A stretch of DNA of 64,000 nucleotides from Hyphomicrobiales bacterium. GTDB taxonomy: Bacteria > Pseudomonadota > Alphaproteobacteria > Rhizobiales > Methylopilaceae. The notes below the pieces were generated by a model. It was not told the DNA's origin. It ran no database searches and saw nothing but the letters and a program-made list of their open reading frames with translations. The stretch lies in contig JALHQA010000002.1 of NCBI GenBank assembly GCA_022842205.1, forward strand, positions 248,001-312,000, given 5' to 3'. The position numbers and the translations under genes are program-made. How positions within the stretch are numbered: the first letter of the stretch is position 1; the number at the start of each line of letters is the position of its first letter. Positions 1 to 64,000 of this stretch are shown here, one piece after another.

Positions 1-489
1 GAGCGCCTCGCACCATGTGCCGGTGTGAAGCTCGACCACCGGCGCGCCAAGGGCGACGGCCGCCTCAAGAGTACGGGCGTCGGGTTCGATGAAGAGTGAA
101 ACCCGGATGCCGGCCGTCTTGAGCGCGGCGATTGCGGGCGCAAGCGCCGCCTTCTGCCCGACGACGTCGAGCCCGCCTTCGGTTGTCCTCTCCTCGCGGC
201 GCTCGGGCACGAGGCAGCAGGCATGGGGCTTCAGCCGCGTGGCGATGGCGATCATTTCCGGCGTCGCGGCCATTTCGAAATTCAGCGGCGCGGGCAACGC
301 GCGCAACGCCTCGATGTCGGCGTCGCGGATGTGACGCCTGTCCTCGCGCAGATGCGCGGTTATCGAGTCCGCCCCCGCTTCCAGCGCAGCCTTCGCCGCA
401 CGGACCGGATCGGGATGCCGGCCGCCGCGCGCGTTACGAACCGTCGCGACATGATCGACATTGATGCCGAGGCGCATGCGCGACGTCAT
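1..489 (-). CDS. pdxJ: Pyridoxine 5'-phosphate synthase (N-terminal part)
   Basis: PdxJ condenses 1-deoxyxylulose 5-phosphate with 3-amino-2-oxopropyl phosphate to pyridoxine 5'-phosphate in the cytosol. The reverse strand reads [20 protein letters not shown], followed by GRHPDP and the barrel motifs [13 protein letters not shown] and NFEMAA, all signatures of the family. Only the first 163 codons lie in the window, so the gene runs off the left edge. Its ATG overlaps the TGA of the upstream DUF2062 gene by four bases (ATGA), which points to translational coupling in a pyrE-DUF2062-pdxJ run. Identification is firm; only the C-terminus is unseen. Confidence 0.95.
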
Positions 490-998
490 GGCCGCAAGTG
501 CCCCGCCTGGTAGTTCGTGACGAGCGCACGGACCGGAAAATAGATCACGAGGCCGAGAATCGTGCCGGCAACGAAGCTGCCGACGACCAGGGGAGCGAGG
601 AAAGGCTCGATCGCCGCCCAGGTGGGCTGCTCAAGTATCGCCGCCGCCGAGAAATGTGTGTGCGACGGCATGAACAGCGAGCCGACCTCGTAGGACGCCG
701 CCCAGAAGAGAGGCAGCGTCAGCGGGTTGGCAAGTGTCGTTACGGCCGCAGCGGCGAGAATGCTGCCACCGAGGACAAAGGCCAGCAGCGCGGCGATGAT
801 GTAGTGAAAGCCGAGAAAGGGGCTGAAGGCGGCGAACATGCCCGCCGCGGCCCCCGCGGCGACGGCATGCGGCGAACCGCCGACGCGCAGCAGACGCTTC
901 AACCGGTAGCGCAGCACACGCCCCCACCCCATGCGCGGCCACACCATGTCCTGGACGCGGTCGGACAGGGTTTTGGGCTGACGGCGGGCGAAGCTCAT
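486..998 (-). CDS. DUF2062 domain inner-membrane protein
   Basis: A 170-residue protein with a basic N-terminus ([11 protein letters not shown], then RLKRLLR near residue 34) and several hydrophobic segments at about residues 45-65, 66-90 and 133-158. The [20 protein letters not shown] and ANPLTLP motifs are characteristic of the DUF2062 family, whose function is not established. It lies between pyrE and pdxJ on the same strand and overlaps the pdxJ start by four bases, an arrangement often seen in Hyphomicrobiales. Probably an integral membrane protein; no reaction can be assigned. Confidence 0.9.
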
Positions 999-1058
999 GG
1001 CGGGGATATGCGCCCGGCGCGGGGCAATGGCAAGGCACCTTTACGGGAGGAAAAAGGC

Positions 1059-1652
1059 CTAGGCTCCGCCCTTCCCCAGCCCTCTGGAGCCCGGCTTGGT
1101 GGCCGGGATGGCGGCCAGTTCCGGAGGCAATTGGTCCGCCGGATAGGCCGGGATGTCGAGGGTTGCGAGGGTTACCAGAGGGACCCCGAGAGCGGCCTTG
1201 CCGCCCGAACGGTCGATCAGACAGGCGGCGCCGAGGATCGTGCCGGGGTGCTTGCCGATTGCGGCAAGGCATTCGCGCGAGGACAGGCCGGTGGTGACGA
1301 TGTCCTCCACCATGACCACACGCTCTCCCTCCCCGATGGCGAAGCCGCGGCGGAGCTGGAACTCGCCGTTTTCGCGCTCGACGAAGATGGCTTTCGCGCC
1401 AAGATGACGCGCGGTCTCATAGCCCGGCACGATGCCGCCGACGGCCGGAGAAACCACGACATCGACCTTGCCATAGGCCGCCTGGATTTTCTCAGCGAGC
1501 GCACGGCAAAGAACTTCGGTGCGCGCGGGGTCCTGGAAGATGAACATCTTCTGCAGAAAGACCGGGCTGTGCAGCCCGGAGGAGAGGACGAAGTGCCCCT
1601 CCAGCAGTGCGCCCGCCTCGCGGAAGTTCTGCAGCACCTCGTCCTGAGTCAT
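1059..1652 (-). CDS. pyrE: Orotate phosphoribosyltransferase
   Basis: PyrE makes orotidine 5'-monophosphate from orotate and PRPP in pyrimidine biosynthesis. The 197-residue protein shows the substrate-loop motif [12 protein letters not shown] near residue 21, the KAIFVERE stretch, and the PRPP-binding signature [14 protein letters not shown] around residues 111-124. Length is normal for bacterial PyrE. It is on the same strand as rsh upstream and the DUF2062 gene downstream. The 157 bases between rsh and pyrE hold a palindromic repeat. Confidence 0.95.
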
Positions 1653-1748
1653 GTCTTCTCCCCGTCAACCAAGCCCGCAGCCCCCAACCCGGGAAGCCCA
1701 CGCAGCGGGCGTCTCGAAGAATGTGCGGCGAGATCCGTATATGCGGCC

Positions 1749-1789
1749 CATCCTTCGAGCCGCGATGCTTCGCATCGCGCCTCAGGATG
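1749..1789. repeat. REP-like extragenic palindrome between rsh and pyrE
   Basis: An interrupted palindrome of about 41 bases: CATCCT pairs with AGGATG, GAG with CTC, and CGCGATGC with GCATCGC G around a TTC loop. Short palindromes of the CATCCTTCGAG...CTCAGGATG kind are widespread between genes in Hyphomicrobiales genomes. Here it lies in the only sizeable gap of the rsh-pyrE run, where it could act as a transcript-end stabiliser or attenuator; that role is inferred. Confidence 0.7.
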
Positions 1790-1809
1790 ACGATGTATAT
1801 ACTTCACCA

Positions 1810-4020
1810 TCAGCCGTTCACGCGTTCCACGCTCGAGATAACGTTCGAGCGCTTCAACTCGCGGATGATGTCGTTGAGATGCTTCAGATCGTGGACGCCC
1901 AGATCAAGCGTGATTTCGTGGAAATCGGTCGACAGTGCCGCCATCGCGATGCCGTCGATATTGCCGTCGTGCTGGGCGATGACGCCGGTGATAAGCGCGA
2001 GCGAGCCCGGCTCGTTGACACAGGTGACGCGAATGCGCGCGGGAAAGCGCAGCACCTCCGCCGCCTCCATGTCCCAGCGCACATCGATCCAGCGTTCCGG
2101 CTGGTCCTCATAGGTCGCAAGTTCGGGCGACTGAATCGGATAGACCGTGACGCCCTCGCCCGGCGTCAATATGCCGACGATGCGGTCTCCGGGCACGGCG
2201 CCGCCGTTCGGCGCAAAACGCACGGCAAGATCGGAACGCAGGCCGACGATCGGTAGCGCGGAGCCGTTGGCCGAATGGATTTCCCCGGCGCCAACCTCGC
2301 GCAGGGTCGCTCCGTGCTTGACACCCTGGGCGCCCGGCAGCTTGCGCGCCTTCTTGCCGGCCGGACGGTCCGCCTTGACCTCGGGATAGACGGCGCGGAC
2401 CACATCGTTCGCCAGCATTTCACCGCGGCCGACCTCGCTCATCACCTCCTCGACCGACTGCCGGGCAAGGCGCGGCAGCGACTTCTTCAGCAATTCGTCC
2501 GCGTATTCCTTACCGGCCCGCTGGAACGCACGTTCGACGATCTGGCGGCCGAGCCCGGCATATTGCGCGCGGACGGCGGCGCGCGTGGCGCGGCGGATGG
2601 CGGCGCGGGCCTTTCCTGTACGCACAAGTGATTCCCACGCGGCCGGCGGCTGAGTCTGGCCCTCGGCGCGGATGATCTCGACTTCGTCGCCGTTCTTCAG
2701 TTCCGAGACGAGCGGCGCCGTTCGGCCATTGATCTTGCAGCCGACACAGGAATTGCCGACATTGGTATGGACTTCGTAGGCGAAATCGATGGGCGTCGCA
2801 CCGCGCGGCATGGCGATCAGGCGGCCCTTCGGCGTGAAGCAGAACACCTGGTCCTGAAAGAGCTGGAGCTTCGTGTGCTCGAGAAACTCTTCAGGGCTGT
2901 CGCCTTCCGACACGACTTCGATAGTGCGGCGCAACCATTCATAGGCACGACTGTCCTTGGCGAGCGCCGTGCGCTCTTCCTCCGTCGCTCCGTCCTTGTA
3001 AAGCGGATGCGCGGCGATGCCGTACTCCGCCAACTGGTCCATTTCCTCGGTGCGGATCTGCAGTTCGACGCGCTGATGGCCGGGACCGATGACCGTGGTG
3101 TGAAGCGAACGATAGTCGTTCTGCTTCGGAGTCGAGATGTAATCCTTGAAGCGGCCGGGAACGACCGGCCATTGCGTATGGACAATACCGAGCGCGCGGT
3201 AACACTCCTCCACACTTCCGACGATGACGCGAAACGCGAAGATGTCGGAAAGCTGCTCGAAGGCGACCGCCTTGCGCTCCATCTTGCTCCAGACCGAATA
3301 GGGCTTCTTCTCGCGCCCCTGGATGTCGGCCTGGATACCGTTCTCGAAAAGTTTCCTGGCGAGATCCTTCTCGATCTTCGCGATGATATCGGTGTTGCGC
3401 GCCTTGAGGTGCACGAGCCGGTCTGAAATCGTCTTGTGCGCATCGGGGAAGAGTGCGCGGAAGGACAGGTCTTCCAGTTCGTCCCGCATCTCCTGCATGC
3501 CCATGCGGCCGGCGAGCGGCGCGTAGATGTCGAGCGTTTCCTCGGCGATGCGGGCTCGCTTTTCAGCCGGGACGTATTTCAGCGTCCGCATGTTGTGCAG
3601 GCGGTCCGCCAGCTTGACCATGAGAACGCGGACATCTTCGGAAATGGCCAGCAGCAGCTTGCGGAGGTTCTCGGCCTGAGCCGCCTGTTTCGAAACCAGA
3701 TCGAGCTTCTTGAGCTTTGTCAGCCCGTCGACCAGCGCGCCGATCGGCTTGCCGAACAGGCGATCGACCTCGTCGCGCGTGGTGTCAGTATCCTCGATCG
3801 TGTCGTGAAGGAGCGCGGCGACGATGGAAGCATCGTCGAGCCGGAACTCGGTGAGGATACCGGCGACTTCGAGAGGATGGGAAAAATAGGGATCGCCGGA
3901 CGCGCGCGTCTGATCGCCATGCGCCTTCATCGCATAGACGTAGGCGCGGTTGAGCAACGCCTCGTCTGTGTGCGGATTGTATTTCCGGACGCGGTCGACA
4001 AGTTCGTACTGGCGGATCAT
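1810..4020 (-). CDS. rsh: Bifunctional (p)ppGpp synthetase/hydrolase (RelA/SpoT family)
   Basis: Makes and degrades the alarmone (p)ppGpp. The 736-residue protein has the full long-RSH architecture: an N-terminal HD hydrolase domain with ALLHDTIEDT and VLMVKLADRLHNMRTL, the synthetase domain with RFKDYISTPKQNDYRSLHT, a TGS domain starting near CFTPKGRLIAMPRGATPIDF, and a C-terminal ACT domain ending near residue 736. The intact HD and synthetase motifs support both activities. It is the only RSH visible here, as expected for alphaproteobacteria. It follows rpoZ on the same strand, separated by a hairpin terminator, and precedes pyrE. The rpoZ-rsh pairing is conserved in Hyphomicrobiales. Confidence 0.96.
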   Translation of the reverse strand: MIRQYELVDRVRKYNPHTDEALLNRAYVYAMKAHGDQTRASGDPYFSHPLEVAGILTEFRLDDASIVAALLHDTIEDTDTTRDEVDRLFGKPIGALVDGLTKLKKLDLVSKQAAQAENLRKLLLAISEDVRVLMVKLADRLHNMRTLKYVPAEKRARIAEETLDIYAPLAGRMGMQEMRDELEDLSFRALFPDAHKTISDRLVHLKARNTDIIAKIEKDLARKLFENGIQADIQGREKKPYSVWSKMERKAVAFEQLSDIFAFRVIVGSVEECYRALGIVHTQWPVVPGRFKDYISTPKQNDYRSLHTTVIGPGHQRVELQIRTEEMDQLAEYGIAAHPLYKDGATEEERTALAKDSRAYEWLRRTIEVVSEGDSPEEFLEHTKLQLFQDQVFCFTPKGRLIAMPRGATPIDFAYEVHTNVGNSCVGCKINGRTAPLVSELKNGDEVEIIRAEGQTQPPAAWESLVRTGKARAAIRRATRAAVRAQYAGLGRQIVERAFQRAGKEYADELLKKSLPRLARQSVEEVMSEVGRGEMLANDVVRAVYPEVKADRPAGKKARKLPGAQGVKHGATLREVGAGEIHSANGSALPIVGLRSDLAVRFAPNGGAVPGDRIVGILTPGEGVTVYPIQSPELATYEDQPERWIDVRWDMEAAEVLRFPARIRVTCVNEPGSLALITGVIAQHDGNIDGIAMAALSTDFHEITLDLGVHDLKHLNDIIRELKRSNVISSVERVNG

Positions 4021-4116
4021 GACGTACCGGCGGCCTCCTCAAGCCGGCTGCTCGTATATGAGGTTTTGATGAACAGTTCGGCAAGCCTGTGCGGCCAAAG
4101 GCCTGACCCAGGGCAA

Positions 4117-4144
4117 TAAAAAAGGCGGCCAGAGCCGCCTTTTC
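4117..4144 (-). terminator. Intrinsic terminator downstream of rpoZ
   Basis: On the minus strand AAAAGGCGGC pairs with GCCGCCTTTT around a TCTG loop and is followed by a run of T. It sits just after the rpoZ stop and about 100 bases before the rsh start, so it probably partly separates rpoZ from rsh transcription. Confidence 0.85.
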
Positions 4145-4166
4145 ACGTGCGGGACGAACCCGCAGC

Positions 4167-4550
4167 TTATTCCGGACCGTCGTCGTCCTGCGACGTGTCG
4201 ACCGGCGGCGCGAGGCCTTCGAGGCCGCGCAGCAGGTCTTCCTCGGTCATGCGGTCGAAAGCGACATCGCTGTCCTCGCCCGAAGTGAGCAGCGGAACGG
4301 GCTCGGGTTCGGGCTCGTCGACTTCGACATGCTTCTGGAGCGAATGGATAAGATCTTCCTTCAGGTCCTCGGCCTTGATCGCCTCGTCGGCGATTTCGCG
4401 AAGGGCAACGACCGGATTCTTGTCGTTGTCGCGGTCCACCAGCAGCGGCTGACCGCCGGCGATGTTGCGGGCACGGTGGCCGGCCAGAAGGACCAGTTCA
4501 AAGCGGTTTTCGACCTTGTCGATGCAATCTTCGACGGTAACGCGGGCCAT
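4167..4550 (-). CDS. rpoZ: RNA polymerase omega subunit
   Basis: The omega subunit aids assembly of RNA polymerase by holding the beta-prime subunit. The 127-residue protein begins [20 protein letters not shown] and continues [12 protein letters not shown], the standard omega signature, then [11 protein letters not shown]. The C-terminal third is an acidic extension rich in D, E and P, usual in alphaproteobacterial omega proteins. It is divergent from the NYN gene across a 206-base gap and followed by an intrinsic terminator. Confidence 0.96.
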
Positions 4551-4756
4551 GGGCGGCCTTTCTCAAAAGTCTTGGGGTCGGGATTTGAGGTTCGAAATAC
4601 TCCTGTTCGGCGCGTGGTTCAAGGGCGCGGCTTGACATCACCTGCCTCGTTTTCTCATCCTCGGAGATGTTTTCCGTACCGGGCGCGTTATTAAAGTCCG
4701 GGGCCGGGCTCGAGATTTTTCATCTAACGCATTATTATACATAGGATTTTTCTAGA

Positions 4757-5344
4757 ATGACTTCGGCTTTTCCGAAGATCGCGATCTTCATCGACGGCGC
4801 GAATTTCTACTCCACGGCGAAAACCTGCGGATTCGACATCGATTATCGCAAGCTGCTGAAGGAATTCGGCGGACGCGGCCAGTTGATCCGCGCTTACTAC
4901 TACACGGCGTTGGCTGAGGATCAGGAGTATTCTTCGCTGCGGCCGCTGATCGACTGGCTCGACTACAACGGCTTCACGATCGTGACGAAGCCCTCGAAGG
5001 AATATGTCGACAGCGCCGGGCGCCGCAAATTCAAGGGCAATATGGATGTCGAACTGACGATCGATGCCCTCGCCATCGCCGAACGGGCCGACCACATCTA
5101 TCTCTTCTCCGGCGACGGCGACTTCCGGGCGCTGGTCGAGGCGCTGCAGCGCCGCGGCGTGCGCGTGACCGTGGTGTCTTCCGTGCAGACCCAGCCGTCG
5201 ATGGCCGCCGACGAACTGCGGCGGCAGGCCGACGAGTTTCTGGATCTGACCGATCTCGCGGCAAAGATCGGCCGGCCGCAGGCCGAGCGCCCCGACCGCC
5301 TGCCCCGCTTCGTGCGCGGCAGCGACGAATCCATCGACGTCTGA
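4757..5344 (+). CDS. NYN domain protein (LabA/DUF88 family, putative RNase)
   Basis: The 195-residue protein carries a PIN-like NYN domain over roughly residues 7-155. The acidic metal-site residues appear in AIFIDGANFY (residues 8-17), in the FKGNMDVELTIDALA segment, and in YLFSGDGDFRALV. Members of this family are Mg-dependent ribonucleases or LabA-like proteins; the substrate is unknown. The leader is AT-rich (ATTATTATACAT about 20 bases before the start), with an AGGA ribosome-binding site set far back from the ATG. The gene is followed after four bases by the uracil-DNA glycosylase, so the two probably form an operon. Confidence 0.88.
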   Translation: MTSAFPKIAIFIDGANFYSTAKTCGFDIDYRKLLKEFGGRGQLIRAYYYTALAEDQEYSSLRPLIDWLDYNGFTIVTKPSKEYVDSAGRRKFKGNMDVELTIDALAIAERADHIYLFSGDGDFRALVEALQRRGVRVTVVSSVQTQPSMAADELRRQADEFLDLTDLAAKIGRPQAERPDRLPRFVRGSDESIDV

Positions 5345-5348
5345 CGCC

Positions 5349-5987
5349 GTGCTTCCCGTGTCGACCCAGCCGTCCCGCGACTGCCCGCTCTGCCCGCGCC
5401 TCGTGTCGTTTCGCCAGAAATGGCGGAAGGAGGCGCCTGACTGGCACAATGCGCCCGTTGCGCCATTCGGACCCGGGAACGCGCGCCTGCTGATTGTCGG
5501 GCTGGCGCCAGGCCTGCAGGGCGCCAACCGCACAGGCCGCCCCTTCACCGGGGACTGGGCCGGCGATCTTCTCTATGCCACGCTGCTCGACTTCGGTTTT
5601 GCCACGGGTATATACGACGAGCGGCCGGACGACGGGCTCGAGCTCGTCGATGCGCGGATCGTGAATGCCGTCCGCTGCGTGCCGCCGCAAAACAAGCCGA
5701 CCGGACAGGAAATCGCGACCTGCCGCTCATTCCTGATCGAGGAACTCGCGGACCTGAAAAACGTAAAGGCGATGGTGCTGCTCGGCCGCATCGCCCACGA
5801 CAGCATGCTGAGAACACTCGGCATCAAGGCCGCCGCCGCACCCTTCGGGCATGGCGCCGAGCACGATGCGGGACGGATACGGCTTTTCGACAGCTATCAC
5901 TGCTCGCGCTACAACACGAACACCGGGCGGCTGACGGAAGAGATGTTCCACGCGGTGTTCCGGCGGGTGAAGGAATACCTTGCCTAG
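5349..5987 (+). CDS. Family 5 (UDGb-type) uracil-DNA glycosylase
   Basis: Removes uracil and related deaminated bases from DNA. The 212-residue protein has the CPLCPRL metal-type cysteines near the N-terminus, motif [19 protein letters not shown] at about residues 51-69, and the second catalytic-site motif [12 protein letters not shown] near residue 183. These distinguish family 5 from family 4, which has GEAPG. The start is a GTG four bases after the NYN gene. Its TAG overlaps the end of the convergent smpB by three bases. Confidence 0.9.
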
Positions 5988-6460
5988 TCGCGCTGCTTGA
6001 GAAGCCGCGCTTTCTCGCGGTTCCAGTCGCGCGCTTTTTCCGTCGCACGCTTGTCGTGCAGCTTCTTGCCCTTGCCCAGCGCGAGCTCCAGCTTCGCCAT
6101 GCCGCGCTCGTTGAAATAGAGCTTGAGCGGCACGATCGTCATGCCTTCGCGCTGCACGGCGGCGGCAAGCTTGGAAATCTGGCGCTTGTGGAGCAGCAGC
6201 TTGCGCGGCCGCTTCGTCTCGTGATTGAAGCGGTTGGCCTGCAGATATTCAGGTATGTACGCGTTGTACAGATAGAGCTCGCCGCCATGCTCTCCGGCAT
6301 GGCTTTCGGCGATGCGGGCCTTGCCCTCGCGCAGCGACTTTACCTCGGTGCCGGTAAGCTGAATGCCGGCCTCGAAGGTCTCGCCGATCTCATAGTGATA
6401 GCGGGCCTGACGATGATCGGCGACGACCTTGCGGTCCGGCTCCGCCTTCTTTGCGTTCAT
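5984..6460 (-). CDS. smpB: SsrA-binding protein SmpB
   Basis: SmpB binds tmRNA and delivers it to stalled ribosomes for trans-translation. The 158-residue protein has the diagnostic [19 protein letters not shown] segment, then [10 protein letters not shown] and [12 protein letters not shown], and a basic C-terminal tail [18 protein letters not shown] that enters the decoding centre. Its ATG overlaps the dapA stop by four bases, so dapA and smpB are translationally coupled. Its 3' end overlaps the convergent glycosylase gene. Confidence 0.97.
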
Positions 6461-7350
6461 CCGTTCAGCACGCCTGCATGACGCATGGCGGAGCGGATCA
6501 TCTCGCGTGTCTCATCGGAGACCTGAACGAGCGGAAGGCGCACTTCATCGTCAATGCGATCCAGAGCCGCAAGACCCGCCTTCGCCCCCGCCACGCCGGG
6601 CTCGATGAAGATGGCGTGATGCAGCGGGATGAGCCGGTCCTGAATGGCGTTTGCCTTCACATAGTCGCCGGCCAGAGTTGCGCTCTGCAATTCGGCGCAC
6701 AGGCGGGGCGCGATGTTGGCGGTGACGGAAATGCAGCCCTGGCCTCCGGCGGCGTTGTAGGCCAGCGCGGTCATGTCTTCGCCCGAGAGCTGGTTGAACT
6801 CCGGCCCCATGGCGTGACGCTGCTGGCTGACGCGCGCGACGTTACCCGTCGCATCCTTCACGCCGACGATATTCTTCAGCTCGAACAGGCGCGCCATCGT
6901 TTCCACCGACATATCGACCACGCTGCGCGGCGGAATATTGTAAATGATGATCGGAATTCCGACCGCATCGTTGATGGCCTTGTAATGCTGATACAGACCT
7001 TCCTGGGTCGGCTTGTTGTAGTACGGTGTAACGACAAGCGCGGCGTCGGCGCCCGCCTCTTCGGCAAAGCGTGTCAGATCGATCGCTTCACGGGTCGAAT
7101 TGGAGCCGGCGCCGGCGATAACAGGCACCCGGCCCTTCGCTTCGTTGATGCACATCTTGACCACGGCGCGATGCTCGTCATGGCTCAGCGTCGGGCTTTC
7201 CCCCGTGGTGCCGACCGGCACGAGGCCATGCGTGCCCTCCTCGATCTGCCAGCTCACGAGGTCGCGGAACGCTTTCTCATCCACGGCTCCGTCGCGGAAC
7301 GGCGTCACCAGCGCGGTGAACGATCCCTTGAACGGCGGGCTGTGGGACAT
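6457..7350 (-). CDS. dapA: 4-Hydroxy-tetrahydrodipicolinate synthase
   Basis: DapA condenses pyruvate and aspartate semialdehyde in the first committed step of lysine and diaminopimelate synthesis. The 297-residue TIM barrel shows [14 protein letters not shown] near residue 48, [15 protein letters not shown] near residue 109, and the Schiff-base lysine in the GVKDAT motif after [10 protein letters not shown]. Length matches the family. It is divergent from the lytic transglycosylase across about 210 bases and leads the dapA-smpB pair. Confidence 0.97.
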
Positions 7351-7563
7351 GATGAATGCTTCCTTAATTCTTCAAGACGTCATTGAGGGCAAACAGCTTT
7401 AGACCCGAGCGGCGGGCGGGGGAAGCCCCTCCTTATGTGGCCGGGAGCCACGCTTTTGCCCCCATTAGGCGATACCAGCCATTCATTGCCCGCGTGGGTT
7501 TCGCTGGTTAGCAATTCGTAAAACAGTACCGCGCGAGAGTCGGGCAATCCTTTGGGGAACCCT

Positions 7564-9768
7564 GTGTTTGTGAGACCGACCCTCACCGGCCTCTCTCTGC
7601 TGCTGTTCTCAGTGGCGACGGCCTCTGCCCAGAACATCCCCCTGCCCGAACCTAGTCCGTTCCGGCCGGTGGAAGCTCCTGTGCCGGTTCCCCTGCCCGC
7701 CCCGCAGACGACGACACCCGATTCGGCCCGGTCTGCCGTCTCTCCCGCGCCTGCGGACATCAACCAACTTCTTGGCATCACTCCGCCGGCCCCCATTCAG
7801 GCAAGCGCGTTCGCGCCGCAGGAACCTGCCTCCGCCGTGCCGTCCCTGATCGACCGTATTCACGAGGCGCCGGGCGCCCCGGTCTCTGCGGAAGCGCCGA
7901 AGATCAAGGAGGCCATCGCGCGCCTCGACAAGGGCCAGTTGGCCGAAGCGATGGCCATACGCGGCCAGCTCCGGGACAAGGCCGCACGCACGCTTTTCGA
8001 TTGGCTGCTGATTCGCTCGGCTTCACGGCAGGTCGGGTTCCGGACAATCGCGGGTTTCCTCGACGACAACCCTGACTGGCCGGCGCGCGCGCTTATCCGC
8101 CGCCGCGCCGAAGAGGCGCTTTATCTCGAACACGCCGACCACAACACCATTCGCGCATTCCTGCAGGGCGAGACCCCGCAGAGCGGCATGGGCAAACTGG
8201 CGCTGGCGCGGATTTCCGGAAAAGCCGATGCCCAGCGCCTCGTTAAAGAGGTATGGCGCAGCGACAACCTTTCGCCCGATGTCGAGAAAGACGTGCTCAG
8301 CGAATTCGGCAACCTGCTTGACCGCGAGGACCATGCGGCGCGCGCCGATCACTTCTTCTACAACAGCGACATCGGTGCCGCGCAGCGCAACGCCGCGCGC
8401 GCCAGCGCCGCCTATCAGGCGATCGCCAAGGCCCGCACCGCCGTCGCGCGGAAAACAAAGGATGCCGACGCGCTTCTGGCGGCCGTGCCGTCGTCCGCGC
8501 GCAAGCATCCCGGTTATCAGTTCGCGCTGATCCAGCGGCTTCTGACCAAGGACCAGGACAAGGAAGCCGCCAAGGTCATGATCGAGGTGACGCGCGACCC
8601 GAACGCGCTCGTCGATACCGGCGCCTGGTGGGAACGGCGGCGCTGGCTGGCACGCGACATGCTCGATCTCGGTGACGCGAAAACCGCCTATCGCATCGCA
8701 GCCGGACATTCCAACACCGAGCGCGTCGACATCGCGGACGCGGAATTTCATGCCGGCTGGATCGCGCTGCGCTTCCTCAACGATCCGCAGACAGCGCGCA
8801 AGCACTTCAACGTCGTGATCCAGATGGGCGCGACGCCCATCACCGCCTCACGCGGTAATTACTGGATGGGCCGGGCCGAGGAAGCCGCCGGCAATGTTCC
8901 GGCCGCGAAGAATTACTTCGCGGCGGCCGCGCGCTTCGACACCGCGTATTACGGACAGCTTGCCAAGGCACGACTCGGCGGCGGGCCGATATCCGTAAAA
9001 CCCGTGGACACCTCGCCGACGGCCCGGGCAGCATTCGAGCGGAATTCGGCTGTACGCGCGATCAGGCTGCTTTACGCCGCCGGTGCGCGCGAAAAGGCGA
9101 TTCCCCTTCTGCATGAGACGGCGGACGGGCTGCGTGACGCGCAGAGCCTCACGCTTCTCGCCGAACTGGCGGACAAGAACAACGATCCTCGCGGCCTGCT
9201 GATCGTCGGAAAAGCAGGCGTTTCCAACGGCTTTCCCTTGGAGGCCGCGAGCTGGCCGACCAATGGCGTGCCGAAATACAGCCCGCGCGGACCCTCGATC
9301 GAGCCCGCCGTGGTGCACGCGATCGCGCGGCAGGAAAGCGCGTTCCACGCGGCCGCCGTCTCGCACGCGGGCGCGCGCGGATTGCTGCAGATGCTGCCGG
9401 AGACCGCAAGGCGCACGGCGCAGAAGGTCGGCGTGCCGTTCCACAAGGACAAGCTGACAAGCGACCCGCAGTTCAACGCAACGCTCGGCGCGGCGCATCT
9501 TGGCGAACTCGCCTCGAACTATGACGGGTCGTACATAATGACCTTCGTCGCCTACAATGCCGGCCCCGGGCGCGTTCGCGACTGGGTGCAGCGCTACGGC
9601 GACCCGCGCGACGGGCGCATCGACCCGGTCGACTGGGTGGAGCGCATTCCCTTCACAGAAACGCGCAATTACGTTCAGCGCGTCATGGAAAACGTCCAGG
9701 TCTACCGCGCGCGCATGGGCGGCAAGACGCCGACGCTGGAAGCGGATCTGAGGCGCGGGCGCGGCTAA
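7564..9768 (+). CDS. Soluble lytic murein transglycosylase (Slt70-like)
   Basis: Cleaves the glycan backbone of peptidoglycan with formation of 1,6-anhydromuramic acid in the periplasm. A hydrophobic signal segment is followed by cleavage near ASAQN, a proline-rich linker of about 70 residues, a long alpha-helical superhelical region, and the C-terminal SLT domain. There the catalytic glutamate lies in AIARQESAFH, followed by SHAGARGLLQMLP and YNAGPGRVRDW. The frame is open from a TTG at 7552; a GGGGAA site four bases before the GTG at 7564 favours that start, with GTG 7570 as alternative. The stop overlaps the convergent phosphotransferase. Confidence 0.93.
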   Translation: MFVRPTLTGLSLLLFSVATASAQNIPLPEPSPFRPVEAPVPVPLPAPQTTTPDSARSAVSPAPADINQLLGITPPAPIQASAFAPQEPASAVPSLIDRIHEAPGAPVSAEAPKIKEAIARLDKGQLAEAMAIRGQLRDKAARTLFDWLLIRSASRQVGFRTIAGFLDDNPDWPARALIRRRAEEALYLEHADHNTIRAFLQGETPQSGMGKLALARISGKADAQRLVKEVWRSDNLSPDVEKDVLSEFGNLLDREDHAARADHFFYNSDIGAAQRNAARASAAYQAIAKARTAVARKTKDADALLAAVPSSARKHPGYQFALIQRLLTKDQDKEAAKVMIEVTRDPNALVDTGAWWERRRWLARDMLDLGDAKTAYRIAAGHSNTERVDIADAEFHAGWIALRFLNDPQTARKHFNVVIQMGATPITASRGNYWMGRAEEAAGNVPAAKNYFAAAARFDTAYYGQLAKARLGGGPISVKPVDTSPTARAAFERNSAVRAIRLLYAAGAREKAIPLLHETADGLRDAQSLTLLAELADKNNDPRGLLIVGKAGVSNGFPLEAASWPTNGVPKYSPRGPSIEPAVVHAIARQESAFHAAAVSHAGARGLLQMLPETARRTAQKVGVPFHKDKLTSDPQFNATLGAAHLGELASNYDGSYIMTFVAYNAGPGRVRDWVQRYGDPRDGRIDPVDWVERIPFTETRNYVQRVMENVQVYRARMGGKTPTLEADLRRGRG

Positions 9769-10748
9769 CCGCGGCCGGCTTTGCGCCAAACAGGCCAGAG
9801 GTCGCCAACGGCGCGGTCGAAACGTTTTATCCGCTCATATAGAAATCCGACCGGGACACGTCTGTAGGCTGGAAACCACGTCCTGAAAATCATGTCGTAT
9901 AATGACCACAAGCGGACGCGACGAACTTCTTCCAGAGAGAATGCCTTTCCCCGGATTTGCTCGTAATCGCCGAGGAAACCATGCGTTTCGCCAGGGTACA
10001 GGTCAATCGTACTTGGCCCGCGAACACGCATGAAGTTGAGGGCCGTCGATGCGATGGCCCGCATCTCGTCAACCAGATAGAGCGCATCGAAATCGAATGC
10101 GGCAGATACCTTGTTCTTATGAAAGAGCAGATTTCGAATCTTCCAGTCTGTATGGGCAATCACCTTCCCGCCGTGCAGGTGCAAGTCATCTAGCTCCTCC
10201 CGGAGTCCGGGAAAGTGATCGAAAAGATCGCTTGTCATCACCAACTCACGAGACGTCAGTCCGGCCGGATCGCACTGCTCGGCAAGCATGGTGATGCGCC
10301 AATACTCCTCGGCTATAGCGCGCCGGATTGCCGGGCTGAGGCGTGCCTGACTGCCGGGGGCAAACAGACGATGGGTAACAAAGGAAAGCCTGGGCATGGT
10401 TTCCCTCGGCGGCCGCCACAACTCAGCACAGGGAATTCCCTTCCGGCGCAACTCCTCCTGAAGGTCGTAGGCACGGGTAAGGTGGGCCAGATCGACGCCG
10501 TAACGGGCCTTGATCGCGACTTCGCAGCCGTCGGCCAGGCGAATACCGAGGACCGCACCTACGCTGACGCCGAAGAACAGAACGCCCGAAGGCGGTGCAC
10601 CCAAGTCTGATACACAGTATCCGTAAATGTGAGCGGCTATATCGTCCCTCCGTAAGGGACCGAACGCACCAGCCGATTTCAGCGGCTGCCGATCGATCGT
10701 CGGTGCGATTGCGGCGAGAAACGCATCCTGCGTCAGCGCGCGCGCCAT
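9765..10748 (-). CDS. Aminoglycoside phosphotransferase-like kinase (APH/CHK fold), copy 1
   Basis: A 327-residue protein of the APH/choline-kinase fold. The catalytic loop reads VIAHTDWKIRNLLF (HxDxxxxN) near residue 195 and the metal-binding segment is AAFDFDAL. An N-terminal lobe stretch GCEVAIKARYG carries the likely ATP-contacting lysine. The substrate cannot be read from the sequence. It overlaps the upstream paralogue by 16 bases and the convergent transglycosylase stop by a few bases. The pair looks like an old tandem duplication. Confidence 0.8.
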   Translation of the reverse strand: MARALTQDAFLAAIAPTIDRQPLKSAGAFGPLRRDDIAAHIYGYCVSDLGAPPSGVLFFGVSVGAVLGIRLADGCEVAIKARYGVDLAHLTRAYDLQEELRRKGIPCAELWRPPRETMPRLSFVTHRLFAPGSQARLSPAIRRAIAEEYWRITMLAEQCDPAGLTSRELVMTSDLFDHFPGLREELDDLHLHGGKVIAHTDWKIRNLLFHKNKVSAAFDFDALYLVDEMRAIASTALNFMRVRGPSTIDLYPGETHGFLGDYEQIRGKAFSLEEVRRVRLWSLYDMIFRTWFPAYRRVPVGFLYERIKRFDRAVGDLWPVWRKAGRG

Positions 10749-11782
10749 GGTCCCAATTCCGTCACGGTGCTTCGCCCAAACCGCTGCCTGAATCGACGCA
10801 TTATCGTGTCGAAAATCGCGGGCGCTTCCTCATCCGAAAACTCGGACGACCGCACCGCGGCATGGCAGAAGCGCGCACTTTCAAGCGCGACACCCGTGTC
10901 GAGATCGATAGCGGCGGCGTCCTCGAAGCGGCGCCCGGCGGCGCGTTCATACGATTCGATGAAGCGGACCGCGGCTCCCATCGGGTCCGGCACGCCCGAC
11001 TCCTCGTTGATGAAACGTATGGCGGCATGCCCTACGAGCAGAGGTTCCGGCCCCAGGCGCAGCGCCTCGAAATCGAAAAGCGAGGATACTTCGCCATTGC
11101 GGAAGCGCATATTGCGCGCCGACCAGTCATTGTGGCCGACGACCGTGGGGCCGAGCACACCTCGCGCCCGTTCCTCGATTGCCTTGTAAATATCGAGCGC
11201 GCGCGCAGCGGACGGCTTTTTCGGAGGAGTTACACCGGGGACCGCGATTGCAAAGGGATGCTTTTCCTCGTCGAGAATGTGGGGCAGCGAAGCAACATCT
11301 CCGAGCTGGCGGCTCGTCGTTACGATTCGCGCGAGCATGGCAGCCGCGGCATCGACACATTGCCAGTTTCCAGCCCGCCCCTTGTCACCTCGGTCCCGAA
11401 ATTCGTGAACCGAAGCGAGGCAGTTTTCGCCGAAAGGACGCGCGGACAGGATTCGCCTCGCGGCAGGAACGCCCTGTTGCCGTAACGTCTCCTGAGTGTC
11501 GTGCAACGCGTGAAGCTGATCGGTCGCGACCTCGCCGGCGTGGATCTTCAAAAAGACCTTACGGCCGTCCGAGAGCCCGAAGCCGAAGGCGCCGGCCGAT
11601 GCGATCCGTACGATCAGAAGATCACGGATCGATGCCTTCAGCTCGCGCCCGACAAATTCCGATATCTGATCCGCCGCCGCTTCGGAATCGGCCGAACCGA
11701 ACAGTACGTGCCGCTTGTTCAGGCCAAACGCCGATGGCGTGGCGCGTTCGATCTGCCGGGCAAGGACTTCGAGTGCGGACAT
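10733..11782 (-). CDS. Aminoglycoside phosphotransferase-like kinase, copy 2
   Basis: Paralogue of the adjacent downstream kinase. The catalytic loop is VVGHNDWSARNMRF and the metal segment SLFDFEALRLG; the N-lobe has DGRKVFLKIHAGE. The frame is open upstream to 11857, but that extension runs into the porin terminator and would begin with TTG. The ATG at 11782 (MSALEVLARQIERA) matches the start of the paralogue and is preferred, giving 349 residues; a GTG at 11791 is possible. Role unknown: a small-molecule kinase is all that can be said. Confidence 0.78.
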   Translation of the reverse strand: MSALEVLARQIERATPSAFGLNKRHVLFGSADSEAAADQISEFVGRELKASIRDLLIVRIASAGAFGFGLSDGRKVFLKIHAGEVATDQLHALHDTQETLRQQGVPAARRILSARPFGENCLASVHEFRDRGDKGRAGNWQCVDAAAAMLARIVTTSRQLGDVASLPHILDEEKHPFAIAVPGVTPPKKPSAARALDIYKAIEERARGVLGPTVVGHNDWSARNMRFRNGEVSSLFDFEALRLGPEPLLVGHAAIRFINEESGVPDPMGAAVRFIESYERAAGRRFEDAAAIDLDTGVALESARFCHAAVRSSEFSDEEAPAIFDTIMRRFRQRFGRSTVTELGPWRAR

Positions 11783-11853
11783 GCGCGTCACATGCCCCGG
11801 ATAGACAAAAGTCGCAAGCGCCGGGGTTTCTCGCCGCTTTGCGTGCCCCGGAA

Positions 11854-11890
11854 TCAAGAAACCCCGACGGTTGCCCGCCGGGGTTCTTGA
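11854..11890 (-). terminator. Porin transcript terminator
   Basis: TCAAGAA and CCCCG pair with CGGGG and TTCTTGA across a short loop to form a long hairpin directly after the porin stop on the minus strand, ahead of the two kinase genes. It most likely ends the abundant porin transcript. Confidence 0.75.
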
Positions 11891-11936
11891 ACTCTGGATG
11901 AAAGCCTGAGCCCGTTGCCGGGCTCAGACAGTCAAA

Positions 11937-13178
11937 TCAGAAGCCGCGCTCGATGCGGAACGTGACGTTCAGATCGTGCGATTCCGTGTCGAAAACGTTC
12001 TCTTCGGCATCGCCGTAGAGAACCGCGACACCGAGGTCGAGGTTGTCAACCGGGGTCCAGAAGATGTTGCCTTCGACGAGGATCAGGTCAACGTCTTCCA
12101 GATCGTCAGCGGTCTGGTAGTTGCTGTAGCTGCCGACGAGGTTCATGCGAACCGTTTCGGAGGCCTGGATGCCGATGCCGCCACCAACCTGCCACAACTC
12201 GTTGTTCTCGAGACCACCCGAGGCACCGATGCTCTGGTCGAGGAAGCCACCCGGGTAACCGAAGCCGATGTTCTCTTCCGCACCAGCGTAGGAGACAGCA
12301 CCTTCAGAGTAAGCACCCTGGATGAAGAAGTACGAACCTTCGTTGGCGAACGGCAGGTTGAACTTCGCACCGGCCTGAACGGCCCAGCCAAGCTCGTCCT
12401 CGACGATAACCGGGAAGACGTAGTCTTCACGATCAGCGTCGTTGTCCTGCACTGCAGCCGACAACTGAGCCGAACCCCAAGCCTGGTCGACGCGGAGAGC
12501 CGCGATGACGTTCGGCCAGGTCTGGTCGAGGTAGTTGTCTACCGCGAAGCCATCATCGTCACGGCTTCCGTCGATCAGCATACGATAGGTCTTGTCTTCG
12601 ATGCCGATCGTGGCCGCGAAGCCCGAACCGAACGAAGCGGTGTAGGCCAGCGTCCAGACGTCTTCAGACGAGAAGAAGTCGTTGATCGTGTCGAACTCGA
12701 TGAAGTCGTAGAACGACGGAGCGCGACCGGCGGTGATGCCGGCGAACTGCACGAAGGCCGCGACCAGTTCGACTTCACCGAACGGGCTGCCGCCCGCTTC
12801 GTTGTCCGTGTCGGAGTTGCCTTCGAGTTCGACGTAGGAGCGCAGCGTGCCCCACTCGGTCTCGGTGCGGGCATCGGCGGCGATAACGCCACGAGCGCGC
12901 GTCGAGAACTCGTTGTCCTCCGCAATGCCGATCGGCGACGTACCGCCGAGACCGGCGTCGTAGTCGTCAGCGAAGTCAATGTAACCTTCGACGCGAACCT
13001 TGCCCGAAATCTGCAAGCAGGTGTCCGTGCCGGGGATGTAGAAGAATCCCTCGCCGTAAGTGGAGCAAACCTTCACATATTCGACCGGTTCGGCCATCGG
13101 AAGGTCGGCTGCCTGTGCCCCGGTAAAAGCGACGAAGCCCGCCGCGGAACCGAGAAGAAGGCTTTTCACCGTCTTCAT
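11937..13178 (-). CDS. Outer-membrane porin (porin_2 family)
   Basis: A trimeric beta-barrel porin of the Hyphomicrobiales type. It has a signal peptide (MKTVKSLLLGSAAGFVAFTG, cleavage near AQAAD), the conserved cysteine pair in YVKVCSTYGEGFFYIPGTDTC, then LQISGKVRVEGY, and ends with aromatic phenylalanine (RIERGF) as outer-membrane barrels do. The composition is rich in acidic residues, glycine and alternating aromatic strands. The ATG at 13178 has a GGAGG site six bases upstream and is preferred over a start four codons earlier. It is monocistronic, with a 340-base upstream region and its own terminator. Confidence 0.93.
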   Translation of the reverse strand: MKTVKSLLLGSAAGFVAFTGAQAADLPMAEPVEYVKVCSTYGEGFFYIPGTDTCLQISGKVRVEGYIDFADDYDAGLGGTSPIGIAEDNEFSTRARGVIAADARTETEWGTLRSYVELEGNSDTDNEAGGSPFGEVELVAAFVQFAGITAGRAPSFYDFIEFDTINDFFSSEDVWTLAYTASFGSGFAATIGIEDKTYRMLIDGSRDDDGFAVDNYLDQTWPNVIAALRVDQAWGSAQLSAAVQDNDADREDYVFPVIVEDELGWAVQAGAKFNLPFANEGSYFFIQGAYSEGAVSYAGAEENIGFGYPGGFLDQSIGASGGLENNELWQVGGGIGIQASETVRMNLVGSYSNYQTADDLEDVDLILVEGNIFWTPVDNLDLGVAVLYGDAEENVFDTESHDLNVTFRIERGF

Positions 13179-13518
13179 TATGTCCTCCAAAGTTTTCGAG
13201 ACCCTCAGGGAAGAACCGGTTCCGTCTCAGTGGAGCCCGATCGTTTCCCCCCGTTCCCACCCAGCAGCCTACGGCGAACCAGACAGGCGACCCGGGGCGA
13301 ACCCCTTCGTCGTGGTGCGAACATCAACGATCACCCTTGAGACCGCAACCGATTCCGCCACTCGGATGCCTCATTTGGGAAAGGGTGTTGCAGCCGCGCC
13401 ACTCAGAGGGCGGTGGAAGGCCGAAAATGTATAGATTCCCTTAGGAAATGAGGCGAAACGGCCCCTGCCAGCCGTTCGAAGCACCGCCCGCCGCTGTGGA
13501 TAATGCGGCGGGCGCGCC
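13179..13518. other. Porin upstream region and RND operon 3' end
   Basis: No credible gene in these 340 bases. A GGAGG ribosome-binding site for the porin lies at the left end. At 13486-13513 a perfect nine-base inverted repeat (GCCCGCCGC / GCGGCGGGC, ten-base loop) follows the stop of the RND transporter and could end that transcript, although no T-run follows. The remaining sequence presumably carries the porin promoter, which I cannot place confidently. Confidence 0.55.
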
Positions 13519-16500
13519 TTATTCCGCCGGCGCGGGCGACGGCGCCGGTTCGCGACTCGCCACAATCCGGGCGCCAAGCAGCGAATAGACTGTCGGAACT
13601 ACGAAAAGCGTCAGAATCGTCCCCAGGGTGACACCGCCGACAATGACCCAGCCGATCTGCTGCCGGCTTTCGGCGCCCGCGCCTTCGGCAAGCGCGAGGG
13701 GAATCGCGCCGAACACCATGGCGCCGGTCGTCATGAGAATCGGCCGCAGACGGAGAACGGCTGCTTCGACAGCCGCTTCCCGCCGGCTCAGCCCCGCCTC
13801 GCGGCGTTGATTCGCGAATTCGACGATGAGGATGCCGTGCTTGGTGATGAGGCCGACGAGCGTCACAAGCCCGATCTGCGAATAGACGTTGAGCGTGCCG
13901 CCGGTCAGCCACAACGCCGCGAGCGCACCGGTCATTGACAACGGCACCGTGAGCAGAATCACGAACGGGTCGATGAAGCTTTCAAACTGTGCCGCAAGAA
14001 CCAGATAAATAAACAGAATCGCCAGCACAAAGACGAGCGCGATCGACGCGTTCGACGACTTGAACTCGCGGCTCTGGCCAGAGTAGTCGGTCTGGGTGCC
14101 TTGCGGCAGCGAGGACGCTGCTTCCGCCTCCACTACCGCCAGAGCATCGCCGAGCGTGTAGCCCGGCGCGACGTTCGCCGTGATCGTGGCCGCCCGCATC
14201 TGGTTGAAACGTTTCAGTTCCCGCGGCGCGACCGATTCCTTCACCTGCACCACGTTCGAGAGCTGAACCATTTCCCCGGCGGGGGCGCGCAGGAAGATCG
14301 TATCGAGCATCCGGGGCGAGGTGCGATCCTCCGCTGCGAGCTGCACGATGACTTCGTACTGCTCCCCTTCCCGCTCGAATCGCGTGACCTGGCGCCCGCC
14401 GAGAAGCGATTCGAGCGTGCGGCCCGCCACAGCAATATCCAGCCCCATATCGGCGATCTTGGCGCGGTTCAGGAAGACCTGCAGTTCCGGCTTCGTGAGA
14501 ACGAGGTCGCTCTCGACATCCTCAAGCGCCGGATTGCTGCTCAGCCGTTCCGCCAGCCCGTCGGCCATCGCCCGCAACTCCTCATAGGTGCCCGAGCTCT
14601 GGACGACGAAATTGACCGGCTTGCCGCCCAGGCCGCCGGACTGGCCGAGCGAGGGCGGATTCGATGCGAACGCATTTACGCCTGCCACACGGCCGAGCTT
14701 CGCCTGAAGCTCCTTCGTGATGTCCTGCTGCTGGCGGTCCCGGATGTCCCAGTCGTTCAGCAGCACGAAGCCGAACATGTTGGTCGATTCAGGCACGCCC
14801 GAATTGATGAGGAACGAGCGCATGTCGGCAGTGTCGCGCACCGCATTTTCGACCTGCAGCGCATAGCGCGCGGTGTAGGTCGTGGTGGCGCCTTCGGGCG
14901 CGCGCCCGAAGATGCGTATGACACCGCGGTCCTCGACGGGCGCGGTTTCCGACGACAGCTGCGAGAAGAAGAAACCGCTCATCCCGGCAACCACGGCACC
15001 GAGCAGAATCACCACCGGACGTATGCGCAGCGCGCGCTGCAGCAGCCGGCGATATCCCTCGGTAAACCAGACGAAGGCGTTCTCGAGCGCCATGAACAGC
15101 TTGCCGTGCTGCACATGCGTCTTCAGCAGCTTGGAGCACATCATCGGCGTCAGGGTCAGCGCGACGAACCCGGAGACGAGAACGGCGCCGGCCAGCGTCA
15201 GCGCGAACTCCAGAAACAGCTTTCCGGTGCGGCCTTCCGCAAAGGCGATCGGCGCGTAGACGGAGGCCAGCGTGATCGTCATCGCGACGACGGCAAAACC
15301 GATCTCGTTGGCGCCCTTGAGAGCCGCCTGGACGGGCTTCATGCCCTCTTCGACGTGACGATAGATGTTCTCCAGCACGACGATGGCGTCGTCGACGACG
15401 AGGCCGATCGCGAGCACCATGGCAAGCAGAGTCAAAGTATTGATGGTGAAGCCCATCGCATACATGATCGCAAAGCTGGTGATCAGCGATACCGGTATCG
15501 TGACGATCGGAATGACCGACGCGCGCACCGAGCGCAGAAAGAAGAAAATCACGAGCACGACGAGAATGATCGCCTCGACAATGGTCGTGAACACCGCGGA
15601 AATCGACCGCTCGATAAAGACCGCGCTATTGAACCCCATCTCCGCCGTCATGCCTTCGGGCAGACTGTTGCGAAGTTCGGGCAGAACTTCATTGAGCGCG
15701 TTCGACACATCCAGCGGGTTGGCGGTGGCCTGCTTGACCACGCCGACGGATACCGCGGCACGGCCGTCGAACCGGCTGGTGCGGCGCTCGTCTTCCGCGC
15801 CAAGTTCGACGCGCGCCACATCGCGCATCTTCACCTGATAGCCGTCCGCCAGCTTCACGACGATGTTCTGGAACTGCTCCGGCGTCGTCAGACCCGTGCG
15901 CGACAGCACGTTGAACTCGCGGTCCACACTCTCGATACGGCCGGACGGTATCTCGACATTCTGCGCGCGCAGCGCGTTTTCGACGTCCTGGACTGTGAGA
16001 TTATAGGCGGCGAGACGTTCGCGATCGACCCAGATGCGCATGGCGTAGCGGCGCTCGCCATAGATGTTCACCTCGGCAACGCCGGTAAGATTCTTCAGGC
16101 GGTCGACGATGAAGCGATCGATATAGTCCGAGATCTCGAGCGGCGTGGCGCGATCGCTCGTAAACGACATGAAGAGAACCGGCTGCGCATCGGCCTCGAC
16201 CTTCGATACTTCGGGCTCTTCTATCTCGTCCGGCAGATTGCCGCGGACGCGGGCGACGCGATCACGGACATCGGACGCCGCAACGTCGGGATCGACATCG
16301 AGCGTGAATCGGATCGTGATGCGACCTTGCTCTGTACGGCTCTGGGATTCGATGGTGTCGATTCCCGCAATGCCGGCGATCGAGCCTTCGAGAACCTGCG
16401 TGACCTGCGATTCGATGATCTCGGCGGACGCGCCAGGGTAATTGGTGCGAACCGAAATCACCGGCTCGTCGATATTCGGATACTCGCGGACCGAAAGCCG

Positions 16501-16590
16501 ATCGTAGGACACGATGCCGACGAGAACCATGAGAAGGCTCATGACGGTCGCGAAGACCGGACGTCGGATACAGATTTCGGACAGACGCAT
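13519..16590 (-). CDS. RND multidrug efflux transporter (HAE-1, AcrB/MexF-like)
   Basis: Inner-membrane proton-driven pump of a tripartite efflux system. The 1023-residue protein starts MRLSEICIRRPVFATVMSLL, the standard first transmembrane segment. It has two large periplasmic regions, the YPGASAEIIESQV motif, and transmembrane helix 4 with GLVVDDAIVVLENIYRHVEEG, which contains the paired proton-relay aspartates. The second half repeats the fold (GLITKHGILIVEFANQ). It is preceded by its adaptor gene with only five bases between them. No outer-membrane channel gene is visible, so a shared TolC-like protein is likely. The substrate cannot be predicted. Confidence 0.94.
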   Translation of the reverse strand: MRLSEICIRRPVFATVMSLLMVLVGIVSYDRLSVREYPNIDEPVISVRTNYPGASAEIIESQVTQVLEGSIAGIAGIDTIESQSRTEQGRITIRFTLDVDPDVAASDVRDRVARVRGNLPDEIEEPEVSKVEADAQPVLFMSFTSDRATPLEISDYIDRFIVDRLKNLTGVAEVNIYGERRYAMRIWVDRERLAAYNLTVQDVENALRAQNVEIPSGRIESVDREFNVLSRTGLTTPEQFQNIVVKLADGYQVKMRDVARVELGAEDERRTSRFDGRAAVSVGVVKQATANPLDVSNALNEVLPELRNSLPEGMTAEMGFNSAVFIERSISAVFTTIVEAIILVVLVIFFFLRSVRASVIPIVTIPVSLITSFAIMYAMGFTINTLTLLAMVLAIGLVVDDAIVVLENIYRHVEEGMKPVQAALKGANEIGFAVVAMTITLASVYAPIAFAEGRTGKLFLEFALTLAGAVLVSGFVALTLTPMMCSKLLKTHVQHGKLFMALENAFVWFTEGYRRLLQRALRIRPVVILLGAVVAGMSGFFFSQLSSETAPVEDRGVIRIFGRAPEGATTTYTARYALQVENAVRDTADMRSFLINSGVPESTNMFGFVLLNDWDIRDRQQQDITKELQAKLGRVAGVNAFASNPPSLGQSGGLGGKPVNFVVQSSGTYEELRAMADGLAERLSSNPALEDVESDLVLTKPELQVFLNRAKIADMGLDIAVAGRTLESLLGGRQVTRFEREGEQYEVIVQLAAEDRTSPRMLDTIFLRAPAGEMVQLSNVVQVKESVAPRELKRFNQMRAATITANVAPGYTLGDALAVVEAEAASSLPQGTQTDYSGQSREFKSSNASIALVFVLAILFIYLVLAAQFESFIDPFVILLTVPLSMTGALAALWLTGGTLNVYSQIGLVTLVGLITKHGILIVEFANQRREAGLSRREAAVEAAVLRLRPILMTTGAMVFGAIPLALAEGAGAESRQQIGWVIVGGVTLGTILTLFVVPTVYSLLGARIVASREPAPSPAPAE

Positions 16591-16595
16591 GCGGT

Positions 16596-17729
16596 TTACC
16601 CCGGCTGCCTAGGAGAGACGACCTCAACCTGCTGGCCGTTACGCACCCTCGCCTGCCCGGCGACGACAACGGTTGCGTCGGCGGGCAACCCATCGAGAAC
16701 TTCGACCTCGCCGTTCGAACGGCGCCCCAGCGTCACCTTGGCTTCCGAGGCCATGCCGTCCCGCACCGTAAATACAAAACTGTCGGTGCCGCGCGGAACG
16801 ATGGCGCCTTCGGGAATCAATACCACCCTGCCGCGGGACATGCCCTGCAAGGTCACACGCGCAAACAGTCCGGGACGGAGTACATCGTCGGGGTTCGCAA
16901 GCCGGGCGCGAATCTTCAGCGCGCGGCCATTGGGATCGACCAGCGGATCGATGGCGTAGACCGTACCCTCGAAGGTACGGTCCGGATAGGCATCGATCGC
17001 AATCTCGACGGTCTGGCCGACCTGCACGTCGCGGAGGTTCACCTCGGGCAGGCGGAAATCAAGCTTGAGGGTATCGATCTTCTCCAGATTGACGAGCGTC
17101 TGGCCGATCTGGACGTACGCGCCGACGGATATATTTCGAAGCCCCACAACACCCGCGAACGGGGCACGGATCTGCGTCTTGTCCAGCCGGACCTCGGCCA
17201 GTTCCTTGGTGGCGCGCGCCGTCTCGAGGGCACTCAGGGCCTCGTCGCGGGCGCGCTGTGTGCCGGCCCCGGATTGAGAAAGCGAGGTCGCGCGGGAAAA
17301 GTTGGATTCGGCCAGCTTCAGGGTGGACTCGGCCTCGGCCCGTTCGGCACGCGCCAGCGCGCTGTCGAGCGTGATGAGAACGGCGCCGGCTTCCACCGGC
17401 TGGCCCTCGCGGAAGCCGATGTCGGAAACGCGGCCAGGAACTTCGGCGGCGATAGCGACCGACTCGTCCGACGCCAGCGTGCCCACCGACTGCAGTTGGG
17501 TCACGGCCTCTGCCGCGCGGGCACCGGCGACTTCCACCGGAGGAGCGCGCCTGACTTCTCCCTGAGGAGCGGCGGGAGCCGCCTCGGCGGCGTTATCTGT
17601 CCCCTGTTTCACCGACGCAACGACCGAACTTCCCTGGTCCGGTCCCGCGCTGTTGCGGGATTGAACGAAATAGATGCCTCCGGCGACCAGCGCCAACGCA
17701 ACCAAGGCGATTAACGAATTACGCTTCAA
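16596..17729 (-). CDS. RND efflux periplasmic adaptor subunit (membrane fusion protein)
   Basis: Bridges the RND pump to the outer-membrane channel. The 377-residue protein has an N-terminal membrane anchor (SLIALVALALVAGGIYFV, residues 5-22) and a lipoyl/barrel-sandwich motif near LASDESVAIAAEVPGRV. This is followed by an alpha-hairpin with heptads (AESTLKLAESNF through LAEVRLDKTQI), a return lipoyl strand IRAPFAGVVGLRNISVGAYV, and a beta-barrel domain (TVEIAIDAYPDRTFEGTV). It lies immediately upstream of the pump on the same strand and ends five bases before it, a typical two-gene efflux operon. No adjacent regulator is seen. Confidence 0.94.
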   Translation of the reverse strand: MKRNSLIALVALALVAGGIYFVQSRNSAGPDQGSSVVASVKQGTDNAAEAAPAAPQGEVRRAPPVEVAGARAAEAVTQLQSVGTLASDESVAIAAEVPGRVSDIGFREGQPVEAGAVLITLDSALARAERAEAESTLKLAESNFSRATSLSQSGAGTQRARDEALSALETARATKELAEVRLDKTQIRAPFAGVVGLRNISVGAYVQIGQTLVNLEKIDTLKLDFRLPEVNLRDVQVGQTVEIAIDAYPDRTFEGTVYAIDPLVDPNGRALKIRARLANPDDVLRPGLFARVTLQGMSRGRVVLIPEGAIVPRGTDSFVFTVRDGMASEAKVTLGRRSNGEVEVLDGLPADATVVVAGQARVRNGQQVEVVSPRQPG

Positions 17730-17928
17730 GCTCGCGACCTCATTTTCCCCGACCGACCGGGGCCTTATAGACCAGCTTTGTCAGAAATATCCGGGCGTTC
17801 AGTACACATGTTCGCGGGTTGGTTTGCGGGCAAGGTTACGCGCGGTCTTGCAAAGCCGAAGCGCCCCGTTTATGTCCGCAACTCTCGGCGCAAACGGAGC
17901 TGCGACACGCCCGCCGGGGGTTTCCTGT

Positions 17929-18002
17929 TGGGGAATAGTTCAACGGTAGAACTGCGGACTCTGACTCCGTCAATCTAGGTTCGAATCCTAGTTCCCCAGC
18001 CA
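17929..18002 (+). tRNA. tRNA-Gln (anticodon CTG)
   Basis: A complete 74-base cloverleaf. The acceptor arm TGGGGAA pairs with TTCCCCA, followed by G and an encoded CCA. The D-arm contains AGTTCAACGGTAGAACT, the anticodon stem GCGGA/TCCGT encloses the loop CTCTGAC with anticodon CTG, and the T-arm is CTAGGTTCGAATCCTAG. The T-loop and 3' end mark the start of a repeated block that recurs at 24747, so this gene is the likely integration target of the accessory region that follows. Confidence 0.96.
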
Positions 18003-18221
18003 CACCTAAGTTATTGATATATAAGCGTTTTATGACTTCCAATGTACTTACCATAACCCTCGGTAAGTACGAGGGAATTGGCACCCTCGCCTGTCTCTGG
18101 CCGCCAGGTCTTGGGCCGATTCCTGGCACTTTCGGGTCGCACCCCGTCGAAATTCTCTAGGCCCCGAAATCCATTTCGTTTGTGCCCGTTTTCGATGCGA
18201 AACGATGCATTCTGATGGTCG
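18003..18221. repeat. R1 repeat, copy 1 (abuts tRNA-Gln 3' end)
   Basis: Starts at the base after the tRNA CCA and is repeated at 24767-24986 in the same orientation. The first ~75 bases are similar, sharing AAGTTATTGATATATAAGC. From 18079 to 18221 the two copies are identical by eye over 143 bases. A perfect nine-base inverted repeat (GTACTTACC at 18044-18052, GGTAAGTAC at 18062-18070) lies inside. There is no credible ORF. Best read as one end of an integrated element or cassette; a conserved RNA or regulatory role is the alternative. Confidence 0.85.
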
Positions 18222-18272
18222 TGACCGCCGTTTTCACGGCTGGAACGTTTGCCAAATGTCGGAAACCTCTCT

Positions 18273-18289
18273 CTGGCAATAGGTTACGC
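18273..18289. repeat. Short R2 core at left boundary of gene block 1
   Basis: CTGGCAATAGGTTACGC matches the first 17 bases of the R2 repeat at 24681 in 15 positions. Together the two bracket the six-gene block 18312-24660 exactly, as a recombination core would. The similarity is short, so chance cannot be excluded for this copy on its own. Confidence 0.5.
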
Positions 18290-18311
18290 TAGGTCCGCGG
18301 TTCAAGAGCGG

Positions 18312-19073
18312 CTATCTGAAATGCTGGGCCAGCGCTTCCGCGCCGCGGGCTAGAATGCCGGAGTCCGCGCCGACGGCCGTGTAGATGCACCCTGAATCAA
18401 TGTAGCGGCGCGCAAGATTTTTGTCCCCTGTAAGGATGCCGGCGCGGCTTCCCGACTTCGCAATCCGGCCAATCAGGCCCTCGATAAGCGTTACGACCTT
18501 CTCGTTTCCCTGATCGCCAAGAAATCCGATCGCGGCCGAAAGATCGCCCGGACCGACGAACACGCCGTCCACGCCGGGCACGGCGGCGATCGCTTCGAGA
18601 TTTTTGACCCCGAGTTCGGACTCGATCTGCACAAGAACGCAGATCTCTTCGTGAGCACGGCTGTAATAATCCTTGACCCGCCCATAGCGCGATGCGCGCG
18701 AAGCCGCAGCGAACCCGCGCGTCCCGTGAGGCGGATAGCGCGTGTACGATACGGCGGCCGCCGCCTGTTCCGGCGTTTCTACCATCGGGATGAGGAATGA
18801 CTGGACGCCGGCATCCAGGAAACGCTTCACCAGCACCTGATCATTTTCCGCCGGCCGCACGACCGGATGCGTACGATGTTCCATGCAGGCGTGAAGTTGA
18901 TGCACGACCATAGGCAGTTCGTTGGGAGAGTGCTCGGTGTCGATCAGCATCCAGTCGAAACCGGAGCCTGCGAGAATCTCGACAGTGATATGACTGGCGA
19001 GGCTGCTCCAGATACCTATCTGCTGCTCGCCGGCATAGATGCTGCGCTTGAAATGGTTCACCGGTAATTCCAC
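18312..19073 (-). CDS. HpcH/HpaI-family class II aldolase
   Basis: A 253-residue metal-dependent pyruvate aldolase of the 2-keto-3-deoxy acid type, cleaving or forming C-C bonds with pyruvate. Motifs are GFDWMLIDTEHSPNE (residues 38-52), VVRPAEND with the active-site arginine, FLIPMVETPEQA, YPPHGTRGFA, VQIESELGVKNLEAI and GVDGVFVGPGDLSAAIG. The metal-ligand E and D are present. It is last in an operon with an IlvD/Edd dehydratase and a TctABC transporter, so the likely route is sugar acid to 2-keto-3-deoxy acid to pyruvate plus an aldehyde. The exact substrate is not known. Confidence 0.9.
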   Translation of the reverse strand: MELPVNHFKRSIYAGEQQIGIWSSLASHITVEILAGSGFDWMLIDTEHSPNELPMVVHQLHACMEHRTHPVVRPAENDQVLVKRFLDAGVQSFLIPMVETPEQAAAAVSYTRYPPHGTRGFAAASRASRYGRVKDYYSRAHEEICVLVQIESELGVKNLEAIAAVPGVDGVFVGPGDLSAAIGFLGDQGNEKVVTLIEGLIGRIAKSGSRAGILTGDKNLARRYIDSGCIYTAVGADSGILARGAEALAQHFR

Positions 19074-19085
19074 TGCCCGCTCCGC

Positions 19086-20825
19086 TCAAAAAATGTCGGG
19101 CTCGCCGACTGGCGCGCCGAATGTGGTTTCAAGGAAATCGAAGTCGCAGCCTTCATGAGCCTGCTTGATGTGTTGCGAGAACATCCAGCCATAGCCGCGT
19201 TCGAACCGCGCAGGCGGCAACGCAAGCGCGGCAGCACGGCTCGCGAGCTCGGCATCGTCGACCAGCATGTTGATGGAACCGCCTTCAACATCGACGGCGA
19301 TTAGATCACCCGTCCGCAGCAGCCGCAGCGGACCGCCGACATGGCTCTCCGGCGAGACATGAAGTATGCACGCGCCATAGCTTGTTCCGCTCATGCGACT
19401 ATCGCTGATGCGCAGCATGTCGCGCACTCCGGCCTTTACCAATTTTTTCGGGATCGGCAGCATGCCCCATTCCGGCATGCCAGGGCCGCCGAGCGGACCA
19501 GCGTTGCGGAGCACGAGGATATCGTCGGCTGTAACATCGAGATCGTCGCGATCGATCTGATCCTTCATCGACGGATAATTGTCGAACACAAGCGCGCGGC
19601 CGGTATGCTTCCGGAGATGCGGCGCGCAGGCGCTCGGCTTCATCACGCAGCCATCCGGCGCAAGGTTGCCGCGCAGCACCGCGAGCGCGCCGTAAGGGTA
19701 GATCGGGTTATCGAGCGGACGGATGACATCGTCGTTGAAGACTTCTGCCGTCGCGATGTTATCGCCAAGCGTGCGGCCGTTGACGGTCAATGCATCGAGA
19801 TCGAGATGCGGCGCGAGTGTCTTCTGAAGCGCGCGGAGACCGCCGGCGAAGTAAAAATCTTCCATCAGATATTCGTTGCCGCTCGGGCGCACATTCGCGA
19901 TCACCGGAATACGGCGCGCCGCTTCGGCAAAATCGTCTAGCGTGATCGCATGTCCGGCTCGCCGTGCCTGGGCGATGAGGTGGATGACGGCATTCGTGGA
20001 ACATCCCATCGCCATGGCCACGATGATTGCATTCTGGAATGCTGCGCGGGTCTGCACACGCGAGGGCACCAGATCATCCCAGACCATCTCGACCGCGCGC
20101 CGCCCTGTCTCCGCGGACATGCGAATATGCTCGGCATCCGCGGCCGGTATGGACGATGCGCCGGGCAGCGTCATACCGATGGTTTCGGCGATGGCGGTCA
20201 TCGTGCTTGCGGTTCCCATGGTCATGCAGTGGCCATGGCTGCGGGCTATGCCGCCTTCGATCTCGAGCCAGTCCTGATCAGTGATGTTGCCGGCGCGGCG
20301 TTCATCCCAGAACTTCCATCCATCGGATCCGGATCCGAGCGTCTTGCCGCGCCAGTTGCCGGGCAGCATGGGTCCAGCCGGCAGGAAAATCGCGGGAAGC
20401 CCAGCGCTGGTTGCGCCGAGAAGAAGGCCTGGGGTGGTCTTGTCACAGCCCCCCATAAGAACGGCGCCGTCCACCGGATAGGAGCGGAGCTGTTCCTCCG
20501 TCTCCATGGCCAGCATGTTGCGGTAGAGCATGCTGGTCGGTTTTATGAAGTTTTCCGACAGCGACAGTGCGGGCAGCTCGATCGGCATGCCGCCCGCCTG
20601 GAGAACGCCGCGCTTGACGTCCTCGACCCGCTGGCGGAAGTGCGCATGGCACGGATTTATGTCGGACCAAGTATTGACAATCGCGATCAAGGGCTTGCCG
20701 GCCCAGTCCCCCGGACCATAGCCCATCTGCATGAAACGCGACCGGTGGCCGAAGGAACGCAGATCGTCGTCTGCAAACCAGCGCGCGCTGCGCAGCGTCT
20801 CCGGTGTCTTGCGGGGAGCCTTCAT
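19086..20825 (-). CDS. IlvD/Edd-family sugar-acid dehydratase
   Basis: A 579-residue Fe-S dehydratase closest in layout to L-arabinonate/pentonate dehydratases rather than IlvD itself. Iron-sulphur cysteines are visible in MGGCDKTTPG and HGHCMTMGTASTM; other signatures are NTWSDINPCHAHFR, GCSTNAVIHLIAQAR, and GPLGGPGMPEW toward the C-terminus. The frame is open far upstream into the transporter gene, but the ATG at 20825 overlaps the tctA stop (ATGA) and gives the normal family length. It presumably forms the 2-keto-3-deoxy acid cleaved by the adjacent aldolase. Confidence 0.9.
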   Translation of the reverse strand: MKAPRKTPETLRSARWFADDDLRSFGHRSRFMQMGYGPGDWAGKPLIAIVNTWSDINPCHAHFRQRVEDVKRGVLQAGGMPIELPALSLSENFIKPTSMLYRNMLAMETEEQLRSYPVDGAVLMGGCDKTTPGLLLGATSAGLPAIFLPAGPMLPGNWRGKTLGSGSDGWKFWDERRAGNITDQDWLEIEGGIARSHGHCMTMGTASTMTAIAETIGMTLPGASSIPAADAEHIRMSAETGRRAVEMVWDDLVPSRVQTRAAFQNAIIVAMAMGCSTNAVIHLIAQARRAGHAITLDDFAEAARRIPVIANVRPSGNEYLMEDFYFAGGLRALQKTLAPHLDLDALTVNGRTLGDNIATAEVFNDDVIRPLDNPIYPYGALAVLRGNLAPDGCVMKPSACAPHLRKHTGRALVFDNYPSMKDQIDRDDLDVTADDILVLRNAGPLGGPGMPEWGMLPIPKKLVKAGVRDMLRISDSRMSGTSYGACILHVSPESHVGGPLRLLRTGDLIAVDVEGGSINMLVDDAELASRAAALALPPARFERGYGWMFSQHIKQAHEGCDFDFLETTFGAPVGEPDIF

Positions 20826-22330
20826 GCCACGTCTTCCTCGAAGGCGACATCCCGCTTGCGCCGCAACGAGGGCGCCAGCACAAGTACGAGGAGTGAAATG
20901 CTGAACACCAGCATGACGGCGCTTGCGGGCCGGTTGACAAATGTCATTGGGTCGCCGCCCGAGATCAGCAATGCACGGCGCAGATACTCTTCCATCATCG
21001 GGCCAAGGATGAAGGCCAGCATCATCGGCGCTGGCTCGATCGAGAGTTTGCGCGAGATGTAGCCAAACGCGCCAAACGCGATGAGCAGCCACAGATCGAA
21101 GGTTGAATTGTTGAGGCTGAAGACGCCGATGGCGCAGAACGCCAGAATCGCCGGGTAGAGAAAATGGTACGGCACGGAAATCATGCGGACCCAAAGACCG
21201 ATCAGCGGCAGGTTCAGCACGAGCAGGAACAGATTGCCGATCCACATCGACGCGATGATGCCCCAGAAGAGCTGGGGCTGCTGCGTCATGACGAGAGGAC
21301 CGGGCTGAATGCCCTGGATCATCAGCGCACCGATCATCATCGCCATGACCGGGTTTGAAGGAATGCCGAGCGTAAGCATCGGTATGAAGGACGTTTGCGC
21401 CCCGGCATTGTTCGCGGCCTCCGGGGCCGCGACGCCTTCAATGGCGCCCTTTCCGAATTCGGCCGCGTTGGGCGACATCTTCTTCTCGAGCGAGTAAGCG
21501 CCGAAAGATGCGAGCATTGCGCCGCCGCCGGGAAGAATGCCAAGCGCGGAGCCGAGCAGCGTGCCGCGGAAGATAGGTGGAAGGATGCGTTTGAAGTCCT
21601 CGCGCGAGAGCATCAGCCCGTGCACCTTCTTGACGTCGGTGGCGCGTGTGCGTTCGACTTCGAGATTGCTGATGATCTCGCCAATGCCGAACACGCCCAT
21701 CGCAACGACGACGAAGGCGATTCCGTCCATCAGCCCGAGGAAGCCGAACGTGTAGCGGAAAACGCCGGAGTTGACGTCGGCCCCGACGAGACCGAGAAGC
21801 AATCCGAGCAGGATCGCGCCTCCGGCATGCAGCAACGATCCGCTTGCGAGCACGATCGATGCCACGAGGCCGAGTATCATCAGCGAAAAATATTCGGTCG
21901 GGCCAAATCCGATGGCGAGATTGGCCAACGGCGGTGCGAAAAGCGCCAGGAGAAATGTCGCGATCGTGCCGGCGATGAAGGATCCGACCGCGGCCGTCGC
22001 CAGCGCCTTTCCGGCACGGCCCTGCCGCGCCATCTGGTAGCCGTCTATCGCCGTAACGACGGACGAGCTTTCTCCCGGAAGATTGACGAGAATGGATGTT
22101 GTCGATCCGCCATACTGCGCACCGTAGAAAATGCCGGCGAGCATGATGAGCGCCGACACCGGATCGAGGCCGAACGTGATCGGCAAAAGAACAGCAATTG
22201 TAGCTGTCGGGCCAAGGCCGGGCAGAACGCCGATGGCCGTGCCAAGAACGACGCCGACGAAACAATAAAGAAGGTTTGGGCCCGTCAGTACGGTTTCGAA
22301 CCCGAGAATGATACCGAGAAGCGAATCCAT
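20822..22330 (-). CDS. tctA: Tripartite tricarboxylate transporter, large permease TctA
   Basis: The large membrane subunit of a TTT-family secondary transporter, 502 residues with about eleven to twelve transmembrane segments. Signatures: GTAIGVLPGLGPTATIAVLL, FYGAQYGGSTTSILVNLPGE, and the second-half GSALGILPGGGAMLASFGAY with AAEFGKGAIEGVAAPEAANNAGAQ. The start at 22330 (MDSLLGIILGFE) is chosen because it lies four bases after the tctB stop; an upstream extension in frame overlaps tctB. Its stop overlaps the dehydratase start, indicating coupled translation. Confidence 0.94.
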   Translation of the reverse strand: MDSLLGIILGFETVLTGPNLLYCFVGVVLGTAIGVLPGLGPTATIAVLLPITFGLDPVSALIMLAGIFYGAQYGGSTTSILVNLPGESSSVVTAIDGYQMARQGRAGKALATAAVGSFIAGTIATFLLALFAPPLANLAIGFGPTEYFSLMILGLVASIVLASGSLLHAGGAILLGLLLGLVGADVNSGVFRYTFGFLGLMDGIAFVVVAMGVFGIGEIISNLEVERTRATDVKKVHGLMLSREDFKRILPPIFRGTLLGSALGILPGGGAMLASFGAYSLEKKMSPNAAEFGKGAIEGVAAPEAANNAGAQTSFIPMLTLGIPSNPVMAMMIGALMIQGIQPGPLVMTQQPQLFWGIIASMWIGNLFLLVLNLPLIGLWVRMISVPYHFLYPAILAFCAIGVFSLNNSTFDLWLLIAFGAFGYISRKLSIEPAPMMLAFILGPMMEEYLRRALLISGGDPMTFVNRPASAVMLVFSISLLVLVLAPSLRRKRDVAFEEDVA

Positions 22331-22334
22331 GAGC

Positions 22335-22799
22335 TCAGCCGCCGAACCACGTGCCCAGAAGCGGCATAGGTACGTGCAGCCAATGCACGAAAACCAGCGC
22401 ACAGAGCGCAACGAACGCGACGAGACAAAGCGCGGCTTTGATGTCGGGGCGGAAGTGACAGCTCGCTGCGGCGCCGATGAGCATCAGCGCAGTCAGGGCA
22501 ATGGGGAGGCCAAGCGGTTCGACAGTGAGCGCGAAAACAGCGATAGAGCCGAGAATGAAGAGCGCGGGCTTCCAAGCCAATTGCGTGACCGAATCTCCTG
22601 GCGCAAGGAACGCGCGCACTACCGAGGCAACACCGAAACAGGCCAGCAGCGCCGACAATGCCATCGGGAAGTAGCCTGGGCCCATCGCCGCCGCCGTTCC
22701 CAGACGGTAGCCGGACCCGATGTACAGGCCGATCACGGCAAAGGCGAGATAGAGCAGGCCCGCCCACAAGTCCCGCGTATTTTGAATGGATAGATTCAT
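22335..22799 (-). CDS. tctB: Tripartite tricarboxylate transporter, small permease TctB
   Basis: A 154-residue protein with four hydrophobic segments (about residues 12-30, 43-62, 77-107, 118-142) and the conserved GTAAAMGPGYFP motif near residue 34, typical of TctB. It forms the membrane part of the transporter together with TctA, which starts four bases downstream. The order is tctC-tctB-tctA on the minus strand. Confidence 0.9.
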   Translation of the reverse strand: MNLSIQNTRDLWAGLLYLAFAVIGLYIGSGYRLGTAAAMGPGYFPMALSALLACFGVASVVRAFLAPGDSVTQLAWKPALFILGSIAVFALTVEPLGLPIALTALMLIGAAASCHFRPDIKAALCLVAFVALCALVFVHWLHVPMPLLGTWFGG

Positions 22800-22852
22800 G
22801 GTCGAACTCTGAGCTGCGGCGGCACGGTGTCACCGTGCCGCCAGCGCTGCGG

Positions 22853-23821
22853 TCAATTGGCCGTGATGTTGCCGTCCTTGACGACCTGACGCCAGCGCGC
22901 CTCTTCCTCGGCCTGGAACTTCGCAAACTCCTCCGGCGTGTTCGCGACCACCTCGAAGCCCATTTCCTCGAAACGCGCGGACACTTGCGCATCCTTTGCG
23001 CCACTGGCGAGGCCTTCCGCGAGCTTTGCCTTTACGTCGGCGGGAAGACCCTTCGGTGCCCCGGCGGCCTGCCAGGAATATACCGTCACGCCATCGACAC
23101 CCGCTTCCTTAAGGGTCGGCGTATCCGGGAATACCGGATTCCGCTCGTCTGCCGTTACAGCGAGCACCTTCAGCTTGCCCGCCTTGATGTGGCCGGTAAC
23201 CGCGCCGAGATTCTGGAATGACACATTGGCGTGGCCGCCGATGAGGTCGGCAATGGCCGGGCCACCGCCCTTGTAGGGAACATGCACACCGCTCGTTCCG
23301 GTCTTCTGCCAGAACAGCGCCGCTGTCAGATGGTCGGACGACCCGTTGCCGGAGGAGGCAAAGGTCACCTTGTTAGGGTTCTTCTTCAGATAATCGACCA
23401 GCTCCTGAACCGTGTTCGCTGGAAATTCCGGGTTGGCCACGAGCACGTTCGGGGTTCGCACAAACACCGTGAGCAGATCGAGGTCCTTCGACGGGCTGTA
23501 GGGCAAGTCAGGAAAAAGCGCGGCATTGATCGCGAATACACCGATCGAGCCGACGAGGAGCGTGTAGCCATCCGGCGCGGCTTCCTTGACGATCGCGGCA
23601 CCGGTGGAGCCGTTCGCACCCGGGCGGTTTTCGACGACGACCGGCTGGCCAAGCGCTTCCTGAAGTTTCGGCGCAACGGAACGCGCCGTGGTGTCGGATG
23701 CGCCCCCGGGCGGAAATGGCACGATGATGGTGATTGGTTTTTCGGGGAAGCCGGCAGCAAAGGTTGGCGCGGCCACGAGCGCTGACAGGACAGCCAGCGA
23801 GGCAAGTTTAAAGCGGTTCAT
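22853..23821 (-). CDS. tctC: Tripartite tricarboxylate transporter, periplasmic binding protein (TctC/Bug)
   Basis: High-affinity periplasmic solute receptor of the Bug family, 322 residues. A signal peptide (MNRFKLASLAVLSALVAAPT, cleavage near TFAAG) precedes FPEKPITIIVPFPPGGASDT, the ligand-loop signature, then NRPGANGSTGAAIV and the central YKGGGPAIADLIGGHA. The ATG at 23821 has a GGAGGAAA site directly upstream and is preferred over one four codons earlier. It is first in the transporter operon and divergent from the GntR regulator. The ligand is probably a carboxylate or sugar acid, inferred from the neighbouring enzymes. Confidence 0.93.
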   Translation of the reverse strand: MNRFKLASLAVLSALVAAPTFAAGFPEKPITIIVPFPPGGASDTTARSVAPKLQEALGQPVVVENRPGANGSTGAAIVKEAAPDGYTLLVGSIGVFAINAALFPDLPYSPSKDLDLLTVFVRTPNVLVANPEFPANTVQELVDYLKKNPNKVTFASSGNGSSDHLTAALFWQKTGTSGVHVPYKGGGPAIADLIGGHANVSFQNLGAVTGHIKAGKLKVLAVTADERNPVFPDTPTLKEAGVDGVTVYSWQAAGAPKGLPADVKAKLAEGLASGAKDAQVSARFEEMGFEVVANTPEEFAKFQAEEEARWRQVVKDGNITAN

Positions 23822-23904
23822 GTTTCCTCCCACGGAATGATTTTCGCCGGGTGGACCGCAGACCGCGCCCGGCTGACTGTTTGACAGTCCTCGCCACTAA
23901 AGCG

Positions 23905-23916
23905 CTAATGCATTAG
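23905..23916. promoter_or_regulatory. Palindromic operator in the tctC/gntR divergent region
   Basis: CTAATGCATTAG is a perfect 12-base palindrome, flanked by further half-sites (CACTAA before, TTAGTGG overlapping its end). It lies in the 131 bases between the divergent tctC and GntR genes. FadR-type GntR proteins bind short dyads of this size, so it is the likely operator for the whole catabolic block. Confidence 0.65.
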
Positions 23917-23952
23917 TGGAGTCAATCGCGATTATCCGCTATAGGACAGTCG

Positions 23953-24660
23953 ATGAATCTTCCGGCCCCCTCTTCCACGACCCAACCGGTACGTGATCGT
24001 TCGCGGCACGCCGCTCCGCAGGTGTTCGACTATCTGCGCGAGCAGATCATCAGCTTGGCCATGCCGCCAGGAACACTGATTTCCAGACAGTCCCTTCAGG
24101 ATCTTTTTGGCTTCAGCTCCACGCCCGTGCGGGACGCGCTGATGCGGTTGCAGGAGGAATCGCTTGTCGAGATTTTTCCGCAGCATGCGACAGTTGTAAG
24201 CCCGATCGATCTGCGGCTGGCGCGGCAGGCACAATTTCTCCGCCGCTCGCTGGAGCAGGAGTGTGTCCGTACGATAGCCGCAAACCCGGACCGATCAGTC
24301 GCGGTCGTGCAGCTTGAAGCAATGATCGAGCGCAAGCGGCGTATACTGACGTTGGACGATCTTGAAGCCTTCAACCAGGCCGACCAGGATTTTCATAGAA
24401 TCCTTTTCGATGCGTCAGGCGTTCCCGATTTGTGGGTTTTCGTGCGCCGACAGAGCGGACACATTGATCGGATTCGCCGCCTTCACCTCCCTGTTCCCGG
24501 AAAGGCGGCACAAATCATAGCCGATCACGCCGCCATCGTTGCGGGCATCGAATCTGGCATTCCTGAGCAAGCAGAAGCTGCGCTACGCAACCATTTATCC
24601 CGGTCCTTGGCCTTCACTGACGATTTGCGCGCCCGGTGGCCGGACTACTTTCGGGATTAG
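23953..24660 (+). CDS. GntR-family transcriptional regulator (FadR/FCD subfamily)
   Basis: A 235-residue regulator with an N-terminal winged helix at about residues 20-85 (QVFDYLREQIISLAMPPGT, then FGFSSTPVRDALMRLQEESL) and a C-terminal all-helical FCD ligand domain. The FCD metal-site pattern is visible as DFHRILF, DH in IADHAAIV, and NHLSRS near the end. It is divergent from tctC and very likely represses the transporter and catabolic genes until a pathway sugar acid binds. It is the last gene of block 1; the R2 repeat follows 20 bases after its stop. Confidence 0.92.
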   Translation: MNLPAPSSTTQPVRDRSRHAAPQVFDYLREQIISLAMPPGTLISRQSLQDLFGFSSTPVRDALMRLQEESLVEIFPQHATVVSPIDLRLARQAQFLRRSLEQECVRTIAANPDRSVAVVQLEAMIERKRRILTLDDLEAFNQADQDFHRILFDASGVPDLWVFVRRQSGHIDRIRRLHLPVPGKAAQIIADHAAIVAGIESGIPEQAEAALRNHLSRSLAFTDDLRARWPDYFRD

Positions 24661-24680
24661 GCGAGCCGGTGAAAAGTATT

Positions 24681-24739
24681 CTGGCAATAATTTACGCGAA
24701 ATTCCCTCGACATTTCGGAGGCTTAGGAATCACGAGTGC
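24681..24739. repeat. R2 repeat, copy b (right end of gene block 1)
   Basis: A 59-base sequence from CTGGCAATAA to CACGAGTGC that aligns without gaps to 27420-27478 with about 51 of 59 positions equal. It contains a small hairpin (CCTC...GAGG). It lies between the GntR stop and the tRNA-like fragment at 24747. Confidence 0.82.
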
Positions 24740-24746
24740 AAGTCGA

Positions 24747-24766
24747 GTTCGAATGACCCCCAGCCG
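24747..24766 (+). pseudogene. Degenerate tRNA 3' end (T-loop to acceptor)
   Basis: GTTCGAAT followed by CCCCAGCC reproduces the T-loop and 3' end of the intact tRNA-Gln at 17979-18001, with the T-stem changed and several bases lost. It directly precedes R1 copy 2, just as the real tRNA precedes R1 copy 1. This is what a tRNA-targeted integration leaves at the far end of an insert. Confidence 0.65.
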
Positions 24767-24986
24767 CACCCAAGTTATTGATATATAAGCATTTTCAAAA
24801 CTTCAAATGCACTTACCATAATCCTCGGTAAGTACGTGGGAACTGGCACCCTCGCCTGTCTCTGGCCGCCAGGTCTTGGGCCGATTCCTGGCACTTTCGG
24901 GTCGCACCCCGTCGAAATTCTCTAGGCCCCGAAATCCATTTCGTTTGTGCCCGTTTTCGATGCGAAACGATGCATTCTGATGGTCG
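24767..24986. repeat. R1 repeat, copy 2
   Basis: Direct repeat of 18003-18221. The first part is diverged but shares the AAGTTATTGATATATAAGC stretch and the inverted repeat (GCACTTACC 24809-24817, GGTAAGTAC 24827-24835). Positions 24844-24986 are identical to 18079-18221. The remaining bases up to 25150 are unique and presumably carry the promoter of the next operon; no other feature is seen in this 490-base gene-free stretch apart from the R2 copy and the tRNA fragment. Confidence 0.85.
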
Positions 24987-25150
24987 GCCGCCCCGCAAGC
25001 TGGCTCGTTTCACTGGCTCACCCTCCGCCACAGCCCCAAACAGAGGTGTGCTTCACGGGACCGTGACAGACACCACGGGATTTAAGTCACAATCCCGGCC
25101 CTATTTCCCGCTTTAACTTTGCTGAATTCTCCTTTGCTGGCGGGCTTTAA

Positions 25151-26410
25151 ATGGCAAAACTGTTACGCGAGGGCGTGACGGCTCTCGATCTGACGATGCG
25201 GCTGACTCTGGGTATCCTGGCGCTCGCATCGGGTGTTTACACCTATCTCGGCGTCCGGGAGCTTCTCGACGGCTCGGCCGTGATGGTTTCGTTTGCGGCC
25301 ATCATCTACTCAACTGCTGTTTCGGTCGCGATCTACGCCTTCTGGTCGTTCCTGATGCGATTTCTGCCGCAGATGCGGGAAGCCACGAGCCGCGTCTGGC
25401 TAGCGGGGGCGATGGTGCTCGGCTCGCTGATGATCGTCGCCATGTCGTCATGGCTCAATGCCGCTGCCCTGGCAGGCGCCGCCGCAATCGAGCAGCACCT
25501 CGCGACGACAGTCCAGGCATACACACGCGACCTCGATCAGGCGCATCAACGCGCGCTCGGCGCCCAGAGTTTGCTGCCCGACATTCAGCTCGCCAGTTCG
25601 CGCTTCGCACGACTGGCCGACGCCGAACGTCAGGGCGCACTTACAGGGACGGGTGGCTCGGGCACTGTGGTGCAGCTTTTGACCCAGATGTCGACGCAAC
25701 TCGACGAGCTCGGCCGCGAGGTCTCCGGCAGCGCCGAACCTGTAAAGACCCTTTATGCCGAAGGCAGCGCGCATATCGCCAAAATGCGCGAGCTTGTCTC
25801 GGCCCAGGGCGACATCAAGGCGCGAAGCGATGCATTCGGAGCGGAAGCAATGAAGCTCATTGGCGCCATTGCTTCGCTCGAACAGGCATCGATGGCGCCG
25901 GCCGTGAAACGCGCAGCGGATGATTTGGCCAAGACCTTTATCGCGCCGGCAGCTGATGGCGGGACCGCAGAACTCGTGGTGCGGCAGAATCGCGTCGTCG
26001 GAAACGTCGAGAAGGCTGTTGCAGCGCAAGCCAGCGCCCTCTCCCGCGCGGCAGCCGACATTGTTGGCGGAGGACCGGTGGAGCCGGCACGCTTCCAGCC
26101 GCTTTCAACCGCCGAGGCCGTGTTGCGGTATGCGGGCGATTTCCTGCCGAGCTGGGCGGGCGCGATTTCGATCGATCTTTTGCCTGCGGTCCTGGTGCTG
26201 ATCCTCTGTGTGGTCCACGCCGCCATTCGCAAGGATGAAGATCCGACGGAAGGTGAAACGATGACGGCCGCCCAGCTCATCACAGCCATCCGTCTCTTGC
26301 GCGAGGTCGAGGACGAGAGGCTTGTTCCGTCGGGTACAGCAGCGGCGATTGCCGCTGCTGACGACGGCGTCGTTACCGCTATCACCACGCGGAGCGGCAA
26401 AAAGGAATGA
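25151..26410 (+). CDS. Membrane protein with large helical extracytoplasmic domain, function unknown
   Basis: A 419-residue protein I do not recognise. Three hydrophobic segments lie at about residues 16-34, 44-68 and 82-102. A long helix-rich, alanine-rich domain (about 110-335) with coiled-coil character follows (EQHLATTVQAYTRDLDQAHQ, QMSTQLDELGREVSG), then a fourth membrane segment around 338-362 (LLPAVLVLILCVVHAAI) and a cytoplasmic tail. Its stop overlaps the ATG of the ClpP-like protease by four bases, so the two are almost certainly one functional unit. It is the first gene of block 2 in the tRNA-Gln region. Scaffold, substrate adaptor or sensor for the protease are possible roles, all inferred. 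Confidence 0.8.
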   Translation: MAKLLREGVTALDLTMRLTLGILALASGVYTYLGVRELLDGSAVMVSFAAIIYSTAVSVAIYAFWSFLMRFLPQMREATSRVWLAGAMVLGSLMIVAMSSWLNAAALAGAAAIEQHLATTVQAYTRDLDQAHQRALGAQSLLPDIQLASSRFARLADAERQGALTGTGGSGTVVQLLTQMSTQLDELGREVSGSAEPVKTLYAEGSAHIAKMRELVSAQGDIKARSDAFGAEAMKLIGAIASLEQASMAPAVKRAADDLAKTFIAPAADGGTAELVVRQNRVVGNVEKAVAAQASALSRAAADIVGGGPVEPARFQPLSTAEAVLRYAGDFLPSWAGAISIDLLPAVLVLILCVVHAAIRKDEDPTEGETMTAAQLITAIRLLREVEDERLVPSGTAAAIAAADDGVVTAITTRSGKKE

Positions 26411-27225
26411 CGATCTCCAATAGAATTGCGGGCGCGAAAAGCAGCCTTGGACGTCCGGATGAAGTCGTGCTCCGACTTGTGTTCGGCGGTCTCATTGCGG
26501 CGACAATATACGTACTGGCGAATGACCTATACGAGCGACATCAGATGCCGGCTCGGGCCACGGAGACGCTTTTGCCGGGAGAGACGCCCCGCATCGAGCC
26601 ATTCCTTCCATCGGTACGACCGGACGTCTCGGAACCCGGCAAAGAACGCCGCTCCGCGCCCGACATCCTCCGAAAGGAAATGACGATTGAGCTTGTCGAC
26701 GACCACAGGCTCGAAGCAACTGGCACCATTACGCCGGGAACGGCAAAACGATTCCGAGCTGAAGTTGAGAAGCGCGGTAGTTACGTCAGGACAGTGGTTC
26801 TGAACTCCCCGGGCGGATCCGTGCAGGACGCTTTGGAGATGGGCAAACTCATTCGAGAGAAAGAATTCGACACGCTCGTCCCTGCCGGCGGCCACTGCGC
26901 CTCCTCCTGCCCGCTGGTCTTCTCAGGCGGTGTTCAACGGTCGGCTGGAAAAGACGCCGCGATCGGTGTGCATCAGATGATTGCGTATGGTTCGACAGCA
27001 ATGAATGGAGCGGACGTTCAGAACAGCATTCAAACGGTTTCGGCAGCGTGCCAACGTCATCTAACGGAGATGGGCGTTGATCTGAAGGTTTGGATGCACG
27101 CGATGGAAACACCGCCACAAGAGCTCTTTTACTTCACACCAAAAGAGCTTCGCGATCTCCGTCTAATATCCGCGCCGGAAGACAAGAACGTAAGCGAAAA
27201 GGCTGGTCCGGCCACCAAAGGTTAG
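26407..27225 (+). CDS. Membrane-anchored ClpP-fold serine protease (COG3904-like)
   Basis: A 272-residue protein with one N-terminal membrane segment (about residues 22-40) and a ClpP/crotonase-like domain outside the membrane. Visible motifs are the oxyanion-type VLNSPGGSVQDALEMG, the nucleophile-site segment GGHCASSCPLVFSGG, and a histidine in AIGVHQM, arranged as in ClpP and the periplasmic COG3904 family. The two cysteines around the serine may form a disulphide. Its ATG overlaps the stop of the preceding membrane protein. Base composition is less GC-rich than the flanking genes, suggesting separate origin. The target is unknown. Confidence 0.8.
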   Translation: MTISNRIAGAKSSLGRPDEVVLRLVFGGLIAATIYVLANDLYERHQMPARATETLLPGETPRIEPFLPSVRPDVSEPGKERRSAPDILRKEMTIELVDDHRLEATGTITPGTAKRFRAEVEKRGSYVRTVVLNSPGGSVQDALEMGKLIREKEFDTLVPAGGHCASSCPLVFSGGVQRSAGKDAAIGVHQMIAYGSTAMNGADVQNSIQTVSAACQRHLTEMGVDLKVWMHAMETPPQELFYFTPKELRDLRLISAPEDKNVSEKAGPATKG

Positions 27226-27681
27226 ACCTCCCACTGCCCCCCGAGCGGCCAAAAAGCATTCTTCGACGGGCGGCTCGGTTCGAGGCGGCGCGCCGCGCCA
27301 GACCGGCGGGACGATAGAAGGACCGGCGTCAGTCCGAAATGCAGCGTTTTGCAGCGAGCGCAGAGGACCCGGCATTTGCCGCGCAAGCAGCCAGTCCGAT
27401 TGGGACGCCAAAGCATTCCCTGGCAATAAGTTAGCCAAAACGCCCTCGACATTTCCGAGGCTTCGGAATCACGAGTGCTTGCCTCATACCGAGGCCTCCG
27501 CGCTGAAGGCAGAGGCTGAAGAGCTTCTTCCGAGCAATACCCTGCAAGCGATTACCGGTTTGCGAGGCGAAATGCATCCGGCGGGTATCGCATTGGCGGT
27601 TCGCCGCAGACTAATGCTGCAGGACGACAGTTCCGATCCTGCTGCTACCTGCTCGAACGAAACCAGGCAGGCTACCAACCC
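27226..27681. other. Gene-free stretch at right end of the accessory region
   Basis: These 456 bases contain the R2 copy at 27420-27478 but no credible gene; short frames on both strands lack family signatures and ribosome-binding sites. Beyond R2 the sequence does not resume with a tRNA 3' fragment or R1, so the outer end of the second unit appears eroded or ends here. Confidence 0.6.
27420..27478. repeat. R2 repeat, copy c (right end of gene block 2)
   Basis: A 59-base gapless match to 24681-24739 (about 51 of 59). It includes the CTGGCAATAA core and a five-base hairpin CCTCG/CGAGG around ACATTTC. It lies about 195 bases after the protease stop, mirroring the place of copy b after the GntR gene. 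Confidence 0.82.
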
Positions 27682-29151
27682 TCACGGCGTTGTATTGGAA
27701 GGTACTCCATTGACGCCCGGTTGCGAAGCAGGTGCCACATCGGTCTCGCCCGCCGGCGCGGCGCGGAGGCTTGCCGCCGCCCCCACGCGGTCAGTCGAAA
27801 CGGGTTGCGGCGAAATCGAGCCATCTGCATTTGCAACACGCCATACCGTATCGCCCGCGTCGTCTGCGATCAGAAGAGCGCCGGTGCCATCGATCGCGAC
27901 GCCGACCGGGCGACCCCTGGCCTGTTCGCCATCAAGAAAGCCGGTCACCACATCCTGAGCCGGGCCGGACGGCTTGCCACCCTCGAATGGTATGTACACA
28001 ACCTTGTAGCCGTTGAACACCGAACGGTTCCAGCTGCCGTGCATCCCCACGAAAGCGCCGCTTCCATATTGCTGCGGCATGGCGGAATCATGGGAGAACG
28101 CCATTCCGAGCGCGGCGACATGGCTCGACAAGGCATAGTCGGGCACGATCGCCTTCTCGACCATATCCGGCCGCGGCGGATGAACCCGCTCGTCGACATG
28201 ATTGCCGAAATAGCTCCACGGCCAGCCGTAAAAGCCGCCGTCCTGAACGGACGTCATGTAATCCGGCACCAGGTTGGGACCCAGCTCGTCGCGTTCATTC
28301 ACCACCGTCCAAAGAGTTCCGGTTTCCGGATGAATGCTGAGGCCGTTCGGATTTCGCAGACCGGAGGCGTACACACGAGATGCGCCAGTCTGGCGATCGA
28401 TCTGCAGGATCGCCGCTCTTTCCTTCTCGGCTTCGAGTCCCCGCTCGGCGGCGTTGGAATTCGAGCCGACCGAGGCATAGAGGAACCGGCCATCCGGGCT
28501 GAGCGCCAGATCCTTTGTCCAATGATGGTTGATCGGCCCGCCCGGCAAGGGAGCCAGCACCGAAGGTTCGGCGTTGATTTCGGTCTGGCCAAGTTCGTAA
28601 GGATAGGCAAGCACCGCATCGGCCGCCGCGACATAGAGCGTATTGTCATACCACGCGACGCCAAAGGGCGAGTTCAGGTCCGTCAGCAGATCGCTCCGTT
28701 GATCCACGGTCCCGTCTCGATTGGTATCCCGCAGCAAGGTGACGAGATTGGTTTTCTGGTCGGAGCCGCCCCCGCCCTGCGCGTAAGCCATGATCCAGCC
28801 GCGGATGATGTCCTTGGGGCGCGGGAGCGGCTTGCCCTTTGGCGCTCGCGACTGCACGACGAGCACATCGCCGTTAGGAAGCGTATGCACAGTCCGAGGG
28901 TGCGCAAGGTCAGACGCATAGGCGGTTACGGTGAGCCCTTCCGCCACATCCGGTGTCTGGCCCTCGCTCCAGCCCACGACTTCGGCCACCTTGAGATCCG
29001 GCATGAGCTCCGTGCTCGGTTCCGGCAAGACCGGATTGGGCCCGATCTGTTTGGAAACGTCGAAATCCTGATTCTCGCCGCAGCCGGCGAGCAGGAGCAG
29101 AACCAGGCCCGTTCCTGCGAGCGAAACTTTCCGGAGATTGCGTTCAGACAT
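27682..29151 (-). CDS. PQQ-type sugar dehydrogenase lipoprotein (sorbosone/glucose dehydrogenase family)
   Basis: A beta-propeller dehydrogenase that oxidises sugars outside the cytoplasm with PQQ as expected cofactor. The start at 29151 (MSERNLRKVSLAG) gives a lipoprotein signal ending LLLLAGCG, so the protein is lipid-anchored. Propeller motifs include LAHPRTVHTLPNGDVLV, WTKDLALSPDGRFLYASVG, GLRNPNGLSIHPETGTLWTV, YGWPWSYFG and LGMAFSHDS. Length is about 489 residues. The start overlaps the stop of the DUF2231 gene by eight bases. Electron transfer into the nearby cytochrome/oxidase operon is plausible, but that link is inferred. Confidence 0.88.
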   Translation of the reverse strand: MSERNLRKVSLAGTGLVLLLLAGCGENQDFDVSKQIGPNPVLPEPSTELMPDLKVAEVVGWSEGQTPDVAEGLTVTAYASDLAHPRTVHTLPNGDVLVVQSRAPKGKPLPRPKDIIRGWIMAYAQGGGGSDQKTNLVTLLRDTNRDGTVDQRSDLLTDLNSPFGVAWYDNTLYVAAADAVLAYPYELGQTEINAEPSVLAPLPGGPINHHWTKDLALSPDGRFLYASVGSNSNAAERGLEAEKERAAILQIDRQTGASRVYASGLRNPNGLSIHPETGTLWTVVNERDELGPNLVPDYMTSVQDGGFYGWPWSYFGNHVDERVHPPRPDMVEKAIVPDYALSSHVAALGMAFSHDSAMPQQYGSGAFVGMHGSWNRSVFNGYKVVYIPFEGGKPSGPAQDVVTGFLDGEQARGRPVGVAIDGTGALLIADDAGDTVWRVANADGSISPQPVSTDRVGAAASLRAAPAGETDVAPASQPGVNGVPSNTTP

Positions 29152-29629
29152 GGGTGCCGTCTCCCGGTCGCGCCGGTCGCGACAGGCCAAGCCAGCCCGT
29201 CACCAGCATTACAAGAACGGTGAGCACCGACAGCAGGAGGCCGTGGGGCACCACCGCCTTCCACCCATCGGCCGCATGTACAAAATTGTTAAGAAACGCG
29301 AGCAGCAGAGCGAGCACGCTTCCCAGCGTGTAAAGCCAGACCCGCCTCGGCCGGCACGCCGGACAGACAATGTAGCCCACCAGCCGCGTAATGAGCGCAG
29401 CAACGCCGACGACAAGGCCGATCAGCAGCAGCCATGCCGAAAAATGCTGCCACATCAGATAGGATGTGCGCCAATAGATGATGTCCGTCGCCAGCGCCAG
29501 CGAGAAGCAGACGACCGGAAACGACGCCAGCACATTTTCGATCGCGCACCCCGCCGACAGAAAGGTGGATCGCTGATAGGAAAGATTGCTCAATGACAGT
29601 TCCTTGTGTCGCCTTGGGAGCCTGCTCAT
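29144..29629 (-). CDS. DUF2231 domain membrane protein
   Basis: A 161-residue protein with four hydrophobic segments (about 30-50, 62-84, 98-118, 128-150), the DUF2231 layout, and the conserved SFPVVCFSLALATDIIYW start of the domain. A CPAC pair lies in the loop after the second segment. Histidines in MWQHFSAW, FVHAADGW and VPHGLLL fall in or near helices and could bind haem, as suspected for the family; this is inference. It is translationally coupled to the sugar dehydrogenase. An internal TTG near 29596 with AAGGAA upstream is a possible alternative start. Confidence 0.82.
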   Translation of the reverse strand: MSRLPRRHKELSLSNLSYQRSTFLSAGCAIENVLASFPVVCFSLALATDIIYWRTSYLMWQHFSAWLLLIGLVVGVAALITRLVGYIVCPACRPRRVWLYTLGSVLALLLAFLNNFVHAADGWKAVVPHGLLLSVLTVLVMLVTGWLGLSRPARPGDGTHV

Positions 29630-29685
29630 TGGAGTACGACTTGCGCTCCAATTTGTTCCCCAAAACGTCCGTGGCGCCCAATCGA

Positions 29686-30168
29686 TCAGGTGGCGTTTCT
29701 CTCGTCGCGCTGCCGGGCTTTTTTCTCTTCATCGCGCGCGATGAAACTGATCTTGCCGTTGGGTTCCAGAATCGCCCAGGCGACGTCCTGCATCCGGGCT
29801 ATTCCGGCTAGCCTCATTTCCGAGCGCAGTTCCGATCGCGTGATCCGGTCGCGGCGCAAATTTGCCTCTATCAACTTTCCGTTCTGCACGAGGATGCTCG
29901 GCTCGCCGTCGAGAGCGCGCTCGGCCGCGGGAGACAGATAGCTCATCCAGCTCAGCACAGTCGCCCAGAGCGCGAATGTCGATATCGCCAGAACGGCGCC
30001 CGTCAGGCTGAAATCGTCCTGTGTCACGCCCTGCTGGATCAGATCTCCCATTGCGACGATGACCACGAGTTCGAACGGCGTCATCTGGCCAAGTTCCCGC
30101 TTGCCCAGCATGCGCAGCAGCACATACAGCGCAAAGAACATGGCGGTGGCGCGAATAACGATATCCAT
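29686..30168 (-). CDS. DUF421 (YetF-like) membrane protein
   Basis: A 160-residue protein with two to three N-terminal membrane segments. LLRMLGKRELGQMTPFELVV is the characteristic DUF421 stretch near residues 19-38, followed by a cytoplasmic domain with GEPSILVQNGKLIEANLRRD and a C-terminal strand-rich region (VAWAILEPNGKISFI). The family is associated with stress and spore genes in other bacteria, but its function is unknown. The start overlaps the stop of the upstream gene by one base (TGATG). Confidence 0.86.
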   Translation of the reverse strand: MDIVIRATAMFFALYVLLRMLGKRELGQMTPFELVVIVAMGDLIQQGVTQDDFSLTGAVLAISTFALWATVLSWMSYLSPAAERALDGEPSILVQNGKLIEANLRRDRITRSELRSEMRLAGIARMQDVAWAILEPNGKISFIARDEEKKARQRDERNAT

Positions 30169-30683
30169 CAGGGCAGGATCATCGTCGAGAGCGGCAGCCG
30201 GCCGATTTCGGAGGCGCCGTCGTGAAAAACGATGTCTCCTTGCTGGCGGCCCGCCGCATCGGAATTGGCCTGAAGCTCCATCTGCAGATGCGCGACTTTT
30301 CCGGCATCGAGCGGACCAATCGTCAGTCGATACTGGCCATCCTCGAACGCCTCTTCGCCGCTTTCCGGAATCGCGCTGTTGATGGTGATGTCCTGCAGAA
30401 GTGCGCGGTCGATGGATACTGACAACTCGCCGATCGCCCGCATGGCCTGGACATCGACAAGGCGTTCAAAAAACTCGCCGCTGCGAACGACCGACGGCGA
30501 CGTAACGGAAGCCCGGACTTCGGCATTTTCGATGGACAAGGTTTTGCCGCCGCCGCCTCCTCCGTAACCGGAAAGACCGAACGCCGCGATCGCGCCAAGT
30601 ATCAACAGAGGCAAAAAACGGGGAATTCCGCCCGAAGCGTGCCGGGCGGATGGACCAATTCCATCGGGCAAGGAAGCTTCCAT
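30168..30683 (-). CDS. Membrane-anchored protein of unknown function
   Basis: A 171-residue protein not recognised. A hydrophobic segment at about residues 22-40 (FLPLLILGAIAAFGLSGYGG) is followed by a glycine run and a probably periplasmic beta-rich domain (KTLSIENAEVRASVTSPSVV, later LTIGPLDAGKVAHLQMEL). This looks like an Ig-like or accessory fold. It is coupled by a one-base overlap to the DUF421 gene, implying joint function in the envelope. Confidence 0.72.
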   Translation of the reverse strand: MEASLPDGIGPSARHASGGIPRFLPLLILGAIAAFGLSGYGGGGGGKTLSIENAEVRASVTSPSVVRSGEFFERLVDVQAMRAIGELSVSIDRALLQDITINSAIPESGEEAFEDGQYRLTIGPLDAGKVAHLQMELQANSDAAGRQQGDIVFHDGASEIGRLPLSTMILP

Positions 30684-30739
30684 GGCCCTTCAACTCGGGC
30701 CAACACTGCCGGTTCCGTCATGCCCCTTGGCCGGGATCG

Positions 30740-30916
30740 TCAGGCCGAATCCTCGTCGACCCGGAAATTCTCGAAGGTCTTCCGCTTCTGGGCTGTCTTC
30801 TCTCCCTGGCTCAGGCGCCGCCTCCTGTTTTGCCAGATGCCATAGGCCAGCACGGCCGCGAGTACGATCCATCCGAGATGAATGAAAACCCACGGGATGC
30901 CGCTAACGTCTTCCAT
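30740..30916 (-). CDS. Small single-span membrane protein (58 aa)
   Basis: The frame beginning MEDVSGIPWVF has a GGGAG ribosome-binding site about seven bases upstream. It encodes one hydrophobic span (IHLGWIVLAAVLAYGIW, residues 12-28) followed by a strongly basic tail (NRRRRLSQGEK) and an acidic end. A longer in-frame extension to 31102 is not supported. Function unknown; it lies divergent from the YciE-like gene. Confidence 0.7.
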   Translation of the reverse strand: MEDVSGIPWVFIHLGWIVLAAVLAYGIWQNRRRRLSQGEKTAQKRKTFENFRVDEDSA

Positions 30917-31037
30917 CTTTTTCTCCCTTTCTGAAAAGACGCGGGAAGCGCGACGACGGTTCCAGATTGCGGGAGAGAGGAACGCTCCTTGGCGCGAGGC
31001 GTTGGCCAACAGCCACCACACAACAGAGGAGCGCGAA

Positions 31038-31541
31038 ATGGGACTGTTCTCCAAGGACATCAAGACAATGGACGATCTCTTCCTGCACACCCTGCAGGAC
31101 ATCTATTACGCCGAAAAACAGATCGCGAAGAACTTGCCGACCATGGCGGAAAAGGCGACGAACCGCGAACTGGCGAATGGCTTCAAAACCCATCTTGAAG
31201 AGACCGAAAACCAGATCAAACGGCTCGAACAGGTCTTCGCCGATTACGGCAAGCCGGCCGAGGGCGTCGACTGCGAAGCCATCGACGGCATTCTGAAGGA
31301 AGCCAAGCACGTCATCGGCAATGTCGAGGACAAACAGGTTCTCGACGCCGCGTTGATCGCCCTCGCCCAGGCCGTCGAGCATTACGAGATCACACGCTAT
31401 GGCACGCTGATCGCCTGGGCGAAGGAGCTTGGCTACGACAAGCTGGTGCGGCCGCTTGAGTTGAACCTCAAGGAAGAGGACGCGACCGACAAGAAGCTCT
31501 CGAAGCTGGCGGAATCCAAGCTCAACAAGAAAGCGGCCTGA
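31038..31541 (+). CDS. YciE/YciF-type ferritin-like protein (DUF892)
   Basis: A 167-residue ferritin-fold protein of the stress-linked YciE/YciF group. The start MGLFSKDIKTMDDLFLHTLQDIYYAEKQI is typical of DUF892, followed by four-helix-bundle segments with HLEETENQIKRLEQVF and ALAQAVEHYEITRYGTL, whose E and H residues are the likely di-metal ligands. The ATG at 31038 has an AGAGGA site; an upstream in-frame extension is not used. The C-terminal tail is lysine-rich. A strong hairpin terminator follows. Confidence 0.93.
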   Translation: MGLFSKDIKTMDDLFLHTLQDIYYAEKQIAKNLPTMAEKATNRELANGFKTHLEETENQIKRLEQVFADYGKPAEGVDCEAIDGILKEAKHVIGNVEDKQVLDAALIALAQAVEHYEITRYGTLIAWAKELGYDKLVRPLELNLKEEDATDKKLSKLAESKLNKKAA

Positions 31542-31550
31542 CCCGCAAAC

Positions 31551-31578
31551 AAAAGCCCGGCGCATGCGCCGGGCTTTT
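31551..31578. terminator. Perfect palindromic terminator after the YciE-like gene
   Basis: AAAAGCCCGGCGC pairs with GCGCCGGGCTTTT in a perfect 28-base palindrome ten bases after the stop. The T-run makes it an intrinsic terminator on the plus strand, and the symmetry makes it bidirectional in principle. Confidence 0.9.
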
Positions 31579-31644
31579 CGCATGGAACTCCTCCGCGTCG
31601 CGCTGGTTTCCCCTCTACGGGAGCCTTATGCCGAGGAGACGGCG

Positions 31645-32295
31645 ATGACGGTTGAACGGGTGCTGGCGCCGGCACTGAGCGCAGCCTGCGTACTTGCCAC
31701 GGGCGTTCTGGTGCTCAGCCTGGCGGATGCGGGGCCGCTGTCTTTCCAGATGGCGCAGCATCTGTTCGCGATGAACGTCGCGGCGCCGCTGGCTGCCATT
31801 TTCGTTGCGCGGGTGCCGGCCGCTGGCCGCTCCTCAGCCGTGTTCTGGTCGATCGCCATTCTACAAATCGCCATTCTGTGGTTCTGGCACTGGCCGTCCC
31901 TGCAACTCGCGGCCGCCACCAACTTCTCCCTGCACCTTCTTCTGTCGGCGCTGCTGGCGGCATCAGCGCTGGCATTCTGGTCGCTGCTTCTCGACGCCGC
32001 GCAAAATGGCCGCTGGCGCGCCATTCTCGCTCTGCTTATGACGGGAAAGCTGGCCTGCCTGCTCGGCGTGCTGATGATCTTCGCGCCGCGCGATGTCTAC
32101 GGCCTGCCCGGCCTCTTGTTTCCCCTGTGTTCGACCGGGCCCTCGACATTGCAAGACCAGCAGCTCGCCGGCCTTCTGATGATAACGGCCTGTCCGCTCT
32201 CCTATCTCGTCGCGGGCGTCGTCATCGCGGCGCAGATGCTTGCGCGCGTCGACTCCGGTTCCGACAGCTGGCGGGCAAACATTGTCCCGCGTTGA
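31645..32295 (+). CDS. CtaG-like (caa3-type) cytochrome oxidase assembly membrane protein
   Basis: A 216-residue membrane protein with about six helices. The pattern FQMAQHLFAMNVAAPLAAIF, AILWFWHWPSLQLAA and STGPSTLQDQQLAGLLM matches the caa3_CtaG/DUF1404-like family that helps copper insertion into oxidases. The histidines in AQHLF and WHWP are conserved candidates for metal or haem. The frame is open from 31564, but the ATG at 31645 with GAGGAG upstream is preferred. It opens the oxidase operon and overlaps the cytochrome gene downstream. Confidence 0.82.
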   Translation: MTVERVLAPALSAACVLATGVLVLSLADAGPLSFQMAQHLFAMNVAAPLAAIFVARVPAAGRSSAVFWSIAILQIAILWFWHWPSLQLAAATNFSLHLLLSALLAASALAFWSLLLDAAQNGRWRAILALLMTGKLACLLGVLMIFAPRDVYGLPGLLFPLCSTGPSTLQDQQLAGLLMITACPLSYLVAGVVIAAQMLARVDSGSDSWRANIVPR

Positions 32296-33415
32296 AGCCC
32301 TCCGTCGTTTCCTCGTCAGGCGCTGGAAACCTATCGCCGCCGGCGCCGCGGCTCTTGCTTTGCTGGCGGCGTCGGGCGGCGTGCTCGTCGCATGGAGCGG
32401 CCTTTACAGCGTCGCCGCGAGCAAGGGGCACTGGCTCGTCATCGACAGGTTCCTGCGCTTCGGCATGATGAATTCCGTCGAAACGCATGCGCCGGACGTG
32501 GAGCCGCCCCCGCTCGACGATGCCGATCTCATTCGGCTCGGCGCCGCGCATTACTACGCCGGCTGTGCGTATTGTCATGGCGCTCCGGGTCTTGCCATGA
32601 CACCGGTCGCCCAGCACATGCTGCCGGCCCCGCCCGATCTCACAAGCCATGTTTCCCTATGGACCGACCAGGAACTCTTCTGGCTTGTGAAGCACGGCCT
32701 GAAATACACCGGCATGCCGGGCTGGCCGGTCCAGAACCGCGACGATGAAGTCTGGGCTGTTGTCGCGTTCCTGCGCCAGATGCCGGACATGACCCAGCAG
32801 ACCTATCGCGATCTCGCGCTCGCCGAGGTCGAGGCCGAGCCGCAGGGCGGCGAAGAAATAGCAAGAGGAAACGCGCCGGACGCCGTCTCCGCATGCGCAC
32901 GATGTCATGGCGACGAGGCCGGCCCGCCGAAAAGCGAACTCGTGCCGGTGCTGCACGGACAGCCGCGCGAGATGCTCGAGAATGCCTTGCGCGCCTATCT
33001 CAGCGGCGAGCGAAGCAGCGGCATCATGCAGACCGCGGCATCGGGACTGTCCAGCGACGAGGTCGCGGAACTGGCGGTGTATTATGCCGGCCTTGAGCCG
33101 CCGCGCCGGACTATTGATACTGCGGCCCTCTCGGGCCACGGACGCGAACTCGCGGAAAGCGGCGATCCCGCGCGGCGTATCCCCGCCTGCATGTCATGCC
33201 ATTCCGAATCGGCCCTGCCGGTTTACCCGCGCCTTGCGGGACAGAACGCGCGATATATCGCCAACCGCCTGAAAGCGTGGCAGGCGGGCCAGACTGCCCG
33301 TACCGACACGGCCGCGATCATGGTCCCGATCGCGCGGCTTCTGACGGATGACGACATAGCCGCTGTGTCGGATTACTTTTCCTCGCTCCCTCAGGCTGGC
33401 GGAGCCGGACGATGA
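32282..33415 (+). CDS. Membrane-anchored tri-haem cytochrome c
   Basis: A 377-residue protein (if started at the TTG at 32282; a TTG at 32240 is possible) with one N-terminal anchor (AAGAAALALLAASGGVLVAW) and three CxxCH haem sites: CAYCH, CARCH and CMSCH. Each belongs to a class I cytochrome domain; methionines such as YTGMPGW, GIMQTAA and AIMVPIARL are candidate axial ligands. It probably carries electrons in the periplasm from a donor to the oxidase subunits encoded directly downstream. Its end overlaps the coxB start by four bases. Confidence 0.88.
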   Translation: MSRVEALRRFLVRRWKPIAAGAAALALLAASGGVLVAWSGLYSVAASKGHWLVIDRFLRFGMMNSVETHAPDVEPPPLDDADLIRLGAAHYYAGCAYCHGAPGLAMTPVAQHMLPAPPDLTSHVSLWTDQELFWLVKHGLKYTGMPGWPVQNRDDEVWAVVAFLRQMPDMTQQTYRDLALAEVEAEPQGGEEIARGNAPDAVSACARCHGDEAGPPKSELVPVLHGQPREMLENALRAYLSGERSSGIMQTAASGLSSDEVAELAVYYAGLEPPRRTIDTAALSGHGRELAESGDPARRIPACMSCHSESALPVYPRLAGQNARYIANRLKAWQAGQTARTDTAAIMVPIARLLTDDDIAAVSDYFSSLPQAGGAGR

Positions 33416-34317
33416 ATGTACTCGACCCGGCAGGGCCGGACGCGGGGCGGCTCGCGGAACTGTCCTGGATTCTGTTCATCGGCGGCGGCGCGATCTTTGC
33501 GCTCGTTCTGGCCATCACCTTTTTTGCGATGCAGGGGTCGGATCGTTCGCGCAAGCGCCTGTCCGGAAACTGGCTCGTCTGGACCGGTGGTATCGCCTTC
33601 CCCGTCGCCGTCCTGACGGGCCTTCTTGTTTACGGCCTGCTTCTCATGGGCGCGGAGTCGCGGCCAGCCGAACCGGATCTGCGTGTCCATGTCGAGGGCC
33701 GTCAGTGGTGGTGGCGCGTCTCGTATGAAGAGCCGGATGGCAGCCGGCTTGAAAGCGCCAATGAAATCCGCATCCCGCTCGGGCGCGAGGTCGAGTTCGT
33801 ATTGACGTCGCCGGATGTCATTCACAGCTTCTGGGTTCCGAGCCTCGGCGGCAAGCTGGACATGATTCCGGGACGGACGAACCGGCTCCGCCTGACGGCG
33901 GACCGGCCCGGCGTCTATCGCGGCCAATGCGCCGAATATTGCGGAGGCCCGCATGCGCTGATGGCGCTCGAAGTCATTGCCATGCCGGCGGGCGAATTCG
34001 ACGCATGGCGCGCGCAAGCTTCATCGCCGGTGGAAAATGCGCCGGCCCGTGGCGGCGAGCTCTTTCTCGCCACCGGTTGCGGCTCCTGCCACACGGTCCG
34101 CGGCACGTCGGCGGCCGGTACGATCGGCCCCGATCTTTCCCGCCTTGGCGAACGCCGGCAGCTCGCCGCGGCACGGCTGCCGATGTCCGCCGAAAACATC
34201 GCGCGGTTCATCACACACGGACAGGACATCAAGCCAGGCAATCTGATGCCCGAATTCCGGTTCCTCACCGCCGACGAGACCGCGGCGATCGCATCCTATC
34301 TCGCGGAGCTGAAATGA
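33412..34317 (+). CDS. coxB: Cytochrome c oxidase subunit II with fused cytochrome c domain
   Basis: A 301-residue subunit with two N-terminal membrane helices (about residues 17-38 and 56-78). The QWWWRVSYE electron-entry motif precedes a cupredoxin domain with full CuA ligands: a histidine in IHSFWVPSLGGKLD and the C, E, C, H and M of GQCAEYCGGPHALM. A C-terminal haem c domain has CGSCH near residue 226 and a ligand methionine in NLMPEF. This caa3-type design takes electrons directly from soluble or membrane cytochromes. The start overlaps the preceding gene by four bases and the end overlaps the subunit I start. Confidence 0.95.
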   Translation: MNVLDPAGPDAGRLAELSWILFIGGGAIFALVLAITFFAMQGSDRSRKRLSGNWLVWTGGIAFPVAVLTGLLVYGLLLMGAESRPAEPDLRVHVEGRQWWWRVSYEEPDGSRLESANEIRIPLGREVEFVLTSPDVIHSFWVPSLGGKLDMIPGRTNRLRLTADRPGVYRGQCAEYCGGPHALMALEVIAMPAGEFDAWRAQASSPVENAPARGGELFLATGCGSCHTVRGTSAAGTIGPDLSRLGERRQLAAARLPMSAENIARFITHGQDIKPGNLMPEFRFLTADETAAIASYLAELK

Positions 34318-36830
34318 AGCCGCCGTCCAGCCTCCCTAACACCCTGCCCCGCCCGAGGTCGGAACTGGCGAAACTCAAGGCCGTGTGGCACCTGCCCTCC
34401 GGATGGCGGACCATCACCGCCGTCAACAACACGGTGGTCGGCTATTTCTATATAGCCACCGCGTTCCTGTTTTTTCTTCTCGCGGGCATTCTCGGTCTTC
34501 TGATCCGGACCCAGCTTGCGGTGCCGGAAAACACCTTCCTCAGCCAGGATACATACAACCAGATCTTCACCATGCACGGCACGGTGATGATGTTCCTTTT
34601 TGCGGTTCCCGCGGTCGAGGCGATGGGCATCCTGCTTCTGCCGCAGATGCTCGGCGCGCGCGACCTGCCGTTTCCGCGGCTCGGCGCCTTTGCGTTCTGG
34701 GCCTATTTCGTCGGCGGGCTCGTATTCTTCTCGACGCTGTTCTTCGGCGCCGCGCCGTCCGGCGGCTGGTTCATGTACCCTCCTCTCACCGGCATGAAAT
34801 TCTCGCCGGGGATCGGCGCCGACTTCTGGCTTCTCGGCATCGGCTTCATCGAGATCTCGGCAATCGCCGGCGCCATCGAGATCATCGTCGGCGTGCTGAA
34901 AACCCGCGCGCCGGGGATGACGCTCACGCGCATGCCAGTCTTCGCATGGACCATGCTCATCTTTGCCGGAATGATCGTGTTTGCGTTCCCGGCGGTCATC
35001 CTCGCCACGATCCTGCTCGAACTCGAGCGCGCGTTCGGCTGGCCGTTCTTCATTCCCGAACGGGGCGGAGACGCGCTCCTGTGGCAGCACCTGTTCTGGT
35101 TTTTCGGCCACCCGGAGGTCTACATCATCTTCCTGCCCGCGGCGGGCATGGTATCCATGATCGTTCCGACGATGGCCGGGGTTCCGCTCGTCGGCTACCG
35201 GCTGATCGTCGTCGCGCTGATCGCCACCGGGTTCTTCAGCTTTGGCCTGTGGGTGCACCACATGTTCACGACCGGCATTCCGGCGCGCTCCCTCGGCTTC
35301 TTTTCGGCGGCGAGCATGGCGGTCGCGATTCCGAGCGGCATTCAGGTCTTCGCCTGGATCGCCACCATCGCCTCCGGCCGGCTCAAGCTCACCGCCGCCT
35401 CGCTGTTCGTTCTCGGATTTCTGTTCGTCTTTACGCTTGGTGGTCTGACCGGCGTCATGGTCGCCATGGTGCCGTTCGACTGGCAGGCGCATGACACCTA
35501 TTTCGTGGTCGCCCATTTCCATTACGTCCTGTTCGGCGGAATGGTTTTCCCGCTGTTCGCGGCATTCTATTACTGGGCGCCCGCCTTCAGCCGGCGCCAG
35601 CTTTCCGAACGTCTCGGCAAATGGGCCTTCTGGCTGATCTTTATCGGCTTCAACACCGCATTCCTGCCGATGCATGTGACTGGACTGATCGGCATGCCGC
35701 GGCGCGTTTATACCTATCCGGCGGGTCTGGGGTGGGACACGCTGAACATGGTTTCGACCATAGGCGCCTTCCTTGTCGCCGCCGGTGTTCTCGTCTTTCT
35801 TGTCGATCTCGTGCGCAATTTGCGGCTCACGAATACCGACAGCGTCGGCAATGTCTGGAACGCCGGCACGCTCGAATGGCTGCCCAATCACGCTTTCGGC
35901 ACCCGCAGCGTTCCTTTCGTGAACAGCCTGTACCCGATTTGGAGCACCAGGGACCTCGCCCGCGACGTCGAACGCGGCGGCTATTTTCTCCCCGGAACGG
36001 CAACGGGCAGTCGCGAGACCATCGTGACATCGGCGGTCAACGCCGAGCCGCAATATGTCATGCGGGTGTCCGGGCCCGGCTGGGCACATCTTTCCGCGGC
36101 CGTATTTACCGCGGCGTTCTTCCTGCTGCTGACGGCCAAGCTTGTCATCATCGCGGTCGCCTGCGGCATTCTCGCAATCGCCTCGATCTTCATCTGGATG
36201 CGGCAGAGCGACCCGGCGCCGGCCGGAAAAGCCGCGATAGGAGGCGGCATTTCACTGCCTACCTACATGTCGGGGCCAATGTCGCATTCGTGGTGGGCGA
36301 TGGTGGTGCTGAGCCTCGTCGCCGGCGCGCTCTATCTTTCCTACGTCTTCAGCTATCTCTATCTCTGGACGGTCGTGCCGGACGTTTGGCCGCGGCCGGA
36401 CAGCCTCCCGGGGCTGCCGGTCCTTGCAGTTTCTGGCCTCGCCGCCAGCGCCGTCGCGCTCTGGGCAGCCGACCGATGCGTGCGCCTCGGGCGCCGCGGC
36501 GCGTTCATCGGTCTCGTTGCTGTTGGTGTTGTGGCGCTCATCGCGAGCCTCGCCGCCGATATATGGTCGCAGTGGCACGCCGGCATACGTCCGGACACGA
36601 GCGGCTACACGGCGATGGTCTATGCCAACGCCGTGCTGCAGGCGCAGATCGTCGCCGCCGTATTCTGCATGGCGCTCTTCGCGGCCTTTCGCGCCGCCAC
36701 GGGCCGTGTCGATTCGCTGCGCCGCGTCGCCTTCGACAATCTCGCGCTTTTCTGGCTCTTCGCCCTCGGACAGGGCGCCTTGGGCCTTCTCCTGACCCAC
36801 GGCTTTCCCCGAATGGCGGCGGCGCTATGA
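34314..36830 (+). CDS. Fused cytochrome c oxidase subunit I+III
   Basis: An 838-residue fusion. The N-terminal ~540 residues are subunit I: haem and copper ligands appear in TMHGTVMMF, FFGHPEVYII (copper histidine, proton glutamate and cross-linked tyrosine), WVHHMFTTG and VAHFHYVLFGG. The C-terminal ~270 residues have the helical pattern of subunit III (SWWAMVVLSLVAGALYLSYV). The usual K-channel motif PTGIK reads PSGIQ here, so the lysine is glutamine, and the preceding threonine position is also changed. The D-channel entry aspartate is kept in GARDLPFPR. The frame extends upstream into coxB, but the ATG at 34314 overlaps its stop and is the real start. Confidence 0.94.
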   Translation: MKPPSSLPNTLPRPRSELAKLKAVWHLPSGWRTITAVNNTVVGYFYIATAFLFFLLAGILGLLIRTQLAVPENTFLSQDTYNQIFTMHGTVMMFLFAVPAVEAMGILLLPQMLGARDLPFPRLGAFAFWAYFVGGLVFFSTLFFGAAPSGGWFMYPPLTGMKFSPGIGADFWLLGIGFIEISAIAGAIEIIVGVLKTRAPGMTLTRMPVFAWTMLIFAGMIVFAFPAVILATILLELERAFGWPFFIPERGGDALLWQHLFWFFGHPEVYIIFLPAAGMVSMIVPTMAGVPLVGYRLIVVALIATGFFSFGLWVHHMFTTGIPARSLGFFSAASMAVAIPSGIQVFAWIATIASGRLKLTAASLFVLGFLFVFTLGGLTGVMVAMVPFDWQAHDTYFVVAHFHYVLFGGMVFPLFAAFYYWAPAFSRRQLSERLGKWAFWLIFIGFNTAFLPMHVTGLIGMPRRVYTYPAGLGWDTLNMVSTIGAFLVAAGVLVFLVDLVRNLRLTNTDSVGNVWNAGTLEWLPNHAFGTRSVPFVNSLYPIWSTRDLARDVERGGYFLPGTATGSRETIVTSAVNAEPQYVMRVSGPGWAHLSAAVFTAAFFLLLTAKLVIIAVACGILAIASIFIWMRQSDPAPAGKAAIGGGISLPTYMSGPMSHSWWAMVVLSLVAGALYLSYVFSYLYLWTVVPDVWPRPDSLPGLPVLAVSGLAASAVALWAADRCVRLGRRGAFIGLVAVGVVALIASLAADIWSQWHAGIRPDTSGYTAMVYANAVLQAQIVAAVFCMALFAAFRAATGRVDSLRRVAFDNLALFWLFALGQGALGLLLTHGFPRMAAAL

Positions 36831-37126
36831 CTAATTTTCTCGCACGCCTCCTCCTTCCCTTCGCGATCTGGTTCGCCCATTTCTCGATTTCCTACGGCGC
36901 GACCACGCTTCTCTGCAGCACCGGTCAGGAGACCGGCGTGCATCGGACCGTCATGGTTCTGGCAACGGTGCTCGCGGTGATCCTTCTGATCGCAACGCTC
37001 GCCACGTCGGTGCGCGTGCTGAAAAGCCGCCCGGATCGAATAGCCGCCGCGGCCGCGACCGGCCTTGCGGTGATTGCCGTAATCTGGACATCGCTTCCGG
37101 CGGTTCTTCTGGACGCGTGCTCCTGA
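36827..37126 (+). CDS. Small three-helix membrane protein at end of oxidase operon
   Basis: A 99-residue protein starting MTNFLARLLLPFAIWFAHFS, with hydrophobic segments at about residues 8-24, 40-60 and 73-92. Its ATG overlaps the oxidase subunit stop (ATGA), so it is co-translated with it. Similar small proteins close fused-oxidase operons in related bacteria; a subunit IV-like or assembly role is plausible but unproven. Confidence 0.75.
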   Translation: MTNFLARLLLPFAIWFAHFSISYGATTLLCSTGQETGVHRTVMVLATVLAVILLIATLATSVRVLKSRPDRIAAAAATGLAVIAVIWTSLPAVLLDACS

Positions 37127-37169
37127 CATTCGAACAAGCAAGCGCGCTGGAAAGGTTCGCTGACCGCGC

Positions 37170-39263
37170 TCAAGGCTGCTGCATTCGTTCGGAGCCACCA
37201 GACAAAGACGAGCTCTCCAGAACTTCGCGCAGCCGGGCAGCCAGCTCCTGCTGGCGATAGGGCTTGGCCAGCACGGGAAGCGATGCTTCACCGCCCGTGT
37301 GCCGGGACAGCGCCTCGCCTGTGTAGCCGGAGGTCAGAAGAATTCCGATCCCCGGTCGAATGCTTTGGGCCTCTTCGGCCAGTTGCACGCCCGATTTCCC
37401 GCCAGGCATGACGACGTCGGAGAAAATGATATCGATGCGGTCGCCGCGACGCAGTATCTCCAGCGCCGAGTTCGCGTCGGACGCTGTTGTTACGGCATAT
37501 CCCAGGTCCGCCAGCATTTCGATGCCCAGTGCCAGCACCGCGGAGTCATCCTCGACCAGCAAGACCCGTTCCGTGCGCGCCTGTGCTATGGGCGTGATCG
37601 CGCCTTGCTCTACCGAAGGGGTCGGCAATTTCGTCGATACCGGCAAACAGATCGACAATCGCGTTCCCGCGCCGACAGTGCTGCGGATTGCGACGAAGCC
37701 TCCGGACTGGCGAACAAATCCATACACCTGCGAGAGACCAAGGCCAGAACCGTAACCGACATCCTTGGTCGTATAGAACGGCTCGAAAGCCCGGGCGATA
37801 ACGTCCTGCGTCATGCCGGTTCCCGTGTCCTCCACAGTCAACGCAAACCATGGTCCCTTGGCGTCGCCGGGACAATCCGTAAGCAGTTCATCGTCATCGG
37901 CCAAGAACCCGACTGACACTGTAAGAGTCCCGCCATTAGGCATGGCGTCACGTGCGTTTACGACCAGATTCAACAACGCCGTCTCGAGTTGAGCGGGATC
38001 GACATCACAAAGCACCTCCTCCGCACACACCTGGGTCTCGAGCGAAACGCTCTCGCCGATTGCGTGGTGTATCAGCGGCTGGAAACGCGTGATGAGCCTG
38101 TTGACGTCGAGCGTTTGCGGCGAAAGGTTCTGCCGACGGGAAAACGCAAGGAGCTGGCCGGTCAGACTCTGACCGCGTTCGGCGGCATGCCGCATCGCCC
38201 CGATCTGCCGCAGCAGGCGCTCATCCGTTACCCGGCGCGAGATCAAATCCAGATTGCCAAGTATCACCGTCAAAAGATTGTTGAAGTCGTGGGCGATGCC
38301 GCCGGTGAGCTGACCTACAGCCTCCATCTTCTGCGCCTGCACGAACTGTTCCTCGAGTAACCGCAGATCCGTTACGTCAAGCAGCGTGCCCACGATCTCG
38401 GTTCCTTGATCGTTGACAGCGGCCGCGATCACGCCCTGGTCAAGAAACGTCCGGTAGCTCCCGTCCTGGCATTGCCAGCGGAACTCGCAGGAATACGATC
38501 CGGTCGACACCGCATCCCGCAGGCACCCCCGGAGGCGTTCGACATCTTCGGGATGCACCCGCGCCATACCGAATTCCGCGTCAGCCGTAAAACGGGCTGG
38601 CTTGAACCCCGTTAGCTTCTCGATTGCGTCGGATGCGAACAGAGTGGCGAACGGCGGCTCTGTGGCGCGTGAGTGGAAGCATACCGCAAGCGACTTGAGG
38701 ATGGTCTCCTGGCGCTCTTGCGTACGACGCAGCTGCTGCTCGGCCAGGAGTTTTTCCGTGCGTACGCGGAAATTCTCCTCTTGCAGATGATGACGCAGCT
38801 CCGCTTCCCGCGCGGCCTCTGCCTGCTTGAGATGGAGCTGGACGAAAACCGACACTTTGGTCTTGAGAACGAACGGATCGACCGGCTTGAACACCATGTC
38901 GACCGCACCGCTCGCATAGGCTTGCATAAGATGCGATTCGTCGCGGAAGACGGCTGTCAGAAAGACGATCGGTATATGCTGCGACCGGCGGCGGGCACGA
39001 ATAAGCGCCGCCGTCTCATAGCCGTCCATACCCGGCATATGGAGATCAAGCAGGATCAAGGCAAAATCGCCGGTAAGAAGCTGCCGCAACGCCTCCTCGC
39101 CGGATCGGGCCACGACCAGATCCTGACCCAGCTCTTCCAGGACAGTGGTAATGGCAAGCGCGTTGCGCTCGTCGTCGTCCACGATCAGGATCCGCGCCCG
39201 CGGAATCTCCGCCGGATCTGGATGGGCGATCGTACGCCCCGCTTCGAGCGCAGGTGTCTCCAT
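37170..39263 (-). CDS. Hybrid histidine kinase: REC-PAS-HisKA-HATPase-REC
   Basis: A 697-residue cytoplasmic signalling protein. The N-terminal receiver (residues 24-140) has ILIVDDDERN, LLDLHMPGMDG and FKPVDP. A helical linker follows, then a PAS domain (about 200-310), the phospho-acceptor box GGIAHDFNNLL (about 330), the ATPase with NLVVNARDAM, DTGTGM and GSGLGLSQVYGF, and a C-terminal receiver with VLLVEDDSAV, FSDVVMPGG and LAKPYR. No membrane segment. It lies eight bases downstream of the giant HAMP kinase on the same strand, so the two likely form a signalling operon. Confidence 0.92.
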   Translation of the reverse strand: METPALEAGRTIAHPDPAEIPRARILIVDDDERNALAITTVLEELGQDLVVARSGEEALRQLLTGDFALILLDLHMPGMDGYETAALIRARRRSQHIPIVFLTAVFRDESHLMQAYASGAVDMVFKPVDPFVLKTKVSVFVQLHLKQAEAAREAELRHHLQEENFRVRTEKLLAEQQLRRTQERQETILKSLAVCFHSRATEPPFATLFASDAIEKLTGFKPARFTADAEFGMARVHPEDVERLRGCLRDAVSTGSYSCEFRWQCQDGSYRTFLDQGVIAAAVNDQGTEIVGTLLDVTDLRLLEEQFVQAQKMEAVGQLTGGIAHDFNNLLTVILGNLDLISRRVTDERLLRQIGAMRHAAERGQSLTGQLLAFSRRQNLSPQTLDVNRLITRFQPLIHHAIGESVSLETQVCAEEVLCDVDPAQLETALLNLVVNARDAMPNGGTLTVSVGFLADDDELLTDCPGDAKGPWFALTVEDTGTGMTQDVIARAFEPFYTTKDVGYGSGLGLSQVYGFVRQSGGFVAIRSTVGAGTRLSICLPVSTKLPTPSVEQGAITPIAQARTERVLLVEDDSAVLALGIEMLADLGYAVTTASDANSALEILRRGDRIDIIFSDVVMPGGKSGVQLAEEAQSIRPGIGILLTSGYTGEALSRHTGGEASLPVLAKPYRQQELAARLREVLESSSLSGGSERMQQP

Positions 39264-39271
39264 CAGATCAC

Positions 39272-42200
39272 TCAGCTCACAAGCGATGGAAACGACGGGA
39301 CTTTGGTCTCGTTGGCTTTGGCTTTTTCCGTCCTGCCGTTACGTTGCAGCCAGACGCGCAGCACAGAAATCAACTGCTCCATGTCCACCGGCTTGGCTAC
39401 GTAATCCGACGCTCCAGCCTCGATGCATTTCTGCCGGTCTCCCTTCATGGCCTTGGCCGTGACCGCCACTATCGGCAGACCTGCGAAGTTCTGATGCGTA
39501 CGTATTTCCCGGATAGTTTCGTATCCGTCCATGCCCGGCATCATGATGTCGACAAGAGCTATGTCCGCATCCGGGATACGCTGCAGCAGCTCGACACCCG
39601 AGCGGCCGCTTTCCGCATAGTGCAATTCCATGCCGTGCTCCTCGAGCGCACTCGTCAGCGAGAAGATGTTCCGGATATCGTCATCGATGACAACCACCTT
39701 GCGGCCGTCGAGCACGGGATCGCGCCGACGCAATTGCTGTGTCGCTTCGCGCGCGCCTTCCGGAAGACTTTCGAACGTCCTGTGCAGCAACAACACCGCA
39801 TTGTCGTGAAGCTCGGTCAAAGTGAGGGCCACATGAAGCCGGTCGAGACGCATCAGCGCCTGCATCACCGCCTGGTCTCCGCCCGGAATAAAGGCAATGA
39901 CAGGCGTCTCGGCCGCCCGAAGCGCCTCAATGATTTCGGGCTTGGGCGGCTGCGCCGCCTCCGCAAGATCAAGGACGATGCAGTCGAAGTCTCCTTGCGA
40001 CAGAGCCCGGACGATATCCTTCGGTTTCGAGACCGAAATCGCTTCGACATCGTCCGCACCCAGCGCCTTCGCCAGACTGCCGGTCCGGGCGGCCGGCTCT
40101 ACCGACAGCAGCCGCTTCGGGCGCGCGTTGAAGTCCTTTACCCGGTCGAGAGCCGCCAGAATGGTCTCGCGCTCGACAGGCTTTCCGGAAACACCATAGG
40201 CGCCGATGCTGAACCCGAGCGTGGAGTCGTCCATGCCGGAAATGACGTGGATCGGGACATGCCGCGTCTCCGGATTGCGCTTGAGGAGATCCAGCAAGGC
40301 AAAGCCGTTCATGTCCGGCAAACCGATGTCCAGCGTAATGGCATCAAGATGGTAGCGCCGCGCCAACGGCACAACGGATGCACCCTCCGCCGTAACGATT
40401 CCCTTGAAGCCGGCTTCCCGCGCCATGCCCAGCAAGATCGACGCGAAGTGCGGGTCGTCCTCTACGATGAGCACGACCGGATCGCCGCGATTGATCTGGT
40501 CGCGGTCGTCCGGAATACGTTCGCTGGAGGTTTCGGGAAGCTGAATTCCTGCAATACCTCGCGCCGCCGATCCCTTCGTCTGCACAGGCGGAGCGAAATT
40601 GAGCGGCAAGTAGAGCGTGAAGGTCGATCCATGCCCGGGATTCGACGCCACCGTCAGCTCTCCGCCGAGCAGCCGTGTGATCTCGCGGCTGATCGAAAGC
40701 CCGAGGCCGGTGCCACCATATTTGCGGCTCGTCGTGCCATCCGCCTGCTGGAACGCTTCGAAAATCAGCCGTTGCTTGTCACGCGCGATACCAATGCCGG
40801 TATCCTCGACCGTGAAAGCAACAACATCGGCATCGCGGCCGAACTGGCCCGTCGTCCAGCCGCCCTTGGCTTTCTCTATCTTGAGCAGGACACGACCCTG
40901 CTCGGTGAACTTGAAGGCGTTCGATAGCAGATTCTTGATGATCTGCTGCAGGCGCTTGTCGTCCGTATAGATGGATTGCGGCAGTTGATCGTCGAGAGCG
41001 ATCGAGAAGTCCAGCTTCTTGTTCTGCGCGATCTGGGCAAAGGTTCTGTCCATGTCGTCGCGCAGCGAGCCGAATGAGGTTTCGCCCACATCGAGCGTAA
41101 CCGTTCCGGATTCGATCTTCGACAGATCGAGAATGTCGTTGATAAGCCCGAGCAAGTCCGTGCCTGCGTGATTGATCGTGCGCGCAAATTCGACCTGCTT
41201 GTCGCTGAGATTGCCTTGCGCATTGTCCGCCAGAAGTTTCGAAAGGATCAGCAGGGAGTTGAGCGGGGTACGAAGCTCATGGCTCATGTTTGCCAGGAAC
41301 TCCGATTTGTACTTGGACGTCAGCGCGAGCTGCTCGGCCTTGTCTTCCAGCTCCATCTTGGCCTGCTCGACCTCGCGGTTCTTGGCTTCCACGGCCTTGT
41401 TCTGCATCGACAGAAGCTGCGCCTTCTCTTCAAGCTCGGCGTTGGTGTTCTGGAGCTCGTCCTGCTTGGAGCGTAGAAGTTCTTCCGACTGGCGCAGAGT
41501 CGCCGCCTGTTGTTCAAGACGGTCGTTGGTCTTTTTCAGCTCCTCCTGCTGCGATTGCAGTTCCGCCGTCAGCAGCTGCGACTGCTCCAGAAGACCCTCG
41601 GTCCGCATATTCGCCGCGATCGTGTTCAGCACGATGCCGATCGATTCCATGAGCTGATCGAGGAAGCTGCGGTGCGTCTCGGAGAATTCGCTGAAGGAGG
41701 CGAGTTCTATGACGGCGTTCACCTCTCCTTCGAATACCGCGGGCAGCGCAATGACATTCAGAGGCGTCGCATTGCCCAGGCCGGAACTGATCTTCACATA
41801 GTCCGGCGGTACATTTTTCAGCAGAATGCGCTCGCCTTCGGCGGCGCACTGGCCGATGAGACCTTCGCCAAAGTTGAAATAGCCCGGCGGCGGACTTGAC
41901 TGATTTGACGCGTAGCTCGCAGCGAGCTTGAGCTTGCGATCGCTGTCGTCGGCCTCATGTACATAAAACACGCCGTGCTGTGCATTGACGAGAGGGGCGA
42001 GTTCCGAAAGCACCATGTTCGACACGGTCGTCAGATCGCGTTCGCCCTGCAGCATGCGGGTGAATTTCGCCAGATTGGTCTTCAGCCAGTCCTGTTCGGT
42101 GTTCTTCAGAGTCTGATCCTTGAGATTCCGGATCATTTCATTGATGTTGTCTTTCAGCGCAGCGACCTCCCCCGATGCTTCCACGGTAATGGACCGCGTC

Positions 42201-44782
42201 AGATCGCCTGTGGTCACGGCGGTCGACACTTCAGCGATGGCTCGCACCTGCGTTGTGAGATTGGCAGCGAGCTGGTTGACGTTGTCGGTGAGATCCCGCC
42301 AGAGACCGGCAGCGCCGGGCACGCGCGCCTGGCCACCGAGTTTGCCTTCGATGCCGACTTCGCGCGCAACGTTCGTCACCTGGTCGGCGAATATCGCCAG
42401 AGTATCGATCATGCCGTTGATCGTATCCGCGAGCGATGCGATCTCGCCCTTCGCGTCGACGGTAAGCTTGCGCTTGAGGTTGCCCTGCGCCACGGCGGTA
42501 ACGACGTCGGCGATGCCGCGCACCTGGCCGGTCAGGTTGGCCGCCATCATGTTGACGTTGTCGGTCAGGTCCTTCCATGTACCGGCAACGCCCGGAACGC
42601 CGGCCTGACCGCCGAGCTTGCCTTCGGTTCCCACCTCGCGCGCAACGCGGGTCACCTCCGACGCGAAGGAGTTCAACTGGTCGACCATCGTGTTGACGGT
42701 GTTCTTCAGCTCGAGAATTTCGCCCTTCACATCGACGGTGATCTTCTTTGACAAATCCCCCTTGGCGACCGCGGTCGTGACGTCGGCGATGTTCCGCACC
42801 TGACCCGTCAGGTTCGCCGCCATGCCGTTGACGTTGTCGGTGAGGTCCTTCCAGGTGCCGGCAACGCCGCGCACATTGGCCTGGCCGCCGAGCTTGCCCT
42901 CGGTGCCGACTTCGCGGGCCACTCGTGACACTTCCGAGGCGAATGCGTTCAGCTGATCCACCATGGTATTGACGGTGTTCTTCAGCTCGAGGATTTCACC
43001 GCGCACGTCGACCGTGATCTTCTTGGACAGATCGCCCGTGGCGACAGCGGTCGTCACTTCGGCGATGTTACGCACCTGCCCCGTAAGATTCGCCGCCATG
43101 CCGTTGACGTTGTCGGTAAGATCCTTCCAGGTGCCGCCCACACCCTTCACATGGGCCTGACCGCCGAGCTTGCCTTCGGTGCCGACCTCGCGGGCGACGC
43201 GCGACACTTCGGAGGCGAACGAGTTGAGCTGGTCCACCATGGTGTTGATGGTGTTCTTCAGTTCGAGGATTTCGCCTTTCACATCGACGGTGATCTTCTT
43301 CGACAAGTCCCCGTTCGCAACCGCAGTCGTGACTTCGGCGATGTTACGCACCTGACCCGTCAGGTTCGCCGCCATGAAATTCACGTTGTCGGTAAGGTCT
43401 TTCCACGTACCCCCAACGCCTTTCACCTGCGCCTGCCCGCCGAGCTTTCCCTCGGTGCCCACCTCGCGCGCGACGCGCGTCACTTCCGATGCGAATGCAT
43501 TCAGCTGATCCACCATGGTGTTGATGGTGGATTTGAGTTCAAGGATCTCGCCTTTCACATCAACGGTGATTTTCTTCGACAGGTCGCCGTTTGCCACGGC
43601 GGTCGTGACATCGGCGATGTTACGCACCTGACCCGTGAGGTTTGCGGCCATGACGTTGACGTTGTCGGTGAGGTCCTTCCAGGTGCCGGCAACGCCTTCG
43701 ACCTTGGCCTGACCGCCGAGCTTTCCTTCCGTGCCGACTTCGCGCGCCACGCGCGACACTTCCGAGGCAAACGCGTTCAGCTGATCCACCATGGTATTGA
43801 CGGTATTCTTCAGCTCAAGAATTTCGCCCTTCACATCGACCGTGATTTTCTTCGACAGATCACCTTTGGCGACCGCGGTCGTCACATCGGCGATATTGCG
43901 CACCTGGCCCGTCAGATTTGCCGCCATGCCGTTGACGTTGTCGGTGAGGTCTTTCCAGGTTCCGGCCACGCCTTCGACCTTGGCCTGACCACCGAGCTTT
44001 CCTTCGGTACCGACTTCACGCGCAACGCGGGACACTTCCGATGCGAACGCGTTCAGCTGATCCACCATTGTATTGACGGTATCCTTCAACTCGAGGATCT
44101 CGCCTTTCACATCGACGGTAATCTTCTTCGACAGATCGCCTTTGGCCACCGCCGTCGTCACTTCGGCAATGTTACGCACCTGCCCCGTCAGGTTCGCCGC
44201 CATGGCGTTCACATTGTCCGTAAGGTCTTTCCACGTCCCGGCCACTCCTTTCACCTTTGCCTGACCGCCGAGCTTGCCCTCGGTGCCGACTTCGCGCGCG
44301 ACGCGGGTCACTTCGGATGCGAAGGATCCAAGCTGTCCCACCATGGTGTTGACGACCTTTCCTATGCGGAAATATTCGCCCCGCAGCTCTCGGCCATCGA
44401 TATGGAGGTTCATGGTCTGGGAAAGATCGCCGCGCGCCACCGCGCCGATCACGCGCGCAACCTCCGCGGTCGGCTGCAGAGTATCGGCGATCAGCGTATT
44501 GACGGTCTCGATATTCGCCGCCCAGGATCCCTGGGCCTCGGGCAGCTTTGCGCGATGCCCGATCTTTCCTTCCTTGCCGACCATGTCGCCAAGCCGTTCG
44601 AGCTCTCCTGTCGTGCGCTCGTTAAGCGAAACGACATCGTTGAATGCTTCGGCGATTTCGCCGTCCACGCCCGTCAGATCACCTGGTAGACGAACCGAAA
44701 AGTCGCCCTTTCGAAAGGCACGGAGTGCGGCAAGAATCTGGCGTGACGTTAGCGACGGCGAAGAAGCAGCGGTGGCAGGCAT
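39272..44782 (-). CDS. Giant soluble HAMP-repeat hybrid histidine kinase
   Basis: About 1836 residues with no membrane span. Order: an N-terminal HAMP-like region (1-160); eight 92-residue HAMP units (161-896); GAF domain (about 911-1037); coiled coil (1038-1155); HisKA with [10 protein letters not shown]; HATPase with [17 protein letters not shown] and GGTGLGLSI; receiver 1 ([26 protein letters not shown]); a degenerate receiver-like stretch (about 1550-1683); and a final receiver ([27 protein letters not shown]). The layout resembles group III fungal osmosensor kinases and similar bacterial proteins. The ATG at 44782 is chosen because an upstream extension has low-complexity, non-conserved sequence. 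Stimulus unknown; osmotic or envelope stress is a reasonable guess. Confidence 0.92.
42095..44302 (-). repeat. Eight tandem 276-bp repeats encoding HAMP units
   Basis: Eight consecutive 276-base units within the kinase gene, each encoding 92 residues beginning [14 protein letters not shown] and containing [24 protein letters not shown] and [16 protein letters not shown]. Units 1-6 are nearly identical; 7 and 8 diverge ([28 protein letters not shown]). The protein is more uniform than the DNA, which differs at many third positions, so selection holds the sequence in addition to any duplication. Confidence 0.93.
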
Positions 44783-45090
44783 GGACCATCCCCAAAGGAT
44801 CGGATCGGTGCAGGCTTGCAAGGAGAGCCGGCGAAGAAACGGCTGACTCCGGAACGCAGAAAGGCGCCCGGACAAATGCGCCCGGTCTTCGAATCTGCCT
44901 GTCGCCGGATCTCGTTCAGCGCGCGTCCCCCAATGCAAGCGAACAAGGCTAAACGCAGTCGCGCAGGTTCTGTTCCGCGATATCAAGAATTTAAGGCAAA
45001 TGCGCTTTTCGCCTTGCGGCGACGGCCCCGGCGGTTTTAGTTTGCCTCACTTTTGCCGCTCCGCCTCTCTTCTCGAACCCGCGAGAACCC
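44783..45090. other. Divergent intergenic region
   Basis: About 308 bases between the giant kinase and the winged-helix gene, which point away from each other. It must hold both promoters. Open frames here are extensions of the kinase frame or shadows without ribosome-binding sites. No operator could be placed. Confidence 0.5.
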
Positions 45091-45462
45091 GTGACGGACG
45101 ATCAGATTTTTTCCTTTGCCTGCAACACGATAAGATCTGTGTGGGCGCTTGAGCTGCTGTTGCTGCTGCACCGTCATCCAACCCGAAGTTGGAGCTCGGA
45201 CGAACTTGTGCGCGAACTGCGGAGCAGTCAGGCCGTTATTCTTCCCAGTCTGGAAACCCTGAAGACCGCGGGCCTGGTGGCGGAACGGGAGAAAGGCCGT
45301 GTGGGCTATGCCGCCGCGACGCCAGATTTGCATGCGATGACCGACGAATTGGCGAAGGTCTACGCAACCAGCCCGATCGCCTTGGCGAAGGCGATCATGC
45401 GGGCGCCGAATGAAAAGCTGGCCATATTTTCTGACGCATTCAAGTTCAGGGACGACAAATGA
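45091..45462 (+). CDS. Small winged-helix (MarR-like) protein
   Basis: A 123-residue protein with a GTG start. Residues 17-80 have the pattern of a winged helix: WALELLLLLHRHPTRSWSSD, then ELVRELRSSQAVILPSLETL as the recognition part, and KTAGLVAEREKGRVGYAAAT as the wing. No ligand domain follows; a short helical tail ends the protein. It overlaps the first DUF5985 gene by four bases. It may regulate itself and its neighbours, including the divergent kinase operon; this is inferred. Confidence 0.72.
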   Translation: MTDDQIFSFACNTIRSVWALELLLLLHRHPTRSWSSDELVRELRSSQAVILPSLETLKTAGLVAEREKGRVGYAAATPDLHAMTDELAKVYATSPIALAKAIMRAPNEKLAIFSDAFKFRDDK

Positions 45463-45728
45463 CGGCCTGGGCGCAACTTGTTTATATCCTCTGCTTCCTG
45501 ACCAGCGCGTTTTGCGCGGCACTTCTTATTCGCGGATACGCACGCAGCCGGACACGCATTCTGCTCTGGAGCGCCGCTTGCTTCGTGCTCCTGGCGATGA
45601 ACAATCTCCTGGCGGTCGTCGATCTCGTCCTGCTGCCGACGCTGGTCGAGCTTGCCGCGGTGCGCATCGTCGTCTCACTCGCCGGCGTAATGATTCTGCT
45701 TTATGGCTTCATCTGGGAAACGGACTGA
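45459..45728 (+). CDS. DUF5985 membrane protein, copy 1
   Basis: An 89-residue protein with three hydrophobic segments (about residues 4-24, 34-58, 64-84) and the GYARSRTRILLWSAACFVLLAMNN motif region characteristic of DUF5985. The ATG overlaps the winged-helix stop (ATGA). A second member of the same family follows 18 bases later. Function unknown; probably a two-subunit membrane unit. Confidence 0.78.
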   Translation: MTAWAQLVYILCFLTSAFCAALLIRGYARSRTRILLWSAACFVLLAMNNLLAVVDLVLLPTLVELAAVRIVVSLAGVMILLYGFIWETD

Positions 45729-45746
45729 GCTGAGGGACACGCGGCA

Positions 45747-46010
45747 ATGACGATCGTATTTCTCTCCGGTGCAGTGACGCTCGGTTTCGTGATGGCGGCG
45801 CTCTTTTTCTTTCGCTTCTTCACAAAAACGGCCGACAGTCTTTTCGGCTGGTTTGGCGTGGCGTTCCTTCTGCTCGCATCCGGTCAGGCGCTCGTCACTC
45901 TTCTAGATGTGACAAGCGAAGAGCGCAGTTGGATTTTCCTGCTACGGCTCGCAGCTTTCGTGATAATCGCAGTAGCCATTCTGCGAAAGAATACCAAGGC
46001 CCGGATCTAG
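45747..46010 (+). CDS. DUF5985 membrane protein, copy 2
   Basis: An 87-residue protein with three membrane segments (about 4-24, 34-55, 64-81). It shares with copy 1 the pattern of a small-residue helix, then a F-W-x-G/A-x-A-F-LLLA core (SLFGWFGVAFLLLASGQAL). It closes the three-gene operon. After it, bases 46050-46085 contain a short imperfect direct repeat (GATGCTGCGATAGCA, then GATGCGGCGATAGCA) before the convergent LysR gene. Confidence 0.76.
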   Translation: MTIVFLSGAVTLGFVMAALFFFRFFTKTADSLFGWFGVAFLLLASGQALVTLLDVTSEERSWIFLLRLAAFVIIAVAILRKNTKARI

Positions 46011-46107
46011 TCCATCCGCTATACTCGACGCGGACGGTTTAGGTACAAGGTGATGCTGCGATAGCAGCTGATGCGGCGATAGCAAGCGCGTCTGATGAGG
46101 TTTGCGC

Positions 46108-47004
46108 CTAGTCTGATTGCAGGGCCTGAGCAATCTGATCCGCAAAGCGTGCCGCGGCGACGGACAGGGTTCGCCCCCGCAATTGCGCAAGATGAAGCCG
46201 TCCTTCGTGGCGCGGGCCGAGTTCGAGCGAAATGCTGGCCAAGTTTGGTTCGATCATCGCTGTTGGCACGCCAAGCGCGAGTTCAAACGATATCCCCTGA
46301 CGCAAAGCCGCGAAGTTCTTCATAAAGATGTAGCTTTCGGCTTCGACCGAGGGCTCGAGCTTGAGGGAGAGCCGTCCCGCGGCGGCTTCAAGAAGGTTGC
46401 GGACCGCGTAAGGCGCGCTCGGCAGAATGAGCGGATAGTCCATACAATCCTCCAGCGCCAACTGGTCTCGGCCAGCCAGCGGATGTTTTTTCGACATCAC
46501 GGCGCGGATCGGCTGCCGGACACTCAAAATGGTCTGGAAGTCGGTCAGGCGAAGCGGCTCGAAGACGAGCGCCAGGTCCGCGGAATAGTCCAGCAGTGCA
46601 TCGCCCGCAGCTTCGCCGTCGCGGACCAGGACCTGGAAGGTGACGCCGGGATGGCTCACCTGGTATCGCGAAATCTGTTGCGGCAGGAAATAGGGCAGCG
46701 CCGCCTGGCTGCAGGCAATGGCGACACTGCCGCGCCGCAGCCCCGATAAATCCGCGATCTGGGACTTCAGGCGGTCGACCTCCGCGAGCTGGCGGCGGAA
46801 GATGTCGACCAGGAGCTCTCCGGCCGTGCTGAGCCGCACTCCGCGCCCGAGACGCTCGAACAGCGGCGCGCCGAGCTCCTGCTCAAGCGAGAGAATCCGG
46901 CGGTTCAGGGCCGAAGGAGTCAGCGACAGGAACTCGGCCGCCTTGCGGATCGACCCGGCCCGGGCCACCGCATCAACATACTCATAAATAAGGAGATTGC
47001 GCAT
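46108..47004 (-). CDS. LysR-family transcriptional regulator
   Basis: A 298-residue regulator. The N-terminal helix-turn-helix reads AVARAGSIRKAAEFLSLTPSALNRRILSLEQEL with ARAGSIRKAAEFL as the core, followed by the linker helix GAPLFERLGRGVRLSTAGE and a C-terminal effector domain. It is divergent from the M20 hydrolase gene across 95 bases. That gap contains TGCATTTTCTGCA-type dyads suitable for LysR binding, so it likely controls the uptake and hydrolysis operon in response to its substrate. Confidence 0.92.
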   Translation of the reverse strand: MRNLLIYEYVDAVARAGSIRKAAEFLSLTPSALNRRILSLEQELGAPLFERLGRGVRLSTAGELLVDIFRRQLAEVDRLKSQIADLSGLRRGSVAIACSQAALPYFLPQQISRYQVSHPGVTFQVLVRDGEAAGDALLDYSADLALVFEPLRLTDFQTILSVRQPIRAVMSKKHPLAGRDQLALEDCMDYPLILPSAPYAVRNLLEAAAGRLSLKLEPSVEAESYIFMKNFAALRQGISFELALGVPTAMIEPNLASISLELGPRHEGRLHLAQLRGRTLSVAAARFADQIAQALQSD

Positions 47005-47099
47005 CGAGCGGCATCCAGGTCAGAAAGTGGTGCATTTTCTGCATCGATCAGACATCAAAATAGCAGCAGATTGCAACATCGCCTCCGGTTAGGTTGCTC

Positions 47100-48446
47100 A
47101 TGAAACGGGCGTCCGGCCCGGTGATGAATAAAGGTGCAACTGTGCTGACCCGGAATCCTGCGCTGTCGGAGCTTGAAACCCGCGTCCTTGGCCGCATCAC
47201 CGAGGAGCGCTGGCTGAAGCTTGCCGGAGAACTGATCCGCACCGGGCAGCCGCGATCCGGCAATCCTCTCGACCCGGACCTGCCGGGCGCCGAAGAAGAG
47301 GCCATCGCCATGCTGGTCGCCGGCAAGCTCGAAGCGCTCGGCATGGAGGTGACCACCTACGAGGCCGTGCCTCATCGTCCCAATGTCGTCGGCGTGCTGA
47401 AAGGCCGGAACGGTGGTCCGTCGTTGATGATCAACGACCATCTCGACACCTATCCGGTGGCCGAGCCCGAGAAATGGGACAAGACCGGCTTCGACCCGTT
47501 CACCGCCACGCGGCACGGCGATCTCCTGTATGCACGCGGGACATCCGACACACGCGGCAACCTTGCCGCCTGCCTGCTGGCGGCCCAGGCACTAATCGAC
47601 GAAGGCGTCGGCTTCGACGGCGATCTCATCTATTGCTTCTGCGTCGACGAGGAACGCAACGGAACTCATGGCTCCATCTACCTGACACAGGAGATCGGGA
47701 TCAGCGCCGACTACTCGATCACCGCTGAGCCCACCGCATGGGGCGAGGTCGGGAACGGCAACTGGGGAATGAATCTTTCCATCGCCAATTCCGGCCATTG
47801 CCTGATCGAAGTCGCTGTCGAAGGAGCGAAATCGCACATCTGGCGTCCCGACATCAGCGTCAACCCCGTCGTCGAAGCCGCGCGCCTGATCCCCGAGCTT
47901 CAGTCCATGACCTTCGCACATGAGCCCAGCGCGTTCATGGGGCATACGCCGCCCTGCACGACGATCGTGCGCATCCGCGGCGGACTTGAAGGCGAAATGC
48001 AGTTCTCGCCGGATCTCTGTGTCATTACCATGGCCGTTGTCGGCCTTGTCCCTGGCATGACAATCGACGGCATCATCGGCGATATTTCGGCGGTGGCCGG
48101 CCGGGTGTTCGCCGGCCGCAACGACATCTCCGCGCGCGTACGTCAGCTGCCGGGCTCGCTTTTCGTCGAGGCAACGGAGCCCTCGCCTCCTGATCAGGAG
48201 CCCTGCATCTCCCTGCAGAAAGCCTATTCGCGGCTGATGGACGGCAAGATGCCGGAACTGAACCGCAAGAATGCTTTCAACGACACGATCCGACTGCGCG
48301 AAGCCGGCATCAACGCCGTTACATTCGGCCCCGGCGAAGACGGCTGGGCGGTCGACAACGAGTACATATCGATCACCAAGGCGGTTGCCGCGGCGCGGAT
48401 CTACGCCCTGACGATCATGTCCGTTCTCAACGGGACAGATGCATGA
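47100..48446 (+). CDS. M20-family metallo-hydrolase (ArgE/DapE/succinyl-DAP type)
   Basis: A 448-residue amidohydrolase-like protein. Metal-ligand motifs are MINDHLDTYPV, ARGTSDTRGNLAA, CVDEERNGTHGS with the catalytic glutamate, and the TAEPTAW ligand glutamate. The lid domain has VEGAKSHIW. At the C-terminus, where family members usually show AH followed by xxNE, this protein reads GWAVDNEYIS, so the last histidine ligand is not apparent. The ATG at 47100 is used; 47124 is a possible later start. It is first in an operon with an ABC transporter and an amidase. It probably deacylates or hydrolyses an amide-linked nutrient. Confidence 0.86.
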   Translation: MKRASGPVMNKGATVLTRNPALSELETRVLGRITEERWLKLAGELIRTGQPRSGNPLDPDLPGAEEEAIAMLVAGKLEALGMEVTTYEAVPHRPNVVGVLKGRNGGPSLMINDHLDTYPVAEPEKWDKTGFDPFTATRHGDLLYARGTSDTRGNLAACLLAAQALIDEGVGFDGDLIYCFCVDEERNGTHGSIYLTQEIGISADYSITAEPTAWGEVGNGNWGMNLSIANSGHCLIEVAVEGAKSHIWRPDISVNPVVEAARLIPELQSMTFAHEPSAFMGHTPPCTTIVRIRGGLEGEMQFSPDLCVITMAVVGLVPGMTIDGIIGDISAVAGRVFAGRNDISARVRQLPGSLFVEATEPSPPDQEPCISLQKAYSRLMDGKMPELNRKNAFNDTIRLREAGINAVTFGPGEDGWAVDNEYISITKAVAAARIYALTIMSVLNGTDA

Positions 48447-49276
48447 AGGCGGATGTTCCAAAGCCGGAGCCGGCGCTCAGGATCGCGGCAAGGCGCCTTT
48501 TGGCGCTGCGTCCGCCGCGCACCCTGTTGCTGTCGTCGCTGACCGTAATCCTGCTGTTCTGCGCCTGGGTCGTGGTGACCGAAACGGGCCTCGCCAACCC
48601 GCTGTTTCTGCCGAATCCGGAGGCCGTCGCGCGCGCATTCATGGAGGTTTCGACCGAGGGTTATCAGGGCAGCACGCTGATCGAGCATCTCAGCGCTAGC
48701 CTGTACCGCATTCTGGTCGCCTTCGGCCTCGCGTGCCTTATCGGCATCCCGCTCGGCGTCCTCATGGGAACCTCCGAAACGGCGCGGGCGCTGCTCAGCC
48801 CGATGATCGAGTTCTACCGGCCGCTTCCGCCACTCGGCATCTACACCCTGCTCGTCATGTGGCTCGGCATCGGCGAGGAATCGAAGCTCGCGCTGCTGTT
48901 TCTCGCCGCACTGCCTGGCCTCATCATAGCCACGATCCAGGCCGTCCGTAACATCGACCCCATATATGTACGCGCGGCAAAGGCTCTGGGCGCCTCGACG
49001 CGAACCATCGTGCTGCAGGTATATCTCCCGGCCGCCGGCCCGACCATTCTCGCCGGCATGCGCATATCTCTTGGATTCACTTACACAGTGCTGGTTGCAG
49101 CGGAAATCGTCGCCGCCTCGGCCGGCATCGGCTGGATGATCTGGGATGCCGCGAAGTTCCTGTTGTCGGACGTCGTGATCATGGGGCTGATCGTGCTCGG
49201 CCTCACGGGTGTCGCGCTCGACATGGTCATGCGGCTGTTCGGACAGATCCTCATGCCATGGACACGAAAACAATGA
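48443..49276 (+). CDS. ABC transporter permease (TauC/SsuC-like)
   Basis: A 277-residue inner-membrane permease with about six helices and the permease EAA-loop motif near RAAKALGASTRTIVLQVYLPAAGPTI. Other family stretches are EFYRPLPPLGIYTLLVMWLG and SLGFTYTVLVAAEIVAA. It overlaps the M20 gene by four bases and precedes the binding protein. Similar permeases move taurine, sulphonates, nitrate or pyrimidine precursors, so the substrate class cannot be read directly. Confidence 0.92.
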   Translation: MKADVPKPEPALRIAARRLLALRPPRTLLLSSLTVILLFCAWVVVTETGLANPLFLPNPEAVARAFMEVSTEGYQGSTLIEHLSASLYRILVAFGLACLIGIPLGVLMGTSETARALLSPMIEFYRPLPPLGIYTLLVMWLGIGEESKLALLFLAALPGLIIATIQAVRNIDPIYVRAAKALGASTRTIVLQVYLPAAGPTILAGMRISLGFTYTVLVAAEIVAASAGIGWMIWDAAKFLLSDVVIMGLIVLGLTGVALDMVMRLFGQILMPWTRKQ

Positions 49277-49344
49277 ATGCCCTCACAAGAGCAAGGCATC
49301 GGACGCCGGAAACGCCGCCGCTCTCCAAAAGAAAGGCTGTTGTC

Positions 49345-50352
49345 ATGCGAAAATTATCTCGGATCGTTGCCATGCTGTCGGGCATGGTCGTCATTCCCGC
49401 CCTCGCCGCGGAACCGCCGTCAAAGATCACGGTCGGCTATCTCAATCTCGTCAACGCGCAGCTCGTGACGAAGAATCTCGGTCTTCTCGCCAAGGAAATG
49501 CCGGGAGTGGAGATCGGATATGTGAAAATCGGCGGCGGCGGCGACATGCTGCGCGCAATCACCGCCAATCAGGTCGATTTCGGCGGGCTCGGAAATCCGC
49601 CCGCGGCGATCGGCCTGGTGCGCGATCTGCCGATGAAGGGCATCATGGTTCTCAACATGCTCGATTATGTCGAGGCCATGGTTGTCCGCACGGACAAGAA
49701 CATCAAATCGATCAAGGATCTCGCCGGCAAGAAGGTCGCCGCGCCATTCGGTTCGACGACGCATTATCTCTTGCTCAAGGCGCTCGCCGAGGAAGGCGTC
49801 AACCCTGGTGACCTTGAGCTCCTCGACCTTGCTCCGGCCGATATCGCCATTGCCTGGTCGCGAGGCGACATCGACGCCGCGTGGTTCTGGGAGCCGAATC
49901 TCGACAAGGCCGTCAAGGACGGCGGCAACATCCTGATTACGTCGGGCGAGATGGCCAAGCGCGGCTATCCGACCTGGGACGTCGCGGTCGTGATGAACGA
50001 GTTCGCCGAGAAACATCCGGAATATGTCGAGAAATTCGTCAGGGCCGAATGCGCCGGCATCGATTTCTGGCTCAAGAATCCCGAGAAGACGGCGGAGATC
50101 ATCGCGCAGGAACTCTCGCTCCCCATCGAAGACGCGACACGCATGATGAAAGGCACCGAGATGGTGCCCTGCCCGACCCAGCTTACCGAAGCGTATATGG
50201 GCAAATCCGGCAGCATCGGCCAGTTCGCCGATACCCTGGAGTCGACCGCGCAGTTCCTCGTCGCCGAAAAGCGCCTGCCGAAAGCACCGACGCGGGACGA
50301 GTTCGCGGCGAAGCTCGATGTGTCCTATCTCGAAAAGATCGTCGGAGAGTAA
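49345..50352 (+). CDS. ABC transporter periplasmic binding protein (TauA/NMT1-like)
   Basis: A 335-residue solute receptor with signal peptide MRKLSRIVAMLSGMVVIPAL, cleavage near ALAAEPP. The mature part has ITVGYLNLVNAQLV, KIGGGGDMLRAITANQVDFG and DLAGKKVAAPFGSTTHYLL, all typical of the TauA/SsuA/NMT1 clan. An in-frame start at 49258 overlaps the permease and would bury the signal peptide, so the ATG at 49345 is preferred. Ligand unknown. Confidence 0.9.
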   Translation: MRKLSRIVAMLSGMVVIPALAAEPPSKITVGYLNLVNAQLVTKNLGLLAKEMPGVEIGYVKIGGGGDMLRAITANQVDFGGLGNPPAAIGLVRDLPMKGIMVLNMLDYVEAMVVRTDKNIKSIKDLAGKKVAAPFGSTTHYLLLKALAEEGVNPGDLELLDLAPADIAIAWSRGDIDAAWFWEPNLDKAVKDGGNILITSGEMAKRGYPTWDVAVVMNEFAEKHPEYVEKFVRAECAGIDFWLKNPEKTAEIIAQELSLPIEDATRMMKGTEMVPCPTQLTEAYMGKSGSIGQFADTLESTAQFLVAEKRLPKAPTRDEFAAKLDVSYLEKIVGE

Positions 50353-50415
50353 ACCCGCTCATGCCGGGAGACGGCCCATCTCCCGGCACAACAGCAATCC
50401 GTCAGGACAAGCACC

Positions 50416-51795
50416 GTGCTTCACACCAAATTCGACTTTGCATCCTTGCGCGCCGCGATGCGCGGCGGCGCCGGCCCGCAAGACATTGTGCGGGAAGCCT
50501 ACAGGCGCATCCGCGCCGACGCCCGCGACGATGTATGGATCACCCTGCGGCCGGAGCAGGACGCGCTCGACATCGCGCGCCGGCTGGAAGAGCGCGGCAC
50601 GGCGAATTTGCCACTCTACGGCATTCCGTTCTCGGTGAAGGACAACATTGACGTCGCCGGTTTGCCGACGACCGCCGCCTGCCCGGCATTCGCCTATCTG
50701 CCTGAACGATCGGCGCGGGTTGTGGCCGCGCTCGAGGACAAGGGCGCGATCTGCATCGGAAAGGTCAATCTCGATCAGTTCGCCACCGGCCTGAACGGAA
50801 CGCGCTCTCCCTACGGCGCCTGCGGCTCTGCCTTCGACCGGACCATGGTAGCGGGCGGATCCAGTTCGGGATCGGCCGTTTCCGTAGCCCTTCAGCAGGT
50901 CGCATTCTCGATCGGAACCGACACCGGTGGCTCGGGCCGCATCCCGGCGGGCCTGAATAATGTAATCGGCTTCAAGCCCACCCGTGGTACGCTGAGTACG
51001 GACGGTCTTGTCGTCAACTGCCATAGTCTCGACTGTCCGTCGGTGTTCTCGCTCGCCATCGAGGATGCATCGGAAATCGCCGCTCAGATGTTCGATCCGG
51101 CATCGCAGGATGCGACGCTGCGCGATGACGCGGCACGCGGCCGGTTTGCCGTGGAGGCTCCCGCCGGCGCGCCGGAGATTATCGTGCCCGAGCCACATCA
51201 GCGCGAATTCTTCGGCAACGCGGCCGGAAGGCAACTGTATGAGCAGGCCATCGAGGCATTCGCAGCGCTCGGCGCGTCAGTGCGCGTGATTGATTTCGAC
51301 CCGTTCGTCGAAGCGGGCACGCTCGTATTCAATGGCCCGTGGATCGCCGACCGCTATGCCGCCGTAGGGCCGTTTGTGGATACGCACGAGGGAGAGGTGA
51401 TGGAGATCACCCGCACTATCGTGCAGACGGGGAAAAACTGGACCGGAGCCGATATATTCCGCTCCATGATGCGCCTGCGCGAGATCAACGGTTATGTACG
51501 CAGCCAGTTCGGCAGCAAGACCGTTCTCGTTCTGCCGACGGTCGCACCGCTCTACAGCATCAAGGAGATGCTGGCCGAGCCCGCCATGCGCAACACCCAT
51601 CACGGCCATTACTCCTACTTCGCCAATCTGGTTGATCTCTGCGCGGTCGCGGTGCCGTCGGGTTTCTACTCATCGGGCATGCCGTTCGGCATCACATTGT
51701 TCGCGCCGGCATTCTCCGACTCGCGGTTGGCGGGGCTCGCGGACCTCTTTCTGAGGTCGCGCGCCCTGATACCGGGAAAGGAGCGCAGGCCATGA
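50416..51795 (+). CDS. Amidase-signature hydrolase (allophanate hydrolase/AtzF-like)
   Basis: A 459-residue amidase with the Ser-Ser-Lys centre: lysine in PFSVKDNIDVAG, serine in VAGGSSSGSAVSV, and the nucleophile region GTDTGGSGRIPAGLNNVIG followed by FKPTRGTLS. The NALDCPSVF-like segment (here CHSLDCPSVFSLAIEDA) is typical of the AtzF/allophanate-hydrolase group, but the protein lacks the extra C-terminal domain of full AtzF. GTG start. It is encoded between the binding protein and the ATPase and overlaps the latter by four bases, so it is likely to hydrolyse the imported compound or its breakdown product. Confidence 0.88.
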   Translation: MLHTKFDFASLRAAMRGGAGPQDIVREAYRRIRADARDDVWITLRPEQDALDIARRLEERGTANLPLYGIPFSVKDNIDVAGLPTTAACPAFAYLPERSARVVAALEDKGAICIGKVNLDQFATGLNGTRSPYGACGSAFDRTMVAGGSSSGSAVSVALQQVAFSIGTDTGGSGRIPAGLNNVIGFKPTRGTLSTDGLVVNCHSLDCPSVFSLAIEDASEIAAQMFDPASQDATLRDDAARGRFAVEAPAGAPEIIVPEPHQREFFGNAAGRQLYEQAIEAFAALGASVRVIDFDPFVEAGTLVFNGPWIADRYAAVGPFVDTHEGEVMEITRTIVQTGKNWTGADIFRSMMRLREINGYVRSQFGSKTVLVLPTVAPLYSIKEMLAEPAMRNTHHGHYSYFANLVDLCAVAVPSGFYSSGMPFGITLFAPAFSDSRLAGLADLFLRSRALIPGKERRP

Positions 51796-52595
51796 CGACA
51801 TCCGTCGTTACGGGACAGGTCGACATCAAGGACGTGTCGGTGTCCTACGATACGCGATCCGGCCGCCAGCTCGCCGTTACCACGACGAATCTGAGCATAC
51901 GTCCAGGAGAGTTCGTATGCCTTCTCGGCCCGTCCGGCTGCGGGAAATCGACTCTGCTGAACTGCGTCGCCGGTTTCGTCACACCGACGACCGGCCGCAT
52001 CCTCGTGGACGGTGTCGAGGTCTTGGGGCCTGGCCCCGATCGCGGGATGGTGTTTCAGCAGTACTCGCTGTTTCCGTGGAAGACGGTCCGGGAGAACATT
52101 GCCTTCGGCCCCAGAGTGACCGGCCGCGGCGGAGATTCGCCGACCATCGTTGCCAATACGTTTCTGGGGATGATCGGCCTCTCGAAATTCGCCGATCACT
52201 ATCCCAGGGAGTTGTCTGGTGGGATGCAGCAGCGTGTCGGCATCGCGCGGGCGCTTGCCAATTATCCCAGCGTCCTGCTGATGGACGAGCCTTTCGGCGC
52301 GCTCGACTCGCAGACACGACACATGATGCAGGCCAGCCTGCTGCAGATCTGGAGGGAATTCGGCATCACCGTCATCTTTGTCACGCATGATGTTGATGAA
52401 GCGGTGTTTCTGGCCGATCGCATTATTGTCATGGGCGCCAGCCCGGGCCGCGTCGTCGCCAATATTCCCGTCGACCTGCCGCGCCCGCGCGGAGACGACT
52501 GCGTGACCAGCGCGTCCTTCACCTCGATCCGCAATGCTTGCCTCCGGCACATCAAGGCGGAAAGCCGCAGGGCGTTCGAGCTGAATGCCGGCTGA
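51792..52595 (+). CDS. ABC transporter ATP-binding protein (TauB/SsuB-like)
   Basis: A 267-residue ATPase with Walker A (GPSGCGKSTLL), Q-loop (VFQQYSLFPWKTV), signature ELSGGMQQRVGIARAL, Walker B (VLLMDEPFGALD) and H-loop (VTHDVDEAV). It energises the permease encoded two genes upstream. Coupled to the amidase by a four-base overlap and overlapping the TauE-like gene by eleven bases. Confidence 0.94.
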   Translation: MTTSVVTGQVDIKDVSVSYDTRSGRQLAVTTTNLSIRPGEFVCLLGPSGCGKSTLLNCVAGFVTPTTGRILVDGVEVLGPGPDRGMVFQQYSLFPWKTVRENIAFGPRVTGRGGDSPTIVANTFLGMIGLSKFADHYPRELSGGMQQRVGIARALANYPSVLLMDEPFGALDSQTRHMMQASLLQIWREFGITVIFVTHDVDEAVFLADRIIVMGASPGRVVANIPVDLPRPRGDDCVTSASFTSIRNACLRHIKAESRRAFELNAG

Positions 52596-53331
52596 CGCGT
52601 TCTGGATGCTTGTCCTGGTGCAAGCCGTGGTGTTCGGCGCCGCCCTCTTCCAGGCAGTGACCGGGCTGGGGCTGGCGCTGATTGCCGGACCGTTCCTGCT
52701 GCTCGTGCTCAGCGATGGCGGCGCGGTTCAAATCAGTATCATCCTGAATCTTGTAACCGCCTGCATTCTCGCGCCGATGCTCCTGCCGCACTGCGACCGG
52801 AAACTGCTTGTCAGCCTTGGAACAGGCGGGCTCGTCGGGATCCCGCCCGGTATCCTGCTCTTCGGAAGTGTCGATGTGTCGTTCCTGAAGGCTGCCATTG
52901 GCGCCGTCCTGCTTGCGCTTGGGATACTGACGATTGCCGGCAGTGGCTCCCATGCGGCGACGCCGGGGGGCACGGGACGAGGCTCATTTGCCGCCGGAGC
53001 GATTGCGGGCTTCATGAGCAGCTTCATGGCTATGCCGGGCCCGCCTCTCGCCGCATATTTCGGACTGTCCAGATCCGCCAGCCCCGAGGTCCTGCGCGCG
53101 ACCGTTCTGGTTCTCTTCGTGCTTTTCTACGGCGCGTCCCTTGGCTGTCATGTACTCGTCCAAGGAATCCAACCGGATGTCTTGAAAGAGTCTCTCTTGC
53201 TGATGCCCGCGACGCTCGCCGGAATGGCTGTCGGGCTGGTCAGTGGCGTTAAGCTGAATGCGCAGGTTACGCGCATTGTGCTGGCAGCTATTCTCATGCT
53301 GAGCGCTATCGGCCTGTTCGCGGCAGTCTAG
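52585..53331 (+). CDS. TauE/SafE-family membrane protein
   Basis: A 248-residue protein with about seven to eight helices, two of the characteristic TauE/SafE halves (LFQAVTGLGLALIAGPFLLL near residue 22; FAAGAIAGFMSSFMAMPGPP near residue 135). The family exports or imports sulphur- or carboxylate-containing anions. It overlaps the ATPase gene by eleven bases and is last in the operon, so it may release a sulphonate- or acid-type product; this is inferred from position. Confidence 0.88.
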   Translation: MPADAFWMLVLVQAVVFGAALFQAVTGLGLALIAGPFLLLVLSDGGAVQISIILNLVTACILAPMLLPHCDRKLLVSLGTGGLVGIPPGILLFGSVDVSFLKAAIGAVLLALGILTIAGSGSHAATPGGTGRGSFAAGAIAGFMSSFMAMPGPPLAAYFGLSRSASPEVLRATVLVLFVLFYGASLGCHVLVQGIQPDVLKESLLLMPATLAGMAVGLVSGVKLNAQVTRIVLAAILMLSAIGLFAAV

Positions 53332-53375
53332 CGGCAACGACCCTGGAACAGACAAAAGCCGCGTCGAACCCCTCC

Positions 53376-56135
53376 TTAGCGCCGCATGATCACAAATGGC
53401 AGCTCCGCGAACAAATCCGAAACAGCCATGGAGCCGGCCAGTTCGACAGGATTACCAGTAATTACGTTCGTCCAGAGCCCGCCTTCGATCCGGATCGCAG
53501 CATCGCCGAAGGCGTCCTTCCGCAAAAAGAGACCACGGTCTTCCAGTGCCGCGCTGGCCAGCCTCGGCGCGACAACGAGCAACTTGCGATCGAGATGACT
53601 CCGGGTAAATCCCAGAACGTTGTCCGGCGCTCCCTGCGTGGTCAAAGGCTGGTAGTCTCCTTTGGCATAGAGTTCGGCATTGGCCGCCCGGTCTTTCAGC
53701 AGCTTTCCCAGAACATGCTGCTTCACATCACCCGAGCGCCAGTCGGACAGAAGCTCTCCGATGGATCGGCACCTGCCAGCCGCCTCCGCGCGCTCGCCAA
53801 AATCGACGGGCCTGCGATTGTCGGGATCGACAAGAGAGAAATCCCATCTTTCGGTTCCCTGATAAATATCGGGAACGCCCGGCAAGGTGCATTTGAGAAT
53901 TGTCTGTACGATACCGTTAAGAGCACCGGGCACGGCGATCTTTTGAACGAGCGGCCGGAAGGCGGTCATGAACCTGCTGCCAGGCGCGAGCGCCGCATCG
54001 ACGAGCGCAAGCGCCGCAGCTTCATAGTCGATATTTTCGTTGGTCCAACTTGTGTGGCGCTTGCTCTCTCGCAGCGCCTTTTCGGTCCACTCCCTGATGC
54101 GGTCGCGAAACTTCTCGATCCCCGCATCATCCTCCAGAATTTCGAGAGGCCAGGCGCCCAGAATGGACTGCAGCATCATGAACCGGTCATTGGCGTCCGG
54201 AGCAGGCTCGCCTTCGATTTCTGCAAGATGCTCGGTCGCGATCTCCTCCCAATCGTCAACCGCCTCGGCCCAGGCGTCCGGCATTTCGGACAATACATTG
54301 AGCCGCGCGCGAGCGTCCTCGCCCCGTTTCGTATCGTGGGTCGACGTTGCCGTCATCGCATACGGCCAATCGCGCGCGCGCGCCGCATTGAAGGCGTGAA
54401 AAGCCTGAAGTGATGTTCCGAAATGATCTGGATCGCCGCCGACCTCATTGAGGGAAATGAAGCGCACGAAACGGTAGAACAGCGTGTCTTCCAGACTTTT
54501 GGCCATCGCCGGGCCAGTGAGTTGCTGAAAGCGGCGACGGAAGCGGGCAATGTCCTCCGGCACCGGCGTACCTGGAGCCGTGGTATCGAAGCGTCCGAGA
54601 AGCGCGGCCCTGATGAATTCGTGGACGGAGCGGTCCGGCAGCGCGCTCCACCTCTTCGCCAGCCGGAAGCTTTGCTCGATCAGCGACCGGTCATTGCCGT
54701 CGACCCTGCCATCATCTGTTATGTAAGTACGGTACACGGGCAGCCGCGCGATAATCTCAACAAGCGCACGTCTCAGCGCCAGCATGGTGAAGTCGCGAGT
54801 CGTCCAGTCAAGATCCGCGATACGCTTGAGATCCGACACCAGTACTTCCAGCTCGCTGGCGAACGCCGTCTCGACGATTTCTTCCTTGGCCGCGCGCAGC
54901 TGGGCGCCATAGCCAGCCTCCACGCCGGTCGCATCGCGCCAGATCGCATCGAAGCGCCGCGCATTCCCAGTGTCCACGAATATGCCGCCGATGGCATTCA
55001 GGGCATCGTATCCCGTAGTGCCGGCAAACGGCCAGTTGCGCAGCGCCTCTCCCGGTTCCAGAATTTTTTCGATGAGGATGTAGAAGTCCGGCCCGACCTC
55101 CCGTTGCAACGCCGCGACATACTCCGCCGGGTCCGCCAGTCCATCGACATGATCGATCCGCAATCCATCCACGCGTCCATCCCGTACAAGCCGGAAGATG
55201 AGTTCATGCGTCCGCGTAAATACGTCGGGATTCTCAACCCGCACGCCACCGAGCGAATTGATGTCAAAAAAGCGCCGGTAGTTGATTTCGCTTGCGGCCA
55301 CGCGCCAGTGCGCGAGCCGATAGACCTGCTCTTCGAGCAGCCGGTGCAGCGCACCGAAGCTCTCTGGCGTGCCCGGCGCACCATTGATGATTGTCACGGC
55401 CCGATCGATCGCTTCGCGTATCGCGGGATGCTGCGCCGCCTGGGCGATACGCGCCTTCAGCTTTGTCGCTTCTTCGGGAAAAGACCTGCGGCGATCGGGT
55501 ATGTCGTCCGACGCCATGGCACGAAAGACTTCCGCAACCGACAGCAGTTCCGAACCCGCTTCGATTTCGCCGAGCGCTGCAACGCCACGGTCCAGAATGC
55601 CGGCATAGTGAAGCGGCAATATCGGAAAACGATGCTCCCAATGCCAGACGCTGAACGCGCCCTCCTCATGATGGAAGCGAAGCTGCAATTCGCCGGCCTC
55701 AAGCGCGAGGCCATAGCGATTGCCGAGAAAAGGCACGACGAGCTTGCCGCCGGCGCCCAGACGCCCCCAGTCGATATCGAACATATCGGCGAACGGCGAG
55801 AGCTCGCCCCATTCCAGTACTGACAGCCAGCAGGCGTTGTCCGATCCGCCAACACCCATGTGGTTCGGCACAATGTCGAGAATCAGGCCAAGCCCGTGTG
55901 CCTTCAGCGTGTCGGACAGCCGAAAGAATCCCTCTTCTCCGCCGAGTTCGGTATTTATCCGGCTGTGATCGACGATGTCATATCCGTGCAGCGATCCGGG
56001 ACGTGCCTGTGTGATCGGCGAAGCGTAGAGATGGCTGATGCCCAGGGCGGCAAGATAGGGAACGACGGCCGCCGCGTCATCGAACGTAAATCCCTTGTGC
56101 AATTGAAGGCGATAGGTCGCGCGCGGAACGGTCAT
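53376..56135 (-). CDS. treY: Malto-oligosyltrehalose synthase
   Basis: TreY converts the reducing end of maltodextrins to a trehalosyl unit. The 919-residue GH13 protein has YRLQLHKGFTFDDAA at its start, LILDIVPNHM, the catalytic GLRIDHVDGLADP, the acid/base region ILIEKILEPGE, and TSTHDTKRGEDARARL, all hallmarks of TreY. Its ATG overlaps the treZ stop by four bases. With TreZ it makes trehalose from glycogen-type glucans. No debranching enzyme gene is in the window. Confidence 0.96.
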   Translation of the reverse strand: MTVPRATYRLQLHKGFTFDDAAAVVPYLAALGISHLYASPITQARPGSLHGYDIVDHSRINTELGGEEGFFRLSDTLKAHGLGLILDIVPNHMGVGGSDNACWLSVLEWGELSPFADMFDIDWGRLGAGGKLVVPFLGNRYGLALEAGELQLRFHHEEGAFSVWHWEHRFPILPLHYAGILDRGVAALGEIEAGSELLSVAEVFRAMASDDIPDRRRSFPEEATKLKARIAQAAQHPAIREAIDRAVTIINGAPGTPESFGALHRLLEEQVYRLAHWRVAASEINYRRFFDINSLGGVRVENPDVFTRTHELIFRLVRDGRVDGLRIDHVDGLADPAEYVAALQREVGPDFYILIEKILEPGEALRNWPFAGTTGYDALNAIGGIFVDTGNARRFDAIWRDATGVEAGYGAQLRAAKEEIVETAFASELEVLVSDLKRIADLDWTTRDFTMLALRRALVEIIARLPVYRTYITDDGRVDGNDRSLIEQSFRLAKRWSALPDRSVHEFIRAALLGRFDTTAPGTPVPEDIARFRRRFQQLTGPAMAKSLEDTLFYRFVRFISLNEVGGDPDHFGTSLQAFHAFNAARARDWPYAMTATSTHDTKRGEDARARLNVLSEMPDAWAEAVDDWEEIATEHLAEIEGEPAPDANDRFMMLQSILGAWPLEILEDDAGIEKFRDRIREWTEKALRESKRHTSWTNENIDYEAAALALVDAALAPGSRFMTAFRPLVQKIAVPGALNGIVQTILKCTLPGVPDIYQGTERWDFSLVDPDNRRPVDFGERAEAAGRCRSIGELLSDWRSGDVKQHVLGKLLKDRAANAELYAKGDYQPLTTQGAPDNVLGFTRSHLDRKLLVVAPRLASAALEDRGLFLRKDAFGDAAIRIEGGLWTNVITGNPVELAGSMAVSDLFAELPFVIMRR

Positions 56136-57925
56136 CGTGCCCCGTGGCTTGTCAGGACGGCTCCGCCGAACGGCTCAAGGCGCATCACGCTTCCGGTAAC
56201 CTCTGCGCCTTGCGACCAGATAATCATGCGGGCTTCCGTGTCGAGATCGCCCGCCTCGCCGGTGTTCATCACCACACGCAAATCACCCCCCTCGAAGTTC
56301 CATCTAACGTCAAGCATGCCCGGACCCGGTTGGTTCCATGCTCCACCGGTAAACCGGGAGAGGAGAAGCGGCACGACATATTTCCGGCGAATGGAAAGCA
56401 GTTCGCGCACCTTTTGCCGCAAATCAGCGTGCATTCCTGTTGCGGCCTCCTCCCAGTTTATCTTTGACCGCAAGAATGTTTCGGGATCGGTGGGATCGGG
56501 AACCGGCGCCGAAATGAAGGAAGCGAAATTCGAGAACTCGCGTTGCCGTCCCTCGCGTACGGCTGCCGAAAGGCCCTCGTCGTCGAAGCCGGTGAAGAAC
56601 TGGAATGGCGCCGACGCCGCCCAGTCCTCGCCCATGAAAATCAGGGGTATCTGGGGACAGAGCAGATGCAGCGCTTGCGCCAGGGCGAGCCGGTTGCCGC
56701 CGATCAGATGGTGAAGCCGCTCGCCCCGTGCCCGGTTGCCGATCTGGTCATGATTTTGCAGAAACGACACGAATGCCTGCGGCGGCAGATGCGCCGACGG
56801 CTCGCCGCGCGGGCGCGCGAGGTGTGCGGACATATCGCCCTGGTAACAGAAGCCTTCGCCCAGCGCACGGCCGAGATGCTGCAACGGGCGATCGATAAAA
56901 TCACGGTAGTAGCCGTCGCTCTCGCCCGTCAGCAAAGCGTGCCAGGCATTGTGAATATCGTCATCCCATTGCGCCGTATATGTACGAGGACGACTTCCGT
57001 CCCGCTCGATCCGGCGCGCTTCGTTGGCCTCGTTCTCGAGAATAAGATGAATTTCCCGGTCCGCGACGCGAGTGCGTATCCCGTTAGCGATTTCATCCAG
57101 CAAATGCCGCTCGCTGTCGTCAGCAATTGCGTGGACGGCGTCGAACCGAAGGCCGTCAAAGAAAAATTCGTCGAGCCAATAGAGCGCGTTCTCAACAAAA
57201 AAGGCCCGGACCGGACCGGCCTCCTCTCCATCGCAATTGATGGCGGCGCCCCATGGGGTCTGGTGGCGCTGCGTAAAGAAACTTTCCGCATAAGCATGCA
57301 GAAAGTTCCCTGACGGCCCGAAATGATTGTAGACGACGTCCAGCAGCACCATCAGTCCGAGGCCGTGGGCGTGGTCGATCAGCTTCTTGAGATCGTCCGG
57401 ATGGCCGTAGGCCGACTCCGGCGCGAAAGGCAACACGCCATCATATCCCCAGTTCCGGTTCCCCGGGACTTCCGCAAGCGGCATCAACTGCAGGGCGGTC
57501 ACGCCTAAATCGGCCAGCTCAGCAAGCTTGCGCCTGAGTGCATCGTACGTACCCTCCGGCGTTACGGTGCCCACATGGACCTCGTAGATGACGGCTTCTT
57601 CCCACGGCCGGCCGCGCCATCCCGCATTCTGCCAGCGATAGGATGCCGGATCGACGACGACGCTCGGACCGAAAACGTCGAACGGCTGAGAGCGCGACGC
57701 GGGATCGGAAACGACAAGACCGCCGTCGACCACAAAAAGATAGGCGGTGCCCGCTTTCACGCCGGGCACCGTCAACCGCCGCCAGCCGCCCTCTTCCGTG
57801 GGCATGTCGAGGAGCTGGTTATCGAGCTTCAACTGGACGCGGTCCGCCGTCGGCGCCCAAAGCGCAAACCGCACCCCGTCTTTGGTCAACTCGGCGCCAA
57901 AAGGCATATGGTGGAAGCGGAACAT
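56132..57925 (-). CDS. treZ: Malto-oligosyltrehalose trehalohydrolase
   Basis: TreZ releases free trehalose from maltooligosyl-trehalose. The 597-residue protein has an N-terminal CBM48-like domain (FALWAPTADRVQLKLD), then the GH13 barrel with YEVHVGTVTPEGTYD, VLLDVVYNHFGPSGN, GLRFDAVHAI (nucleophile aspartate), ILENEANEA (acid/base) and SFLQNHDQIGNRARG. It precedes treY on the minus strand and overlaps it by four bases. Trehalose made here would serve in osmotic and desiccation protection. Confidence 0.96.
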   Translation of the reverse strand: MFRFHHMPFGAELTKDGVRFALWAPTADRVQLKLDNQLLDMPTEEGGWRRLTVPGVKAGTAYLFVVDGGLVVSDPASRSQPFDVFGPSVVVDPASYRWQNAGWRGRPWEEAVIYEVHVGTVTPEGTYDALRRKLAELADLGVTALQLMPLAEVPGNRNWGYDGVLPFAPESAYGHPDDLKKLIDHAHGLGLMVLLDVVYNHFGPSGNFLHAYAESFFTQRHQTPWGAAINCDGEEAGPVRAFFVENALYWLDEFFFDGLRFDAVHAIADDSERHLLDEIANGIRTRVADREIHLILENEANEARRIERDGSRPRTYTAQWDDDIHNAWHALLTGESDGYYRDFIDRPLQHLGRALGEGFCYQGDMSAHLARPRGEPSAHLPPQAFVSFLQNHDQIGNRARGERLHHLIGGNRLALAQALHLLCPQIPLIFMGEDWAASAPFQFFTGFDDEGLSAAVREGRQREFSNFASFISAPVPDPTDPETFLRSKINWEEAATGMHADLRQKVRELLSIRRKYVVPLLLSRFTGGAWNQPGPGMLDVRWNFEGGDLRVVMNTGEAGDLDTEARMIIWSQGAEVTGSVMRLEPFGGAVLTSHGAR

Positions 57926-58508
57926 GGATGCGGACTAACACGCACCGCCAGGTAATTGTTTCGCTTAATCCGCTATGGCCACCAGGCGTTCGGCGGCAGA
58001 TCCCGCTCGTCCCGTCGCGGATTGGACGCTTGCTGCTGTTGACCTGCCGGACGCGCCTCCTCCGCGGGTTGCGCGTTCCGCCTGATCCGAGAAGATCCGC
58101 GAGGTTTGGTATTCAGACGTTGTGGCGTTCGTTTTACGCGCGCTGATGCGGCCTCACCCATCATGCACTCCACTTTCTGGCCCCAGCCATCCGCATATCG
58201 TTAGGCCGAGATCGGCCCGCTGAAAATAGCATATGCTAAGCGACGCCCGATCTCGCGATGCAGGAGCGGAGACCCCCGCTCATCATGTGGCTGAGGCCGC
58301 TCGGTATTCAGCCGGCCAGAATTCTCGTCTGAAACACCGATCCTCAGTGCCAGCGGCCGACCTCGAACACCCAGCTATCGACACGCTGCCGCCAATGCGG
58401 GCCAGGCCACCGGCGGCCGGGCCGGTCGCGTACCCAAGCCCGAGACCCAGACGAAGTCCCAGTAAACGAAACAGCCAATCGCAGATGATATATGGGCTCT
58501 TTGGACTT
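57926..58508. other. Mostly non-coding stretch between treZ and the hydrolase
   Basis: About 580 bases. A possible small ORF lies on the minus strand at 57973-58164. A TAGCATATGCTA palindrome lies at 58227-58238 and could be a regulator site for treZ; this is speculative. No RNA gene or repeat is seen. Confidence 0.45.
57973..58164 (-). CDS. Possible small basic protein (63 aa)
   Basis: The frame starting MMGEAASARVKRTP is rich in R, P and Q (ARPAGQQQQASNPRRDERD) and ends in a WWP sequence. No domain is recognised. It is upstream of treZ on the same strand, ending about 48 bases before it. It could be a genuine lineage-specific small protein or chance coding in GC-rich sequence; I give it little weight. 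Confidence 0.3.
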   Translation of the reverse strand: MMGEAASARVKRTPQRLNTKPRGSSRIRRNAQPAEEARPAGQQQQASNPRRDERDLPPNAWWP

Positions 58509-59399
58509 CTACCGCGGCTGCGCGAGCATCCAGTTGATCTCCGAGCGCCAGTCGGTCATCCGGATCGGCGTACCGTGCGAACCCGTCTCGAACCGCACGA
58601 AACGCGCGGGATAACCGGGCGCTTTCTGCGCAATCGAACGGAAGAACCGCTCCTGGCCTTCGACCGGGAACACGTTGTCGAGGCTGCCATGGCCGAAGAA
58701 CACGGGCACCTTCGCCCAAAAAGCCGAGCTGTTCAGAAATCCCTCGTCCGTTAGCGATCCCAGCAGCATCAGGCCGCCCAGCCGCGGCCCGATCACGGGA
58801 TCACGGGCAAGTTTCCAGCACAGCCTGCCACCCATCGACCCGCAAGCGACGATGATCGGCGCCTGCGGAGAGCGTCCGGCATAGTGAAGCAGCAGCGCCC
58901 TGATTTCCGCCGCGCCGCCATCTTCGAAATCCGAAAAGTCCGGCGACAGATAAAGCCCGCGATTGGCGGCCATCAGATTCTTGATGCGGTTGAAGTTGCC
59001 GCCGAAGGTGACATCGTCCACCCCCTGCTTCCGGCTGCCGCCCTGGCCATGCAGATACACGGTAATGACCGCGGCGTTGTCGGTCTTTCCGACGGCGAAA
59101 TGGCGGATTGTACCGACGCCGGTGTCGAGAGCGATGTCTTCCTGCTGCCGGCGCACGCCCATGGAGACAAAATTTTTGCGCACGCGGCGTTCCGGCACTT
59201 CATCGCGCGCATGGATATCGCGCTCCTTGCGATAATCCACCACCCGATAGGCATCGCCGTCGCTGGATAAAATCGCGGGATAGGCGAACAGATCATCCTT
59301 GAAGGGCTTCAGCGTCTGCGCATGAACCGCGCCAGCCAGCATGCTGGCCGCGATAACGACGGCACCGCCGAGACCGGCGTAGGAAAACGCGAACCGCAT
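58509..59399 (-). CDS. Secreted alpha/beta hydrolase-type protein
   Basis: A 296-residue protein with a signal peptide (MRFAFSYAGLGGAVVIAASM, cleavage near VHAQ). The fold is suggested by VITVYLHGQGGSRKQG (oxyanion HG), the nucleophile elbow IVACGSMGGRLCW (GxSxGG), a late acidic region PVFFGHGSLDNVFPVEGQ, and a C-terminal histidine in ETGSHGTPI. This makes a complete Ser-Asp-His set. The substrate is unknown. The start at 59399 is preferred over one nine codons earlier because it gives a clean signal peptide. Confidence 0.8.
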   Translation of the reverse strand: MRFAFSYAGLGGAVVIAASMLAGAVHAQTLKPFKDDLFAYPAILSSDGDAYRVVDYRKERDIHARDEVPERRVRKNFVSMGVRRQQEDIALDTGVGTIRHFAVGKTDNAAVITVYLHGQGGSRKQGVDDVTFGGNFNRIKNLMAANRGLYLSPDFSDFEDGGAAEIRALLLHYAGRSPQAPIIVACGSMGGRLCWKLARDPVIGPRLGGLMLLGSLTDEGFLNSSAFWAKVPVFFGHGSLDNVFPVEGQERFFRSIAQKAPGYPARFVRFETGSHGTPIRMTDWRSEINWMLAQPR

Positions 59400-59580
59400 A
59401 TCAGTCCCATAACACGATGACGGCACCTTCCATCACATCGGCGTGCCGGCATCTGGCGACGCAGCCTCGCCGATACCGGCAAGTGATAACAGGCGCCGAG
59501 CATGAGTCCACAACGGGCGCATACCGCACGCGGGTACGGAAGCTTGCCCTCAAAAAAGCGCTTCTCTCTCTGGCCGGAGC

Positions 59581-59637
59581 AAAAAAGCTGAACAACTTCA
59601 GCTTATTGGTGCAACGCCTCTCCGAACCCTCTTCAGT
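59581..59637 (-). ncRNA. Candidate small RNA or attenuated leader
   Basis: On the minus strand a well-formed promoter (TTGAAA at 59668-59673, 18-base spacer, TATGAT at 59644-59649) predicts a start near 59637. Only ~35 bases later comes a hairpin AGCTGAA-GTTG-TTCAGCT (59586-59603) followed by six T, a textbook intrinsic terminator. The product would be about 57 bases. Either this is a small RNA, or it is the leader of the hydrolase gene starting at 59399 with premature termination. Read-through would decide which. Confidence 0.5.
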
Positions 59638-59643
59638 TGAGCA

Positions 59644-59673
59644 ATCATAAACCATTCCCCGCTAGGCTTTCAA
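59644..59673 (-). promoter_or_regulatory. Sigma-70-type promoter
   Basis: TTGAAA and TATGAT separated by 18 bases on the minus strand, each one base from the sigma-70 consensus. It points away from the TadG-like gene and toward the hairpin at 59586-59603. Confidence 0.6.
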
Positions 59674-59701
59674 AAAATGGGGCGTCTCCGGGGGGAAGCC
59701 T

Positions 59702-60940
59702 ATGAACGCGCTCAAGCGCTTCAGATCCGAATGCCGAGGCAGCGTCGCGACGATCTTCGCCATCGCCGTGCTGCCGGTTCTTGTCGGCGCGGGCATGGCG
59801 CTGGACTACAGCCGCGCCGCCGCGCGGCGCTCCCAGCTTCAAGGCGTGCTCGACGCCGCACTTCTGTCCGCCACCCGCGACGCCGGATACAAGACGGACG
59901 CTCAGCTCAAGGAGCACATCCGCATCTTCATCGCGGGCAGCGAATACGGCGCCCCCGAACTTTCAGACATTACGCTGGAGCGGCAGACCCAGCAGCTCGG
60001 GGTCACGGTCCAGGGCCGGATCAAGACAACGCTCATGAGCATCGCCGGCCTCGAGTCCGTCGGCGTCAGCGCGACAGCCAAGGCGACCTGGGCGACGGCT
60101 GACGTTGTTCTCGTACTCGACAATTCCGGGTCCATGGGCAGCTACCAGCGCATGGATCTTCTGAAGCTCGCGGCCAAGGACTTCATCGACACGGCCGGCG
60201 GCACCGACGGGTCCGTACGGATCGGTATCGTGCCGTTCGCACAGGGCGTGCGTGTGGACAGGGCGACTTACGCGAACGCCTCCTGGATCGATTTCTCCAA
60301 TGTCGATCTCGATTCCAATGGACTGGACGAAGACGGCGAAGACGGAAGCTCGATCAATACATCGACCTGGCAGGGCTGCCTGATCGACCGGACGCAGATC
60401 GATTATCTCGATACGAATGACGGTTATCACAACGGCCAGAAAGCCCGGAAATATCCCGCGATCCAGGAGTGCCGCAGCAGCGAAGCGGGACTTGGACTCG
60501 TAACGCCGCTGAGCGTCAACTTCACCACCCTCAAGAACACCGTCAACGCCATGGCTGCCGGCGGCAATACGAACATGACGATCGGTGTGGCATGGGGCAC
60601 CGCAATGCTGTCGCCCGGCCAGGAGCCGTTTCAGGAAGGGCGCGCGAAAACCACGCACCACCGGCACATCATCATCCTGCTTTCGGACGGCGCCAACACG
60701 CAGAGCCGCTATTCGACAAGCACGAGCACGATCAACACGAGCACCAAGAAGGCGTGCGACGCAGCCAAGGCAGCCGGCATTGAAATCTACACGGTGGCGC
60801 TCGGCCCGGCGGATACCGCTCTCCTGGCGTATTGCGCGACCACCGCCGGAAACGCTCTTGTGGCCAGCGCGCCCCAGCATCTTGATGGCGCATTCGACAC
60901 CCTGGCAAAATCGGTACGAAGGCCACGGCTGACGCATTAG
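59702..60940 (+). CDS. TadG-like pilus-assembly protein with VWA domain
   Basis: A 412-residue protein with an N-terminal TadE/TadG-like anchor (SVATIFAIAVLPVLVGAGMALDYSRAA with polar start RFRSECRG) and a von Willebrand A domain from about residue 135. Its metal site DNSGSM is intact and IIILLSDGANT follows near residue 325. Such proteins belong to Flp/Tad pilus or secreted surface systems, but no other tad gene is in the window. The acidic insert DLDSNGLDEDGEDG may bind calcium. Confidence 0.88.
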   Translation: MNALKRFRSECRGSVATIFAIAVLPVLVGAGMALDYSRAAARRSQLQGVLDAALLSATRDAGYKTDAQLKEHIRIFIAGSEYGAPELSDITLERQTQQLGVTVQGRIKTTLMSIAGLESVGVSATAKATWATADVVLVLDNSGSMGSYQRMDLLKLAAKDFIDTAGGTDGSVRIGIVPFAQGVRVDRATYANASWIDFSNVDLDSNGLDEDGEDGSSINTSTWQGCLIDRTQIDYLDTNDGYHNGQKARKYPAIQECRSSEAGLGLVTPLSVNFTTLKNTVNAMAAGGNTNMTIGVAWGTAMLSPGQEPFQEGRAKTTHHRHIIILLSDGANTQSRYSTSTSTINTSTKKACDAAKAAGIEIYTVALGPADTALLAYCATTAGNALVASAPQHLDGAFDTLAKSVRRPRLTH

Positions 60941-60956
60941 CGCGGAATGGAACGAC

Positions 60957-61958
60957 ATGACAGAATCGCCGCGTCCAACCGAAATGGATTTCCTGGCGCC
61001 GGGTCAGCGCCTCGCCGCGCGCCTTTCCTTTGGCGGAAACGACGAGAGCCGGTATCTCCTCAACCTCGTCATCGTACATACCCCGGGCGCACAGGATGTC
61101 ACCGATTTTCTCGCCGTCAAGGACATGATCGCCGAGCGCGCGCCGGAGATCGAGGTTTTCATCGTCTCCAACGACAGCCCTCAATCGGTTGTACGCCGTA
61201 AGGCCGCCGGGCGCCCGACACTCGTTTTCTCGCCCCACCTTCTGCGCCATTTTCGCCCCGCGCGCGGCAAGGTCTATGCCGGCACGCCGCTGACGAAACT
61301 GCGGCAGGTCAGAATGCTGGAAGAAGCCGGCATCCCCGTTCCGCGTGCCGTGTTCCTCAACGAGGACACGACCTTCGATCCCGCGAAATGGGACGCGTTC
61401 GTCATTCTGAAGCCGAACACCGGTTCGCGCGGCCAGGGCGTACGCCTGACGCCGTTTGGCCGGATCTTCGAAGCCGCGCGTGAACTCGGCTGGCCGGAGA
61501 CGCCCTATCTCGTGCAGCGGTTCGTCGACACCGGCCCCTACCCGACCGAGTATCGCGCGCTGACCGTCTTCGGCGAGCCGGTCTATTGCAACCGCGTCGC
61601 CTCGCAGGAGATGCGGCCAGAACTGACACCGGACCTGCCCGCCGACGGCCGCATCGCTTCGAATTCCGGTCCGCGCCGCTCGACGCCCTGCTCCGAGGAA
61701 GACGTTCTGGAACTCGCGCGCCAGACCTTCCGTGCGTTCCCCGGCGTTCCGGTTCAGGGCATCGATATCATCCGCGACACGCAAAGCGGTCAGCTGTATG
61801 TACTAGAAGTCAATCCGGGCGGTGCGACATGGCACCTCTCCTCAGCCCACGGCAAAAGGTTGCAGGAAAAAAACGGCTATAGCTATTATGAGCAGTTCGA
61901 TGCGATCTCGGTGGTGGCCGACCGGCTGATCCACATGACCCGCCGGGAAGCCGAATAG
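60957..61958 (+). CDS. ATP-grasp domain protein
   Basis: A 333-residue protein. After an N-terminal pre-ATP-grasp domain (LLNLVIVHTPGAQDVTDF), the ATP-grasp core shows LRQVRMLEEAGIPVPRAVFL, FVILKPNTGSRGQGVRL (nucleotide lysine and glycine loop) and the metal-binding LYVLEVNPGGATWHLSS. The family joins a carboxylate to an amine, thiol or similar nucleophile; the actual substrates are unknown. It begins 16 bases after the TadG-like gene and is followed 13 bases later by the PilZ gene. Confidence 0.86.
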   Translation: MTESPRPTEMDFLAPGQRLAARLSFGGNDESRYLLNLVIVHTPGAQDVTDFLAVKDMIAERAPEIEVFIVSNDSPQSVVRRKAAGRPTLVFSPHLLRHFRPARGKVYAGTPLTKLRQVRMLEEAGIPVPRAVFLNEDTTFDPAKWDAFVILKPNTGSRGQGVRLTPFGRIFEAARELGWPETPYLVQRFVDTGPYPTEYRALTVFGEPVYCNRVASQEMRPELTPDLPADGRIASNSGPRRSTPCSEEDVLELARQTFRAFPGVPVQGIDIIRDTQSGQLYVLEVNPGGATWHLSSAHGKRLQEKNGYSYYEQFDAISVVADRLIHMTRREAE

Positions 61959-61971
61959 AGGTTTTGCCGCA

Positions 61972-62238
61972 ATGCCCGCCCCCGAAAACGACGACAACAA
62001 GCGCCGCGCGCCGCGGCTGCGCACCATCAAGGGCGCCAGCCTTGTCCTGCCCGGCAGCGGATCGACCTTCTCATGCGTCATGCGCAACATGTCCGAGACC
62101 GGGGCGCTCGTGGAGCTGCCGTCCACCATCGGCGTGCCGCAAGCCGTGACGCTGAGAACCGACGACGGGATGCTGGAACGCGAATGCACAGTGGCATGGC
62201 GCACCGAGACCCGACTCGGTTTAGCATTCACGGACTGA
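61972..62238 (+). CDS. PilZ-domain protein
   Basis: An 88-residue single-domain PilZ protein. The N-terminal basic stretch NKRRAPRLRTIKGASLV corresponds to the RxxxR c-di-GMP motif region, and NMSETGALVELPS to the DxSxxG motif with N-M-S-E-T-G in place of the leading aspartate. It could bind c-di-GMP weakly or be a degenerate PilZ. Closely spaced with the ATP-grasp gene before it. Confidence 0.8.
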   Translation: MPAPENDDNKRRAPRLRTIKGASLVLPGSGSTFSCVMRNMSETGALVELPSTIGVPQAVTLRTDDGMLERECTVAWRTETRLGLAFTD

Positions 62239-62270
62239 ACCGCCGGAACGCCCGGCCCGGGAGCAACGAC

Positions 62271-62678
62271 ATGGATCCCGCCCTCGTCCAGTGGCTCACC
62301 GCCTGGCAGGCCGCGATCAACGCGCGCGACTATGCGGGCGGCGCCGCGCTCTTCGCCGAGGATGTGATCGCCTTCGGCACCTACAGCGACGCCATGCACG
62401 GGCGGGCCAACCTCGTCGAACGCCAGTGGCGCGAGATGTGGCCCTATATCCGCGACTTCCGCTTCAGCCTCGACGAGACGGCGGTGCTGGACGACGGAAA
62501 TTCCATCTGCGTCCTCATCTGCCCCTGGACCTCGCTTGGCATCGCCCCGGACGGAGCGACCTTCCCCCGTGCCGGGCGCTGCACAATCGCCCTGCAACGA
62601 ACCAAATCCGGCCTCCGGGCCCGACACACCCATTTCTCCATGGCCACGGGCTCGATCGCCCGCATCAAGGCTGCCTGA
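62271..62678 (+). CDS. NTF2-like (SnoaL/DUF4440-type) protein
   Basis: A 135-residue cone-fold protein. It begins MDPALVQWLTAWQAAINARD, followed by YAGGAALFAEDVIAFGTYSDAMHGRANLVERQW, the usual NTF2-like start. It ends with antiparallel strands (CTIALQRTKSGLRARHTHFS). No catalytic set can be assigned. The ATG at 62271 is chosen because an upstream extension overlaps the PilZ gene. Confidence 0.82.
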   Translation: MDPALVQWLTAWQAAINARDYAGGAALFAEDVIAFGTYSDAMHGRANLVERQWREMWPYIRDFRFSLDETAVLDDGNSICVLICPWTSLGIAPDGATFPRAGRCTIALQRTKSGLRARHTHFSMATGSIARIKAA

Positions 62679-62724
62679 AACATCTGTTGCGGATTCTGCA
62701 CCACCCGGTGTAGAGACCCCCGCC

Positions 62725-63594
62725 ATGGCCGACACATTCGCCAGTCTCGTCGATCGCATCCGCGCCCGGTTTGTCGATCTCTCCCCGCAGCAGCGGGTCG
62801 CAGCGGCATTCGTGCTGAAACGGCCGGAAGAGGTCGCGATCGTCTCGATGCGGACCCTGGCCGCGAATGCCGGCGTCCAGCCCGTGACCTTCGTCCGCCT
62901 CGCGCGCACGCTGGGCTTCGAGGCCTGGGAGGATTTCAAGGAACCGTTCATCGAGCGGATGCGGGCAGCGCCGGCCTTTTATTCCGACCGCGCCCGAAAG
63001 CTCACGGGAACGCCGCCGGCGGAATTGCATCTCAGCCATATCAAGACGCTGGAAGCGACGCAGGCGCTGAACGACGCCGCGGTCTTCAACGCCGCCGCCG
63101 AGGCGTTCGAACAGGCCAAGCGCGTTTTCGTCGCCGGCTTCCGCGCCTGCTTCGGCCCGGCCCACGCCTTCGCCTATGTCTATCAGCTCTTCCGCCCGGA
63201 CGTCGTGCTGCTGTCGGGCATGGGCGGCGGCCTGGAGGCGGAACTTCGCGCGGTCGAGGAAGGCGATACCGTCTGCATAATCGGCTTCCGACCCTATTCC
63301 CGCGAAAGCGTGACCGTCGCGGAACATGCGACCCGGCGCGGCGCCACCGTGATCGCCATCACCGACAGCCCGCTGGCGCCCTTCGCGCGCGAAGCCAAGA
63401 TTGTGCTGACATTTTCGACCGAGGGGCCGAGCCTTTTCCCATCGCTGGTCTCGGCATGGGCCATCGCCGAGCATCTGCTCGACACCCTCGTCTCGCGCGG
63501 CGGCGAACCGGCCCTGGAACGGCTGAAATCCGCCGAGGCCCAGTTGCAGGCGCTCGGCGTGTTCGTGCCGGCGTATGGACCGTCCGACAACTAA
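62725..63594 (+). CDS. RpiR-family regulator (HTH-SIS)
   Basis: A 289-residue regulator with an N-terminal RpiR helix-turn-helix (ADTFASLVDRIRARFVDLSP, then MRTLAANAGVQPVTFVRLARTLGFEAWEDFK) and a C-terminal SIS phosphosugar-binding domain (RVFVAGFRACFGPAHAFAYV, TVCIIGFRPYSRESV, VIAITDSPLAP). The frame is open from 62536, but the ATG at 62725 gives the canonical start. Its target is not obvious from the neighbours. Confidence 0.92.
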   Translation: MADTFASLVDRIRARFVDLSPQQRVAAAFVLKRPEEVAIVSMRTLAANAGVQPVTFVRLARTLGFEAWEDFKEPFIERMRAAPAFYSDRARKLTGTPPAELHLSHIKTLEATQALNDAAVFNAAAEAFEQAKRVFVAGFRACFGPAHAFAYVYQLFRPDVVLLSGMGGGLEAELRAVEEGDTVCIIGFRPYSRESVTVAEHATRRGATVIAITDSPLAPFAREAKIVLTFSTEGPSLFPSLVSAWAIAEHLLDTLVSRGGEPALERLKSAEAQLQALGVFVPAYGPSDN

Positions 63595-63634
63595 AAGTAT
63601 TTATCGCCGGAACAATGTGGGTTAGAATTGCGCC

Positions 63635-63781
63635 ATGTTCCGGCTGGTGGTCGTTATTCTGATCGTGCTGATGGGAGACTGGGTCTTCCTTGGCGGCGAG
63701 CTGGTCGTGCGCCCCCTCATCCACTGGACCGAGGCCGGCGCCGATTACGTCGCCGACCTCGTTTTCAGTTTCGTGGGATAG
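63635..63781 (+). CDS. Very small single-span membrane protein (48 aa)
   Basis: The frame MFRLVVVILIVLMGDWVFLG continues with GELVVRPLIHWTEAGADYVA. The first 20 residues form one membrane span and the remainder is amphipathic. It ends one base before the convergent dioxygenase stop and lies 40 bases after the RpiR gene. Coding is plausible but rests on composition alone. Confidence 0.5.
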   Translation: MFRLVVVILIVLMGDWVFLGGELVVRPLIHWTEAGADYVADLVFSFVG

Positions 63782-64000
63782 TCAGAGCGGCTTCAGCCCG
63801 GCCTCGATTTCCGCACGGCGCGGTTCGAGGAAAGGCGGCAGCGCCAGGCTCTCGCCAAGCGACTCAAGCGGCTCGTCGGCGGTGAAGCCCGGCCCATCCG
63901 TCGCCAGTTCGAACAGGATGCCGTTCGGCTCGCGGAAATAATACGAGCGGAAGTAATAGCGCTCGACCTCTCCGGAGTTCGGCAGACGCGTCGGCTGGAT
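63782..64000 (-). CDS. Ring-cleaving (VOC-fold) dioxygenase, C-terminal part
   Basis: The last 72 codons of a gene that continues past the right edge. The reverse strand reads [20 protein letters not shown], then [20 protein letters not shown] and [18 protein letters not shown]. The glutamate in ILFELA is the usual last metal ligand of vicinal-oxygen-chelate dioxygenases, and the tail matches MhqO/MhqA-type ring-cleaving enzymes. Substrate and full length cannot be judged. Confidence 0.8.

Follow-up and report, generated by a model that had tools for sequence, protein, structure and literature searches.

Proteases of the ClpP type are known to need ATP-driven unfoldases. A membrane-held counterpart with an operon partner is known from archaea, where, as passages of PMC3795559 describe, the STOPP protease cuts its stomatin partner and has a Ser97-Lys138 catalytic dyad. 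In S. meliloti, passages of PMC3462710 present SMb20360 as a 243-aa ORF of the Clp-protease superfamily. A GUS fusion to SMb20360 was expressed in nodules (8/13 and 13/16) and in no free-living cells, mutants formed a normal symbiosis, and a tagged mutant is cited there, second-hand, as 'highly competitive' under salt plus detergent stress. Those passages describe SMb20360 alone, with no mention of a partner.

Here, we analyzed a two-gene locus in a genome of 2.78 Mb (17 contigs); by the window, we mean the whole 64,000-nt stretch of DNA in which it lies. The first gene, at 25151-26410 on the + strand, encodes a membrane protein with four candidate spans (P1; defined by ORF, alignment, AlphaFold2 model and hydropathy), and the second, at 26407-27225 (+), encodes P2, which combines a single N-terminal span with a ClpP-fold domain at residues 95-262 (ORF, alignment and model). 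The stop codon of P1 and the start codon of P2 share the 4-nt ATGA at 26407-26410 (+). A previous examination of the letters alone, hereafter the sequence-only reading, had called the two genes translationally fused; they overlap rather than being fused, and a spacing of exactly -4 was found in 6 of the 25 loci measured (the window's included), where the gap ranged from -14 to +121 nt with script-chosen start codons. We propose, with a probability of about 0.45, that P1 and P2 form an inner-membrane unit, an ATP-independent periplasmic protease module in which P1 is either the regulator or the substrate.

In 79 of the 80 genome-collection loci that were kept out of at least 506 confirmed P1 relatives, P2 comes directly after P1, and the remaining locus stops 250 nt past P1. 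When the window's genome and 100 relatives were searched, P1 was present in 23 of the 101, strongly in 22 and weakly in one; P2 adjoins it in all 22 strong cases, the window's own included and one with the pair divided over two contigs (G033), and does not adjoin it in the weak one. Similarly, a class-wide draw of 337 genomes gave nine matches to the P1 profile, five strong and four distant, with P2 in 5/5 of the former (again including the window's own) and in none of the latter. These counts favor a module and are the kind of co-occurrence survey that the sequence-only reading had named as a check.

Furthermore, the sequences themselves are conserved, with 53-83% identity to the window P1 over 24 aligned proteins and 31-58% identity to the window P2 over 25; at such identities, and across the approximately 20 named genera among the 80 loci kept, the pair is not a product of chance. 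It is real and widespread in Alphaproteobacteria. A phylum-wide draw placed P1 in 20 of 398 genomes, every one of them in the window's class, and the nearest P1 proteins among named organisms come from Pseudoxanthobacter and Ancylobacter, both Hyphomicrobiales. Plasmid records contained 139 P1 matches, mostly from Sinorhizobium and Phaeobacter, and 341 P2 matches, 137 of which covered over 80% of P2; in workable bacteria, the pair is found on S. meliloti pSymB and on the Phaeobacter inhibens plasmid pPGA1_262. The first scan of the genome collection, with P2 alone as the query, returned nothing, and the second, with another query, returned P1 relatives.

The P1 model (55-row alignment, pLDDT 83.5) is almost entirely helical. 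Its helices at 2-40, 43-71, 78-139 and 332-363 leave room for four spans, with a bundle of ~210 residues (~110-320) that separates candidate spans three and four, in agreement with the four-span protein with a coiled domain suggested before; the hydropathy scan detected three spans clearly, and the first was weak and below threshold. Positively charged residues stand at the ends expected to be inside, which points to a periplasmic helical domain and a predicted cytoplasmic tail. Within this domain, a glycine loop (E159, G162, G166, G169 and G171) is invariant. Searches of P1 against Pfam, NCBIfam, PHROGs and PADLOC gave no match above chance, and 55 members of the P1 family touched 20 Pfam families in scattered, weak matches. 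Foldseek returned no match at E 0.001; the best fold match was to designed helical bundles (Z 12.9), and the sensor domains of McpS and TorS scored Z ~10, all inside the range common for helical bundles.

The ClpP fold of P2, also anticipated by the sequence-only reading, is modeled with confidence. The hydropathy scan placed one span in total, at residues 20-38, and in the model (77 rows, pLDDT 85.9), a long N-terminal helix (17-46) precedes the domain at 95-262, which aligned with ClpP at Z ~16 over 157 residues with an rmsd of ~3; this domain is predicted to be periplasmic. Against Pfam PF00574, the window P2 scored 17.4 bits, below the gathering cut-off of 20.2, and 56 of 77 P2 proteins matched this family at E <=0.1; NfeD1b_N was matched weakly by 8/77 (best 5e-4). 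Outside ClpP, the best matches were to phage protease families, namely PHROG 26024 at 1.5e-7 and an NCBIfam head-maturation protease at 1e-5, far below its cut-off. We took these as a shared fold.

Residue conservation was counted in 79 P2 proteins, a hand-thinned set of those fetched that comprised the window, 20 loci of relatives or plasmids, 54 genome-collection loci and four class-wide loci. The window protein carries the motifs Cys164-Ala-Ser166-Ser-Cys168 and Gly-Val-His189. In 79/79, Ser166 and His189 are unvarying, as are Cys164 and Cys168, which form a CxSxC around the serine, the SPGG stretch Ser134-Gly137, and Pro169, Gly175, Arg178, Gly187, Gln209, Ala232 and Thr235; Lys is absent from the invariant and nearly invariant columns. 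The position of the ClpP aspartate, placed by its motif in alignments to Coxiella ClpP 3q7h and to genuine ClpP proteins from the window's genome and from related ones, corresponds to P2 residue 240, where a hydrophobic residue is found in every protein (L 64, I 8, M 6, V 1). The triad is therefore incomplete, we rejected a complete ClpP catalytic set, and peptidase activity is not assured. Thr235 or Gln209 might substitute for the aspartate.

Could P2 then have lost all or nearly all of its activity, its ClpP fold serving as a P1-binding subunit with a structural or sensing role and its CxSxC loop as a redox switch? The missing aspartate argues for it, and the two invariant cysteines, in a domain predicted to face the periplasm, would suit the redox element. 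On the other hand, Ser166, His189, the SPGG stretch and Arg178 would be needless in a dead enzyme, and yet they are invariant. The stand-alone ClpP-like paralogues also count against it, as 25 of their 26 loci (L002, L044-L068; 2-4 kb each) have the same CxSxC layout and one lacks it. None of these loci contains P1. We consequently abandoned the flanking cysteines as the mark of a special protease, although they are present as the sequence-only reading had said, and we regard an inactive P2 as a somewhat unlikely explanation. The window's own genome has one of these paralogues (L002) as its second ClpP-like gene with CxSxC, and its locus likewise contains no P1. In the class-wide draw, the P2 profile at E 1e-10 matched 36 of the 337 genomes; the five P1-linked P2 proteins scored at least 159 bits and all other matches below 90, which indicates that the wider P2 family is mostly stand-alone and that the P1-linked proteins are set apart in score.

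How might a ClpP-fold protease be controlled in a compartment that is free of ATP? In the protease module that we favor, P1 and P2 would act as one inner-membrane unit, in which the single span holds P2 and places its ClpP-fold domain in the ATP-free periplasm. P2 would probably be a Ser-His peptidase (Ser166, His189), its active-site loop framed by the disulfide-capable CxSxC. P1 would take the place of the unfoldase of cytosolic ClpP, its helical domain sensing a change in the envelope and either gating P2 or presenting substrates to it. Alternatively, P1 might itself be cut by P2, with the signal passing through the P1 spans and the cytoplasmic tail. The direction of the effect may be a restraint of survival under envelope stress. 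Because P2 has an N-terminal span, a tetradecameric barrel with an AAA+ unfoldase is unlikely.

In S. meliloti, there is a reported link between P2 and a phenotype. The P2 orthologue of strain 1021 comprises 261 residues if it starts at its first Met and 243 if it starts at the second, and genes for a phosphatase and an iron-transport ATPase lie downstream of the P1-P2 pair; a passage of PMC12542648 names SMb20362 as a phosphatase and SMb20363 as an iron-transport ATPase. This match in length and gene order is strong evidence that SMb20360 is the P2 orthologue. The reported salt and detergent phenotype ties P2 to the envelope, as the suggestion of stress control had it, and together with the expression in nodules it speaks for the protease module. 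However, the claim is second-hand in the passages of PMC3462710, concerns one mutant and describes a gain rather than a loss of fitness. An EcfG-type stress promoter gave no signal upstream of the pair, which also counts against the module: the strict pattern occurred in 0/103 and the loose one in 3/103, compared with 1.15 in shuffles and 3/82 inside P1. The literature searched for the pair, the gene names and COG3904 did not describe P1-P2 as a pair; beyond SMb20360, the passages returned on the pair or COG3904 were one unrelated mention of COG3904 and one on neighboring gene numbers. A table row of PMC8457355 lists a Rhizobium 'membrane-bound ClpP-class protease'.

A contrast to the pairing comes from eight distant P1 relatives (G069, G158, G196, G206, G223, G247, G389 and G425). 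P2 was nearby in none of the seven that can be judged, a point against the module, and the eighth (L167, from G223) stops at a contig edge. Of the five relatives that were aligned, four keep the glycine loop E-x2-G-x3-G-x2-G-x-G of the window P1, some with a one-residue insertion, and G069 keeps it in part. A genome of the same order as G206 (G809, locus L206) contains a full P1-P2 pair, and the distant relatives added no new plasmid hosts.

Three of these loci raise the possibility that the pair derives from a conjugation module, as a remnant or a side branch of it. P1 would then be a partner of VirD4-type coupling proteins and would have recruited a protease, for example to keep the conjugation machinery or incoming pili in check. 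In L207 (3562-7334, -) and L208 (3696-7223, -), a VirD4/TraG coupling protein is encoded two genes after the P1 relative and on its strand, and the small protein between them matches no Pfam family in either locus; in L166, the P1 relative lies ~2.7 kb from such a protein, and an integrase and ArdC are present. The occurrence of the pair in different places in near relatives also agrees with this origin. However, only 3/8 of the distant relatives show the association, and none of the neighbor families of the canonical pair, judged by example sequences, looked secretion-like, and we consider a conjugative origin quite improbable. At L168, the next gene after the P1 relative encodes a protein that has one span, carries HEIGH and matches M48 below threshold. 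This protein is likely to be another peptidase in the partner position, which argues for the protease module. An IetS-like subtilase and an IetA-like ATPase (L168, 5745-8886, -), a defense pair, lie ~3.3 kb from this P1 relative.

The surroundings of the canonical pair change from genome to genome. The largest neighbor family was present in 10/82 loci within 4.5 kb of the pair and in 14/83 when entire loci (up to 17 kb) were considered, counts that rest on crude ORF calls and leave out one 24-locus family antisense to the pair. In two congeners and a genome from the same order, the match to the window at the pair's place is confined to the pair; their other matches to the window are at the family level, in a stretch near 52 kb and in the TctC gene. 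P1-P2 is an obligate-looking pair without a widely shared neighbor, and this, together with the match of the pair alone in near relatives, fits a self-contained unit, as the sequence-only reading had supposed. Might P1 and P2 instead be housekeeping proteins that are merely co-transcribed and make no contact? P1 is better conserved than P2 and a complex is not in evidence, but the linkage persists where no other neighbor is widely conserved, and we consider simple co-transcription a poor prospect.

In a P1 tree of 50 rows (43 of them from the 80 kept loci), congener G003 stands apart from the window and G002; the forks of this tree are not strongly supported, so that it does not show transfer of the pair. 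In 4/80 loci scanned to 1.1 kb (L072 Ala, L073 Ala, L099 His and L145 Ser), P1 is preceded on its own strand by a tRNA gene at a distance of 0.2-1.0 kb, perhaps more often than by chance, with two of the four loci being close relatives; tRNA sites are thus not the rule. In Phaeobacter inhibens (L191, 7233-12349), the pair has an MgtC/SapB gene on one side and a lytic transglycosylase gene on the other, with STAS and ATP-binding genes near it, and a gene that is MgtC-like by eye follows the pair in four Aurantimonas/Jiella loci. Elsewhere in the window, 39272-44986 (-) encodes a 1904-aa hybrid histidine kinase with eight HAMP stretches, GAF, HisKA, HATPase and two receiver domains, and its gene contains repeats at 42156-44354 with offsets that are multiples of ~276 nt.

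In the window, the pair belongs to the second of two tandem modules whose outer edge is a tRNA-Gln (CTG) gene at 17929-18002 (+). The neighboring module (18003-24757) holds genes for an HpcH/HpaI aldolase, an IlvD/Edd dehydratase, TctA, TctB, TctC and a GntR-FCD regulator, and it has the same ends. The left end of the P1-P2 module (24758-24986, +; 229 nt) is 95% identical to 17994-18221, a copy that begins in the last nine bases of the tRNA-Gln gene, and its right end (27410-27478, +) is 84% identical to 24673-24739 over a 69-nt stretch whose core was expected 0 times in shuffles. The bases before the second left-end copy, where the left end starts, read as an apparent degraded tRNA-Gln 3' end. 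The tRNA-Gln gene is thus followed by a first left end, the catabolic block and a first right end, and then by the tRNA remnant, a second left end, P1-P2 and a second right end; no third tRNA remnant was seen after the final right end in the window. Each end has exactly two good matches in the window's genome; in relatives, the left end was not found in the 20 searched, and matches to the right end were short and limited to three congeners. The mobile-looking cassette of the sequence-only reading is partly borne out, by its repeated ends and the tRNA-Gln gene; however, no recombinase was found among the genes of the two modules, including the six proteins scanned in the neighboring one. P1-P2 is the only gene pair seen between its own ends, and the same ends also frame the 6.7-kb catabolic block. 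It is plausible that this is a tRNA-side site where recombination between the shared ends has exchanged cargo or added one load to another.

An anti-phage or abortive-infection role, which a two-gene unit with a protease-like member and the IetAS-like pair near one P1 relative could bring to mind and which had been listed before as defense, is very unlikely and was dropped as a main reading, because neither P1 nor P2 has a PADLOC match, P1 has no phage record and appears in the viral collection on one contig of unproven nature that ends 173 nt past P1, too short to judge P2, and the nodule expression and cited stress phenotype in S. meliloti (passages of PMC3462710) point elsewhere.

If the protease module is real, a conserved periplasmic ClpP with a dedicated membrane partner would represent control of the ClpP fold without ATP. 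A bolder version, which we consider unlikely, is a new kind of envelope protease built on an Asp-less, disulfide-locked periplasmic ClpP, in which a helical membrane partner replaces the ATPase as the driver; the P1 family would supply membrane scaffolds that can be exchanged for one another and that are also used by VirD4 coupling proteins of conjugative elements and by an M48-like peptidase. The proposal is testable at once, as the pair is present in S. meliloti and Phaeobacter inhibens and a P2 mutant with a reported stress phenotype exists; the few distant P1 relatives near conjugation genes pose a second question.

Among the known systems that P1-P2 resembles is STOPP/NfeD1b with p-stomatin (PH1510/PH1511), likewise a pair of genes, one for a serine protease held in the membrane and the other for its membrane partner. 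However, the archaeal enzyme uses a Ser-Lys dyad, whereas P2 has no invariant Lys, and its partner is a stomatin (SPFH), whereas SPFH/Band 7 is absent from the 20 Pfam families touched by the 55 P1-family members. With cytosolic ClpP (S14, PF00574), P2 shares the fold, the SPGG stretch and the positions of Ser and His; it differs in lacking the Asp, in its N-terminal span and in the score of the window protein below the Pfam cut-off, and an ATP-driven unfoldase would be impossible for a P2 in the periplasm. The stand-alone periplasmic ClpP-like proteins, for which COG3904 is the label of the sequence-only reading, have the same CxSxC around the serine, but they score lower on the P2 profile and have no P1. 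Since STOPP/stomatin already provides a ClpP-class protease of the membrane that is encoded in an operon with its partner, P1-P2 is best seen as a variant of that arrangement in which both the chemistry and the partner differ.
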